Below, piece by piece: positions 1 to 64,000 of a stretch of 64,000 bases of DNA. The position numbers and the translations under genes were made by a program. The notes under the pieces are model-generated. The model searched no databases, was not told the origin of the DNA, and saw nothing but the letters and a program-made list of their open reading frames with translations. The stretch comes from Macrocystis pyrifera (taxonomy: Eukaryota > Sar > Phaeophyceae > Laminariales > Laminariaceae). How positions within the stretch are numbered: position 1 is the stretch's first letter; the number at the start of each line of letters is the position of its first letter. The stretch spans positions 17,162,477 to 17,226,476 of the forward strand of contig JASSKH010000003.1 of the NCBI GenBank assembly GCA_031763025.1. The letters run 5' to 3'.

Positions 1-265
1 GCCTTGAATGAAGTTGAAAGCCCGGTAATTACCTGGGTTCAGGCACTGGGATCGTATTTGTAATACTTGGAAGGCGTATCTTAGGTGGAAAACCAGGGGT
101 TTTTCAGAGGGGCACGAGCTTGGTCTCAGTCTCCGCGAGCACGAAAGGAATGAAACTGCTCTTCTTCTATCTCTAAGCAAGCACCACACGTGAGTATCAA
201 CGAGTACCGACTTAATAGGCAAACCTGTCCAGGATACAGAGTGTCCCGCCTGCATGATCTTAACA
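1..265 (+). repeat. 5' LTR of element 1, left edge cut by the window
   Basis: It aligns with 3637-3904 almost end to end. It ends in TTAACA at 260-265, the same terminus as the right LTR. By comparison with the right copy about 12 bases, including the TGTTA start, lie outside the window. I count close to 30 differences from the right LTR, including two small gaps. Confidence 0.85.
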
Positions 266-267
266 AG

Positions 268-280
268 TGGCGTCGTCGGT
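268..280 (+). promoter_or_regulatory. Candidate primer binding site of element 1
   Basis: TGGCGTCGTCGGT starts two bases after the LTR end. Element 2 has TGGCGTCGTCGG at the same place although its LTR is unrelated. This fits a tRNA 3' end ending in CGACGACGCCA. The tRNA is not identified; a serine tRNA is possible because some start with GTCG. Confidence 0.6.
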
Positions 281-294
281 AGGACTAGGCAGCT

Positions 295-1868
295 GTGTTA
301 CAGCATTTGTCCGCCACTCTTTCGGGCCTCGACGTGGGGACCACGGCACAACGTCCGTCGCCCGATCAGGCCGACGCTGCCGCGGCCGAGCGGACTTCTG
401 CTGCCGCTGACGACCAACCCAACGCCGCCGCCGAGGCCTTAGGGGCTGCCTCGGCGAAAACGGCTAGACGTCGGGCGCAGGCGCGCGTGTCGACCGAGCG
501 CGCAGCATCGGCTGCCGCCAGAGCCTCCCAGGCTGCCGCCGCGGTCTCCGAGGACGCCGCGCGCTCCGTCTCTTGTGCGCAAGATTCCATTTCTCGCGCC
601 AATGAAGCTCTGCGAGCTGCCCGGGCGAATAGCGCCTCCAAGACCCGTCGGGTCGCCGAGACAAGGGCCTCAGCTGAGAGCCTCCCCCTTGCCGCGACCA
701 CGACGATCGCCACTCCAGCCCCCACTTCAGCCCCCGGCCTTGGTCCCTCGGACCCGCTTCCCCCCGGCGCGATCGCGATCGACGCCCGGACCAAGGCGTA
801 CGGGGGATCTGGACTCCCTGCAGGGGAGTATCGCCTGCATGGCGGCCGAGCCTAACCCGTGCTTCCCCTTTGAGGCGGCGATACTAGTGGTCTCTGCCGC
901 TTGCTGCCTCCGATGCGAGATGCCCGCAGACGATCTCTCCGTCCACGACGCTTTGATCATGATGGCGGACGATTCCTGGGAGGCCCAGCAACGCCGGGCG
1001 TACACCATGGCTCTGGTGGTCAGCCTCCAGAAGACGCACGACGCCTCTTTCACCACCGTTTCTTGGCCCAAACCTGTCGCCTATCTCCTCCACTGCAAGC
1101 GGCGGGTACAGTCCGCCCACCAGGGACTCCACCTCCCCTACAAGGGACCGGATGCTGGACACCACCCCACCTCCCTCAGCAGACACCCGCCAGCTCTGTG
1201 ACCCGGGACCGCTCTCGCTGCCGCGCTGGCGACCGGGACCGCCGGCGCGCGAGGGTTGGAGGGATTCGGTCGGTCCGGACGGCAGGTTCCGCCGGGGGTC
1301 AGGCGCGGATAACGGCAGTGGCACGTCTAGGCGAAACGGGGCTGGACGTCGGAGAAACCGAGGCAAGGGGAAGGAGAGCTCGAGTGACCGCCGCTACGAC
1401 CCACGGGGAAACTCTTCTTGAGCCATTTCTCCCAGTTCTTCCTCGGACGGCAACTAAAGAGCCCCCGTCCACGAGGTTAAGGGCGCTACCAACAAGAGGC
1501 AAGTGGTTCTCTCGCTGACTGATGTTGCTTCTTCCGCCGCGCTTCTTGGTCGTTTGATCGTGTCCGATGACCGCACCATGCCCGTGTCATCTCACCTTGC
1601 TCACTCCCGAACATCGGCGATCGACTCCGCCGCCGCTGCCGCCGCGAAAAAGCACACCGCCGACGTTTAACGGGCGTACAAACACCTAGGACTCACAGAT
1701 ATTTCGCGCATTTCTGTCCTACCTTTTCCCTCTTCGATCCACCCTTCCGATCCCGCGCAAGAACTCACACGTTCGGTCAAGGCCTCCGCCTCTGCTGTTC
1801 TCATGATGTGCAACGATGGCAGCCATGAAGGCATTAGTTCTACTGACTGGATCCCCAGTTGGGAGTAC
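295..1868 (+). pseudogene. gag: gag remnant of element 1
   Basis: The first part (295-855) is an alanine-rich, probably coiled-coil frame without an ATG start. The reading then moves to another frame at 860-1200, where the motifs TMALVVSLQK and KRRVQSAH line up loosely with the gag of element 2 (TLNMILTN, LRKAHQHS). After a basic, arginine-rich stretch (1200-1500), the frame at 1671-1860 contains RAYKHLG, ELTRSVKASA and SWEYP, matching RAYANTN, QLTRSVKLAA and GWELP in element 2. An in-frame TAA at 1668-1670 and several frame changes break it. It ends at the deletion junction near 1865. The CCHC knuckle seen in element 2 is missing. Confidence 0.65.
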
Positions 1869-3060
1869 CCATCAAGAAATCCTTCGGTGGAGTCGCCAGC
1901 CACCAGAGCTTGGCCCGCAATCACCTTGCCTCCTGCGACATGGCGACGGACTGCCAGCAGCGCGCGTACCATATCGTTCGCAAACACCACGCTCTCACCG
2001 TTGATCGCTTGAACCGCCGAAACTCCGTCCTCTCGTACGCTCTGCGTCCGGTCCCCAAATTTGACGTTGGCGGTTGGGTGTGGGTGTACAACACGGTGAT
2101 CACCATCCGCCAGGGCGCGAAAGCCGACACGGACGCCAAGGTCCTCAAGGCCAAACTCTCACTCATCAACTGGACGGGCCCCTACAAAGTCCTCGTAGTT
2201 GGCCCCTGCCTCTCCGCGGACACCCCGGACAGATCTCCTCTCGGAGCAAAGCTCGTATATTTGGATCTTCCTTTCGATATGCCCGGCGCTGAGGCTCGCC
2301 GGCGCGTATCAGTTCAACGCTGCAGGCCCTGTGCCAACCCCCACGACCGTGGCGACATACCGAAGTATTTGCCGGCGGGGTTGACGCAATACGTACTCAA
2401 CAACTTCTCCAAGGGATCCCCCCCGTATCACATCACCGAGGGCGACGTCTCGACTCCTGTTCAACGACTCGAAGTGGAAAAGATTACCGGACACCAATCG
2501 GTTAGAGGTCGAGGTGGCGTCATTGCGGTGATGTACGAGACGCACTTGACAGGACTATCCCGTCCATCCTGGGAACGGGAAATAGACCTTCAGCTTTGTC
2601 GCCATGCAATTTGGCGTTACTGGGCAGGCACCCCGAACCAACACCGCCAAACCAACCGCCTGTACCGCCGAATGAGAGGTTCGTGCGGCACAACGGGAGC
2701 TTTCTCGGAGTAACGGCGAGCGGTTTCTGGCACCCGGATGTGGCTGCGTATCGCACGCCGATTGGCTCCGTCGATACAGCAACACTGTACTTCCCAACGG
2801 GGCCCACTTTTGGGACTAGGGCGACGACGGTCTGTGGTGGCTCTGAAAAATCAGTGCAACTACGCCAGCGGATGGACTATATTCGGTTCGAGTTTTGAAC
2901 GACCCAAGACCGACCAAGCTTCCTCTTTCTCCGGCGCGCTACACCCTTCGACAAGAGCTGTACGCGGTTCTTGGTGTCTGCCAATCCACTTGGTTAGCGC
3001 GTTTGCACGGGGGGTCCAGCGTAACGTAGATGCATCTCGAAGCGCCGCCGTGGATAGCTG
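1866..3060 (+). pseudogene. Integrase C-terminal region of element 1 (core deleted)
   Basis: An open frame up to 2713 contains RRNSVLSYALRPVPKFDVGGW at its start, then VWVYN, SLINWTGPYKVLVVGPC and YLPAGLTQYVLNNFS. The WTGPYKVL segment is typical of the small barrel that follows the integrase core in Ty3-type elements. A second part continues in other frames at 2690-3060: GAHFW, GDDGLWWL, then SPARYT and AVRGSWCL. This matches the Tudor-like tail of element 2, but two in-frame stops sit inside it (FWD-stop-GDDG and WWL-stop-KIS) and the frame shifts near 2690. The integrase catalytic core is absent. The reading frame here differs from the preceding gag frame, so the deletion did not make a working fusion. 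Confidence 0.7.
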
Positions 3061-3611
3061 ATTTTCGCTTCTCGACTGCACTCGATAATTATTTTTTTGT
3101 CGTTTTCTTGGACTTTGGGAGGTGTTTTTTTTTTTTTTCTGCTCGGTGTGTTTCTGGTTTGTTTTCTTTTTTTTAGGGTTGGGTTGGGGGTGTGTTTTTG
3201 CGTATTTTGTCCTGCCTACCGCCCCCGCTCAGTGTCGGGACTGTTCTGGGTAATCGGCTGCTTAATTGTGGCCCAGGACGCGTTTTCAGAGTTGTGGGCT
3301 GGGTTTAGGTGGTTCTTGCCGTCTTCGGTGTTATTTTTCTTTTTGTTGCCGTATTCACTTTTTGCTTTTCCATGCATCTTCCTCGCCTCCCCCCCCGTGC
3401 GGGCGGCATGGCGATGACTTTCATTGACGATTTATTCCTGCCCTTCAAGGCTAGGTCTTCCCTTCATTGTTTTACGTACTTTGCCGGCTCCGTTGCCTTG
3501 CCGTTCAGAGGTGTGGGAGTGGGTTTTGAGGAGCCGCATCTTCGACTCATATTCTAGTTCGTGGAATCGGGGTTCCCTTGAATTTCCCACAATTCTGCAT
3601 ATACGGCTCAT
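3061..3611 (+). other. 3' untranslated region of element 1
   Basis: This is non-coding, T-rich sense sequence with several T runs. Its last 250 bases are also found on the minus strand at 35721-36000, next to an LTR of the same family. That supports reading it as an internal part of the element and not host DNA. No conserved frame was seen. Confidence 0.6.
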
Positions 3612-3624
3612 CAGAGTGGGCTAG
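3612..3624 (+). promoter_or_regulatory. Polypurine tract of element 1
   Basis: CAGAGTGGGCTAG lies directly before the LTR start TGTTA. Element 2 has CAGGGTGGGCTAG in the same place. Conservation between two elements with unrelated LTRs supports a plus-strand priming role. Confidence 0.55.
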
Positions 3625-3904
3625 TGTTATGATACTGCTTTATATGAGGTTGAAAGCCCGGTAATTACCTGGGTTCAGGCTCTGGGAACGTACTTGTAGT
3701 ACTCGGAAGGCATATCTCAAGTGGAAAACCAGGGGTTTTCCTGAGACGCACGAGCTTGGTCTCAGTCTCCGCGTGCACGAAAGGAATATAACTGCTCTTC
3801 TCCTATCTCTAAGCAAGCATCACACGCGAGTACCAACGAGTACCGACTTAATAGGCAAAAACCTGTCCAGGGATACAAAGTGTCCCGCATGCTTGATCTT
3901 AACA
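3625..3904 (+). repeat. 3' LTR of element 1
   Basis: 280 bp, starting TGTTA and ending TAACA (perfect 5-bp inverted ends). It is homologous to 1-265 and, in reverse, to 35439-35720. Confidence 0.85.
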
Positions 3905-3949
<45 letters not shown>

Positions 3950-3954
3950 CACTC

Positions 3955-3986
<32 letters not shown>

Positions 3987-3995
3987 GCTACTATT
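3905..3995 (+). repeat. TAC trinucleotide microsatellite
   Basis: About 29 copies of TAC/ACT with a few interruptions, directly against the right LTR of element 1. The poly-tyrosine and poly-valine reading frames across it are artefacts of the repeat. Confidence 0.95.
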
Positions 3996-4442
3996 AACTG
4001 TATGTAGTCTTTAAGTAACCGTCGACGACGTAAAATGAACCCAATCAATACTGCTGTACAGATGGTGCGAACCATAATAACTTGTGATGTCTTGGCGTTT
4101 TTCTCATCCAAGGATTTCGTGCTTGGTGGTACTCATACGACGCAAATAAAACTGGAGGCCTCGATGACGGTTGGCACTGCTTGCACCGCTGTTGTACAAG
4201 CGTTGGGCATGGCTTTTTTGTATCGTAGACACAGGCAGCATTACTTATTATTATGATAATGCTTGCCATTCGACGATGTGTTGTTCGAAAAAGCAGAAAG
4301 AAGCAGTGAAGAACTCTCCAGAACAAAAGCGCAGCAGGATCATACTACCGAATCAAAACCGATGTGACGCACATGAAGACTACCACAACCAACATCCCTC
4401 CATCTCACCCACCAAAAACGAGCACTCCCCTCCTTAGAAGCA
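3996..4442. other. Spacer between the two LTR elements
   Basis: No gene was recognised. At 4243-4275 there is TTATTATTATGATAATGC followed by TTGCCATTCGAC. This resembles the terminal inverted repeat of the DNA element at 15761-16727 and is probably a fragment of that family. Confidence 0.5.
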
Positions 4443-4446
4443 TCTA

Positions 4447-4736
4447 TGTTATGGTATCCCCTCTCCCCTGTTGCGGCGTTATATTCCCCTCTCCCCTGTT
4501 GCGGCGTTCTGATTTGTAGCAATCGTCCCCTCATCATGCATGGCAGGCGTTGTCGCCTGCTTTTCTGATGAGCGCCTCGCCCTTTCGTTCAGAAGACATC
4601 TGGCGAGGCAAACCGCAACTAATACAAGAGCTTAAACCATCCTCAAGCACCTCGTGTGAGTGACCAGAGCAGAGCCAAAGGCATCAACCTGCTAGCAGTA
4701 GTCGGTCCCTAGGTCCATACTGCCTTACACTTAACA
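4447..4736 (+). repeat. 5' LTR of element 2
   Basis: 290 bp, TGTTA...TAACA. It matches the 3' LTR except for four substitutions and one extra 28-bp tandem copy of a segment containing CCCCTCTCCCCTGTTGCGG near its start, where promoter-containing U3 sequence would be expected. Confidence 0.95.
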
Positions 4737-6704
4737 CTGGCGTCGTCGGCACTCGACCGCGAAGCACTGGAGCGCCTCCGCTCAAAAAAGCCTTCACCAC
4801 CGCTTACGCTCCCCCCGCCCAGCATCCCGGCTTGCCCGTTCACCTACACGCCGTCGGCGTTCGACTTTGCTTTTGTCCTCCTGCCGGTTGCGACCATAGC
4901 CAGGCACACGCAGACCGCTTTCCGTCCAGAAGACGCGAAGGTGGTGTACCCTGCGGGGCGCACGCTGCTGGCCTACATGGACGGCTTCCCCACGGCCACC
5001 TTGAACATGATTCTCACGAATCCTGACGGTTCATTGTCAACGGCGACAATCAACACTGCGTGCGACCTCTTGTTCGCCCTCCGCAAGGCGCACCAGCATT
5101 CCGTGCGCACCCCCACCTGGCCGGACGGCGCTCTCCCGGCCACCGACCCCGCCATGGCCCGCAAACGCGGCCCGCGCGGCGCCGATGCCAGGGACCGGCG
5201 CGACCGCAGCGGTGGCGCCTCCTCCTCTCGAGGCGCCTCCTCGCACAACGGCACATCTTCATCAGGGTCCAAGTTACGGAAATTGGGCAAGGGCCCTCGT
5301 CACCGCCCGGCCCCTCCAGCAGCAGATTCCAACACCTCCGACCTAGAGGTCGCCCAATTGAAAACCCCCAGGCAAGTGGTCCCTTCCCTTCTTGATGTTT
5401 CTTCCGGTGCCGCTCTCCACCAACTATCGCGTGGCGAACCAGCCTCCGACGACCGCGCGCTCCCGTTGTCCTCGACGACAGCGCACGCGCGCCAAGCCAC
5501 CGTCAACGCGATCGTAGCAGAGAGTGACGCGACCCACGATGCTGCCGTAAAGCGTGCTTATGCCAATACCAACGTCCACAAAATCGAACGTATCACGCCT
5601 ATGCCGTTTCACGCAGCTCTCGACAAAACCGACGCGGCCCACCAGTTGACACGTAGTGTTAAACTCGCAGCCTCCGACATTCTAGTACGATGTGACGACA
5701 AATGCTTTGATGGGGTAGACTCCCAGTCATGGGTCCCCGGGTGGGAACTCCCGCTTCGCAAATGCGTCCAAAGAGCCATCACACCCGACAAACCTTCGAC
5801 TTTCGACCTCACCAACACTTTCGATGATTTTTTCCGGCAGGTGAAACGGAGTCTTCTCAAAGGAGCAATCGAGCCGGATGCCTTCAAGCTGCTACTCCGC
5901 CTCATCAGCTCCCACTTCGATCATGGCGACCGCAGTGCCGCCATGGCCAAGCTCCATTCGTTTGGGGTAGCCACCAAGACGCCTTTCGCGGACTATTCTC
6001 GGGCTTTTCGCTTGCTGATAGCGTCCATTACGGACAGTGACCAGGTCTTGGCCCCAGGCGTTGAGGTTGTGCTAGAGGTTGTTCGTAACAGCGTTAGCGA
6101 GCAGTACCCGAGCCTTATGCCGGTTTTGTACCCGGGAGATTTAGCGACTGCGTCAAAGCTTTTTGGGTCTATCGACGACATGTGGTTGGCGTTTAGTGGA
6201 CTTTCTACTAATAAGACTCCCGCCATCAACGGCGAAAAATATTTCACGCTTCCACCCCTCGCGGGTCTTCCTTTGCACTCGCATGCAAGCGGTCGCACCC
6301 AAGGCCGATCGGCCGCGCCGCAGCCTTTTAAAGGCTCATCGGGGTCGTCCCGCAACCCAATCGTGATGAATGTCGCAGCATCAGCTCGTTCGCCTGATCC
6401 ATTTTTGTCTTCCGCGGCCGAAAGGCCTGCTAATTCGACTGTTTGGGACGAGGTATTTCAAGTATCCGAATCGTTCTCAACAAATGACATTCCATTATGG
6501 ACGCCCTTTACCACTCCCGAAGAAAGACGCCAAGTTTTCCGGGAGATCAAGGGCCACTGCCTCAACTGCCATGGCACGGATCATTCATTTAAAACCTGCA
6601 CTGCCCCCTTCACCAACTCTAGCCACTGTCTTAACCCCGAGCTAGGCCGACTTGGTGATAACGGCGAAACCTACCGCCGTTGGCAGCACCGCATGCGGTC
6701 ATAA
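4713..6704 (+). CDS. gag: Gag polyprotein of element 2 (nucleocapsid CCHC knuckle)
   Basis: This is the structural protein that packages retroelement RNA in cytoplasmic particles. One frame is open from 4713, inside the LTR end, to the TAA at 6702-6704. The first in-frame ATG is only at 4977, yet residues before it (for example FDFAFVLLPVATIAR and RPEDAKVVYP) look like normal protein, so the true start is uncertain. A basic Ser/Arg/Gly-rich linker (about 5155-5330) is followed by the conserved capsid-like part (5540-6230) and a zinc knuckle CLNCHGTDHSFKTC (6558-6599), spaced CX2CX4HX4C as in retroviral nucleocapsid proteins. This is the only intact large frame of the element. The same frame resumes after the stop as an Asn/Arg/Gly-rich tail, so the TAA may be either a genuine gag terminus or a lesion. 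Confidence 0.85.
   Translation, partial: VHTALHLTLASSALDREALERLRSKKPSPPLTLPPPSIPACPFTYTPSAFDFAFVLLPVATIARHTQTAFRPEDAKVVYPAGRTLLAYMDGFPTATLNMILTNPDGSLSTATINTACDLLFALRKAHQHSVRTPTWPDGALPATDPAMARKRGPRGADARDRRDRSGGASSSRGASSHNGTSSSGSKLRKLGKGPRHRPAPPAADSNTSDLEVAQLKTPRQVVPSLLDVSSGAALHQLSRGEPASDDRALPLSSTTAHARQATVNAIVAESDATHDAAVKRAYANTNVHKIERITPMPFHAALDKTDAAHQLTRSVKLAASDILVRCDDKCFDGVDSQSWVPGWELPLRKCVQRAITPDKPSTFDLTNTFDDFFRQVKRSLLKGAIEPDAFKLLLRLISSHFDHGDRSAAMAKLHSFGVATKTPFADYSRAFRLLIASITDSDQVLAPGVEVVLEVVRNSVSEQYPSLMPVLYPGDLATASKLFGSIDDMWLAFSGLSTNKTPAINGEKYFTLPPLAGLPLHSHASGRTQGRSAAPQPFKGSSGSSRNPIVMNVAASARSPDPFLSSAAERPANSTVWDEVFQVSESFSTNDIPLWTPFTTPEERRQVFREIKGHCLNCHGTDHSFKTCTAPFTNSSHCLNPELGRLGDNGETYRRWQHRMRS
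4738..4749 (+). promoter_or_regulatory. Primer binding site of element 2
   Basis: TGGCGTCGTCGG begins one base after the LTR. The same 12-mer follows the LTR of element 1, so both elements probably use the same tRNA primer. Confidence 0.65.
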
Positions 6705-8151
6705 CGCCGTCCTACCCTCGTTGGCGGCGAAAACACACGCTCGTCGCCTTCGTCGCTTCGCAACAACAACTCGTCTCGTCGCTACGGCAACAACCGCCGT
6801 AACGACCACGGGCACCCCAACTCTGGTCAGTCTCGTCACGGTAACGCACAACAAGGTAATGTTGGGGGCTCCCAAAGCGATGGCCAATCGGCTACTTCGC
6901 TGACGGTTTTCCAACCCCAACACGGCGTTCCCCCGGGGCCTTCCTCTGGCCCTCAGACCCCGCGTATGCGCTACAGATCTGCTGGTGACTCTAACCCCAA
7001 TGAACGTCAACCAGGGACCTTCCGCTCCAATTGACTGCCCGACGGCGGTGCGTTTGACCTTCCCATCCCGCCGATAGCACTCACGGGAAGCACGTCTGAC
7101 CCAGACACCGACCATCGCCCCCCCGGCGACAGCGTTGCCCCTTCACCGCCGACACCAGGTATGCGCACCACCCCTGGTCTCTGCGAAGACGGCCGCCTCC
7201 CAGCTGCCGTAGGCTCTTCCCCGCCAGCACCAGGAATGCTTGTCGCTCCTGGTTCCGGCGACGACGACGGTATGATTGCCGCCGTAGCCTCCCCACCGCG
7301 AGCACCAGGAGTGCTCGTAGGTACTACACATTCTTCACCGCCGGCACCACGTATGCGTACCGCTCCTGGTCCACGCGAAGACGGTCCTTTGGTTGAGACC
7401 GTAGGTACTACATGTTCACCGCCGGCACCAGGCATGCGTACCGCCCCTGGTGTCTGCGAAGACGGCCGCCTTCCAGCTGCCGTAGGCTCTTCCCCGCCGG
7501 CACCAAACAATGCTTGTCGCTCCTGGTCCTGGCGACGACGACGGTATGATTGCCGCCGTAACCTCCCCACCGCGAGCACCGGGAGTGCTCGGCACTCCTG
7601 GTTCCCGCGTGAACGACACCAGTCGTCATTTTCCGCGTGCATCTTCCCCGACTTCATCTTTTGAGACAACCACCATGTCCAGGAGTGACTCCCAGGATGC
7701 GAGGGTCACCTTGAGGTGTGGGTACGGGAACCCAGGCCCCTCGAGAACAACACGGGCGCTCCGCTCGAGGTCCTCACGCAAGACCAGTCGGAATCTCCCT
7801 CTGCGCACTATTATCGAAGACGATCGGAGTGTAGTCAGCTTTGATTTTCATCCTGACCAGAGCGCAACGGAAGGTTCTTCTTTGAGCCACGGCGTTTCGC
7901 CGGTGGCCACTGAGCTGGTGGAGACCACGTGTCCCCGACAGGACGACACATGTCCCCCACAGGGCTTAAACGCAGCTACGCCCTCGGCGCCAAAATGCGC
8001 CCCTTCTTACCCAGACGAGATACGACGAGGTGATCTGAGAGAACAGACCCCGCGTGCCGCCCGGGCCGTGCTGACAACACCATTTGCTGTGGACGCACTC
8101 CTAATGCCTCCCGCCTACATGGCGGATGTCTCGCCCACCCGGTCAAGGTGA
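6705..8151 (+). pseudogene. Low-complexity linker between gag and NADAR
   Basis: Reading on in the gag frame gives an Arg/Asn/Gly-rich tail (RRYGNNRRNDHGHPNSGQSR), a TGA at about 7032, then a Pro/Ala/Gly-rich repeat region to about 7507. One extra base there (CCAAACAATG against CCAGGAATG in the earlier repeat copy) moves the frame by one. The frame then runs to a TGA at 8150 through Ser/Arg/Thr-rich sequence. No enzyme motif is visible. It probably acts as a disordered tether between gag and pol. Confidence 0.6.
7140..7620 (+). repeat. In-frame tandem repeats in the gag-pol linker
   Basis: Motifs of the form SPPAPGMRTAPG..EDG recur at 7150, 7340 and 7425. The block starting at 7161 is repeated at 7434, an offset of 273 bases (91 codons), so the duplication kept the frame. 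The second copy later gains one base near 7507, which breaks it. Confidence 0.75.
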
Positions 8152-8394
8152 ACCGGTCGGGAGCCCCCTGCCCCTCCCCGAAATGTCTCGGGGACGGCAG
8201 ACACGACCGGTCCAGGCGAATGCGCCTCCCACCCCGGCCTCGATAACGAGGCCCTGGCAAGGCAAGAAGCAGGATGGGGCCCGTCCCCCAAAGAGAGAGA
8301 GACCCCCAACTGCTTTGCAGGGGATGTGTCTGACACCCCCCCCGCTCCTTCTCGCGCGACGGTGAATACCGCCGCGTTCGATCCTACCCAAGAG
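8152..8394 (+). other. Frame-broken spacer before the NADAR domain
   Basis: GC-rich sequence with no recognisable domain in any frame. It includes a run of nine C at about 8335-8343. It is probably decayed linker. Confidence 0.4.
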
Positions 8395-8860
8395 TACTGC
8401 ACGCGCAACATCGTGTTCTTCTGGTAGCCCCCCTCATGCTTCTCGCAATGGACGCCTTCCGTTTTACGGTCGAAGGCATCTCTTATTTCTGCGGCGAACA
8501 GTTCTTCGCCGCCGAAAAGAGCCGCCTCTTCGGAGACCACCAGACCCTACAACACATCATGCGCGTGTCTGACCCCCGCCTGCACAAGAAATACGGACGC
8601 GAAGTCCGTAACTTCGATCTCGCCGTGTGGGAACGCGAGCGAGAAAATATCGTGCTTGTCGGCTCTTACGCCAAAACCCAGCCATGCGAACCCACCTCTT
8701 GGACACAGGCGACAAACTTCTCGCGGAAGCTAGCTCTTACGACCTCATATGGGGCATCGGGTACAGGGCTGACACTACTCCTGCACGCCAGCCGCCCCTG
8801 TGGCGCGGCTTAAATTTGCTGGGCAAGACCCTGCAAACCGTGCGACGTCTCTTCCGCGAC
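8395..8860 (+). pseudogene. NADAR (YbiA-like) domain embedded in the retrotransposon
   Basis: NADAR-superfamily proteins act on ADP-ribose-linked substrates; studied members remove ADP-ribose from guanine in DNA or take part in riboflavin metabolism. The family pattern is followed from end to end: NIVFFW and CFSQW (8409-8450), FTVEGISYFCGEQFFAAEK then SRLFGD (8464-8535), KKYGREVRNFDLAVW (8587-8630), NPAMRTHLL (8680-8705), TGDKLLAEAS (8706-8735), DLIWGIG (8742-8762), and LLGKTLQTVRRL (8816-8851). The expected Glu, Lys, Gly-Arg, Trp-Gly-Ile-Gly and final Val-Arg positions are present. The domain is broken by TAG at 8425-8427, a frameshift near 8461 and a second near 8675. It lies between the gag linker and the protease, on the same strand and inside the LTRs. 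It has the GC-rich codon use of the rest of the element, so it is an internal polyprotein domain and not a later insertion. Confidence 0.85.
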
Positions 8861-9979
8861 CGTGCGCCGCCACCGACGCGCCCCCACCAATGGTCTCCTC
8901 AGGACACCTCGCCCTCGAGTAGAGACCGCATCTTCGAAGTCGACCCTTCGACGCGGCAGCAACTGTGCCCAAGTGACACACCTGCAGCCGCCTCCCCGTC
9001 GAGATATCCCGACTCCCACACCACCGTGCCATCAGACCACGACGGCGACGTTCTCGAAGTAATGTCCGCCGCCCGATCCGGTCAGCATCCCCCCTTGCTC
9101 GCGGAGCAAGGGCCTTGTCTTGTTGCTGGTGTCGTAATCATGGACGACTCTTCCTTTACCACCAAAATCAAGATCCACAGTGGCCTAGCTGCTCTGCAGC
9201 TTGGATGTGTCGCCCTTTTGGATACGGGCTCGCCGCAGACTTTCCTTAACACCCGCGCGTTCGATAGCATGAAACGCGTGGGTGCTGCCTCTGCCACTTG
9301 CGAACGACACACCCCTCCCAGGTCATGGGGCGGCTTTGGTAAGTCTCCGCCTCTTGAGACCACGGTTACAGTACGCTTAAGCGTACAATTCTTCCACGGC
9401 GATACACCAACTGCATCACTCGCCGTATGGGCATACGTCGTCCCATCTGAAGCGATGCAACACGACGTGCTACTTGGACGTGACAGCTGGATGCGGTTCC
9501 AGGACCGCTCTTACCGTACATTGGCTCCCTGTTCGATGACTAATCGAGTTCCCGGCGAGCTTACGCTGTCCCTCCCAGGGCTTCAGGGCGCAACAGCGTT
9601 TGTGCCCGACTCTTCGGCTCCTGCTGAAAGCTTCCACCTACTGTATGCGGGCGACACAAGCATCACTTTGTGCCGCGACCATCGTCTTGTCGATGTCGAT
9701 TTGGTTCGCAGTAATGGTGCCCCTGCCCTCGCCGGTTGTTATCTGGTCGACATGCTGCACGCGGCCGCCGATTTTTCTGCGAACGAACAAATTGTAGAAA
9801 ATGGCCGCCAGCTCATCCCATTAGCCGGCATCGCGGATCTAGACCCAGGTGCCTTGCTTGGCACCTCCTCTAGCCCGCTATTACGCGTCCCCCTGGATAC
9901 TTCCTGTTCGACGCTCCGGCTCCTTCTTTGCACCCACGCGACTTCACAGTCCCAGGGCCAGCCCCCCCCCATTCCATGA
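8861..9979 (+). pseudogene. Retropepsin-like aspartic protease region
   Basis: This enzyme would cleave the gag-pol polyprotein as a homodimer. A Ser/Pro-rich stretch (8861-9120) precedes a fold with hydrophobic strands and the active-site motif DTGSPQTF (DTG at 9221-9229). About 80 residues later comes DVLLGRDSWMRF (from 9464), the usual second half (I/L-L-G-R-D) of Ty3-type proteases. The frame is the one holding the C-terminal half of the NADAR domain, so the two were one polyprotein. A Val/Leu-rich tail to about 9890 has no recognised motif. Near 9895 the meaningful frame shifts by one base into the reverse transcriptase frame. Confidence 0.8.
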
Positions 9980-10960
9980 GCACGGACCAGCCCTCACAAC
10001 CAGAGTGCCCGGATCCCTTCGTGCACCATCTACGCGACGAGATAGCCCCGACACGCGAAGAACTCGCGACCCCTTCGGCTCCTCCCGTCAACCAGCTCCC
10101 TTCACCTGCCTTGCTCGAACGGCTGAGCACAGACCAACGCACGAGCTTCCTACAAGTATGGGACCGCTTGCCGTTGCACATGCGCGAAATCGCATTTGTC
10201 TTGCGCGGCCTCGGTTGGACGCCTACCGTCATCACCCAGTTGGGCGATGTTCTTGCTGAGTTCTCCGACGTATTCTCGAAGTCTCCAACCGATTTTGGCT
10301 CCTGCTCTCTGCTCCCCTTCAAGATAACTGTTCCCCCGAACAGCTCTCCTGTGACGTCTCGGCCCTACCGCATCAATCCCCCGACCGCAAAGCAAGCGGA
10401 TGCGGTTCTGGATAAATTCCTCGCCGCCGGCCTAATCCAACACTCCACATCTCCCCTGGCGAGTCCCGTGGTTGTCATCCCGTAGAAATCCGGTGGCATC
10501 CGCATCACGGTGAACTACAAGAAGCTGAACATGCTCAGCATCCTTGGCCAGCTCCCCACCCCGCGCGTTGACGAGGTTCTCGACAAGCTTGGCACCGGTC
10601 GAATCTTCTCACTCTTCGACCTCGTCTCTTCTTTCCATCAGATAACGGTGCATAAGGACACGATCCCTCTCACTGCTTTCTGTACACCCACGCGCCTTTT
10701 CGAGTGGCTGGTTATGCCCCAAGGAAGCAGCGCTGCTCCAGGGTGGTTCGTCAAAGTCATCAACGACGTCATCAAGGACTTGGACCGCGTTGCCGCCTAC
10801 CTCGACGATGTCATCGTTTTCGACGCCGACCCCTCCCTCCACGTCGCTAACATGAAGGAATTGTTCTTGCGATTACGACAGCACAACCTCAAGCTGTCCC
10901 CTTCGAAGGCTACCATCGGCGCCACGGATGAAGATTTCCTCGGTCACACCATCTCTCCCC
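9898..10960 (+). pseudogene. pol: Reverse transcriptase domain of element 2
   Basis: The frame includes the conserved entry region (SRPYRINPPTAKQADAVLDK, 10357-10416; GLIQHSTSPLASPVVVIP, 10429-10482), then NYKKLNML (10513) and FDLVSSFHQI (10615). The MPQGSSAAP block follows at 10714 and the catalytic YLDDVIVF at 10798-10821. These are motifs 1-5 of Ty3-type reverse transcriptases in order. A TAG stop at 10483-10485 falls inside a block that is normally uninterrupted, replacing what is usually a basic residue. After GHTISP (10942-10959) the frame shifts at the C run 10956-10960. Confidence 0.9.
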
Positions 10961-11640
10961 GGCGTCATGCCAAACGCGCAGAAAGTGGAAGCACTGACGA
11001 AACTGCCCATGCCGAACGACCTGAAACAGCTACGCTCCCTTTTGGGCGCACTTTCCTACTACAGGAAATTCCTGCGCGATATGGCCAAGCGCATACGGCC
11101 CATCACTTCCCTTCTGAAACAAGGCGTCAAGTTCGTCTTTACCTCAGAAATGGAAGTCATCGTGCGGAAGCTCCTGGCCGAGTTGACCACGCCCCCGGTC
11201 CTTGTCTATCCCAACTGGGACGCCGTCACGGATAACTCCCGCCCTTTCCTCCTCTACTGCGATGCTAGTGTGGACGGCTTCGGTGCCACCCTCGAACAAG
11301 AACAGGACGATCACACCCTTCGTCCCATCGTGTTCATCAGCCGCGCTATCATCGAGTCTGAACGCCACTGGACTCCACTCGATCTGGAAGCAGGCAGCAT
11401 CGTCTGGGCTATCAAGCGCCTTCGCGGCTACCTTTGGGGCACAAAATTCCGGATTTTTTTCGGACCACAAGGCGCTCGAAAGCCTCGACAAGATCGCAGA
11501 ACATAACCCGCGGGTACAGCGATGGCTGGAATTCCTCACCGCATACAACTACACTCTGGAATACCGCAAAGGCAGTGCCAACGGGAACGCCGACTTCCTG
11601 TCCCGTCTGCCCCTGCCTGCGACGGGGCGCGACCGCGACG
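10961..11640 (+). pseudogene. pol: RT connection and RNase H domain of element 2
   Basis: The first part is the connection (LKQLRSLLGALSYYRKFL, from 11020). It is followed by RNase H, which degrades the RNA strand of the hybrid: LLYCDASVDGFGATL (from 11251), FISRAIIESERHWTPLDLEA (from 11332), IVWAIKRLRGYLWG (from 11401). A one-base gain in the T7 run 11454-11460 moves the frame, after which SDHKALESLDK (11460) and YTLEYRKGSANGNADFLSRL (11550) complete the domain with its usual end motif N-A-D-x-L-S-R. Confidence 0.88.
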
Positions 11641-12660
11641 GCCCCAGCAGTCTCACTCCGTCCGACGAAGAGACGCGTTTTTCTCATCCGCTCTCACGGC
11701 ATACTCCAGGGTGGACCCTCCGCCGTGCGTGTCGGTTTGGGTGGGCTGGCGCTCTCCGACCCGAGCTTAGGCTTGGGGGGGCTCCCGCTCTCCCCACACG
11801 ATTTCCGCGATTTTCGCCAACACGGGCCCCGAATGAGGATTGACGACCTAAATGCTCCAACTGGAGAATTCGTTGCCCGTGCCCCCTCTTACGTCACTTC
11901 GCGAGGTCCCAACTGGGCCCTTCCTACGAACACAGGTACCAGCGATTTTCTCGTCGGTTCTGTCTTCGCAGTCCCTCTTGCACCTCTGCCCGCTTCAACC
12001 GACGGCACGGACCCCGGCCGACGCGCCACTTCCTCCGAGCCTTCTCCATCACCCACCGATGGCGACACACCGCACTCTAGCCCTACAGCGGTCCCCGTCT
12101 CATCCACGGTCGCCGACGACAAAGCAGCGTGGGACACCCTCTCTCCTGCTCGACCTGTCCAGCAGGACTCAGCCGAGCACCCAACGGATTCAGGTCCTCA
12201 GGAACCCTCTGTTGTGTCTCATCCAGCCTCGCGTGTCGCCCGGACCAACCGTGATCAAGTCTCGGTTGTGACCGTGGCTCCGCCTCTGCTGCCTTCATCT
12301 TCACAGACGGCCCTGCCGTCCCTTCCCCCGTCGGAGCTCATTTCGTCTCGGACCCGCCGACGCCAAGCTGACGCTGCTGGCAAGCCTGCGACCACCGTGG
12401 ACTATGGTTTCACTCGCTCGCATTCTACTCGGCCCACCGTCCCACGACCAGCCCCCAAGGCGCGCAAGCGGCGCCCGCCTCGGACTACGCCCCCTTCAGA
12501 GGATTCTCCCCGGCCCGTCATCGACCCAGTCCCGACAGTGCCGATTCGACCCACCACCGATGCGGTCACACCTGCCCCGCCCTTGCTTGGCACCCTCCCT
12601 CCGGAACCTCCCGGGCGTGCCAGCGCCACAGCTGCCCTTCCCGAGATACCCTCACCGGCA
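11641..12660 (+). pseudogene. Long disordered linker between RNase H and integrase
   Basis: After a frameshift near 11700 a single open frame continues to 13587. Its first 300 or so residues are rich in Pro, Ser, Thr and Ala and show no domain. A basic patch PKARKRRPP at 12454-12480 could serve as a nuclear localisation signal. In most Ty3 elements RNase H and integrase are separated by a much shorter stretch. Confidence 0.6.
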
Positions 12661-13520
12661 GAGGCCGAGTTCATCGACTCTGTCGAGCAATACACACATT
12701 CCGATTGGGCGCGTGAGCAACGCGCTGAGCCGGTTTGTGACGCCGCCATTCGGTATCTTCTCCTAGGCAGCCCCTCCGTCCTCCCCGACGATTTCTTTCT
12801 ACACTTGGCGCCTCACAAACGCCCCCCGTTGTCCGAAGTGCGCTCCTTAGCCGAAAAAGGACGACTTTACACAGACGACGACGGTGTTCTCCTGCTCGTG
12901 CGGAAGTTGACGCCCCCCGCTCTGACTCGTCCCGACAAGCCTGGCGGACGTGCCGCCCGTCTCTTAGACGACGAGCCCACGAGAATCTACGTTCCGCTGC
13001 TTATGCGTCCGTGGATTATGCAAGCCTGCCATGCTAGCGCCTCCTGTCACCTTGGTGTCGCTCGAACGCTCTCAATGCTCGAACGTTTCTATTGGTGGAT
13101 TGGCATCAGCATCTGCACGCGGTGGTGGATCCGTCGTTGCCTCAAATGCCAGGCGCGCAAGACTTCCAGACAAACGGTACGTTGGCCCATCCTCTCCCTT
13201 CCGTTGCCATCCGGCCCTGGTGTCACGGTGAGCGTTGGCTACTTCGGTCCCCTTCCCGTCACACCTCGGGGCAACTGCTACATTCTACTCTTCACGGATA
13301 GGTTCAGCCGGCGCGCAGATATGTACGCCGTCTCGGCTGCGGAGTTCACGGCTGAAGGCACGGCCGACATCTTAGTGAATAAGTACATACCTCTTTGGGG
13401 ATGTCCGGTCAGCCTTCTCTCCGACAATGCACTTCACTTCTGCTCCAAGCTGTCCCGTGCCGTGTACAAACGTCTGGGAATGCGCAAAATCGCCACAAGC
13501 GCCTACCATCCCGTGCCGTG
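12661..13520 (+). pseudogene. pol: Integrase zinc-binding and core domains of element 2
   Basis: Integrase inserts the cDNA into chromosomal DNA. The HHCC domain is clear: CHASASCH (from 13027) then, 29 residues after the second His, CLKC at 13138-13149. The core follows: GYFGPLPVTPRGN (from 13237), LLFTDRFSRRADMYAV (13288) and SDNALHFCSKL (Asp at 13423-13425), then KIATSAYHP (13489-13515). Two catalytic positions are lost. Ty3-type cores normally have Asp in the V-D-Y/F-F-G-P-L block, but here the codon is GGC, Gly (13237-13239). The region with the catalytic Glu after SAYHP is missing, because the sequence runs into an inverted segment. The frame stops at 13587 in inverted sequence. Confidence 0.88.
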
Positions 13521-13740
13521 TGGGCAGAAATTTTTCCGAGCCACCAAAGATGATCTTGACCCTTGTACCAAAAGTGAGCGCCGATAGGCAAGGTGGTGCC
13601 GCTGAACCGGCGAGTCCACGTTTGCTGGTCGACGTAGCTGTATCCAGGAGGCAGAAAACGGGCGCCCTTGTCGCGGGCGAGCTCGAGTTGAGCGGCACCC
13701 ACGCACATACGGCGGTACGCCCTATTTGCCTGTCGAAGTT
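13510..13740 (-). other. Inverted segment inside the integrase tail
   Basis: On the minus strand this stretch reads AYRRMCVGAAQLELARDKG, then FLPPGYSYVDQQTW and GAHFWYKGQDHLWWLGKIS. This is the same order as the plus-strand tail of element 1 (LYRRMR..., GAHFW..., DGLWWL). The plus strand resumes the tail after 13741 with LDDPGPVKLAL. The breakpoints carry short inverted matches: 13489-13509 reads ATCGCCACAAGCGCC, while 13744-13763 contains GGCGCTTGTGGCGA. Flipping the segment would restore the element 1 order, but with integrase sequence between SAYHP and the tail still missing. Confidence 0.85.
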
Positions 13741-13953
13741 GTAGGGGCGCTTGTGGCGAATTTGGACGACCCCGGACCGGTCAAGCTCGCGCTATCTTCT
13801 GCTCGGTATACTACGGCTGACAGAGCCGTTCGCGGCTCGTGGTGTCTACAAGTGCACCAAGGAAGCTCCCTCATGCGTGGTATTGTGCGTAACGTTGACG
13901 AGTCCCGCGGAGCCGAGTCAGCAGGCTCTGCCGACTTGAATACGTCCCCGTAG
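13741..13953 (+). pseudogene. Tudor-like C-terminal tail of the element 2 polyprotein
   Basis: The plus strand reads LDDPGPVKLALSSARYT, AVRGSWCLQVHQGSS and RNVDESRG and ends at a TAG at 13951-13953. With the inverted piece before it, the pattern (F-W-x-K-G-x-D..L-W-W-x-G-K-I, then L-D-D-P-x-P-V-x-L) resembles Tudor/Agenet-type reader barrels. In other Ty3 elements chromodomains sit at this position and guide integration. Element 1 keeps the same tail at 2795-3060, so the domain is shared by both families. Confidence 0.55.
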
Positions 13954-15190
13954 CCGGTTTTAGTTTTTTTTCGCATGCGTGTCTTCCGTAGTCGCCGGGG
14001 CCGGGTTTGGTATCGTGTCACTGTGTGGTTTCTTTTTTTTGCTGTGCTGTAGGTGTACTGTCTGTTTGACTTCCTGCGAACTCTCTAGCCGTTTCCCTGC
14101 TTTCATTGCAGCTGGCTGCCGAGTTCGTGCACCGATTGGGCTAACGGTTGGATCCACTTCAGCCTCCTTGCCGTTCGGTCATGCGTCTCTTGCGTTCCGT
14201 ATCTACGATTGTTTTCGCCCCCTCCTCGAGAGCGGCGGAAGCGTTCGTTCGCGTTTCGATTCCTTCAGTCGTACCAGTTTTTCTTGTTTTGTCGTTTTTC
14301 TTGTATCTCTTGGCCCCACTTTGGTTTTCCCGAGGCCATATTCGTGAGCCTTTTTATACGCATCGTACAGGTTACCCTAGGTTTAGGTCTGACCCCATTT
14401 GCCGTTCATGCGTTCCCCCTCCGCCTTCTTAATAGCCCCAAGCAGGCCGAGGTGATAGATTTCGTTCTTCTTCGCGACCGTTTGCATTCCGCCCTCTCCC
14501 GCGTGATATTGCAGAGTGTTATCAGGTTTAGATTGGGTAGTAGACGATTGGTTAACCTTTCACGGATAATCCAACGGACCCAGACCTTTAACAGTAGGCC
14601 GTAACGATGTCTGCTCATCGTACGTTTCGTGTTCTAGCGCGCTCAGTGTAGGCGAAATCTCGCACGCGTCCTGTTCTGCCCTCTTCTATGGGATCGGGTC
14701 TTGACTGTCTTGGGTTCTACCATAGCGTGATTTCCTGTTTTCCGACACTGTGCCCACTATTCGAGTGAGCCCCTTCGCGCCAGCACTTGTTTCTCTTGCG
14801 TTACCCCCACGTTCGTTTTACTTCTCGAAGCACCCCGTGCCTTCGCAGTGGGTCCTGTAACGATCCTTTTTGTTTTGTTCTTTATGTTCGTTTTTTCGCT
14901 CTCAGGCTAGCTTGTGCCGCTCCTGGCTACGCGAGTTATACCGCTTCCTCGAGTTTAAGTCCTCGATTTAGCTTCCGGGTAGTTCTAGCTTATTTTGCCA
15001 GCTTCCGCGTAACCGTACTTGCGGACTTGTTGTCGGATTCGCAATGTCACGTGTAATCGGCTACCGCCTTACAGGTTAGAGGTGTGGGAGTAGTGGGTTG
15101 TGAAGTGTCGCATCTTCGATCCATTTTCCGAATTCTCCGGGTTGTTTTAGTCCTTTCCTGAGTTTCCATGAATCTGCATATACGACCCTT
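13954..15190 (+). other. 3' untranslated region of element 2
   Basis: 1.2 kb of T-rich sense sequence with scattered frames that are not conserved. The last 60 bases (CTGCATATACG, then CAGGGTGGGCTAG) resemble the end of element 1, so the two families share their 3' internal ends. Confidence 0.65.
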
Positions 15191-15203
15191 CAGGGTGGGC
15201 TAG
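15191..15203 (+). promoter_or_regulatory. Polypurine tract of element 2
   Basis: CAGGGTGGGCTAG, directly before the LTR TGTTA and conserved with 3612-3624. Confidence 0.6.
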
Positions 15204-15465
15204 TGTTATGGTATCCCCTCTCCCCTGTTGCGGCGTTCTGATTTGTAGCAATCGTCCCCTCATCATGCATGGCAGGCGTTGTCGCCTGCTTTTCTGATGA
15301 GCGCCTCGCCCCTTCGTTCAGAAGACATCTGGCGAGGCAAACCGCAACTAATACAAGAGCTTAAACTATCCTCAAGCACCTCGTGTGAGTGACCAGAGCA
15401 GAGCCAAAGGCATCAACCTGCTAGCAATAGTCGGTCCCTAGGTCCATACAGCCTTACACTTAACA
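15204..15465 (+). repeat. 3' LTR of element 2
   Basis: 262 bp, TGTTA...TAACA, followed by the target duplication TCTA. It lacks the 28-bp duplication found in the 5' LTR. Confidence 0.95.
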
Positions 15466-15469
15466 TCTA

Positions 15470-15760
15470 CCAAAAATCCGCTGCCCATTAAAATGGTTGG
15501 TTTATAACTGCTATACGCGCATTTTTATTGTACGTAGGGGTTTTCGCCTGGGAGATATTTCGTCTGACGACAGGAGGATTGGTCAGTGTCGTTGTCGTTG
15601 TCGAGTGTTTTTGTTCGCTCACCGCCAAAACCGGTGCTTGCTTTGATGCTTTTATATGAACTTCGCACGGTACTGCTGCTGCTCTTACTGGCTATGCAGT
15701 CGGTGTGTAGTGCGCAGTACGTCAACAACCCACTAGATACGTGTTTGTTTGGATGTTACA
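15470..15760. other. Host DNA right of element 2
   Basis: No gene was recognised. Removing element 2 and one TCTA joins 4446 directly to 15470. Confidence 0.5.
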
Positions 15761-16727
15761 TTATTATTATTATGCTTGCCTTCCGACATCTACGCTATAT
15801 TGTCGGAAGGCAAGCATGATAATATTAGTATAGCGTAGATAGATGCCGTTCCTATATAAACCGAATATCCTGACGCAAATCATTCTTCTCTGCCAGCTTT
15901 TTTTTTTTTTTTTTTATCCTCCGGCGGACTGGTAAAAATAGAGCTTAAGCTCACCACACTTCCACGTTCCAATTTCGTGTCGTGTGTCATTTTAGCCCAT
16001 AGCTCCCGTTGCAACATCATCAGAACAGGCTGCTGATACCTGGCACGTTGACCCGATCTGACCCCCGAGAGGAGCAGGTGCGGTGGAGATACCCCCGAGA
16101 GGAGCAGGTGCGGTGGAGATGACCCGGGAGAGTTATCTCTCTCGGTTAGTGTGGGACTTGCGCTAGCTCACCAACTAACAAAAACCGAGGTCATATGAGG
16201 CCTTCCCGCCGGACTTGGTCCAGTAGTTAGTTACGGTCCACCCTACCCGTTGGGGCGTTGACGCTCTGCCAGCCGTTTCCCAATTCCCATTCTCCACATC
16301 GTTTCATTTTAGCTACCGGTAAACTATATCATATATTCCTCATCAACGTTCCATCCCCAGGTCATTGGTCGCGTTCCTCCGGCTTCTTCCTCCCTTCCCC
16401 TAGCGCCCTGGCGGTCCCTCAGGGCTAGTTTATACGTATGCACTCGTATTTCGATGTTACATCGTATACATGGAACATGTGCATCGATGAAACGATGTTT
16501 GGAACTCAACCTTGAAGCTCACATCCCACGAGGACGTGTGATACCAGTATGATATACAGATATACAGTAAGCGCAACTCAAAACGAAAGGAGGTAATATG
16601 TACGCGTAATGGATAACATAGCAGTAAATTGGTATGACGATGAGGGATATACTACTGATTAAGGAGGGATATTTGGTTTATATAGGAACGGGATCTACGC
16701 TATTTTGTCAGAAGGCAATCATAATAA
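15761..16727. mobile_element. Non-autonomous TIR element with nested hairpins (967 bp)
   Basis: The right end (16667-16727, GGATATTTGGTTTATATAGG ... GAAGGCAATCATAATAA) is the inverted complement of sequence at the left end: 15761-15787 plus 15831-15870. The left end itself holds a perfect-looking hairpin (GCTTGCCTTCCGACA at about 15773-15787 against TGTCGGAAGGCAAGC at 15801-15815), so the left TIR carries an inverted duplication. The interior has no protein-like frame. No clear target duplication was found. A fragment of the same end lies at 4243-4275. Confidence 0.65.
16061..16124 (+). repeat. Tandem duplication inside the TIR element
   Basis: Two copies of a unit of about 31 bp (CCCCCGAGAGGAGCAGG then TGCGGTGGAGAT), followed by the start of a third. 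Confidence 0.85.
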
Positions 16728-16784
16728 CTCACAGCTGACGTATTTTTTTTTTTATAAATTTTGAAATACGTCAGCTGTGAGTTC
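16726..16784. repeat. Perfect 20-bp-arm hairpin
   Basis: AACTCACAGCTGACGTATTT (16726-16745) is matched in reverse by AAATACGTCAGCTGTGAGTT (16765-16784) around a T/A-rich loop. A further inverted match to the loop (TTTCAAAATTTATAAA) lies at about 16853-16868. It abuts the TIR element and may be a small palindromic insertion. Confidence 0.85.
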
Positions 16785-17082
16785 GACTGATTAAATAGTT
16801 GATACTCAACTTTGCAAGCTCCGTAATACGCCTCGTCTATATTCCATTTTTATTTCAAAATTTATAAAATAATAAGATAGATAGCAGTACGACGTTAATT
16901 GCTATTTATTGTGAAGCCTGTCTCAAACTGACTTGACGTCGACGACTCTTCTTGTTTTTGCGTTCTTATACTTCTTGCATGCCGACAAATATTTTGTTTG
17001 GCGGACTATCGCAAAAGAGTGGATCAACACATGTCGCGCGATACCACGCTCATGCCTACCCTCCTCGTGGTGCGCGAGTGGA

Positions 17083-17160
17083 AGAGTGTAAGCGGAGTGC
17101 ATCAAACATGAAGTGTGTGCAAGAGTGTAAGCGGAGTGCATCAAACATGAAGTGTGTGCA
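17083..17160 (+). repeat. 39-bp tandem duplication
   Basis: Two exact-looking copies of a 39-bp unit containing GTGTAAGCGGAGTGCATC. A short duplication of TTCCGGATACTATA follows at 17208-17245. Confidence 0.9.
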
Positions 17161-17519
17161 AGCGTGCAAGCTCTTTTCGGCTCTCGACGATTGTTCCGCT
17201 TCGACGTCCTTTTCCGGATACTATACGTAAGTTCCGGATACTATATACGTAAGCGTTTCACATGCCCGTACGTTTTTTTCATCACGCCGCATGAATGACG
17301 TCGAAGGCGTACCCCACACGGGTCGCGGGCAAAAAACGTGAGCGATGATCCCCTCCTACGATGGCAACGCAGTCATCAAATACCACCTTTACGAAACTCT
17401 GTGCATCATCACGACAAGCAGCGCTGTTCAGGAGCTAAGCCTGCTCAGCCCGTCTCACTACTGAGAACGTGTGAGAGAGATCTGCTATCTGCCAGCGTTC
17501 CGGTCGCTCTTTCCGGTCG

Positions 17520-17996
17520 CCTGGCGACGCTACTGCTGACCTACTCGCACGAGTATTGAATTTTCGGCCAATTGACGTGGCCAACATAATCGGCCGGATA
17601 CGACCTTTCAACCTACAGCGTGCCTGGGCGGTGCCCCAGGCCGGCAGAGTGCTAGGAGAGGGTTACTACGGTTACTACTACCAGAGGGGAGGGTTTTTTC
17701 CAGCCGAGTTCGCCCGGATCGTGGGAGGGATGTTGTTTATCCTCCTTCTCCTTTTCTTGCCGTGCGCTATCGTGGGCGCATTTGTGACGGCTGAGGATCA
17801 AGACCTGACAGCATTCCAGACTGCTTTCTCGTTCCGCCCTCCGGCGGGCGTGCTGCACGGGCGCACGAATGCCGTGGCGAAAGACCGCTCACCCTCAGGG
17901 GCCCCGGCGCCGTCCTTCTCGGGAGTGACAAGGAGAACGGACAGTGCGCCTGCCGTGGTCGGTGAGACCAAGTTGCCTAGCCTACTACTCCTGTAG
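17520..17996 (+). CDS. Possible exon, small membrane protein, unrecognised
   Basis: A frame of about 155 codons, GC-rich against AT-richer surroundings, without an ATG before the strongly hydrophobic segment. That segment (GGMLFILLLLFLPCAIVGAFV, about 17724-17790) would span a membrane once. A Tyr-rich stretch (GEGYYGYYYQRGG) precedes it and a Ser/Pro-rich tail follows, ending at TAG 17994-17996. I do not recognise a family. It could be one exon of a spliced gene or chance. Confidence 0.25.
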   Translation, partial: PGDATADLLARVLNFRPIDVANIIGRIRPFNLQRAWAVPQAGRVLGEGYYGYYYQRGGFFPAEFARIVGGMLFILLLLFLPCAIVGAFVTAEDQDLTAFQTAFSFRPPAGVLHGRTNAVAKDRSPSGAPAPSFSGVTRRTDSAPAVVGETKLPSLLLL

Positions 17997-20900
17997 AAAC
18001 TTCCTGGCCCATTGTTTTTGGTATCATTTCGTTTTTTGGAGGGTGTGTCGGTGCAAGTTTGCTGATGTTGCTTTTTTCGTATGAAATGGCAGGGTATCAC
18101 TTCGTACGACTCTGTACCTGGTATTATTATGCTGGTTTGTAGTCTCAGCGTATAGTAGCGAATATCACGACATTTCCACAGCAGGTGCCACAAATACTAC
18201 AGCAGTACGAGTCGGTACTCCGTGTGTGTGATCGTTAGGATATGATACTCGCACAAGCAGCGCCATGCCTGTGCTTGACTATTAATAGGTTGCTCGAGGT
18301 CCAAACCCGGCTCATTTTTAACGGTAGTCATGCCGACCTGTCGCCCACGCAGCTCCTGTTTCGTGAGCAACGTCTGTGACCCTACTTCATTTTCGGCACA
18401 TAAGAGTATAGCAGAGGCGTCGCACCCATACTCGTAGACAGAAAATGGCAGCCAGGAACGAAAAACCTAGACGCTACTCGTATGAACACCTCTTTTTTCC
18501 TATGCTAATGTTATTAATCAAGAATTTCGCACGTATGGTCGTATCATAATAGCCGGCGTAGCCAACTTTCAATTTCGTTGTTCGAGTTGTGTGCCGGCCT
18601 TGAGTACTGAGTACGTACGCGTCCGTTCTGATAACCAATCATATCCCTACGATATTAATATTATATTAATACCAGTACTCCTGTCCACGAGGCACCACCT
18701 GTGTGTAACTGGCAACTGCTGTCCATGAGAAAGAAGTACGTGCGTACGAATAACACACCCTAAAAGCCTACGACGTGAACGACAAAATAAGCACATGGAA
18801 CACGGAAGCTCTCTGCGGGCGCGCTACACCCGGCGCAATCGTTGAAATTATTATCTTGGTAACTTTGATTTGAACTACTCCTAACATTACTATTTCGTAG
18901 TGCAGGCAAGTACAGCATTGTATTGAAGGCTATATGTAAGCAGGAGTCTGCCTTTCAACCTTTGACGAAACATGCTTGCAGCCAGAGCCAGAGCTAGATG
19001 TTGAACGAGAGCACTCTTGTACCGGTAGTTGGCAGGCTGCTTCTCTAGCCTGCTCTTGGACTGCTTTATTTTCATAACATCTGACTCTAGGCTCGAGAGC
19101 CTCTTGTCGAAGCTTCTCCGCATACTGTAGAACATATGAATATCATGTGGAATATCAAACATGCCGAAAATATCCAGCGATTGCTTGTACAGCAATAGGA
19201 TAGGGTATGTACTGATACTCTTGATATCTGGTACTCAGTACGAGGACGAGTACCTGGTAGGATACAGCGGCATTATGCCAAACGTTCATATCTGTGACTG
19301 AACCATTTGTCTCCTGGAAGCTGCAGCTGTCCCCTCTTCTGGACTACAGAGGCTTGTAGAGAACATATGCCTCGTTTTTGGACTGCTGTGTGATACCTAC
19401 CACCTGGCACATATTATTTTTTTGTGCTGATACTAGAGAGCACCCCAGGTGTCGGCCTGCGCCCTGAGTGCAGGTTTGCTTCGTTTTTCTGTCTCTATTT
19501 GTTTCCCTGTTTTTTCTTCTCGTCGTGCTTTTCTTTTTTCTTTTTTCTTTTCTGTACTCGAGTGTACATGTAATACCACGGATATGTTTCTGGTGTCATT
19601 TGGGTGCAAGTGATACGGGATGGTATACCACAACCTCGTTGGTAACATTTCCCGTACGGACTGGAATGATCCTGCCGTCCGCACTATTTCGTACCCGTTT
19701 GTTTTCTCCCATCGAGATGCATTTTTGTTGACACTTTTTTTTTTTGACCACAGGCAACGTTCCAGGGAAGTTTGCTATCAATAATGTGAAAATATCATCG
19801 TAAACTGTAAATTGTGTTTCGATACCTTGGTAGTATCTGAGTATTCACATGTGCGGGGGGGTCCAGCAGCAGTAGACTCGTAATTGCAGGAATGAAGTTT
19901 GAAGTTCAAGTTTCATACAAAAGCAGATAAGGTTTTACACAACTTGAAACGGCATGCCAGCTGTGAGATCTGAGAATTTCGTCGACCCTCATATTCGCCA
20001 GCTGCTTGATACATGAACAATAAACACCATGGTACAAGTACTTGGATCTATCGTTCTATAGAGTGTGTTCGTGTTCATGTACCAGGTATTAATAGTATTA
20101 ATATAAATACGTCGTAGTACATTTGTTACCCCCCTTACGACGATCATTAACAACTCTTGACACTTGTGACGAGTCGAGTGACGATCGCTAAAACTTCGGC
20201 ACTCGGCACCCCCGCTGTGCACGTACCTGGTATGTATCGTAAGAGTACAGCGTAGATCCCGCAACCTGTTATTCTAAAATATACGCCAGTCGTGTGACGT
20301 GTATACAGCAGTGCCTCGATGCGAAAACATTCTTGTTCTTTGCCAGAGGTTCAAGTTGTCTTGGTCTTTTCTTCAGTCAACGTTCAACCCTCAGCATTAC
20401 CATCAGAGTTCGCGTTCGCATGGTTAACGTTGCTGATCCGCCATTTTTTTCTACATAGTAGATCGGCGGCTACGTACTTGTTGTCACCATCTAGCGTGCT
20501 TGCTTGTTCCTTTTCCCTTGTTGTGATGCAACTTTGACGGCAATGCTGAGGGGCTAACGTAACGATGTTCATAACTTTGTTAACGTTCCGTTGATGAAGG
20601 TTGCTCGAGGATTATACCGGTAGTTCCACCACGAACAAAGATGTTTTGTTCGTCGGGCACGGGACCGGGACAGGGTTTGGAGTTTATTTTTGTGCACAAA
20701 GGGCGCCATCCGCGGTTGTGCGCGTCTGATTTTTTTGTGTTTAGTCTAGAAGGTCAACAACAGCGTGCTAAGATGCGATACCTTGTATGTGCATCCCTCT
20801 AGCCACGTAGACCACGACTATGTTTCTGCTTTTGAATTCGGTGCTTGCGAGGCGCAGATTTTGAGGATAAAGGGACAAACATGAGGCAAAAATGCCCCCG

Positions 20901-23696
20901 GGGACGGTTCTCTAAAATCCCCTGTCTTCCGAATTGTGTGAATTATTCACTGTCGATGCATGTAACACCTGTTATATTGCTTTTTCGAAGTCAAAAGTGA
21001 AAAAGTCGCTGTTCCTCGCCGGCTACGTTTCTTCTCAAGCCTCTCCCCAGCTGAGTTTTGCTCCAATCACCGCTTTGTAAGGTTCTACCCCCCCTAAACT
21101 GAACCTCGGGAATGCGGCGGGTTTTTTATTTCGAAGCATTCTGATTCGTGTTTGTTTTTGGAATATTTTTCAAATGCCGTTTTTGGACGTTTCAGATCGA
21201 TCCAGTCAGTCAGTTTTTTCATACTTTTGTGTCTTAGCTGGGGAGGAGCAATTACGCTATCATCTCGGATGGCGCCAACATACATATAAATATACGTGCC
21301 ACGAGTCTGTCTATATGTTGCTGTCGCCCTCCATCTCACGCTGTGACTCAAGTTACATAATTTCTCTCTGCTCTACTGCTTGCCTCACGACCGAATCCTG
21401 GAATGAATTTGCTTGTAGTTGTGACCACAGCTGTATTATACCTGGTAGCTCTTTATGAAGAACCAGCACGGACACTGGGTGTGCTGAATGTCAATGGGTA
21501 GAAGTAACGGTTTGCTGTGAAGAACATGTACTCGTATATATGAATGAATGTCGATATCATCGAAACAAGTTGAAAAAAAAGGAGCGTCTGCTCTTGGAGG
21601 GAGGGCAGAGCCTGACGCAGACGTAGAGCCAACTAGGCCTGTACTGGTGTGAGAAATCGAGATTCGGCATGAGGTAATGGGCACACAGGCAATACCCCCT
21701 GGCGTAGATGTACTGATGGATTGAAGGCCTGCGGTAAGTATTGACGAAGAAGACCGTTGTCCTGGAGTGCTGGTTCGAATCGTGTCCCATTACGATGCAC
21801 CAGGTACCTGGTATATGATACCTGGTACGACCTCGATGCCTCAGTTTGTTAACCGGTAACTCTGGCGAATGTTCCCCATACGGAAACGATGCCTCGTTTA
21901 TCGTCAACATTAACCAACGACCCCCTATCCCCTTTCCGCAACGATCCCTCGTGTACGAACGCACCATATCCATAAGTATCCCGTGTCCGATTATCCCTCC
22001 CCACCAAATTCCATGCCACGTCTGTTGGCTGTTGGCGGTTGGTCTTGCGCTGGCCCGCTCGCTTGTTGGAGCGATTTATCTATCCGGGGTGAACGTTGAC
22101 TTGGGAATCGGATGTGCTGCGTGTTGTTAATAGTAGTGTAACAAGTTGTAATCTACGGCTACTATAGTCCATTTCGTATATTGAATAATTAGGTAAGGGT
22201 ACCGGGTTGTGACTCCGTTGTTGGTGTTTGTTCCACCGCCGTGCAGATGCGCTTGTGCTCTGACTTGTGTTGTTCCGGCCTTTCGTGCAACATTTCGGGT
22301 AGTCTATTAATGCGAAGTACCTGATATCATATACTGCTGTACGAGTAATGGAATCGAGAGCTGTATGCTCGACGCAGCTTCGCTGGTGACTCATGCAAGC
22401 ATATACCGGGTTTGCGGAATGGCAGTTCACTATTTATTTTACTGCTCAACACGGGTTCTCATCAGCGTCTCCTAAGAGAGGGGCGCGGCATGGCAGGGCG
22501 CAAACCGAGTATTTCGCCGAGGCTAATCGAAGATTGGGTCGGTGACTGTTAGGATTATCACTCTCGAGTGGTGAATGGTTTTCACCACTTGTAATTTCGA
22601 AGTGGAAATAAGCCGTCGGCCATTTTCCTCTGTAGGAAAGCGGTGACGCTTTACCACCCTTTCCCCGCTGCAAAAAGCATCCAACTCTACACACTGCTGT
22701 AGTTCCAAGTACTTTCTTTGTCCTCGAATTGCGCCTTCAGCAGTTTCGAATATGCTAACTTATTAGCCTTTGCTACTGCAATATTCTCCTACTCTAGTCC
22801 GAAGCACAAAAACACGACTGCAGCCGTATTAATAGTACTACAAAAGTAGTGTTGAAAAGCTTGTTCTGCCGCCAGCCTGCCGGCGCGCAGGATGTTTCAA
22901 TGTTGTCATATTAGTACGTACCAGACGCCAGGTATGTACGTATCGAGTACGTTCTGCAGTATGGTGTTATCGTGTTAACCTGGAGGCTGACGTGCCCAGC
23001 TCTGATCCATTTATTGGTCGTTCCCGGAGTCCGAAACTACTTGCTGCATGTAGTTACCACCGTCCCTTTTGTCCTTCCCACACGCTACTATCTAAAAATA
23101 ACTACAGAGTATCAGGTCACTGGTACGTTCGAATTTTTCGATTTGGCGTGTTTGGTGTAAACTGCTGCTTGTGTTGCGGTCGAGAGGGAGCGAGGCAAGC
23201 CCAATGTGTTGCTGGTCTTTTTATGGAGGCAGGCCAAGGTTTTTCCCCTTGTCCTGTCATCATGACTTATTGGGCCACCGGTATTCTGATATCGCTATCA
23301 TAGCATATAGCTACGTACGTACCATCTTTTTCATTTGTATCGCTCTTCTAAAGCGTGAGAGCTACCGCCGAAGTAGGCGCCTGGTATGTGCCAGTATGTG
23401 ATAATACCCTTCCTACTACAGTGCGGCGATACTGCAAAATGTGTCTCCCACTAATCCAAGTAGTTTCACCCCTCAAAAGGTGGGTGCACTTTTAACGGGG
23501 TTAGTCTAAGGCTTGAAAATGTGATGCCTGGTTGAGTATTTCATCTACTGTAGTCTAATAGTGCTACTATTGTTTGTTCAGCCACGAGGCTGTTCATTAT
23601 CGCCTCGAGAGGGTTCCCACTCCTCTGACGCAGATCCACCGGGTCTCCGTATCATAGGTCGGATGTTGATGTAAACAACGGTGATGGAAGTGGGAA
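17997..23696. other. Intergenic DNA without a recognisable gene
   Basis: Only short, compositionally ordinary frames. T runs and many copies of ACCTGGTA/TACCAGGT (for example 18116, 19252, 20080, 20225, 21437, 21798-21827) are present. No domain, RNA gene or transposon ends were seen. Confidence 0.5.
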
Positions 23697-23830
23697 ATGG
23701 ATTTTGCCAATCAACTCCCCAAGCGAAACCGAATCTCGCCCCTTTCGTATACCGTTGGTACGAATGGATTTTGCCAATCAACTCCCCAAGCGAAACCGAA
23801 TCTCGCCCCTTTCGTATACCGTTGGTACGA
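23697..23830 (+). repeat. 67-bp tandem duplication
   Basis: Two essentially identical 67-bp copies (23697-23763, 23764-23830) containing ATGGATTTTGCCAATCAACT. The frames through it are repeat-derived. Confidence 0.92.
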
Positions 23831-24371
23831 AGCACTCTTTTCATGGAATGGACAGGTGGGCAACGGACGGACAGACAACACATGAAATTCCAAAATAGAG
23901 ATCCCAGTTGACAATACAGATTGTGGATGGCACGGAAACGAGCTCGAAACGACCGTCAGGCGTTTCTCCCAGCGGATTGATACATGAATACGTCATTATA
24001 TTGCGTACCCCGCGTACACTTAGCGGTCGCAGCGCGTGATCTATGACCTTAACATCTACGTTTGGGCCCCCTCGTTGAATTCAAAATGATCCCAAGTCGC
24101 CTTTGGCCCGGTACATTCGTGTCCATGTGCGCAGGTATCCTTGAGCGTCACATATGACCAATGTTTTCTTAAGCCCTCTCTGGCCCGCCGCTGAAAATCC
24201 CGTGTCACCATCTATTTTATTTTGCGCACCATCGCGTAAACATCCCGTGTCACTTGCGCATACACCGCCTGATGAGTAACATTCCCAAGGTGGCCCCCAA
24301 GAGTTCTCGTACGATCAGTACCAAGCCTAATCAACATACCCATCTGACTATCTCCCCCCCCCCCCCCTAAA
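23831..24371. other. Intergenic, ends in a C14 run
   Basis: No gene was seen. A run of 14 C lies at 24354-24367, just downstream of the minus-strand frame that ends at 24372. Confidence 0.5.
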
Positions 24372-24650
24372 TCACGCTTCCTTCTCCGTTCGCCAGCAGA
24401 TGTTGATCGCCGGCTCGTTCAACCGTCTGCCGACAACAAGCCGGTCCTTTTGCCACTCTCCCTCTCCCACCGTCCTCATCTGGCCCGCCGTAGCGACCTG
24501 CACCAGCGGATTCTTCGGCATCACCTCTAGGGCGTGCGACGCGGACACCAGCAGCCCCGCGCGCAGACGGAGAGGGCCCTCGTCCGCGTCGCGCTCGAAC
24601 ACGGCGCGCATGGCGATGGCGATCCCCGCGCGCTGCGCATTGCCCTCGGT
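24372..24650 (-). CDS. Protein-like frame of unknown function, probably a last exon
   Basis: Read leftwards, the frame gives AGIAIAMRAVFERDADEGPL, then RLRAGLLVSASHALEVMPKN, PLVQVATAGQMRTVGEGEW, and a C-terminus ending GRRLNEPAINICWRTEKEA at a stop at 24372. Composition and hydrophobic spacing look like a real globular protein, while the plus strand across the same stretch is Ser/Arg-rich shadow sequence. An in-frame ATG lies at 24609-24611, but similar residues continue upstream of it, so this may be an internal Met of an exon whose upstream part is lost or elsewhere. I do not recognise the family. Confidence 0.5.
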   Translation of the reverse strand, partial: TEGNAQRAGIAIAMRAVFERDADEGPLRLRAGLLVSASHALEVMPKNPLVQVATAGQMRTVGEGEWQKDRLVVGRRLNEPAINICWRTEKEA

Positions 24651-25611
24651 GGACTTGCTCCGCGAGGCGTACGGTCACCGCCGGAGTTTCTGGGGCGACC
24701 TTACCCCCGCGGAGACCCGGAGGTTCTACCATGAGCTGTTGCCGGTTAGCGTCTACCTTGAGGCTCTCGGAGCACAAGGTCTTACCGCGGTGGACGGTAA
24801 CGAGCGTCCTCTCGGAGGCGGGATGAGCGGGGGGGGGTTAGCGACGGTGGTGGAGGTGGTGGGCGGCGGGGCAGGGGGGGATTGTGAGTGTATATTTGGG
24901 GCGGCGGAGACGCTGGAGGAGCAGGCCAGGCTGGCGTCGATGGCGAGGCACGCGGCCAGGCTGTACGTGCGGGAGCGGTGCAAGCTGCCGTCGCGCGTCC
25001 TGGCACACCTGTACGACGGGCTTCGGCACCTCAAGAACTATGGCTCGTTCAGGTGAAAGGAGACAGGGAGGCTTGATTGATATTATGAGTCTACAGCAGT
25101 TTGTTGCGGGAATTTTCTGCCGGCGGTGCGCGCTGGCTGTGATCCAAAACTGTGCTCGTCACGTTTTTTGTCTTTTGGCTGCAGCCATTAAATACTCTCG
25201 TTTTTTTTTGGCGCAATACCTGATTGCATGATTAAATTATACTGATACGTACATACCTGGTACCAGTCATCACAATGTTGATGTTTTCGGTCACCACAGG
25301 AGTGGGCATGAAGATAATTGGGATTTTACCGTGTCGCGACATCCTTGGCCTTAAACCAACCCCTACCCTTTCCTTCCCATGGTGTTGACCTTATCAGGGT
25401 GACGGGCATGACCTGGGAGGAGCTGTGGGAAAAGTACGAGAAAAAAATCAGAGCCGAAGACCCCACTCTCGAGGGTGAGGACCTCAAAACCAGCGTCTGC
25501 CTGCGCATACTCGAGAAGTCGTGCTGTACGAGCGAAGTGTTTAACAACCTCTCTGGGTGCAGCGAGCTCAACACTTTTTTTGCCGTCGACCGACAGCATC
25601 ACAGCCGCTAA
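24610..25611 (+). CDS. Two-exon gene of unknown function
   Basis: Exon 1 runs 24610-25052, from an ATG (24610) that overlaps the opposite-strand frame. It contains LREAYGHRRSFWGDLTPAE, RRFYHELLPVSVYLEALG, a Gly-rich loop, then LEEQARLASMARHAARLYVR and LPSRVLAHLYDGLRHLKNYG. It ends TTC-AG at a CAG|GTGAAA donor. Exon 2 starts at 25398 after TTATCAG and keeps the frame: VTGMTWEELWEKYEKKIRAE, then LKTSVCLRILEKSC, with a stop at 25609. The protein is probably helical and soluble. The minus strand of exon 1 is low complexity, which supports plus-strand coding. The family is not recognised. The stop may be caused by one extra T at 25570-25576, because a long frame follows one base off. Confidence 0.6.
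25053..25397 (+). other. Intron of the 24.6-25.6 kb gene
   Basis: 345 bp, GTGAAA...TTATCAG, AT-richer than its exons. Removing it joins codon AG|G in frame. It contains TACCTGGTACCAG at 25253-25265, one of the dispersed motif copies. Confidence 0.6.
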
Positions 25612-26116
25612 CGCCGGCAGCAGCACTAGCAGCAACAGCGATGGTGTTGATTGCGCTGACGACTTAGACCTGCTAGAGGGGCTCGAGGTTTTTCCCTCGA
25701 AGAGGATGCCGTCAACGGCCGCCGCGGAAGGCGCCGACGACCAAACTTCCGACGACGGCGCGAGCGCGCTCGAGCTCGCGTACGCGGCGGAGCGAGCGGC
25801 GGCGTGCGCGGGGGCGCTGCGGCTGACGCGCTTGGTTAAACCGTTTCCCGAGAAGCAAGACGAGCAGCCCTCCGACCGGACGCCAAGCAGCGGCGAACAG
25901 CCCTCCGCCCTGAAGCAAAGCGGCGGGGAGGGTGTTGGCAGTAGCGGTGGCGGTGGCGATGGCGGTGGCGGTGGGTCGCGTCTCTCCCGCTTGGTGCCCC
26001 TCTTGAGGGCGGAGCGCACCGAGGCTAAGGAGCAAAAGCGGGCTGACCAACGCTTGCGGAAGATGCTGGGGAAGAGGAAGTTCCCCAAGCGCTCGCCTCG
26101 ATCAAGTGCGGCGTGA
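25577..26116 (+). pseudogene. Frame-shifted continuation: Gly-rich linker and basic coiled tail
   Basis: Directly after the T7 run (25570-25576) the neighbouring frame is open for 180 codons. It has an acidic stretch (DLDLLEGLEVFP), an Ala-rich helix (ALELAYAAERAAACAGALRL), a Gly run, and a basic helical end (LLRAERTEAKEQKRADQRL) with a stop at 26114-26116. GC content stays at the exon level. It reads like the genuine C-terminus of the upstream gene, separated by a single base. A sequencing homopolymer error, a polymorphism or a real truncation are all possible. Confidence 0.5.
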
Positions 26117-29100
26117 GTTCGTGAGTCAGTGAGTGACGCAGTGAAGGAGTGCACCTTTTGTACCTGGTAACTGTTTTCGATTGCTGTGCTGCGGCGGCGG
26201 TGGTGGCCAGGACCCTCTCTGGCGCTAGAAGTCGCTTCGGGTGGAGCGGAGCGATTCTGCACAACTTGGATTGGCGTGTGTGTCCCCCCTGCCCTCTTAT
26301 TGTTTTCAGTTATGCCTATAGCCTTAAGCCATGTCGCTAGTGCCTTTTGTACCGAAAATTGGGACGGGGGCGCTCGCGCGTGCGTCGGTGATGGTGAACG
26401 AAAGCGCCGGCATTAAGTGGTTGGGGATAAGGTCAAAGGCGACGATGGCCGTTGGTGACGCGCCTTGTCAGTCAAAAGCGATATACCCGGTACTATCTTG
26501 TTTTTGTTGTTTTTGGTTTTTCTTTCGCGTTTTGTTGGCATAAATCGTATTCTTCGAGCGAGGGCCAGATGTCAGATTTTTTTTTTTTTTTCTTGTGCCG
26601 CGCGCGCCTGCTTTTTTTAGCATCCACGCTGTGTGTGAATGAAGGAAATGGAAGGCCAGTTGTATTGGTTGGTAGTCTCGACGAGTATTTTTTAGACGGA
26701 CGGCCGGGAGGAAGGTATGGGCTCATTTTTTGTTCTTGTTTCAATCGCTCTTTTTCGGACGCGCGGTGTCGAAGGAGAACGAGACCTGAATGCACGAAGG
26801 CCGGCATGAGTGCTCTGCTTGATGGGCGCGCCTGTTTGTGTTCGGGCGGCCGCGGCGTCGTCTGGCTTATCTCCGGATCGTTCGCGGCGAATATGCCTCC
26901 ACAATTTTGAACCCCCCCCCCTCCAATCCCTCCTTAATAAAGGAAACTATTGGGTTATATACGAGTACTGTGGTGTTCTGTGGGGCTTGGATCAGTGAAA
27001 TGCGAATTTGTCCCCCCATCCTGAGAGGAAGGATGTAGGAGGTGCGCGAGGTGTAGGCAGGTAAATCGGACGAGTGGAGCTACTGCGAATCGCGCCGTTT
27101 TTTTAGGCGTACTTGATTCACGGAGAGAGGGTCGCAAGCGAGCCTCCGCCGCGTTCTTCGAACCAGGCGATGGAACACAATTGTATTTATTTTTCAGTTG
27201 AGACACAGGAGACCTGTCAGATTTGAGGGCTGCGCAGGTGTTTGTTGTAGCCGCTGCTATGGTTGTTGTCGATGATCTCGGCACGACTCCACGCGCGCTT
27301 TAAGTATGCCCCCCCCACCCCCACCTTACATTGATAGCACCCGGGGAGACAGCAGTGCTCAGTTTTTTATTTGGTTCCTCCTTCCCTGTGCGCTGGTACG
27401 ATGGTGGCGGTAGTGGTGATGTGGTGCGGCGTGCTATCGCTCACTTGCTGCTAGCTGCTCAGGGGTGGCGGTGCACTCAACCAAACACGGTGGGTTGGGG
27501 GGTGGATATAGATAAGGCGGGCGAAGATGGCTAGAAAATATATAGATTCGATTTATATGTAACATACTGGCTATTTTTGTTTTCGTCCTGATGGAGGGGT
27601 AGGAACGGGATCTCCCTTCCGTTCTTGGATTGATCGATGGCGTTAGGCTTGTAGGATTGATCAACGGTTTGTTGAACGTTGATGGGGTTGATTGATTATT
27701 GATTAACGACTGGTGGTTGATGATTGATTGTGGGGCGTAGTGTAAGAAGCGGGGGGATTATATGAGCGATGAGTATATACAGTGGTGTTGCTGGTTGGGT
27801 GCCAGATCTAGCTAGCTATCATCATGAACGAAGGCACAGCGCAGCAAGCAATCGTGAGTCGCTGTTTTGCGACATTGTCTTGGCCACCGGTGCTTGTCGT
27901 CAGGGATGGCTGTTTAGCAGGCAGAATGAGGCTACATACGACCCACCTCTTCGGCGACAAATATATGTTGTTGCGCTCGAAATATACGGGGTATGACCAA
28001 AGAAGCAAAAACAATTATGGCCGCGCGCATAATCCATATTTTGCGGCAGGCTATGCATGCTGATGCTTTCCGTACGTACTGTAGTGATCATAGGCGTGTG
28101 GTACCTCCACTTGAGGTGGCCAAGTAATTTATGGGGCAGGAGTGCTTGTATACAGTAGTAGTAGAAGAAGGAAAGAGATGAGGGGACCAGCCCGAGGCAG
28201 TCCGATCGGTTAGAAAAGCTCTGAGAATAGATCTGATTGATGCATGCAGTAAAAAAGTGGTTTCATTCGTGACAGAAAAAGTTTCTCCGATACAGCAGCA
28301 CAGTACGACTAGCAGTATGATAGCAGTGACGTCGCCGCCGCGGATGGTGTGACATCACAGGTCAACCGAGACGTTTGGACCAGTCAGTTTTTATCCTTTA
28401 TTTATTTTTGACCATTCGGAAAAAAACAAACGGCGGGCTTGCGGGCACCTACCTTTTTGCTTTCTCTCTTCCCTTTTTTTTCTCTCATTACGTACACGTA
28501 GTTAACTACTTACTGGTTAGATGTGACGGTGGCGGTGGTTTATATATCGGTTGGCTTGTTTGGCGTTGAGATTGGGTCCCCTTTTATTGATGTGTTCGTT
28601 GTCGTTGTGTGGACTGCTACTACTACTTTGCTTCTCCATGCGCGCGGAGGTGGGCGCTCGATGCTTGAAGAAAAAAACGAGTTAATGTTATTATTGTTGT
28701 TGAGTATTTCAAGGCGTTACACAGCAGTACTTCTGCCTGTTCGTAATCACGGTTTAGATCAATTATTATTATTGATCGAGCTCCGCCGTCATCGCACGGA
28801 ACTAAAGCTTGTCTTGACCGCGCATGATTATCACCATAATATATATGTATATATCCGGGGCAGCGGGTGTGCTCGAGGTCGTCAGAATCCACTTCAACCA
28901 ACATCAAACTCGGATACAAATAGTAGTACTGTAGTAGTAGTAGCAGTAGTAGTAGTAGTGATGAACGATCGTACATAATTCGCTCGATTGTTTTAGAGCC
29001 TTTTTTCTCTTTTCTCGCAGTCAGAACACCAACAAGGCTCTTGGGTCGGGAGATAGTAGGCGCGAACTATAATATGCGCGCTTGTTTGGGCTTATGTCAC

Positions 29101-29172
29101 GCGATGCTTTCAAACTGGGGTACTCACTGTAACTAATAAATAATATTATTGTAAAAGTACTGCAGCATTCGA
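26117..29172. other. Intergenic DNA with simple repeats
   Basis: No gene was recognised. It contains T runs (26577-26590), C runs (26911-26920, 27308-27315), a stretch rich in TTGATTGAT at about 27636-27735, and a TAG-type microsatellite at about 28918-28965. Confidence 0.5.
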
Positions 29173-29903
29173 GCCATTCTTAACGAACGAAAAAAATCAC
29201 GATTCGTGAGATTTTTGGTCTTGAATCGTGATTTTTTCGTCGTGAATAATCGTGACAAAAAAATCACAATTAATTCATGACGCCAATTTTTTTAGATCCT
29301 CTAAAACAAAATCACGATTCGTGATATTTGTCGTGTCTCGAAATACGCCTGATCAAGGCACTATACGCAACCCACGCGGACCTACGGTATCCTAAGGCCG
29401 GTATAGGGGCATGGCAGACTCTGCTTCGTATGCCGCTTGTGGACAACGGCTACCCAAAGACACCGCTGGGCGCGAGCTAACGAGCATGTTGTGGCCTCCA
29501 AATTTCGAGGAGAACGGGCCACAGCTCGAAGACAAAAGCGAAAATGACCTGAGAATGTCACAGGTCAGGCCGGGCAGACGGACTGCGAGATGAAATCTCG
29601 AAGACCGGGCTTGGCCGACGGTCGATGAGATTGGAATCTCGCAGGCCGGGTCAGACTTCGGCCCGTGATTCGAATATATCACGGGCCGGGCCGACCGCCT
29701 TGGCCGTGCCCCACTCGCGAGAGTTGGCTCCACCCGCAAAAATCGTTTTGGGTTTGAAATATCGGATTTTTTTTTATTCGAAAATATCACTGTCTTGTTT
29801 TTCGGCTTTTTTCGTTGGAAGTGAAATGTGATGGATCGTGATTTTTTGTCGTGCCTAAAAGTCACGAATCGCGATTTTTTTTTTTCGGTTCGTTAGGAAC
29901 GGC
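29173..29903. mobile_element. 731-bp TIR element (MITE-like)
   Basis: The left end GCCATTCTTAACGAAC, followed by an A run and ATCACGATTCGTGA, is the inverted complement of the right end (TCACGAATCGCGATT, a T run, then GGTTCGTTAGGAACGGC). Further copies of ATCACGATTCGTGA lie inside at about 29311. The interior (29400-29720) is GC-rich and holds nested palindromes around TCTCGCAGGCCGGG and ATATATCACGGGCCG. No transposase frame is visible, and the target duplication is unclear. Confidence 0.65.
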
Positions 29904-30283
29904 CCTTAGTAGTGCTTGAACCAATGTTGGCTTCGCGCAGGTTCCTTAATCACTGGACCTCCGGTCTTGTTCCTGTTTGCGTTATTTACTGACTGGCTGT
30001 GCCGCTCATCACTTTTACAAATTAATAGTACGTAATAACAATGATGTAATATAAGTGTACATTGGAATGGATGAGGCCTCCTGACCCGACCCGGGTTCTA
30101 CCCATGCTTGTACTACACAGCAGTAGTAATAAAAACCGTCTTCTGGACGTCAACTTCACCCATTTACCTGACTTCCTACTTGCCGTATTTTAGGCGTACT
30201 GCGGCGCGCCTCGTACATGAGTTGAGACAGGCAGAGACTTGGTTTCGTTTCCTCGACGGACAAAAGGTGGCGGATCAGTCACA

Positions 30284-30550
30284 ACCGAGCAGGGCCCACC
30301 GTTCCCAGCACCCAGCACTGTGGACCACAAGAAACGGAGAGGGGAAGAGGCGCGACCGTGCAGGGCCCGCCACTCCCAGCGCCCAGCTGTACAGTATGAA
30401 CCATGAGAAAAGGGGGGGCGGGAGCACCTGGCGGACGAACTATTAATAGTCGCGACCGTGCAGGGTCCGGTCCGCCACTGCCAGCACGTGAGCCATCATT
30501 TTATGGAAAGGGGAGGGGGAGCACTAGGAGAGAGGAGGACACAGGCTTCC
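30284..30550 (+). repeat. Degenerate tandem repeat, about three units
   Basis: CCGTGCAGGGCCCGCCACTC-type starts recur at 30284, 30353 and 30453, each followed by CCCAGC and a purine-rich GAAACGGAGAGGGG-type end. Confidence 0.65.
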
Positions 30551-30635
30551 CGGGCTCGAACCGAGGAAACGTCGAGGGGGTGATGACCCGTCCGGTATGT
30601 ATGTAAAAATACTATAATAATAAAGTATGCTACTA

Positions 30636-30740
30636 TTACGGGGGTACATAGTTAATAGGACCTATGGTATACATAAAAACCTATATATTTACCTATTTTT
30701 AATGACAAAATTTGGTCCCGTTAACTATGGACCCCCGTAA
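30636..30740. mobile_element. 105-bp palindromic MITE, copy 1
   Basis: Ends TTACGGGGG...CCCCCGTAA with inverted repeats of about 28 bp and an AT-rich middle containing AAAACCTATATATTTA. It is flanked by TA on both sides (30634-30635, 30741-30742), the target duplication typical of Tc1/mariner-class elements. A second copy is at 39063-39168. Confidence 0.85.
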
Positions 30741-30742
30741 TA

Positions 30743-33700
30743 TGAATACGGTTCGTGTTGGTATACCAGGTATATTGTACAGACATGTGCTAAATAATAT
30801 CCGTGCTGTGTCATGATAAGGATAAGCACCTGTTTGATACCTCTGTGTATTGTACGGGCATGCTTAAGCAATATCGGGTGTTCGTGTCAAGATATGATTC
30901 AGCACACACGCTGGGGGGGTCACCAGCAGGTCACCAGCAACAACAGACAGAAGATTTAAAAAATATATTCCGTAAAATCCGCATACACCGCACTGCATGC
31001 AGCATTGTCATGGTTGATCACATGATTGATGGCAGCATGGCAACACCCCTACGCTACCAACGGCATAGGAGTGCAGGGGGGGGGGGGAAAGGGAGCAAAT
31101 ATCATTCATATTCCGCATATCCTGCACCCATTTGGGGCCACGAGTGCCAACCGCACCAAACTCTCCACGGGAACGCCCTCTCATGTTCTTGCCGCAAAAA
31201 GATGCAGACAACTGGTACTACTTACTGCTGTATGATACGAATATAAATATGATTGTATTTGACAACCTCGCCCCCGGAAGTTTCCAGCCTCCAGCATCCA
31301 GCGTCCCAGCATCCCAGCACCTCAGTATTCAGCATGCAGCATCCAGCCGTGTGGCATCCAGCCTCGAGGACTCGAATTACACAACGGACGGAACCCATCG
31401 CAACAAGGGCAGGTGGCAGGCCGAACGCACGACGAAACAGCAAACTCGGTGGGCCAGCACATGTGCACCCCCTAACGGGGAACGCCTCACCAACAGAGGA
31501 GAACGTTTACCCGTTGGTGTGGCAATACGCCTGCCCATCACAGAACTCAGGGAGCGTCGAACATGGCCACCTCAACCCACCGAACTCTCCGATTGCGTAC
31601 TCCTTGCTGCCGCCCGCACGAAGGTTGGGGCATCGATCCTCAGAGATTTGCAGGAAAGTCGGTCAGCTGCGCTTGTTTCTGTTAGCTGAATCCGCTCGAG
31701 GACGAGAAACGCATCAGGTGAGACTCGATCGCGGTTTTTGGGTCAACTCATTGGTCATAGATAGCTACACAGACAGTTACTACCGCAGTTTAAATACACC
31801 GTACGCAGCGTTGTGCTGTAGCGTGCCGGGCAGGAGTGTCCAGGGTCTTCCTGCAAGGGTCTCACTCTACGCGCGCTCGCCAGTACCTCTGTGATCTACA
31901 ATTAACTGCAGAGCACGTACTGGTATGTTACACGTGCTTCCAACTCTCAAAGATCGGTGACAACGTGTACTGACTGACTGATTTGTCGCGACGCGAGAAA
32001 GACATCCGTCGCCAGTCGAACATGCTGCAGCAAAGAAAAAAAGAGAGGGAGTGCCTTGTCAGCGGTTGGAGCGTTTTCTGCTGTTACCGGCCCCACGAAT
32101 AGTAGTTGACAGCGCGCGCCTCCTACACCGATGAAGCGTCACGTTTCCATGGCTGTTTACTGTAACTCGTGCCGGGTAGCTCTCGAGATGCGCCTACGAT
32201 AATTTCTGGTGGGCGCTTTTTTTTATGTTGTTTTCTTGTCGAGATTTTCAAAAACGCGATGACCAAAAAATCCTTTTCTCACATGGTGTGGCCGAGGACG
32301 CTCTGTGGGTCGAGTGCATTGTGCGGGTATTTGTGTATGCTGTGAATCGATCGCATTGCATGATACAGCAGTGTGCCCAGCTGAAGAAGTGTTCAACAAC
32401 CTGACATTTAAGATGTAGGCCCACACACACTCCGGCCGTTCTTCTTCAAGATCCCCTCCAAGGGCATGCTCGATTATTTTCCTATGCGCCAGTAGCCTAC
32501 TAAAGTAGTACTAGGTATGCACCTTTATTTCTGTCTCTTTATCTTGCGATTTTCGGCTGTATATACATGCTCAGTTATTTACAGTCTACGGTACCATTGG
32601 CCCTGTACTTTCACGGTAGGATTTCCCGGCCCTGAAGGTGGAGCTTGATGATATCTATAGAGAAAGGATTGTGTTGGCTGAGCCGAGAGGTTGCTTGGAC
32701 TCCTACCATGTGTACCAGTGCACCATACCGGCATGATGCCAGTACGACGCGTGACACCAAATTTTGGATGCTTCACTTGGACAGCGCAGAATGTCCGTTT
32801 TCGATGCGGAGAATACAGCAGATACTTCATTGTCGTCGTCGTGGTGTGATAGCTATGAGCACGTGACACCCCGCAAGCTCTTTTCCGAATCTCTCTCGCG
32901 AAAGAACGCGTGATATTATGCTTCGAAGTGTATACTCCGTACCATGGTACAGTAGTACTAGGTAAACCTGGTACCGGGCGAAACCTGCAGTAGTATAGTA
33001 GTAGATGTGTCTGCTGGCAACTACCAGTACGATACTACAAAAAACAGTACCTGGTACCTGGTATTGCTACAAAGTCTTCGAGTTATCTGGTGATACTTTC
33101 TGGATTCCGCGCGCGCGACTGAAAAACTTTCAGCTACAGTTGACTGTAAGTAAGTACGTACAGCAATACTGTATGTTCATTACCAGGTACCTGGTAGCTG
33201 ACTTCATGTCGGCGGCAGATGGAAGTACTGTATGCACGCTTGCCTTGCTGCAACCTCAATATTCCAGCTGTTTGTTGTTGTCTTCACGGATGGGTCAAGC
33301 ATTTACAGTGACTACCTGGAGGACCAAGTGTCTGGCTTCACGTACACCTGCGGGGGGGGGGCATTCCTACAATCCGGACCCCAACCTTATGCGGTAAGCG
33401 GGGTTGTTACTCAGTTTTTGGTCTTGGGTCAAGATTTGACCAGGCGGTTCTCTGCCGTTTAGAAATAGACGAGCTTCCCCCGTGATATCATGATTCGTCG
33501 TGAGAGATCGACTCGGCAATGGAGTTTCATCCCGATGATACATGCTACTTGTGTCAATAGACCCATTCAGTGTCAGTGACCGAGATTCATCGTGGTCGTG
33601 GCACGGTGTACCAGGTATGATATACCTACTACTCAGTAAAGTGAGAAATTCTTCGTGATATTTCGACTCGGACAAGGAGTTTCCCATGATGATAAGGTAT

Positions 33701-33900
33701 ACAAATTCAGTAACTGAGTTTCCACATGATGGGCCGAGGACGTGTCGACTCAAAACCGAGTTTCTTCGCGCGATGATGTATCGCCCGAGTGGTTGTTACG
33801 AAATATCTATCCACTACATGAAAAAGCAGGGGAGGAAAGCTGCTCCACCTCCTTCCCCCCGCGTGCAGACGCTTCCCAGTTTTAAATAAAGTAACAGGCG
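30743..33900. other. Intergenic DNA
   Basis: No gene was recognised. It includes a CCAGCATC-type octamer microrepeat at about 31285-31370, a G run at 31078-31088, and clustered ACCTGGTACC motifs at 32965-33200. Confidence 0.5.
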
Positions 33901-34237
33901 GGGGGGGTTGTTATAAAGATTGCCCCGGACTGGGTAATCGATCGATTTTTTACCGCTATAGCCCAGGAGGGAGTACCTTCACATCTGACATTGCCAAGGA
34001 CACGGGTTCGAATCTCACTTCGACCGTTTGTTCGTATAGAAACGCTTGCGCGTGCGTCCCTGAACACACATATATTTCTCTGGTTCCCCAGGTATTGGAA
34101 CGAAGCGAGTAAGGCGGCGTACGCCCGTAAGGGTACCGACGCCTCAAATATCCCGCCGGTTAGAGGGGGGTAGAGTGTAATAAGGTTTACCCCGGGCTGG
34201 GTAATCGATCGATAATTCATTCCTATAGCTCAGGAGG
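33901..34237 (+). repeat. Tandem tRNA-like SINE (267-bp period)
   Basis: The block GGGTAATCGATCGAT...CTATAGCCCAGGAGG (33932-33970) recurs at 34199-34237 with a 267-base offset. An A-box-like TATAGCCCAGGAGG (33957-33970) is followed 34 bases on by a B-box-like GGTTCGAATCT (34005-34015), the arrangement of an internal Pol III promoter. The stem around the B box pairs poorly, so this is a degenerate tRNA-derived repeat and not a tRNA gene. Confidence 0.5.
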
Positions 34238-34439
34238 TAATACCTGCACAGGGCACGTTGCCCCTTTCTTCCGCGGTTACACCTCCAATACCACGTCTAG
34301 TACAACGAAGTGCGGCCGAACTCCATACCGGTCGCGCTCCACTCGTAGATCCCTCCCCCCCCCCGGCCATTTTCATGTGCAATCTAGAGAAGCACGCTCA
34401 CAGCGGGAACTTGGATTACCAAACGATGACATGCTTCTG

Positions 34440-34700
34440 TGTCAAACGGTCCGGTCATATCGGGAACCCACTTGACCGACTACTATGCCGCGTGCTTTCG
34501 GCTGGTTTTACATCTCTCACGGCCCGCTATATTCGGGAACCCACCACCATCGCTAAACGATTAGAATGGTACCGTTTCTAATGGCCCACTCATAGGGCAT
34601 AAAGCCACCAATAATCGACCACGCACTTGCACGCCCTTCCGGGTGGTTTTCCGTCCCTAACGGCCTGCTCATATCGGGAACCCACCAAGATTGCTGAACA
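34440..34700 (+). repeat. Degenerate repeat around CATATCGGGAACCCACC
   Basis: Variants of ACGGCCCGCTCATATCGGGA followed by ACCCACCA occur at about 34450, 34520, 34580 and 34660. Units are about 70-80 bp and poorly conserved. Confidence 0.45.
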
Positions 34701-35438
34701 AGTATGGCCCACACATATATCTGAACCCCTGCGAAAAGGGATCGCTACAGTATTTTTCGGCGTTTAACAGCTGGACGAAACCACTCTGCTACTACGCCCT
34801 CTTCCCCTCCGTTTGCCCATTCGTCGTAGAGATGTGTTCGGAAGAGTGTGTGGAAAAAGACGACGCCTCATGACTCTAGGACGCTCCCCGCTCGACGCAC
34901 GGCTCTATTTCGCTCGTGCTCGTGGGCCACTTCTGCCACATCACTCCCAATCCGGGCGGTTCTCTTGCTGTCAGATCACTGATCGACGTTGGACTAATCG
35001 CTTGCATACACGAGGTATGGTTGTTCGTCTCTGTTTCCTTCCATCCTGGAAACATCCTCTCCCTGTGATTTGTTATCACATATTGCACACCTCAATGGTT
35101 GCATTAAAACAGATCTTGGCCAGGAACCTTCTGTTGGACTTTTTCACCCGTTATCTGCCAAACACAAGAATGTGTCTGCCACAAAATTTATTGTTTGGAT
35201 GCCTGTTCCAGGAAAGATGCTTGTATCAAATAAAATAGCGACAGGGGAGGGAAAGGGCTGCTCTGTTACCTTTTCCCGCGTGCATACGCTTTTCCTACGC
35301 CTAAATACGCGGAAGGGGGATAAAGGTTTGTACTTCCCCCTTGTCTCGTGTGCGTACACCTTTTCCAACATATACGGATACAACAAAACGTGGTTGACCT
35401 GCCTACCGGTCGCGCTTCGCGAGTGGAACGCTTTGCTT

Positions 35439-36000
35439 TGTTGAGATGAAAGGTCGGGACACTTTGTATCCCTTGCTAGGTTTGTCTACTGAGCAGGTAC
35501 TCGTTGGGACTCACGTGTGATGTTTGCTAGAGATACAGAAAAATATCGGCTTTATTCCTTTCGTGCACAATGGAGACTGGGAGCAAGGCTGGTGCCTCGC
35601 TGGGAAAACCCCTGGTTTTCCATCTAAGATACGTCTCCCAAGTACTACAAATACGATTCCGACACCTGAAACCAAGGTAATTATCGGCCTTTCAGCCTCA
35701 TTCAAAGCAGTACCAAAACACTAGCCCACTCTGATGAGCCGTATACGCAGAATTAAGGGGAAATTAGTGGAAACCCCGATTCCACGAGCTAGAACACGAG
35801 CCGAAGAAGCCGGTCCTCAAAACCCACCATCACATCTCTGAACGGTAAGGTAACGAAGTCGGAAAAGTACGTAAAAAGAGAAAGAAAGAACGGAAGGCCT
35901 AGCCGTAAGAGGCAGGAATAAACCGTCAACGAAAGACATCGCCATGCCACCCGCAAGAGGGTAGGACGAGAAAGTGTCTGCGGAAAAGCGAAAGGTTAGC
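35439..36000 (-). mobile_element. LTR and 3' end of an element 1-family copy
   Basis: On the minus strand the sequence CTCATCAGAGTGGGCTAG leads into an LTR (35720 down to 35439) that follows the element 1 LTR through GGTAATTACC, GAAAACCAGGGG, CGAAAGGAAT and TCAACA. Upstream of the LTR, about 250 bases match the element 1 3' untranslated region (GGCATGGCGATG, GGTTTATTCCTGCC). No partner LTR or coding region was found, so it is truncated. The right limit is approximate. Confidence 0.75.
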
Positions 36001-36459
36001 ACAAGAGCGAGGCGGTCCTGTGCCCCAGTATGCGTTGCCAATTTCATCCAGACCGCCCCCAGCTCCCGAGCGGAGGGGGGATCGGCAAGGCGTGGCTGCG
36101 GCATTTACAACACTATTTTTATCAGCCTCATCTAGTCCCTTGTCCCGGCTGCCGTTCGTGTAATACCCATACTGGATTATGATTGTTTGTTCCACCGTAC
36201 ACCATGAATGCGTCTGGAGTACACTTTCCTTGCTTTTTAATCGCTACATTTGGTATTCTTTTCGCTGCCAGCCTCTCCCCCCCCCTATCCGCCCCAAATG
36301 AATCGCGAAGTATTCCGGGACTCGCCCCCACTTCCCTCCCTGGATCCCTGCATATTTTCCCCACTATTGCCATGTCACTCCCCAAACATTGGGTTGCTTG
36401 TTCCCGCAACCAAACCTTGCAACATTGCACCCCCCCCCCCCCTATTATATATTATATAT

Positions 36460-36967
36460 GGGTTGGGTTGGCGTCGGTTGGCAACGACACTGTAAAACTT
36501 GCCGCTCACTACGTGAGCCAGACATCCAGGGCACCGTTTTTTTTTTTTTTTTTTTTGGCGGTCGCCCACAGCTGGTCGTCGAGTTAGATCATTTGTACGA
36601 AGCAAACAACCTTTACTCTGCACAAGGGAATTGATCGTATCACGTAGTGTTCAAGGTGAGGCACTCACGAGGCAGTTACATAGTACTCCCATTGCTGTCT
36701 CTGGAAGTGGCTCCACCGGAAATTAAACTAACTCATTGAAGCTGTCATCCATATGCAAATCCGCCTCCCAAGCGGTTCTTGGAAGGATGCAGCTCACTCT
36801 TCATGCGACTCGCCGGACATCTCACGGCGCTTCGCGCTTGGTGCAAGCAATGTCTGCCTGGTCGGTGAAAACCCGACATGCTCCGACCCGGCATTGTAGG
36901 GATGCGAGGGTCTATGGTCATACGACTACGGCCATGCATGAGATCGAGTACATCTCTCCTATCGAGT

Positions 36968-37002
<35 letters not shown>

Positions 37003-37012
37003 ACGCCAGCAG
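36460..37012 (+). repeat. Dispersed repeat A, copy 1, poly-C tail
   Basis: About 500 bp shared with 49295-49794 in the same orientation: GGGTTGGGTTGGCGTCGG, ACGACACTGTAAAAC, GATCGTATCACGTAGTGT, GCGCTTCGCG, GGTCGGTGAAAACCCGACATG. Both copies end in a C run, here C44 at 36969-37012. A T run (36539-36556) sits at the same place as a T run in copy 2. It looks like a short retroposed element with a C tail; no protein frame is conserved. Confidence 0.75.
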
Positions 37013-37096
37013 GATTTTTTTGTCGTTCAATACTCCTCCATCGTACGTAATACTGAAAAAGTCGATCAGCAGACCCACTGCCCCTCCGTCTTCTCG

Positions 37097-37450
37097 CTAG
37101 CCAACTCCCTTCCTTGTAGCCAACCCCCTTCCTTGTCTCACCATCACCACTCCCTTCGTCATGTGGCCTCCTTGTGACCCCCTGAACTTTCCTTCTACCT
37201 TGCCCGTCCCCTGCCTCCTGCCTTCTCCCGACTGCTCGTTTTCTATGTAAAGTGACACATCCTCCCTCCTCATGCAGTAACTGCTATGGAACATCCCCTT
37301 TTTCCAGTGGATGACTCCAACAATTGCCGCAACGTTATTAAATAGGACAATTTCAGACCTGTTCACACCATCTCCCTCCCCCACCCCCCATGACGGAACG
37401 CTTTCCTGCATCCTCGCCAGCATACCCCACGTCAACGCCTTCCTCACCAT
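37097..37450 (-). CDS. Short unrecognised frame
   Basis: A 117-codon frame from ATG (37448-37450) with VRKALTWGMLARMQESVPSW, NNVAAIVGVIHWKKGMFH and a Gly/Arg/Lys-rich end. It has no known motif. The other strand is Pro/Ser-rich, which slightly favours the minus strand as coding. It may be a relic. Confidence 0.2.
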   Translation of the reverse strand: MVRKALTWGMLARMQESVPSWGVGEGDGVNRSEIVLFNNVAAIVGVIHWKKGMFHSSYCMRREDVSLYIENEQSGEGRRQGTGKVEGKFRGSQGGHMTKGVVMVRQGRGLATRKGVG

Positions 37451-39062
37451 CTGCTAACTACTGCCCTCCACGTGTGCTCCCTTGATATTTCCACGTGTGC
37501 CCTCTTGATGTCTTGTTTCACCGACCTGGTATAACAGCCCCACAAGTGATCATGGTGAAAACATATCTCCACACCAAGTTGCTTGCTATAAGTTACTCCC
37601 TATTTAATTTATCTGTCTAACCCTAGCTCTAACAATCCGCGACAGCACTTAGAATTCTCCCATTTTTGCCAAGGTTCGCGGCCTAGGGGACACCGACGTT
37701 AAGCATAGACTATTGCAATGGATTTAGAGTGGTGCTCTTCGCTGGGCATAAATAAACTAGCAGCTGTATTTTTTCACGCCGGGGACGCGAAGCCTGGAAG
37801 TTTTCCTTCAAAAATATTGCTTTAAAAAAACAGCCGAAGATATTCTCGTACCGCCGCTGTAGGAAAAAAGGGGGAAAAAAATGTTTGATTTTTTCTTTTT
37901 CTTTTTTCAAGCGGCTGCAAGCGGCACAATTTGTATTTTCCTCGTTGCAAGTTGTCAACACGCTGATAAAAACCTTTGATCTCGGCATAGATTCAATCCA
38001 CGGTCAACTCGCTTGGTGTTGGACAAGGCCAACAAGTACAGATGACGGCCTCAGAGATATCAGGTGGATCCATGGCCTAGGGGGCGAGAGCTTGCCGGCG
38101 GCTTCCCACGGTCTTCCCCCAAACCTGAAAAATACTATTTTTTTTGCCATTCGAGACGGATCGAGAAACTTTATCATCTATCTTGCGCACACCAGCGGTC
38201 AGTTGTTTTTTTGTCATAGGCCTGGCCAGCGCCCGCCACATATCACCGGCCGTTGTGTGAGCACGGTGAACCTAGGGTAACTCGGAGCCCCTAACGAGCG
38301 CACTCTGTTCAGCACTCATGACGCAGTTGTTGGTTTCGTCGATCGATGTCTGTCAAGGACTCGGAATCTCGCAGCTTCAAACTAAACATCCGCCCTAGTT
38401 TTTCTGAAGCCGATCTTGGCACAACATCGGCCCCATAATTGTTTTTTTCGGGGTTTTCTAAAACTTTGGAACTTTCGGTTTGAACAATCGTGCTAGCTCA
38501 AACTTTTACGGAAACTTTGCGTTTCCATTGGCATAGGTCAGCAGCAAGAACTTTGACCATTCCGGATCTCCCCTTTGGTGTATCTACATTCTACTGTGGC
38601 CGCGTAGGATGCTACGGACGGTCGAACCAGGGGGTCAGGTATGTTCGCTTAATAGTGCTCAGCATTGTCTTCGAAAACTTGAGCTCAAAACAAGCAGTAT
38701 CAGCAGCCTGAAAAACTTCCATTTTCCCAATTCGTCTATGGGTAGCAGGGGTATCGGAAGTTGTTTTTTTAATAAGAGGCACTGTTCGTGATGGAAAAGA
38801 CGTCGGATCGATCCGGCGCCAAATACCAAAAGGTTGCCTACAACCTGTGCCCTCTAACAGTATGCCGTCAGGGAGATAGCCTGGGCATTAGAATTGGAGA
38901 AATGTCGTGTTCCGTAGGGAGTCATCAAAGGTCGAACTTAAACCAGAAATAGCATTGCCAACGAAAAAAAAAAAAAAATGAAAATATTTCAGTAGTATTT
39001 TTTGCGCGAGCAGTAAGATTTTTTTTTTTTTCTTCTCTTCTCTCCGTCCTGCCTCTTTCTTA
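37451..39062. other. Intergenic DNA
   Basis: Nothing recognised beyond short frames and homopolymers (A14 at about 38965, T12 at about 39019). Confidence 0.5.
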
Positions 39063-39168
39063 TTACGGGGGTCTATAGTTAACAGGACCTATGGCATACA
39101 TCAAAAACCTATATATTTAGGTATTTTTACTAACAATATTTGGTCCTGTTTACTATGGTCCCCCGTAA
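39063..39168. mobile_element. 106-bp palindromic MITE, copy 2
   Basis: Same ends (TTACGGGGG, CCCCCGTAA), same AT-rich core (AAAACCTATATATTTA) and TA on both flanks (39061-39062, 39169-39170) as the copy at 30636. The two copies differ at only a handful of positions. Confidence 0.88.
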
Positions 39169-39339
39169 TAGTACATACATATGTATAATTAAAACCAGCT
39201 ACGTCGTATGATATCCATGCACCAGGTGTATGATATACCGCAATATCCTCTGTGAATGCCCCCGGGGGCGCCTAAACATTTTTGGTGAACAAAAACACCC
39301 CGGGGGTTTCTTAGAGGTAGGGGGGGGGGGGGGGCGTAC

Positions 39340-40230
39340 TCATTTGTTGCTTGCCTTAGTCATTTGACCATTGACCACGCATCCCTTTCGAGACGGAGCA
39401 CCGTTCCTACTCCTAATAGAGACACCTCCAACAATTGGGCGCTCATTACGTTGTTTCCATAAATTACGTAGAAACTTTTTGCTAATCTTATCCCCTTCCT
39501 GTTTGGCCTCCTGTGGCCACCATCTATCTCCTAGGATAGCGATCGTTTTCTCGCTGCTATTCATTGCATCAAACTCCTCCGTGTCACATTCGTCTATTTT
39601 CCTCATCTCTTCTAACACATCCCGTTCCTCTTTGTATATTTCACATTCTCCTACTATGTGAGTTCTACTCTCTATTGCTTTGCCACACGAGCACATCTGT
39701 GCGTCTAAAGCCTCCTCTTCCTGGCTACTGGTGTACCTCTTTCTTCTTTCTGGCAGGTCCAGGTCCCCTACACGAAAGCGCAGTTTCAGCGTTTTCGCAA
39801 AGTCCATTGGGCCATGCAAATACGTTTTCATTCCTATTCCTTCCCTCAATCCCCCGTATATCTCTATGTGTTTTTTTCCGATTCCACCTTGTTTCTTAGC
39901 TCTAGCCTTTCCCTTCTTTCTATCCTTTCTTCTACTTCTGCCTTGTACCTCCCAAACTTCCCGGCGGACATCATCTCTACTTGGTTTCCCCCTAGATCTT
40001 TCCATACTTTCTCAACTACGCCATCCCACCTTATTCCAGCTCGCCCTTTTGATACTTTCTCCCATACAGCTCTATCAACTTTGGCTGGCAACCTCTTTTT
40101 TGGCATGTTCCTTACTTTATATTGCCAGTTCAACTTTCTCATGTCTCTATTTGTCTTGAGTGGGCGCATTCCCAGTTCTGCTCTTAATACTGTACTACTA
40201 GTCGTACTTGAGGTTCTTAGGATTTTTTTT
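39340..40230 (-). pseudogene. LINE C-terminal region with zinc-finger-like motif
   Basis: The frame LRAELGMRPLKTNRDMRKLN, then WQYKVRNMPKKRLPAKVDRA, continues to an A7 run near 39872 where it shifts. The next frame contains LKLRFRVGDLDLPERRKRY and a Cys-His cluster CSCGKAIESRTHIVGEC (about 39690-39640), of the type found at the end of many LINE polyproteins. The stop TGA at 39340-39342 is followed at once by GTACG and the C run. Confidence 0.8.
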
Positions 40231-41741
40231 AGCTGCTGTCATTTGTACTGTTTCCAACTGTTTTACGAGTTTCGCGTTCCCTTCCCATACTTCTCCTGCA
40301 TATTCTAGCTTTGGTACTATCACATTTATCAAGATACATCTCTTGATCCTAGTGTCAAGGTTCGGGTCTGTTAGGATCGCATCCATCTTGCCTACTTGTG
40401 CCTTACCCTTTCCTATTACTTTTGCTATATGTGTATCCCACGAGCAGTCTTTTGAGATCTCTACGCCAAGGTATGTATACTGGTCTACGATCGGCAATTC
40501 ATCTTCTCCCCACTTCCAACTGAAATTTACCGGGTTTACCTTATCTTCGTTGCAAACAACTACTGCGCATTTCTTGACGTTCGCCGTCACCGTCCATTTC
40601 CTGGTGTATTCTAGCGCCTTGTCTATTTGTTTTTGCAATCCTTCGGGTGTTTCTGATATCCCCACGAAGTCATCCGCAAACATCAATCCCGACATCGTAT
40701 CTTCCCCTACCGTGACTCCCTGCCTTGCCCCCTCGACTGCTACTCTCAGGTCGTTAATATATATCTTGAGTAAGTTAGGTGACAACGTACATCCCTGCGC
40801 AACACCTTATAAAATATCAACATACTTCGATATTTCCCCGTCCAGCATCACAGCACTTCTCGCACATTCCGTCATCTTTTTCATCATTCTCCACATCTTT
40901 CCTCTGATTCCTATTTCCCACAGTTTTTTCCACAATCCATTTCTCCATACTGTGTCGTAGGCTTTCTGCACATCTAGAAAGAAACAGTACGTTGTTAGTC
41001 CCGCGTCTTTCCTACCTTGAATAATCTTACCTAAGGTGTACACATGGTCTACGCAGCTACGGTTTGGCCTAAACCCTGCTTGTCCTTCGCTTATTTTGTC
41101 TTCCTTCTCCATCATCGTTCCCATTATATCGTTCAAAATCTTACAAAATGTTTTGCCTACTGTGCTTAGTAGCGTTATCCCTCTATAGTTCCCCGGGTCA
41201 GCCTTATCTCCTTTCTTGAATAAATTTACTACTACTCTCTTCTCTCCACCTCCCAGGTGCGTACTCGTTTTTCCATATCCAGTTATACAGCATAACCATC
41301 ATGGTAAGCATTCCTTCTCCCCCGTACTTCATAAATTCATTCACTATTCGGTCTGCCCCTGTTGCCTTTCTATTCTTAAGTTTAGCTACACACTTCTTTA
41401 CCTCTTCCCTTGTGAACTCTCTCTGTAACCCTCCCGAACCACTGTCTTCCCTTTCTGATGTATCTGCGTTCGCCTCTGCCCACGCGTTGATTTCCTTCTC
41501 GAATTCTGCATCGAACGTTTCGTTGGCTGTGGGTGTTCCTAGCTTTCGGTAATGCTCTACTAGTACCTCCCTTTTCCCCTTCGAACTACTAACTATTTTA
41601 CCGTTCTGTGCTCTTAGAGTAGCTATTCCCGTGTCTGCCTCTCCTGCTTGTTTGCCAAGTATCCCTTTTATCCCTACCCACATCTGTTTCATCCCGCCCT
41701 CAAAGTCTTCATTTGTTTTATTTACTACGTCATATCCCTTT
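40215..41741 (-). pseudogene. LINE reverse transcriptase
   Basis: The frame includes EEVKKCVAKLKNRKATGADR (about 41405-41346) and, after a shift near 41240, VVVNLFKKGDKADPGNYRGI. Then come GQAGFRPNRSCVDHV, CFFLDVQKAYDTV, GVAQGCTLSP (40806-40777) and the catalytic FADD at 40669-40680, followed by YLGVEISKD. These are the LINE-type RT blocks in order. TAA at 40807-40809 stands where a Gln usually precedes G-V-x-Q-G. The domain ends with the thumb-like region, where an A8 run near 40228 shifts the frame. Confidence 0.9.
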
Positions 41742-42755
41742 CTTCTTCTTCTCTACCATCTCTTTTACTTTCTTTCTAGCTATAGCATACTCCTCCCACC
41801 CTGTCGAAGTTTTACTCGATGTATACCTTGCGTGTGCCTTTCTCCTTGCTCTTATAGCCTCTTTCACTTCTTCATCCCACCATTTTACCGCTCTGTTGCA
41901 TACTATCAACTTCTTCCCTATTACTTTACTTGCTGTGGTCTTGACCAACTGCTCCCATCCTTCTATTATCCTAGCTCCTGCATCATCCCTTTCTATATCG
42001 TTCCTTGTTGTACCTATTCTTTCCAACAGCTCGGAAAATTTCTCTGCATTTTTGGCCATCTCTTCTTGGAACTCTTCCCGTTTCTCTTTTACTTCTAGTT
42101 TATCTATTCTCCATCGATACAATTTCCTACCTCTTCTACGTTTGATAACTATCGTATGTTGACTGTCTGTCCATATTAGACAGTGATCCGTAGTTCCTAT
42201 GTCCGCTGCGCATAAATGTAGTTCCGTTTCCTTACCACTTCCATTTTCTACTACTATAAAGTCAAGGATAGAGCTTTCTCCCTTTTGTATGCACTGTCTA
42301 GTCCATTCCGGTTCTGCCTTTTTTTACTCTGTCGTTCAACGTTTTCATCTCGTTGTGCTTGAGGAACTTCAACATCTCTTCCCCATTCTTATTCTTTGTT
42401 ACTTCCCCATATTGTCCAATGTTCTCATTCAGTTTGCTTGCCCTCCCAATTCTTGAGTTAAAATCTCCCACTAGTACTACTTCTCCTTGCCTCTTATACT
42501 TCTGTACATCTGCTGCTACTTCTCCGAACTTCCTCTGTATATCTTTTATCGTATTCTTCGACTCTGGGGGTATGTATATGTTTCCTAAGAAGTAGTCTTT
42601 CGCTCCCCGCTCCCCTGGAATCTTAATCCATTTGCTTTCGTCGAATTTAGTGTCTTTGATCACCTCTGTTATGTCACACAGGTATTCTTTGACAAGGAAC
42701 CCCACACCCCCCCCCCCCTATTCTTGCAATTCTGTCCCTTCCTCTTTTTCCCTAT
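41742..42755 (-). pseudogene. LINE endonuclease remainder and connector
   Basis: After the TAG and a frameshift in the C12 run, the frame gives GFLVKEYLCDITEVI, LGNIYIPP and EVVLVGDFNSRIG, the G-D-F-N block of AP-type endonucleases that nick target DNA. A shift at the A7 run near 42318 leads to SSILDFIVVENG and GTTDHCLIW, which holds the catalytic D-H pair near the domain end. A lysine- and glutamate-rich helical connector follows to 41742, with VKWWDEEVKEAIRARRKAH at about 41890-41834. Confidence 0.8.
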
Positions 42756-43472
42756 CTATGCGTACTCTCCAACTTTGGATCCTATCTCCCCTCCTTCTTT
42801 CTCCCACGACTCTTGAATTCCCACTATGTCTAGGTCGCGCTTACTTACTTGTTCGGCAATTTCGATTCTTTTGCGCTCTTCCGTGGCGAAGCCACATACG
42901 TTCCACGATCCTATTCTCTGCCTCCTTTTCGTTTCACTATCCGCTCTAGTCTTCCCCTTTCTTTCTCCGTTGTCGCCACGAGTATTTCTGTTATCTCTTC
43001 TTTGAGCATTATTTTCGTTTCCGTTCCTGTTCTTGTCTGCTTGTTCTGCGCCCCTATGTTTCTCCCCCATTCCCTTTGAGCCACTTGCTGTTTCCTGCCT
43101 CTCCCTACCTTCGTTCACCCTAGGGCTACGTCTTAGTTTCGTTATTCCATTAGCTATACATACTCTCCATCCTAGTATTCTAACCCATGCCGACACTTTT
43201 TCTGTCTCTATCCTCTGCCACTCCATGCTCGCTTTCAGCGTCAGAGTGACTCGAAAGTGTTCTCCCTCTCGTTCTACGTTTCCTATTGCAAAGCAATACA
43301 GTCCTACTTCGTCGCACTTCTTCTTGAACTCAATCCTTGTCATGTCGCTAGGAACCCCAAATATCAGCACTACTAGTAATTTACCCTGCCAATCTTTCTT
43401 TCTCCACCCACCCTTCCTCACCGTCTTTCTCCTAATCTCTTCCGAGAATATCTCCAGCTTGTTTTTGTTCAT
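42756..43472 (-). pseudogene. LINE N-terminus: RRM-like segment and start of endonuclease
   Basis: A 238-codon frame from ATG. Residues 30-115 (LLVVLIFGVPSDMTRIEF, later VSAWVRILGWRVCIANG) have the strand-helix spacing of an RRM-like RNA-binding fold, as in ORF1 proteins of many LINEs. A long charged, Asn/Arg-rich linker follows. The last 50 residues begin the endonuclease: RIGSWNVCGFATEERK and LDIVGIQESW, where the Asn and Glu match metal-binding positions of AP endonucleases. RNA-binding and endonuclease parts share one frame. It ends at TAG 42756-42758 within the endonuclease. Confidence 0.75.
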
Positions 43473-43480
43473 AGTGGTAG

Positions 43481-44329
43481 TGGGAAGTGTTCAAGTTACT
43501 GGGACTTCCCAATCCTAGCACTCGTTGAGGGTCTGGTGTCTTTCAGTTCTTTTGCCGGCGCACTACACTAAATAGTGTCTCCAACACGGGCTCGTAGCCT
43601 GGAGCCAAGTTCAACACCCTTAACACAAGTACCCCACGTTTGTGTCAGGCGATCTGTATGGTAGCCATCCTGGCGTCCCACGATCGTATCTTCTATCTTC
43701 TTGCCCCGCTGCTGTACTGGTTACTTTCCTCCAGGGAGGTCATTTTCACCGTGCAAGGTTCAAGGACGGCTTGCATAACACAAAGTCTTACTCACACACC
43801 GGGATGCCCCGTACGTCGCTTTCTCCGTCATATGTACGTTTCACCATGGGTAACTACCCCACTAATGCTCCCGAGTAGACCTTCACTGCCGAAAGCTTGG
43901 CCAACAATCTCCCCACATTTTGTGCCGGCTTCTATCCTTCAAGATGTCAAGATATCTACGTACCGCTTGGTGCTCCTTCTCTTATGTCATGTGGTCGATC
44001 AAAGGCAAGGTGTTTGTTTCATGAGTATAATAGGTCTTGACTTAATGTCATGCATCATCCACCCCTCGCCTTCATTTAGCGCTTGGTATGTGCACCAAAT
44101 GTCGGGGATTTTAGGAATAATGTCAGACCAGATTTCCACCGCCTAATGGAAATCGGTACAGTTTTACGGGTATCTTACCACAAGACCCAACCTTCATGTG
44201 AATTGAACATGTTGGGGTGACCATGCTGTATCTATGTGTGCACATGTGAGGCGGTCCACCTTCATGCTCGGTTTTTGGTCTATATTTTATGCCATTACTA
44301 TCAGTATTATGATATGGGAGAAACTAATA
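43481..44329. other. LINE 5' flank and intergenic DNA
   Basis: The first 150 bases may be LINE 5' untranslated sequence. Nothing else was recognised. Confidence 0.4.
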
Positions 44330-45005
44330 TACTTTTTCAAGTCTATGAGTGGTTTGGGTTCGGATATGGGGAAAAACCAAAAACTGGTTTGTTCAGTTGT
44401 TTCATTTCCAAATCTGGTTTGGGTTTCGGTATCGGAAAAAAAAATGATTAGTTGAGTAGTTTCATGTCTGAATCCAGGTTGTGTTATGATATTGGAAAAA
44501 AAAAACTGGTTAGTTCAGTTGTTTCACGTCTAAATCTGTTTTTTTTTTTTTTTTGCGTTTTTGGTATGGTAAAAAAAAAAAAAGTTAGTTGAGTAATTTC
44601 ATGTCTAAATCCGGTTTTTTGTCATGATAAAGGGGGGAAAAAAAAAAAAAAAAAAATTCAATTGTTTCACGTCTAGATCTGGTTTTTGCGTTCTTGGTAT
44701 GAGAAAAAAAAACAGTTGAGTAATTTCACGTCTAAATCCGGTTTTTGTAATCATATGGGGAAAAACAAAAACTGGTTAGTTCAATTGTTTCATGTCTAAA
44801 TCCGTTTTTTTGCGTTTCGGTATGGGGAAAAAAAATGTTAGTTGAGTAACTTCATGTCTAAATCCGGTTTTGGTAATCATATGGGGAAAAAAAAACTGGT
44901 TGGTTCAATTGTTTCATGTCTAAATCCGGTTTTTTGCGTTTCGGTATGGGAAAAAAAAAATGTTGGTTGAGTAATTTCATGTCTAAATCTGGTTTGTGTT
45001 TTTAT
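44330..45005 (+). repeat. Minisatellite with alternating 60-65-bp units
   Basis: About ten units around TTTCATGTCTAAATCCGG. Two versions alternate. One has GCGTTTCGGTATGGG, an A run and GTTAGTTGAGTAA. The other has TAATCATATGGGG, an A run and CTGGTTAGTTCAATTG. A and T runs vary in length between units. Confidence 0.88.
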
Positions 45006-45159
45006 GGGAAATAACGGTGAATCGTGTGTTCTGTGTTGTGTTTGCTTTACCGGTGGGTCTGGTTTCTGAGCTGTTGTTTGCCTAGTGTCTATGTCTGGTC
45101 TGGTCTATGTGGCATTTGTGCCAGAAGGAGCAGTCTGTACATTGCATGTCTAGTGTCTG

Positions 45160-45204
45160 GTGGCTTGTTTTACAGCGTCGTCGCCACTCGACGCCAACCC
45201 ACCC
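45160..45204 (-). repeat. Repeat A fragment, inverted
   Basis: The reverse complement (GGGTTGGCGTCGAGTGGCGA, then CGACGCTGTAAAACAAGCC) matches the first 45 bases of repeat A at 36465 and 49306. The remainder of the repeat is absent. Confidence 0.7.
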
Positions 45205-45477
45205 AGATCTAGATTTTGTAGGGGGCCTTAGAGGTAGGGGGGTGATCTTTCCACAATTACAACAAAAAACAGGGGTGTTGGTCTCTTTTATACGTAATCA
45301 ACGAGCAAGAGCTAGAGTACCGCTTGATAGTCTGGTGAGTCGTGCGGTACCATACATTTTTTTTGCGTTGTGCACCGGCTCAGTTGTGGCATTGCGAGTA
45401 ATATGTTTTTTTTCGGCAGGAGTACCTATTAATAGATGGTGCGCGGTTTTTAAGTTGATGGAAGGTTTTTAATGTGA

Positions 45478-45527
45478 CAGTAACAACGGCAGCAACAACG
45501 ACAACAACTACAGCAACAACAACCCAG
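45478..45527 (+). repeat. CAA/CAG-type microsatellite
   Basis: Imperfect run of AACAAC, GGCAGC and TACAGC trinucleotides. Confidence 0.85.
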
Positions 45528-45931
45528 CCGAAATGAATGCCTTGGATTGTTTCCACCACCCGCATTGCACATGATGGGGATGTGGACGTATCCTGATCAG
45601 AGTGATGAGACTGGCAAGCCAGACACGATACGAACGAGCGACCCGGAAATCCGAGTACTATTAATATTATTGTCTTGCACACCTCGGACAGAGCATGATC
45701 TAGACCGTCTATTATTAATAATAGATCCTTTTTGGACGGTATGGAAAAGTTGTACATATGCGAACGCCCCGTTGGGCGGCCAAAAAAAATAACCGAAAAA
45801 CTAACGCCCCGGGGTGAACTCAAAGGTAAGGGGGCGAAAAAACCAACTCAGCCCGGATCGTTCTCAATAAACCGGCGTTTTTTTGGAGGAGGGTCCCAAG
45901 GCCACAGGTTCACAGAGGATTACGGTGGGTA

Positions 45932-46102
45932 TGTCTGCGGCGTCCGGGCTGTACGCCTGGAGCCAAAAACTCTTAGTGTTCGCCAGCCGTCAGTTTTCAC
46001 CTGACTGTCGACCTCTGTCCGCTTCAGTCACACATGTTTGTTGTGCTAGTCTTCGTGAGCGAGCAAAGCGGGCGAAGTTGTCCGCGGAGCGAAGCGCCTG
46101 CT
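45932..46102 (+). repeat. Dispersed repeat B, copy 1
   Basis: Matches 47231-47405 in the same orientation: GGGCTGTACGCCTGGAGC, GCCGTCAGTTTT, CCTCTGTCCGCTT, CTTCGTGAGC, GCGGAGCGAAGCGCCT. No conserved reading frame. Function unknown. Confidence 0.75.
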
Positions 46103-47230
46103 AAATACACATACTTGCCGTTTATCTTTATTCGGGGTCACTTGCTCGTAAACAACCGCGCCTCCCTCGTAGAGTACTACGACAAACAATCACGGTATCT
46201 ACGACGACCTCCGCAAGAAGGCTCGTCTTTTCTTCTTTGGTTACCCTGTACTGACTTCAAGATATGTTTTCCTATTCTAAATTTAAGGAAAACAACCCCC
46301 AGTAGTTTCAATATGAAAATTTCACACTAAAATCAAGATGTTAATCTTCAAAAGTCGACAAAAAGTACAACAAAAAATGGATCCCCAAAACTCGAGTAAG
46401 AATCGAAAAACACTCAAAAACTGAGCGAGATAGTCGCTCTTACACTAAATCCGAGATAAAAAGTTCCGCAAAACCAAAATTTGAAAAAAACAGAAAAAAC
46501 AAAACGAAAAACGAATTTCCGGTGGACACAAACCTAGCAGGTGTACTGCTGGACGTGCTGCCCTACCTTCCGCACTACAGTAACTTTGAGAAGATTAAAT
46601 TTCCCGTACAGTACAAAATTCCCGCACAAACACAAATGTCTGTGCTTTTTGTTTGGCTCCGCGGTGTGGCGCTCGACTGCAGGCAGAATCCTGAAACCGA
46701 ATCCCACTATGTTTTGTTTTGGGGGGGTGGTTGGGGTGCGCAATTGTATGGGTGTTACTTTTTTTCGTTTTAATTATGGCAATTGTATGGGTTTCAGTAT
46801 ATATTCACTTTTTCATGCCGCAGTACTTTTTCGTAGAGCACTCGACTCCGGAGGGTAGAAGCGTGGGTTTTTGATACCTTCATCAACGGCTTGGCAGGGG
46901 TTCACAGAAGACGTGTCCCAAATTTCAGGGTATTTTATCTCCTCAAACCGGCGTGGATATTTGGACTTTGATGCGGCCACATACAGGAAATACGACGTTG
47001 CCGCACTTGTGTACACACGCGAATACCTGCTTTTTTCCTGACGAAAAAAATACATAGCCCACAATCCGGAGTGGGTGAGGGTCAGCAACTTGTCGACAAA
47101 CTTATACCGGTGTTATCCAGTCGACAAAGCCTACCCCACTCCACAGAGACAAGGGAGCGGAGGTGGTGGCGGAGGTGGGGGTTAGACCGTTGTCGGTGGT
47201 GCCCCAAAAGAGGCCGACCGCAACTACAAG
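46103..47230. other. Intergenic DNA between repeat B copies
   Basis: AT- and A-rich first half (46270-46520), then mixed sequence. No gene was recognised. Confidence 0.45.
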
Positions 47231-47405
47231 TGTCTGTGGCGTCGGGGCTGTACTCCTGGAGCATGAAGCTCTTGACATTTGCATGCCGTCAGTTTTAACC
47301 TTCGTTAAGTGTCTACCTCTGTCCGCTTTATTTACATGTTGTTGTTCCACTCTTCTTCGTGAGCTAACAAAGCGAGTGGAAGCCGCCTGCGGAGCGAAGC
47401 GCCTT
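47231..47405 (+). repeat. Dispersed repeat B, copy 2
   Basis: Homologous to 45932-46102 and ends at the same GCGGAGCGAAGCGCCT motif. Confidence 0.75.
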
Positions 47406-47569
47406 GTAATATATTAATAATAGAATTACCGATAGCTTCCATCTCAGCGTTCTCCAAGCCCGAAGCCCGTTGGTTGAGGAGGCGCCCGCCCCCGGCCAAT
47501 GAAGGGCCGCGGTGCGCGCGGAGGGGGTTGCCCCTCGGAGGAACCCCCTAGTCCTGCCCCAGTCCCGCC

Positions 47570-49080
47570 GTATCCGGGGACGAAACGATCCCTCCCCGGC
47601 TCGGAAATCCCTCCTCATCTCTATAACTCCGACATCCCGGGGCCCAAAAATATGATCCCCCGGGATTATACCGCCCCGCACGGTGTTGAAACCCCAGCTC
47701 CAATGGCCGATCGCTGAGTGGCTGGGGCTCCAAAATAAAGCAAGCGCCACGCGGGCACGATAGGGTCGTATCCCCGGATCGAAAATCCCCCTACACATTT
47801 ACAACTCGAACAAACCAAGGGACGAAAACCGACTTCCTTCGGGTCGTCACCGCCCCGCACGGGGTGGAAACCCCAACCCCATCGGCCGATCGCTGATTGG
47901 CTGGGTCTCGAGGAGCCAGCATCATAAACACTTCCAGACGTTTACAACTTCAACAACCCGGGGACGAAAACAGGGATCGCCCGTGTCGAAACCGCCCCGC
48001 ACTGTCTGAAAAACCCCGCTAGCTGATCGCCGATTGGCTGGGACTCGTGGAGCCGGCGTCCCCCGGAGAGGACAAGGTACCATCCCCGGATCCTAGATCC
48101 TTCCATACGACAACAACTCCAACAAACCGGCGACCGAAACATGGATACCCTGGGTCGATACCGTCTCGCACGGTGTGAAAACCCCAACCCTACTAGCTAA
48201 TAGTAATAACTATATCACTGGGAGCCAGGGGCACCCGAGGAGGATAGAGCCATCCCTGGATCATAAGTTATTCCATACATCTAAATTTCCGACAAACCGG
48301 AGATCGAAACGGCGATCTACCGCCCCCTCACGGTGTGGAAACCCCAACACCACGGCCTGATTGCTGATTGGCTGGGGTAACATTGAGGTTCCGCCGCACC
48401 CGGGGAGGATAATACCCCATCACCTGACCATAAATTCTTCCAATTATCTACAACTGCGTCAAACCGAGGCGAAAACGGCGATCCTCCGCGTCGACACCGC
48501 TTCGCACGGTGTGGGAACCCAAACGGTGTGGGAACCCTGACCCCACTGGCTCTATGACTGATTGTCGGAAGTTGGTGGAGTCAGTGCCGACCGGAGAGGA
48601 TTAAATACCATTCCCGCATCATAAATACTTCCATACATGTATAAATCCGATAAACCGGGGAGGAAAGTGACGCGCCCGCCCGAGTCGATATCGCCCCGCA
48701 CGGTGTAGAAACCCCAATCCCACTGATTCTATCAGTGATTGGCTGAGGTTCGTGAAGCCAGCGCCACCCGGGGAGGATAATGTCCCATCCCTGGACTTCG
48801 AATGCTTGTCGACATCTACAACGCCGTCAAAACGGGGACGATAATGGTGTTCCCCCGGGTCGATACCGGAACCCTCAACCCTACTGGCTAGTCGCTAATT
48901 GGCTGTGAGAGATAAGTCGGGGCTCCGCCGCAACCGGATAGGACAGGGTCCCATCCGGGATCAGAAACCCTTCCATACATCTACAACTCCAACAAACCGT
49001 GTTAATGGCAACGGAGATCCCCGGGTCGATACCGCCCCGCACGGTGTGGGAACCCCAACGCCGGGTACGCCATTTGTGGC
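47570..49080 (+). repeat. Satellite array, unit about 170 bp, about nine copies
   Basis: The marker ACCGCCCCGCACGGTGTG (variants) occurs at about 47669, 47850, 47988, 48159, 48319, 48497, 48690, 48865 (degenerate) and 49029, a mean spacing of 170 bases. Each unit also carries CCAACCCCACTGGC, CGCTGATTGGCTGGGG (an inverted CCAAT), CCACCCGGGGAGGAT, TCCATACATCTACAACTCC and AACAAACCGGGGACGAAAA. Copies are quite diverged and no frame is conserved. Confidence 0.88.
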
Positions 49081-49294
49081 CTGAAGTTACGAACACATGA
49101 AGCCGGCGGCCCATACCAACAATGGGAGCAGAAAGGTTCAGGTATGCAAGTTCGTTAACCCCGATCTAATAGACCTATCGTTCATTGTGAAGTGGTTGTA
49201 TATTCCACATGGATCACTATCTACAGCTTTTTGCCTGCCGCACCCAATAAGAAACAACTAGGCGCGCGAAGCTTGCCGATTTTGGCGCTTGTAG

Positions 49295-49794
49295 TATATA
49301 TATAGGTTGGGTTGCCGTCGGTTGGCGACGACACTGTAAAACATGCCTCCCACTGCGTGAGCTAGACGACCAGGGTACAGTTTTTTTTTTTCGGCGATCA
49401 CCATGGCTGACGGTCGAGTTAGGTCGTTGGTGCGGGGTGGGAAGCCTTACCTCCGCATAAGAGGAATGATCGTATCACGTAGTGTGTGTATGGTAAGGCA
49501 CCCACGCGGCAGATACATAGCATACCCATTGCTATCTCTGGAAGTGGCCACACCATAAGGCAGATCAATTGATTCGAAGCTATCATCCATTGCAAGTCCG
49601 CCTCACAAGCAGTTCTTAGTAGGATGCAGTCACCCTTCATGGGATTCGCCTCATCACGGCGCTTCGCGCATTGTGCAAGAAAATGTCCGCCTGGTCGGTC
49701 AAAACCCGACGTGCTCCGCCTCGGCATTGTAGCGATGCGAGAGTCTTTATCACATGACTACGGCCATCCATGATATGATTACACCCCCCCCCCC
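49295..49794 (+). repeat. Dispersed repeat A, copy 2, poly-C tail
   Basis: Same orientation and layout as 36460-37012: GGTTGGGTTG start, ACGACACTGTAAAAC, T run at 49380, GATCGTATCACGTAGTGTG, GGTCGGTCAAAACCCGACGTG, and a C11 end at 49784-49794. Confidence 0.75.
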
Positions 49795-50731
49795 GGTGCC
49801 CGTCCCTGTGCTCGAAAGCCTGTCGTGAATGATGAATTTGTTTTCGCGGGCATTCTACTACCCTCGCTGGTGACACTCGCAGCCCCGGTACCTGTCCCGC
49901 CTGTTCCTTGGGAAAACCAATCGTTCGTTCAAAGGCCACGTCTGGGACCTCTTGTTTTCCGACCGCGTAGCTAATTTTCCACGCACTCGTACGAAAATAG
50001 TATCACCCGCGCTCCCAGTTGTGCGTCTACCGGTACTTCGACGCACACGGTATGCTTTAACATCTCCATTCCTTATGTGCGGTGCTTGTCGCTTAAGAAT
50101 GTTTTCACGTGGTCTAGATTCCTCTGCGGTGCGCGGCCAACGACCCTCCCAACCCTTGCAGTACCTGCCGGACGCCCCTGCCACCTTCCACTTTACGAAA
50201 ACTAACGAATACTCCGACGTCTCCCAGGTTTTTGATCGTGGCGATACACCCCAGCCCCCCCTCCTTCCTCCCCGCCTAGTTATTTTTGGTCAAATTCTAC
50301 CCTTGGTTGTGGTGAAAACGTGAATCAACTGTGTGATACGTGCCGAATCCCCCATGACCTTGTCCGACAACCCCTGCTCTACTCGCCAACGCAGCTGATC
50401 CCCCTCTACGCGTAGTAAGATTGTCGTACCTGGCACTGTCAGTCACCGACCCTGGAGTGCGTCCCCGCTCGTGGCTCAGCGATTACCCCGAAGCATCTCC
50501 CTGGAGCCCCTGTCCCGGCCCTGGCCTTCGATGTTTTGGTACCTTTTTGTCCTGCTCTTATGGTTGGCTCCGCCGCGCTACAGAGCCCGTGCCGTCATAT
50601 AGTCAGCGGCTGGTTTCTTCCCTCGCCCTGTTCCCCATCTCCTTTCAGCTTCCACGCAACGCCGCCCCCCCGCGTCCCGCCGGTTCTCGTTTGACAGCGG
50701 CAGATAGACGCATTTCGTGTTTCTGTAACTC
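49795..50731. other. GC-rich stretch with competing frames, no gene recognised
   Basis: Several 100-140-codon frames exist on both strands (for example minus 49858-50184 and plus 50421-50843), with no family motif. It may be the decayed 5' part of the repeat gene downstream. Confidence 0.35.
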
Positions 50732-51223
50732 TTGTCGCGCTTCGACCTGTATGGCAACCCTTTCCTCGGCTCGTGTAGGCACCGACCCAGCTCGGCGCGT
50801 TTGGAGCAGGCGTGTTCGTTTATCGACCCCCACCACCCCTTGATCACCTTCCCCCAGCCTGTGTTGTACTCCTCCGCGAGAATGTTCACCCTACTCCCCC
50901 TCTTTCGTTTTCCCCCAACCGTCGTGCTGAACTATTCCACGCTAACTAGCTGGGTGGGCGCTGCCGTGAGCTATCCGCGGGCCTGTAAAAACGTTAGCAG
51001 GGGCATCAGATCCACGGCGTCCGGATTGGGAAACAAACACCCATGCGCCTACTTCAATAGCAGCACATATCAGGTCACCTTCTCCTCCGCCCAGTCCCCC
51101 ACATCCTTGCTAAATATATCCACGAACGGGACCCTGAACAGCGTCGAAACCGCCCAAACTGCGTTCCGTGCGTTGGAGCTTCGGATTCCATTTGCAACGT
51201 TGTTGGGCCGCTTCGCCAGCTAG
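50732..51223 (+). pseudogene. Extracellular-like fragment upstream of the exon array
   Basis: An open frame whose second half contains VVLNYSTLTSWVGAAVSYP, CAYFNSSTYQVTFSSAQS and LLNISTNGTLNSVETAQTAF. Several N-glycosylation sequons lie close together (NYS, NVS, NSS, NIS, NGT) along with a strand-rich pattern, as in extracellular domains of receptor-type proteins. It lies on the same strand as the 375-bp exon array and just before it, so it may be an exon of the same ancestral gene. Not identified. Confidence 0.35.
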
Positions 51224-51507
51224 CCTATCCGATGGCGCGACGCTTGCCTGAATTCCTTGGTGCAGTCTACGACGGACTGCGCGAGGTATGCCAGGAGGGA
51301 GAACAGCGTCCCCGCTTGGTGGTTCGGTGACACCTGCGACCCGCTTCCCCCGATCCCGAAATGGTTCCTCTGCGAAAAATGGATACTTATTTCCGTAGTG
51401 CGATACTACTTGCTGCAATCCTTCCCCTTCCATGACCATTTTACGGGTGTTCGTCTTGATGGTTGCCTCTGAGTCGACGTTGTCCTGCTGGTCGTACAAT
51501 TTGTGGC

Positions 51508-52215
51508 CTGTATGGTCGTCGTACGGTAGTGGTGATGTTGCTTAGGCCCGCACACCAGTGTTGATGACGCATGCTACAGTAGGGATTGCACCGAATTTTT
51601 CCGAGACTCGTTACTTGGGGAGCTCTACATTCACTCAACAACTTATTTGATAAACAAACTTCGATAAATCCAAGGAGCAATGGCATGTCCTACAGTAGGT
51701 AAAACGAAACGAGCAATGTAGTACGACACATATAAATGGGATTCCAACGGTATCGGGTAGTTCCTCAGTTGAAGAGCCCCGTCTGTCAGAAATGTTTTGG
51801 CTAGAAAGTGCCGACCCTCACGTAGCATGCGCCTGATGTTTCGATTCGATGTCGCTGCTACTGTCGTCGCGTGCCCGCTTAACCGCGTTGCTTCGACGTT
51901 AGCAGCTTCCCTGGATTACCCACACAGCACGGGGGTGCACGTATTTCTACCAAGAGGCCCGATTCGGCCCATCAAGTCAGAGTATATTCCCTCATGCAGA
52001 CGAAGCACGCTACCTGGACCCCTGCCAGGAACATGAAGGGACCTCCTTCGACGGTAGCAGTTTTCTACTCAGACTACCCACCAGGTACGGAGGATACCAC
52101 TGGGCACGGAGGATAGCGAATTTCGGCCAAGCCGACCCGAGGGATACAGAGCATCTGAACCTAGCACCACCTGCCGCGAAGGGAGTGCTCTCCATTGACT
52201 CTTTCTTTTCAGGTG
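51508..52215 (+). repeat. Left flank unit of the array, homologous to 63785-64000
   Basis: GTACGGTAGTGGTGATGTTG (51522), TTTCGATTCGATGTCGCTGC (51839) and CGACTACCCACC-type sequence (52070) recur in order at the right flank. It contains FRFDVAATVVACPL in one frame. It ends with an exon-like end, SIDSFFSG, at TTTTCAG|GTGATG (52210), parallel to the LDSLHSG|GTGAGA ends of the array units. Confidence 0.65.
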
Positions 52216-52442
52216 ATGTTTGAGGTGATTTGTATTGTTTTGCTCGCTATAGTCAGTTTGTCGAGAAATTGTACCACTGATACCGAAGTATGTAGTCGAG
52301 GTTTCGACCGATAGGAATGCTATCTCATTGTTTCTCGTCGCACCTTGCCTAGGCGCTCACTACCACTGAGGATCACCTTCCTCGTGCTATAAGGCGTCTT
52401 GTTTCACTAGCCCTCGACCTATCCCTCACCCTAACCCCATGT

Positions 52443-55400
52443 GGGTTGGTCAAACCACTTGTCCCAGATTTGTAGTCTAGTTTCCGACAGGTGCAAAGGC
52501 TAGACTCTTTTTTTATCGAGGCGTATTGTCTCGACGCTCATTGATGATCGCCACAAGGTGTCACGGTCTCCACTGATTTTGTCATTGGGGGAACTACTCC
52601 AGCCTCGACCACCCGTCAAGCTGCTACTAAAATTTAGGTCACCTGCCGTTTCTCTACCTCGACTCCTTGCTGGATTACCGCTACACGTCGCTACGTATGT
52701 CTGTACCAATCACCATCCTGAAGAGGGGTCGCTTCACCCAGACTCCTTCATTTAAGGTAGCATGTGAAATGATACGTTTCTATATTATTGTTTTTGTCGA
52801 TTGTCCAGACCAGTCACGGCTGGTTGTCCAAACCAGTTACGGCTGGTTTGAAGTCTATTTCCCAACCGGTACGAAGGCTAGCTAGGGAGTTTTCGCCAAA
52901 TATTGTCTGCATGTTCACTGTTGGTTTTCAAAATGAGAAACAGCTTCACGGTCTACACTAGTTTCGTCACTGGAAAAGCTACTACAGCGTGGATCACCTA
53001 GCGAGTTGCTCATGACTACTGGGTCACCTGCCAATTCTCTATGTCAACTCCCCCCTGGACTCCCGCCGCAGTTAGTTTTAGTGGGGTACTTCTCCCGACG
53101 CTGAACAAATCACCGTTTGCTGAAGAGGCGGTGTTTTACATGTTTTCCCTCCTTCCAGGTGATATGTATAATCATGCGTTTACTCTTTGCTTCTACCGGC
53201 TAGCCAAATCAGTTACCGCTGGTTTGTCGTCTATTTCCCAACCGGTACGAAGGTTGGGCTAGCTTAGTTTCGCGAAATGTGTCTGTACGCTCACTGCTGA
53301 TCGTCAAATGGGAAACGGTCGCCACTGGGTTCGTCTCTGTGAAAGCGACTCCAGCCTGGACCACCCAGCGAGCTGCGTATGAATACTGGGTCACCTGCCA
53401 GGTTTAGATATCGACTTTTCCTTGGGCTCCCGCCACAATTAGTGTTAGTGCCGTACTTCTTCCGACGCCGAACCAATCACCATTTGATGAAGAGGGGGCG
53501 TTCTACCTGGACTCCCTATTTTCAGGTGGTATGTAAATTCATGCGTTTCGTGCTGTTTGCTTCTACCGCATGGCCAAACCAGTTACCGCTGGTTTGTGGT
53601 CTACTTCCCAACCGGTACGAAGGCTAGGCTAGGTTAGTCTTGCAAAGTATGGTCTGTACGCTCACTGCTGATCGTCAAAGTGGGAACCGACCGCCACTGG
53701 CTTCGGTACTCGGAGAGCCACTCCAGCCTGGACCACCCAGCGAGTTGCTCATGACTACTGAGCACCTGCCAGCCCTCGTTAACGACGTTTCCCTGGACTC
53801 CCGCCGCAGCTGGTGTTCGTGGGGGATTTTTACCAACGCTCACCCAACCATTATCTGCTGAAGAGGAGCCATTCTACCTGGACTCCCTCCTTTCAGGTGA
53901 GATGCGAAATCATGCGTTCATCTGCCTGCTTTTACCGGTTGGCCAAGCCAGTTATCGCTGGTTTGTGGTCTATTTCCCAACCGATACGAAGGCTAGGCTA
54001 GGTTAGTCTCGCAAAATATGTGTCTGTACGCACACTGCTGATTATCAAATGGGAATCGGCGCCACGGCCGTCCCTGGGCTCGTCACTGGAGAAGCCACGC
54101 CAGCTTGGACCACCCAGCGAGCTCCGTATATCTACGAGGTCACCTGGCGGGTCTCGACATCGACGCTTCCCTGGACTCCCGTGCAGCTAGTGTTGGTGTG
54201 ATACGTTTTCCAAGCCTCAACCAATCACCAGTTGTCTCAAAGAGGGGGCGTTCTACCTGGACTCGCTCCATTCAGGTGAGATGCGAAATCATGTGCTTTG
54301 TTCTGTTTGCTCCTACCGGTTGGACAAGCCAGTTACCGCTGGTTTGTAGTCTTCTCCTCAACCGGTACGAAGGCTAGGTTAGGCTAGTCTCGCGAAATGA
54401 GGTCTGTACGCTCACTGTTGATTGTCAAAGTGGGAAACGGCGTCACGTCCGGCACTGGGTTCGTCGCTGGGAAAGCCACGCCAGCCTGGACCACCCAGCG
54501 AGCTGCGTATGACTACCGGCTCACCTGCCAGGTCTCTACGTCGGCGTTTCCCTGGACTCCCGCCAAAGTTAGTGTTTGTGGGGAATTTTTTCCAACGCTC
54601 ACCCAACCACCATCTGCTGAAGAGGGGCCGTTCTACCTGGACTCCGTTATTTTAGGTGATATTCTAACTCATGCGTTCATCTGCCTGCTTTTACCCGTTA
54701 GCCAAACCAGTTACCGCTTGTTTGTAGTCTATTTCCCAATCGGTATGAAAGCTCTAGGTTAGTCTCGCGAAATGTCGTATGTGCGCTCACTGTTGATTGT
54801 CAAAGCGGGAAACGGGGTCACGGCCGGCACTGGGTTCGTCACTGGGGGAACCACGTTAGCCTGGACTACTCAGCGAGCTGCGGATGACTACCGGATTACC
54901 CGCCCGGTCTCGACCCCTTTCCCATGACTTCCGCCGCAGTTAGTGCTAGTAGTACTTCTCTCGACACTGAACCAATCACTGATTGCTGAGGAGGGGGTGT
55001 TATACACGCTTTCCCTCCTTACAGGTGATATGCAGAATCATGCGTTTACTCTGTTAGCCAAACCAGTTACCGCTGGTTTGTCGTCTATTTCCCAACCGGA
55101 ACGAAGCTGGGGCTAGCTTAGTCTCGCGAAATGTGTCTGTACGCTCACTGTTGATCGTCAAATTGGGAAACGGTCGCCACTGGGTTCGTCTCTGTGGAAG
55201 CGACTCCGGCCTGGACCACCCAGCGAGCTGCGTATGATTACTGAGTCACTTGCCAGGTTTAGACATCGACATTTGCCTGGGCTCCCGCCACAGTTAGTGT
55301 TAGTGGCGTACTTCTTCCGACGCCGAACCAATCGCCATTTGATGAAAAGGGGCGTTCTACCTGGATTTCCTACTTTAGATGATATGTAAATTCATGCATT

Positions 55401-58400
55401 TCGTTCTGTTAGCTTCTACCGGTTCGGCCAAACCAGTTACCGCTGGTTTTTGTAGCCTACGTCTCAACCGGTACGAAGGCTAGGCTAGGTAAGACTTGCG
55501 AAATGTCTTCTGTACGCTCACCGTTGATCGTCAAAGTGAGAAACGGCGTCATGGCCGGCACTGGGTTCGTCACTGGGGAAGCCACGCCAGCCTGGACCAC
55601 CCCGTGAGCTGCGGATGACTACCGTGTCACCCGTCCGGTCTCCCCCGACGTTTCCCTGGACTCCCGCCGCAGTGAGTGTTAGTGGGGGACTTCTCTCAAC
55701 ACTGAACCGTTCACCGTTTGCTGAAGAGGGGGTGTTCGACATGTTTTCCCTCCTTCAAGGTGACATGTAAAATCATGCGTTTACTCTTTGCTTCTACCAG
55801 TTGGCCAAGCCAGTCACCGCTGGTTTGAAGTGTATTCAAACAACCGGTACGAAGGCTAGGCTAGGTTAGTCTTCCGAAATGTGTGTTTGTACGCTCACTG
55901 CTAATCGTCAAATGGGAAACGGCGTCACAGCCGTCCCTGGGTTCGTCACTGGAGAAGCCACGCCAGCTTGGACCACCCAGCGAGCTGCGTACAACCACGA
56001 GGTCATGCCAGGTTTCGACATTGACGTTTCCCTGGACTTTTAAGCAGCTAGTGTTGGTGTGGTACGTTTTCCAAGGCTCAACCAATCACCAAATATCTAA
56101 AAGGGGCGTTCTACCTGGACTCGGTCCATTCAGGTGAGATGTGAAATCATGTGTTTTGTTCTGTTTGCTCCTACCGGTTGGCCAGACCAATCACCGCTGC
56201 TTTGTAGTCTACTTCTCAACTGGTACGAAGGTTAGGCTAGGTTAGTCTCGCGAAATGTCGTCTTTACGCTAACTGTTGATCGTCGAAAAGGGAAACGGCG
56301 TCACGTCCGGCACTGGGTTCGTCACTGGGGAAGCCACGCCAACCTGGACGACTCAGCGAGCTGTGGATGACTACCGGGCCACCCGCCTGGTTTCTACCCC
56401 GACGTTTCCCTGGACTCCAGCCACAGTTAGTGTTAGTGGGGGACTTCTCTCGACGCTGAGCCAATCACCGTTTGCGGAAGAGGGGGTGTTCTACATGTTT
56501 TCCCTCCTTCAAGGTGACATGTATAATCATGCGTTTACTCTTTGCTTCTACCGGTTGGCCAAGCCAGTTACCATTGGTTTGTGGTCTATTGAATCTACCG
56601 GTACGAAGGCTAGGCTAGGTTAGTCTCGCGAAATGTGTGTATGTACGCTCATTGCTGATCGTCAAATTGAAAACGGCGTCACGGCCGTCATTGGGTTCGT
56701 CACTGGAGAACCCACGCCAGCTTAGACCATCCAGCAAGCTGCGTATAACTACAAGGTCACCTGCCAGGTCTCGACGTTGACGTTTCCCTGGACTCCTATG
56801 CAGCTAGTGCTAGTGGCGTAGTTCTTCCGACGCTGAACCAACCACCATTTGATGAAGAGGGGTCGTTCTACCTGGACTCGGTCCATTCAGGTGAGATGTG
56901 ATATCACGTGCATTTTTTTTTTGCTCCTACCGGTTGGTCAAACCACTTACCGCTGTTTGTAGTCTATTAAACCAACCGGTACGAAGGCCAGGCTAGGTTA
57001 GTCTCGCGAAATGTCGGTTGTACGCTCACTGTAGCTCGTTAGAGTGGGAAACGGCGTCACGGCCGGCACTGGGTTCGTCACTGGGGAAGCCACGCCAGCC
57101 TGGACGACTCAGCGAGCTGCGGATGACTACCGGGTCACCCGCCCGGTCTCTACCCCGACGTTTCCCTGGACTCCTGCCACAGTTAGTGTTAGAGGGGGAC
57201 TTCTCTCGACACTGAACCGCTCACCGTTTGCTGAAGAAGGGGTGTTCTACATGTTTCCCCTCCTTCAAGGTGACATGTAACATCACGCGTTTACTCTTCG
57301 CTCCTACCGGTGGGCCAATCCAGTTACCGCTGGTTTGTAGTCTGTTGAACCAACCGGTACGAAGGCTAGGCTAGGTAAGTCTCGCAAAATGTGTGTCTGT
57401 ACGCTCACTGCTGATCATCAAACTGGAAACGGCGTCACGTCCGGCACTGGGCTCGTCACTGGAGACGACACGCCAGCCTGGACCACCCAGCGAGCTGCGT
57501 ATAACTACAAGGTCACCTGTCAGGTCTCGACATTGAATTTTCCCTGGACTCCTATGCAGCTAGTGTTAGTGGCGTAGTTCTTCCGACGCTGAACCAATCA
57601 CCATTTGATGAAGAGGGGACGCTCTACCTGGACTCGCTCCATTCAGGTGAGATGTGATATGTGCTTTGTTCTGTTTGCTCTCATCTGTTGGCCAAACCAG
57701 TTACCGCTGGTTTGTCGTCTATTTCCCAACCGGTACGAAGGTTAGGCTAGGTTAGTCTCGCGAAATGTCGCCTGTACGCTCATTGTTGATCGTCAAATGG
57801 GAAACGGCGTCACGTCCGGCACTGGGTTCGTCACTGGGGAAGCCACGCCAGCCTGGACCACCCAGCGGGCTGCGGATGACTACCGCGTCACCCGCCCGGT
57901 CTCTACCTCGACGTTTCCTTACATTCCCGCCGCAGATAGTGTTAGTGGGGGGCTTCTCCCCGACGCAGAACCAATCACCGTTTGCTGAAGAGGAGGTGTT
58001 CTACATAATTTCCCTCCTTCAAGGTGCTACGTAAAATCATGTGTTTACTCTTTGCTTCTACCGGTTGGCCAAGCCAGTTACCGCTGATTTGAAGTTTATT
58101 AAACCAACCGGTACGAAGACTAGGCTAGGTTAGTCTCGCGAAATGTCGTCTGTACGCTCATTGCTGATCGTCAAATGGGAAAGAGCATCACGTCCGTCAC
58201 TGGGTTCGTCACTGGAGAAGCCACGCCAGCTTTGGACCACCCAGCGAGCTGCGTACGACTACTAGGTCACCTGCCAGGTTTCGACATTGACGTTTCCCTG
58301 GACTCCTAAGCAGCTAGTGATAGTATGGTATGTTTTCCAAGGCTCAACCAATCACCAGTTGTCTCAAAGAGGGGGCGTTCTACTTGGACTCGGTCCATTC

Positions 58401-61400
58401 AGGTGAGATGTGAAATCATGTGTTTTGTTCTGTTTGCTCCTACCGGTTGGCCAAACCACTTACCGCTGCTTTGTAGTCTACTTAGCAACCTATGCAGCTA
58501 GTGCTAGTGGCGTAGTCTTTCCGACGCTGAACGAATCACCATGTGAAGAAGAGGGGGCGTTCTACCTGGACTCGCTCCATTCAGGTGAGATGTGATGTCA
58601 TGTGTTGCGTTTGGTTTGCTCCTACCGGTTGGCCAAACCAGATACCGCTGGTTTGTCGTCTACCAGGTATTTCCCAACCGGTACGAAGGGTAGGCTAGGT
58701 TAAACTCGCGAAATGTAGTCTTTACGCTCACTGCTGATCGTCGAATAGGGAAACAGCGTCATGGCCGGCACTGGATTTGTCACTGGGGGAGTCACGCCAG
58801 CCTGCACCACCGCACGAGCTGCGGATGACTACCAGGTTACCTGCCAAGTCTCGACGTCGACGTTTCCCTGGACTCGAGTCACAGTTAGTGCAGTGAAAGA
58901 CTTCTCTCGACGCTGAATTACTCACCGTTTGCTGAAGAGGGGGTGTTCTATATGTTGTCCCACCTTTCAGGTGAGATGCGAAATTACGCGTATATTATTT
59001 GCTTCTACCGTTGGCCAAACCAGTTACCACTGGTTTGTAGTCTTCTCCTCAACCGGTACGAAGGCTAGGCTAGGTTAGTCTCGCGAAATGTCGTCTGTGC
59101 CCTCACTGTTGATCGTCGAAACGGGAAACGGCGTCATGGCCGGCACTGGGTTCATCACTGGGGGAGTCACGCCAGCCTGAACCACCCCGCAAGCTGCAGA
59201 TGAATACGAGGTCACCTGCCAAGTCTCTACGTCGACGTTTCCCTGGACTCCCGCCAAAGTTGTGTTAGTGGCGTACTTCTCTCGACGCTGGACCACTCGC
59301 CGTTTGCTGAAGAGGGGGTGTTGTATATGTTCTCCCTCCTTTCAGGTGAGATGCGAAATTACGCGTGGACTCTTTGCTTCTACCGGTTGGCCAAACCAGT
59401 TACCGCTGGTTTGTAGTCTTCTCCTCAACCGGTACGAAGGCTAGGCTAGGTTTGTCTCGCGAAATGTCGTCTGTACCTCCACTGTTGATTGTCGAAATGG
59501 GAAACGGCGTCACGTCCGGCACTGGGTTCGTCACTGGGGGAGCCATGCCTGCCTGGATCACTCAGTGAGCTTCGGATGACTACCGGGTCACCTGCCAGGT
59601 GTCTACCCCGACGTTTCCCATGACTTCCGCCGCAGCTAGTGTTAGTGGGGGACTTCTCTCGACGCTGAACCAATTACGTTTGCTGAAGATGAGGCGTTCT
59701 ACATGTTCTTCCTCCTTTCAGGTAATTTGCAAAATCATGCGTTTACTCTTTGCCCCTACCGGTTGACCAAGCCACTTACCGCTGGTTTGTAGTCTTCTCC
59801 TCAACCGGTACGAAGGCTAGGCTAGGTTAGCCTCGCGAAATGTGTGCCTGTACGCTCACTGCTGATCGTCGAAATTGGCAACGGCGTCACGGCCGTCACT
59901 GGGTTCATCACGGGAGAAGCCACGCCAGCCTAGACCACCCAGCGAGCTGCGTATAACTACGAGGTCACCTGCCGGGTCTCGACATCGCCTTGTTCCCTGG
60001 ATTCCTATGCAGCTAGGGATAGTGTGGTACGTTTTCCAAGGCTCAACCAATCACCAGTTGTCTCGAAGAGGGTGTTCTACCTGGACTCGCTCCATTCAGG
60101 TGAGATGTGAAATCATGTGTTTTGTTCTGTTTGCTTCAACCGGTCGGCCAAGCCAGCTACCGCTGGTTTGTAGTCTATTAAACCAACCGGTACGAAGGCT
60201 AGGCTGAGGTAGTCCCGCGAAATGTGTGTCTGTACGCTCACTGCTGATCGTCGAAATGGGAAACGGCGTCACGGCCGTCACTGGGTTCATCACTGGAGAA
60301 GCCACGCCAGCCTGGACCACCCAGCGAGCTGCGTATAACTACGAGGTCACCAGTCAGAGCTCGACATCGCCTTGTTCTCTGGACTCCTATGCAGTTAGTG
60401 ATGGTGTGGTACGTTTTCCAAGGCTCAACCAATCACCAGTTGTCTCAAAGGTGGCGTTCTACCTTGACTCGCTCCATTCAGGTGAGATGTATAGTCATGC
60501 GTTTACTCTTTGCTTCAACCGGTCGGCCAAGCCAGCTACCGCTGGTTTGTAGTCTATTAAACTAACCGGTACGAAGACTAGGCTCGGTTAGTCTCACGAA
60601 ATGTGTGTCTGTACGCTCACTGCTGATCAATAAATGGGAAACGGCGTCACGGCCGTCACTGGGTTTATCACTGGAGAAGCCACGCCAGTCTGGACCACCC
60701 AGCGAGCTGCGTATAACTACGAGGTCACCAGCCAGATCTCGATATTGCCTTGTTCCCTGGACTTCTCTGCAGCTAGTGATAGTGTGGTACGTTTTCCAAG
60801 GCTCAACCATTCACCAGTTGTCTCAAAGCGGGCGTTCTACCTTGACTCGCTCCATTCAGGTGAGATGTATAATCATGTGTTTTGTTCTGTTTGCTTCAAC
60901 TTGTTGGCCAAGCCGGCTACCGCTGGTTTGTAGTCTATTAAACCAACCGGTACGAAGGTTAGGCTAGATGTCTCGCGAAATGTGTGTCTGTACGCTCACT
61001 GCTGATCGTCAAATGGGAAACGGCGTCACGGCCCGTCACTGGGTTCGTCACTGGAGGAGCCACGCCCGTCTGGACTGCCCAGCGAGCTGCGCATAACTAC
61101 GAGGTCATGCCAGGTCTCGAAATTGACGTTTCCCTGGACTCCTAAGCAGCTAGTGCTAGTGGCGTAGTTCTTCCGACGCTGAACCAGTCACCATTTGATG
61201 AAGAGGGGACGTTCTACCTGGACTCGCTCCATTCAGGTGAGATGTGATATGTGCTTTGTTCTGTTTGCTCTCATCGGCTGGCCAAACCAGTCACCGCTGG
61301 TTTGTCGTCTATTTCCCAACTGGTACGAAGGTTAGGCTAGGTTAGTCTCGCGAAATGTCGTCTGCACGCTCATTGTTGATCGTCAAATGGGAAATGGCAT

Positions 61401-63765
61401 CACGGCCGGCACTGGGTTCATCACATGGGGAAGCCACGCCAGCCTGGACCACCAGCGGGCTGCGGATGGTTACCAGGTCACCTGCCAGGTCTCTACCCCG
61501 ATGTTTCCCTGGACTCCAGCCACAGTTAGTGTTAGTGGGGGACTTCTCTCGAAGCTGAATCATTCGCTCTTTGCTGAAGAGGGGGCGTTCTACATGTTCT
61601 CCGTCCATTCAGGTTATATGCGAAACCACGCGTTTACTCTTTGCTTCTACCGGTTGGCCAAACCAGTTACCGCTGATTTGTAGTCTATTAAACCAACCGA
61701 TACGGAGGCTAGGCTAGGTTAGTCTCGCGAAATGTCGTCTGTACGCTCACTGTTGATCGTCGAAATGGGAAAGAGCATCACGTCCGTCACTGGGTTCGTC
61801 ACTGGAGAACCCACGCCAGCATGGACCATCCCACAAGCTGCGTATAACTAGAAGGTCACCTGCCAGGTCTAGACGTCGACGTTTCCCTGGACTCCTATGC
61901 AGCTAGTGCTAGTGGCGTAGTTCTTCCGACGCTGAACCAACCACCATTTGATGAAGAGAGGGGTGTTCGACATGTTCTCCCTCCTTCAAGGTGATAACCG
62001 GTACGAAGGCTAGGCTAGGTTAGCCTCGCGAAATGTGTGTCTGCACGCTCACTGTTGATCGTCAAATGGGAAACAGCGTCACGGCCGTCACCGGGTTCGT
62101 CACTGGAGAAGCCACCTCAGCAAGCTGCATATAACTACAAGGTCACCTGCCAGGTCTCGACATCGCCTTGTTCCCTGGATTCCTATGCAGCTAGTGTTAG
62201 TGGCGCAGTTCTTCCGACGCTGAACCTATCACCATTTGATGAACAGGGGGCATTCTACCTGGACTCGCTCCATTCAGGTGAGATGTGATATAATGCGTTT
62301 TGTTTTGTTTGCTCCTACCGGTTGGTCAAACCAATTACCGCTTGTTTGCAGCCTATTTCCCAACCGGTACGAAGGCCAGGCTAGGCTAGTCTCGCGAAAT
62401 GTCGTCTGTACGCACACTGTTGCTCGTTAAAGTGGAAAACGGCGTCACGGCCGGCACTTGGTTCGTCACTGGAGAAGCCACACCAGCCTGGACGACTCAG
62501 TGAGCTGCGGATGACTACCGGGTCACCCACCCGGTCCCTACCCCGACGTTTCCCTGGACTCCCGCCACAGTTAGTGTTGGTGAGAGACCTCTCTCGACAC
62601 TGAACCGTTTGCTGTTTGCTGAAGAAGGGGTGCTCTACATGTTATCCCTTCATTCAGGTGAGATGCGGAATCATGCGTTTACTCTTTACTTCTACTGCTT
62701 GGCCAAACCAGATACCGCTGGTTTGTAGTCTATTTCCCAACCGGTACGAAGGCTAGGCTAGGTGAGTCTCGCGAAATGTCGTCTGTAAGCTCACTGTTGA
62801 TCGTCAAAATGGGAAACGGCGTCACGTCTGGCGCTGGGCTCGTCACTGGAGAAGCCACGCCAGCCGTCACGGCCGGCACTGGGTTCGTCACTCGGGAAGC
62901 CACGCCAGCCTGGACCACTCAGTTAGCTTCGGATGACTACCGAGTCACCTGCCAGGTCTCTACCCCGACGTTTTCCATGACTTCCGCTGCAGCTAGTGTT
63001 AGTGGGGGACTTCTCCCGACGCCGAACCAATCGCCGTTATCTGAAGAGGGATTCTACATGTTCTCCTGCCTTTCAGGTGATGTTCAAAATCATGCGCTTG
63101 CTCTTTGCTTCTATCGGTTGGCCCAGTTACCGCTGGTTTGTAGACTATGAACTCAACCGGTACGAATACTAGGCTAGGTTAGTCACGCGAAATGTGTGTC
63201 TGTACGCTCACTGCTGATCGTCAAATGGGAAACGGCGACACGGCCGCCGCTGAGTTCGTAACTGGAGAAGCCACGACAGCCTGGACCACCCGGCGAGCTG
63301 CGTATGACTACAAGGTCACCTGCCAGGTCTCGACATCGCCTTGCTCCTGGACTCCTATGTGGAGTACGTTTTTCAACTGTTAACAAATCACCATTTGATG
63401 AAGAGGGGACGTTCTACGTGGACTCGTTCCATTGAGGTGAGATGTGAATCATGTGCTGTGTTCCTTATGCTTCTATCGGTTGGACAAACCCTTCACCGCT
63501 GGTTTGAAGCTACGTCTCAACCGGTACGAAGGCTAGGTTAGGCTAGTCTCGCGAAATGAGGTCTGTACGCTCACTGTTGATTGTCAAAATGAGAAACGAG
63601 TCATGGCCACCACTGGGTTTGCCACGGGGGAAGCTACTCCAGCCTGGACCACCCAGCGAGTTGCTTATGGCTACTGGGTCAACTGCCAGTCGTTTACCTC
63701 GACTCCTTGTTGGACTCCCCCCGCAGCTGTTGCTGGTGAGGGACTTATTTCGCAGGGCCGCGGTG
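52443..63765 (+). repeat. Tandem array of about 29 exon-plus-intron units (375-bp period)
   Basis: Marker sequences recur every 370-380 bases across 11 kb: AACCGGTACGAAGGCTAGGC, TCGCGAAATGT, TACGCTCACTGTTGATCG, GCCACGCCAGCCTGGACCAC, TTTCCCTGGACTCC, and CTCCATTCAGGTGAGATG. Approximate starts of the TCGCGAAATG marker: 53270, 53640, 54008, 54390, 54763, 55123, 55490 and so on to 63547. One exon-like part per unit (about 75 codons) reads GTGFVTGEATPAWTTQRAA, YRVTCQVS, FPWTPAAVSVSGG, FAEEGAFYLDSLHSG. It is followed by a donor-like CAG|GTGAGA and an intron-like part of about 150 bp. Many units carry stops or small gaps. The protein pattern resembles an IPT/TIG-type immunoglobulin-like repeat (inference). 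Confidence 0.88.
54431..54655 (+). pseudogene. Best-preserved array unit: 225-bp exon-like segment
   Basis: It begins after GATTGTCAAAG (54430) and ends at TTATTTTAG|GTGATA (54655). It is open throughout when read from the third base: GNGVTSGTGFVAGKATPAW, then YDYRLTCQVSTSAFPWTP, KVSVCGEFFPTL, FYLDSVIL. It both starts and ends in phase 1, so any number of copies can be joined without changing frame. The intron-like spacer after it (54656-54805) is exactly 150 bp, GT...AG, with a branch-point-like CTCACTGTTGAT near its 3' end. Confidence 0.55.
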
Positions 63766-63784
63766 GGTGTGCTCCTTACGCACC

Positions 63785-64000
63785 GGGTGTGGGCTCAATG
63801 ATGATCGTACGGTAATGGTAATGCTGCTTACGCCCGCACGCTGACATCGGCCTTTCGATTCGATGCCTCTGCTGCCTCTCTCGTCGCCTATCCCTATAGC
63901 AGCGCTTTTCGATGGTAGCAGTGTGGTACCTCGACTACCCACCGCACACGGTCGGCATCAATTTTCGACCTAATCGGCCGGAGGATCGCAGCGCATCTGA
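63785..64000 (+). repeat. Right flank of the array, homologous to 51508-52215
   Basis: CGTACGGTAATGGTAATGCTG, CCTTTCGATTCGATGCC, CGACTACCCACC and CATCTGA repeat the left flank in the same order, without about 250 bases present on the left. The copy runs off the window. Confidence 0.65.

Follow-up and report, generated by a model that had tools for sequence, protein, structure and literature searches.

The stretch of DNA analysed here, 64,000 nucleotides of the giant kelp Macrocystis pyrifera (hereafter the window), contains a damaged copy of a brown-algal family of Ty3-type LTR retrotransposons whose Pol starts with a YbiA-type NADAR domain. NADAR is a maintained part of Pol in this family, and it has diverged under purifying selection.

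The element in the window

The element lies on the plus strand between two copies of the target site duplication TCTA (4443..4446 and 15466..15469). Its 5' LTR (4447..4736) has TG...CA ends and a tandem duplication of 28 nt near its start; the 3' LTR covers positions 15204..15465. Between the two LTRs 4 of 252 aligned bases are mismatched, which makes the insertion fairly young, despite breaks in its frames at many points. The LTR pair encloses 10.5 kb that contain gag, NADAR, protease, reverse transcriptase (RT), RNase H and integrase, in that order. The characters of the Ty3 type are present: paired TG...CA LTRs, a short target duplication and the order protease–RT–RNase H–integrase, where the protease is recognised by its motifs and by weak Pfam matches. 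A previous reading of the window, made from the sequence only, had described a Ty3-type element with matching LTRs and a TCTA duplication, and indeed TCTA is found on both outer sides of the LTR pair.

The gag ORF (4941..6704) encodes 587 residues in a frame that is open from 4743, and it has no Pfam match; toward its end it contains a CX2CX4HX4C knuckle, CLNCHGTDHSFKTC. Tandem repeats of about 75–90 bp, Pro-rich when read as protein, lie between gag and NADAR (7142..7591). The N-terminal half of NADAR (8409..8672, Pfam profile) is read in the frame of ORF 8436-8813 and the C-terminal half (8666..8857, Pfam profile) in that of ORF 8627-9979, which also encodes the retropepsin-like protease (9155..9637). 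Pfam identifies RT at 10510..10953 (RVT_1, E 6.8e-23) and RNase H at 10928..11506 (RT_RNaseH_2, E 2e-23). The integrase, in ORF 11434-13587, matches Pfam at 12994..13512, with the H2C2 zinc domain at E 1.6e-12 and the rve core at E 2.4e-6, the latter below the cut-off.

The window also holds traces of what may be other mobile elements. A direct repeat (1-223 and 3637-3859, 90% identical, 3.6 kb apart) flanks ORF 1859-2713, which resembles by eye the C-terminal region of an integrase and has no Pfam match; the repeat and this ORF are perhaps part of another, neighbouring LTR element. The remains of a LINE-like element lie on the minus strand at 39340-43472, with an RVT_1 match slightly below the cut-off (E 2.4e-6, 40198-40785) and a weak endonuclease match (E 0.0031, 42756-43472).

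Identification of the NADAR domain and of the protease

The cut-off of the Pfam family NADAR (PF08719) is 35.1 bits, and each half of the window domain exceeds it separately: in a Pfam search ORF 8436-8813 matches positions 30-101 of the profile (56.6 bits, E 4.7e-15) and ORF 8627-9979 matches positions 102-162 (60.6 bits, E 2.8e-16). The two halves abut on the profile and are divided by a single frame change near 8670. The sequence-only reading had placed a NADAR domain between gag and the protease, with its C-terminal half in the protease frame, in a copy that is broken. All of this is confirmed: both halves are above the cut-off, the order is seen in the window, ORF 8627-9979 spans the C-terminal half of NADAR and the protease, and the domain is split over two frames. 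Its extent, given as 8395-8860, is corrected to about 8409-8857. The split is damage to the window copy, because four copies chosen by their RT have NADAR and RT in one frame. A programmed frameshift within NADAR as a trait of the family was considered and rejected, since related copies read the domain in a single frame.

Past NADAR, ORF 8627-9979 continues into a protease-like stretch (DTGSPQTF ... LLGRDSW). In addition to the motifs DTGS and LLGRD, weak Pfam matches to Asp_protease_2 are seen in seven of seven aligned members (best E 0.0082), and to Peptidase_A2B in five of the seven (best E 0.0066). A profile search of PDB with the element protease gave nothing at E 1. The predicted structure of the database relative P0004 has a mean pLDDT of 34.2, which is too low for reading its fold.

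Copies in the genome of M. pyrifera

The NADAR profile search of the M. pyrifera genome returned 1264 candidates, of which 150 were scored, and all 150 are above the cut-off. A first sample of copies, chosen by NADAR, consists of 20 regions of up to 10 kb and 10 regions of 3.7 kb. A protease follows NADAR in 29 of these 30 regions, the exception (L038) being NADAR alone, and in 16 of the 20 long regions NADAR is preceded by gag-like sequence. The domain is of a type called T1 in 21 of the 30 regions, with RT 2.0-2.5 kb downstream in 20 of them; in the other nine it is of a type called T2, which is 52% identical to T1.

The second sample was chosen by RT: 150 of 2588 candidates were scored and the 42 highest-ranked, which are 84-99% identical to the window RT and include the window itself, were analysed. 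A NADAR of the window type lies 1977-2074 bp upstream, on the same strand, in at least 28 of the 42 (27 of 41 without the window); the NADAR set behind this count is made of 100 listed matches, from 150 scored of 907 candidates. No NADAR was found near the other 14 when the remaining listed NADAR matches (150 scored of 907) were checked by eye; in these copies the domain may be absent, worn, or outside the scored 150 of 907. Seen from NADAR, at least 34 matches have RT 1955-2084 bp downstream, 66 of the 150 RT matches being compared. In four of the 28 copies NADAR and RT are in phase and have the same open-frame length (1243-2349 aa), which indicates that they belong to a single uninterrupted frame. 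Uninterrupted relatives, which the sequence-only reading had called for, therefore exist, and the domain occupies the same place in related copies whether these are chosen by NADAR (29/30) or by RT (at least 28/42). The hypothesis of a one-off capture is rejected by the RT-chosen copies that bear the domain.

The copies are unevenly distributed. The contig C200 (22 Mb) contains 26 of the 150 scored NADAR matches, compared to 6.1 expected from its length (binomial p 5e-10, a value which assumes that copies are independent and which rests on the best 150 of 1264 candidates by score). In a passage on the sex-determining region of the giant kelp, few genes are ascribed to the second half of scaffold 2 (PMC10498591), which may or may not be C200.

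Conserved residues and selection

The structure of the NADAR from Phytophthora nicotianae shows 13 residues that contact ADP-ribose (PMC11543638). In PDB, the entry that an element NADAR matches best is 8bau (E 5.3e-17), which is taken as this protein because the 13 published contact residues are in register at +2. According to the alignment, 11 of the 13 contacts are identical in the window NADAR, while Y84 is replaced by F and D86 by L. In P. nicotianae numbering, the counterparts of E43 and K50 are in the N-terminal half of the window domain and that of E125 is in the C-terminal half. E125 is the catalytic glutamate in the last strand of the YbiA family; this residue is D in the BC4488 type and H in the phage type.

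The eleven contact residues and F84 are kept in 28 of 32 fetched copies (23 T1, 9 T2). E43 and E125 are kept in 32 of 32 and K50 in 31 of 32, all three being intact in the window. The ribose contact D86 is replaced by L, C, E, Y or R in element copies; E occurs in nine copies and is what both of the checked T2 copies carry. Some database relatives are worn: P0004 lacks R79, D130 and W133, P0021 has lost K50 and K75, and P0008 has lost K75 and the aromatic residue at Y84.

Between types, the dN/dS of NADAR is 0.17-0.20 (N-terminal half) and 0.16-0.20 (C-terminal half) for the window against three T1 copies, 0.18-0.19 for the window against two T2 copies (C-terminal half, the N-terminal half being saturated) and 0.13-0.16 for T1 against two T2 copies, compared to 0.08-0.09 for RT. 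As dS is near saturation, these between-type values are rough and their direction alone is safe. Consistently, pN is lower than pS between subfamilies, the pair window-T2 included (Fisher p from 1.4e-5 to 2.5e-13). The sequence constraint that the sequence-only reading had made a test of its proposal is thus observed.

Within types, the dN/dS of NADAR is 0.42 in T1, where 5 of 23 copies contain a stop, and 0.46 in T2, where none of nine does. The corresponding values are 0.40 for T1 RT, 0.30 for T1 integrase, 0.54 and 0.70 for the protease and 1.10 for T2 integrase, in copies that were selected by NADAR score, which biases the comparison toward NADAR. Counting the variants common to two or more T1 copies, the values are 0.38 for NADAR (11 synonymous, 14 not), 0.20 for RT and 0.11 for integrase. 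So NADAR is under constraint, though a looser one than that on RT and T1 integrase.

Relatives and origin of the domain

Thirteen database relatives were found at E 0.001, some of which may stem from M. pyrifera itself. Seven of the 13 continue into a protease-like stretch, whose active-site motif is changed in P0002 and P0007. A single predicted protein of Ectocarpus sp. CCAP 1310/34, P0008, combines NADAR with RT. In the search with the NADAR profile, 7156 of 8000 scored proteins reached E 1e-10 or better, and brown-algal and Nannocystis proteins are among the best named matches of the best 120 of these 7156.

The NADAR tree has 49 rows, including 27 database rows hand-picked from the best 120 of 7156; P0003, P0011, P0012 and P0013 were excluded as long-branched. 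It contains four clades, each supported at 100/99 or 100/100: T1 with P0091, the window type with the Ectocarpus proteins P0008 and P0021 (100/99), T2, and short algal proteins. The sequence-only reading had raised the question of a single clade of element NADARs. This is retained for the window type and T1, which can be held together (AU p 0.69, the held tree being slightly better), but T2 stands apart in the free tree, where it joins three short database proteins (95/89). A single clade of T1, the window-type elements and the five short algal proteins is likewise not rejected (AU p 0.197).

The position of T2 bears on the number of captures. The NADAR of the window type and T1, and that of T2, could have been captured independently from different donors, as suggested by the place of T2 in the free tree and by the cost of adding it to the clade of the window type and T1 (16.2 log units). 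The AU test nevertheless keeps the single clade (p 0.094), and the protease diverges alike, with 58% identity between window and T1 and 55% between window and T2; we regard separate captures as a rather unlikely scenario, though one to be kept in mind. A viral donor was also considered and rejected: 69 loci of viral contigs are 42-56% identical to the element domain, compared to up to 63% for bacterial or other database proteins.

The nearest non-element relatives of the element NADAR are short bacterial and algal proteins. The short brown-algal NADAR proteins P0017, P0020, P0027, P0037 and P0087 form a clade (100/100) and are a possible host counterpart of the element domain. All except P0027 have a Cys/His-rich N-terminus. 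These proteins and bacterial NADARs such as P0026 from Nannocystis contain the same domain, 58-62% identical to T1; judging from their predicted length (173-252 aa) they are outside Pol, unlike the element NADAR.

A branch without reverse transcriptase

RT and RNase H are seen in none of the nine T2-type regions, while integrase is seen in all nine. Of six further copies picked by a T2-like profile span, five have no RT and one has it. Thus, 14 of 15 copies with a T2-like span lack RT, the last five being typed by span alone. These 14 (L020, L026-L032, L037, L045-L049) make up the RT-less branch, in which protease and integrase are kept; L026 and L027 also keep gag-like sequence. A NADAR profile span starting at position 1 was dropped as a mark of RT-less copies, because RT was present in one copy out of six with this span.

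In the long ORFs of the T2 copies L026, L027 and L028, Pfam finds NADAR and integrase, and no RT. A tblastn search with RT gave nothing significant in the fetched T2 flanks, which do not reach the 5' end, so that an upstream ORF is possible; the sole trace is a match of 15 residues (E 0.02) in L040, outside the element. Among 411 candidates, no long polyprotein with a T2-type NADAR was found at 1e-6. An alignment of four T2 copies over about 10 kb shows 92-97% identity in the long stretches; five of the six pairs also have short stretches at 86-90%. It thus seems that the branch proliferated once RT had been lost, RT being presumably supplied in trans.

Possible function of the element NADAR

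NADARs hydrolyse guanine-ADP-ribose in DNA and RNA (PMC11543638, PMC11125620, PMC11833690). Every NADAR/YbiA protein assayed in PMC11125620 hydrolysed guanine-ADP-ribose, and the same article calls the physiological roles of eukaryotic NADARs unclear.

Our best guess for the role of the domain is that it removes ADP-ribose from the RNA or cDNA of the element. As a part of Pol, NADAR would enter the virus-like particle, where the adjoining protease would free it or leave it attached. It would then strip ADP-ribose from the guanines of packaged RNA or new cDNA, where a host enzyme or stray ADP-ribosylation may have placed it, and reverse transcription would be unblocked. We know of no enzyme assay of any element NADAR. 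We give the complete reading, a family with NADAR in Pol, contact residues kept and purifying selection, whose domain would remove ADP-ribose from RNA or cDNA in the particle, slightly less than an even chance. The active RNA-mark eraser of an orchid Gypsy element (PMC9289625) speaks in its favour. Several observations count against it: the outcome of the DarT and PARP searches given below, the replaced contact D86, the contact residues lost from some database relatives, the mild constraint within types, the 14 RT-chosen copies for which the listed matches show no NADAR, and the action of E. coli YbiA on riboflavin intermediates.

We infer a possible counter-defence by the element NADAR. The DarT- or PARP-like host opponent that the sequence-only reading had proposed is unsupported so far: a six-frame search of the genome, which genes with introns readily escape, gave no match for DarT (the control matched in 1 of 14 named genomes) and one partial match for PARP (51 of 199 profile positions, E 3e-6), where the control, with 0 of 14, is uninformative. 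The wider idea that the host marks the RNA or cDNA of retroelements with ADP-ribose, in an undescribed algal defence, and that the elements carry a particle-borne eraser of guanine-ADP-ribose, is a doubtful one at this stage. On this reading, the RT-less branch, which multiplied with NADAR, protease and integrase, would hint that the benefit of the eraser goes to the particle or genome bearing it, and not to the polymerase with which it is usually fused.

The domain might instead act on small molecules, such as soluble ADP-ribose derivatives or damaged nucleotides, for instance to silence a host signal based on NAD or to rid the particle of damaged nucleotides. The same contact residues would serve, E. 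coli YbiA cleaves the N-glycosidic bonds of riboflavin intermediates (PMC11543638), and viral NADARs may favour soluble ADP-ribose derivatives (PMC9503650). However, the fusion to Pol positions the domain beside RNA and cDNA, the assays of PMC11125620 mentioned above all point to guanine-ADP-ribose, and macromolecular targets are favoured for the NADARs of eukaryotic RNA-virus polyproteins (PMC9503650); we consider a small-molecule substrate unlikely. That NADAR is a module which binds ADP-ribose or nucleic acid, for docking to modified host chromatin, RNA packaging or Pol folding, with catalysis unimportant, appears quite improbable. It would agree with the replacement of the contact D86 and with the chromatin-reader domains of Ectocarpus Gypsy lineages (PMC12477816), but the three residues that matter for hydrolysis are kept in 31 of 32 copies, T2 included, a conservation for which binding alone gives no obvious need.

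It is very improbable that the captured domain is a passenger carried without use. Many copies are broken, the within-type dN/dS is moderate, and contact residues are lost in some database relatives, as a passenger would allow; against this stand the dN/dS of 0.13-0.20 between types, the persistence of NADAR in types that are 52% identical and in the RT-less branch, and its presence in Ectocarpus.

Eukaryotic NADARs gain here a concrete and testable setting, with many copies, constraint and one expected substrate, the RNA or cDNA of the element. If the activity is present, it would indicate a host ADP-ribosyltransferase that acts on algal retroelements.

Comparison with known systems

The pairing of NADAR with Pol is already published for Ectocarpus and is not new as a kind. 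In this alga, NADAR is located at the N-terminus of Pol in one Gypsy lineage, e.g., Gypsy-12_Ec32, and it is also found in ORF1 of Tx1 LINEs from the Pacific oyster; a role in the processing of RNA intermediates was suggested in 2025 (PMC12477816). The statement of the sequence-only reading that it was aware of no characterised case is thus overtaken. Among the literature matches listed, no other report of NADAR-bearing retroelements was found, and the available passages of PMC12477816 make no mention of RT-less NADAR elements, residue analysis, selection tests or enzyme assays. New here are a second host (the giant kelp), the constraint, the conservation of residues and the RT-less branch of 14 copies. 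The Ectocarpus lineage is like the window element in that NADAR opens Pol, and the window NADAR groups with the Ectocarpus proteins P0008 and P0021; by this architecture and these two proteins, the lineage may be the same. M. pyrifera differs from it by several subfamilies, one of them without RT.

Other NADARs are found outside Pol, unlike the element domain. This is the case of the P. nicotianae protein, a guanine-ADP-ribose hydrolase of the YbiA subfamily (PMC11543638). Ectocarpus Esi0017_0056 is a stress-induced protein of 391 aa with a DUF1768/NADAR domain at residues 132-291, whose expression in Arabidopsis leads to better stress tolerance (PMC7922944); it may be a host gene or derive from an element of this kind. 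In DarT-NADAR toxin-antitoxin modules NADAR undoes the ADP-ribosylation of guanine; the window element differs from these modules, as there is no DarT among its Pfam domains.

Orchid Ty3/Gypsy elements carry, in an additional ORF, an AlkB-type m6A RNA demethylase that is active in vitro, and whose uptake is proposed to reflect host control of the elements (PMC9289625). There too a Gypsy element has acquired an eraser of RNA marks, although the enzyme is another one and its ORF is separate. If the element NADAR is active, it would be a second kind of nucleic-acid-mark eraser in Ty3 elements, beside the orchid AlkB.
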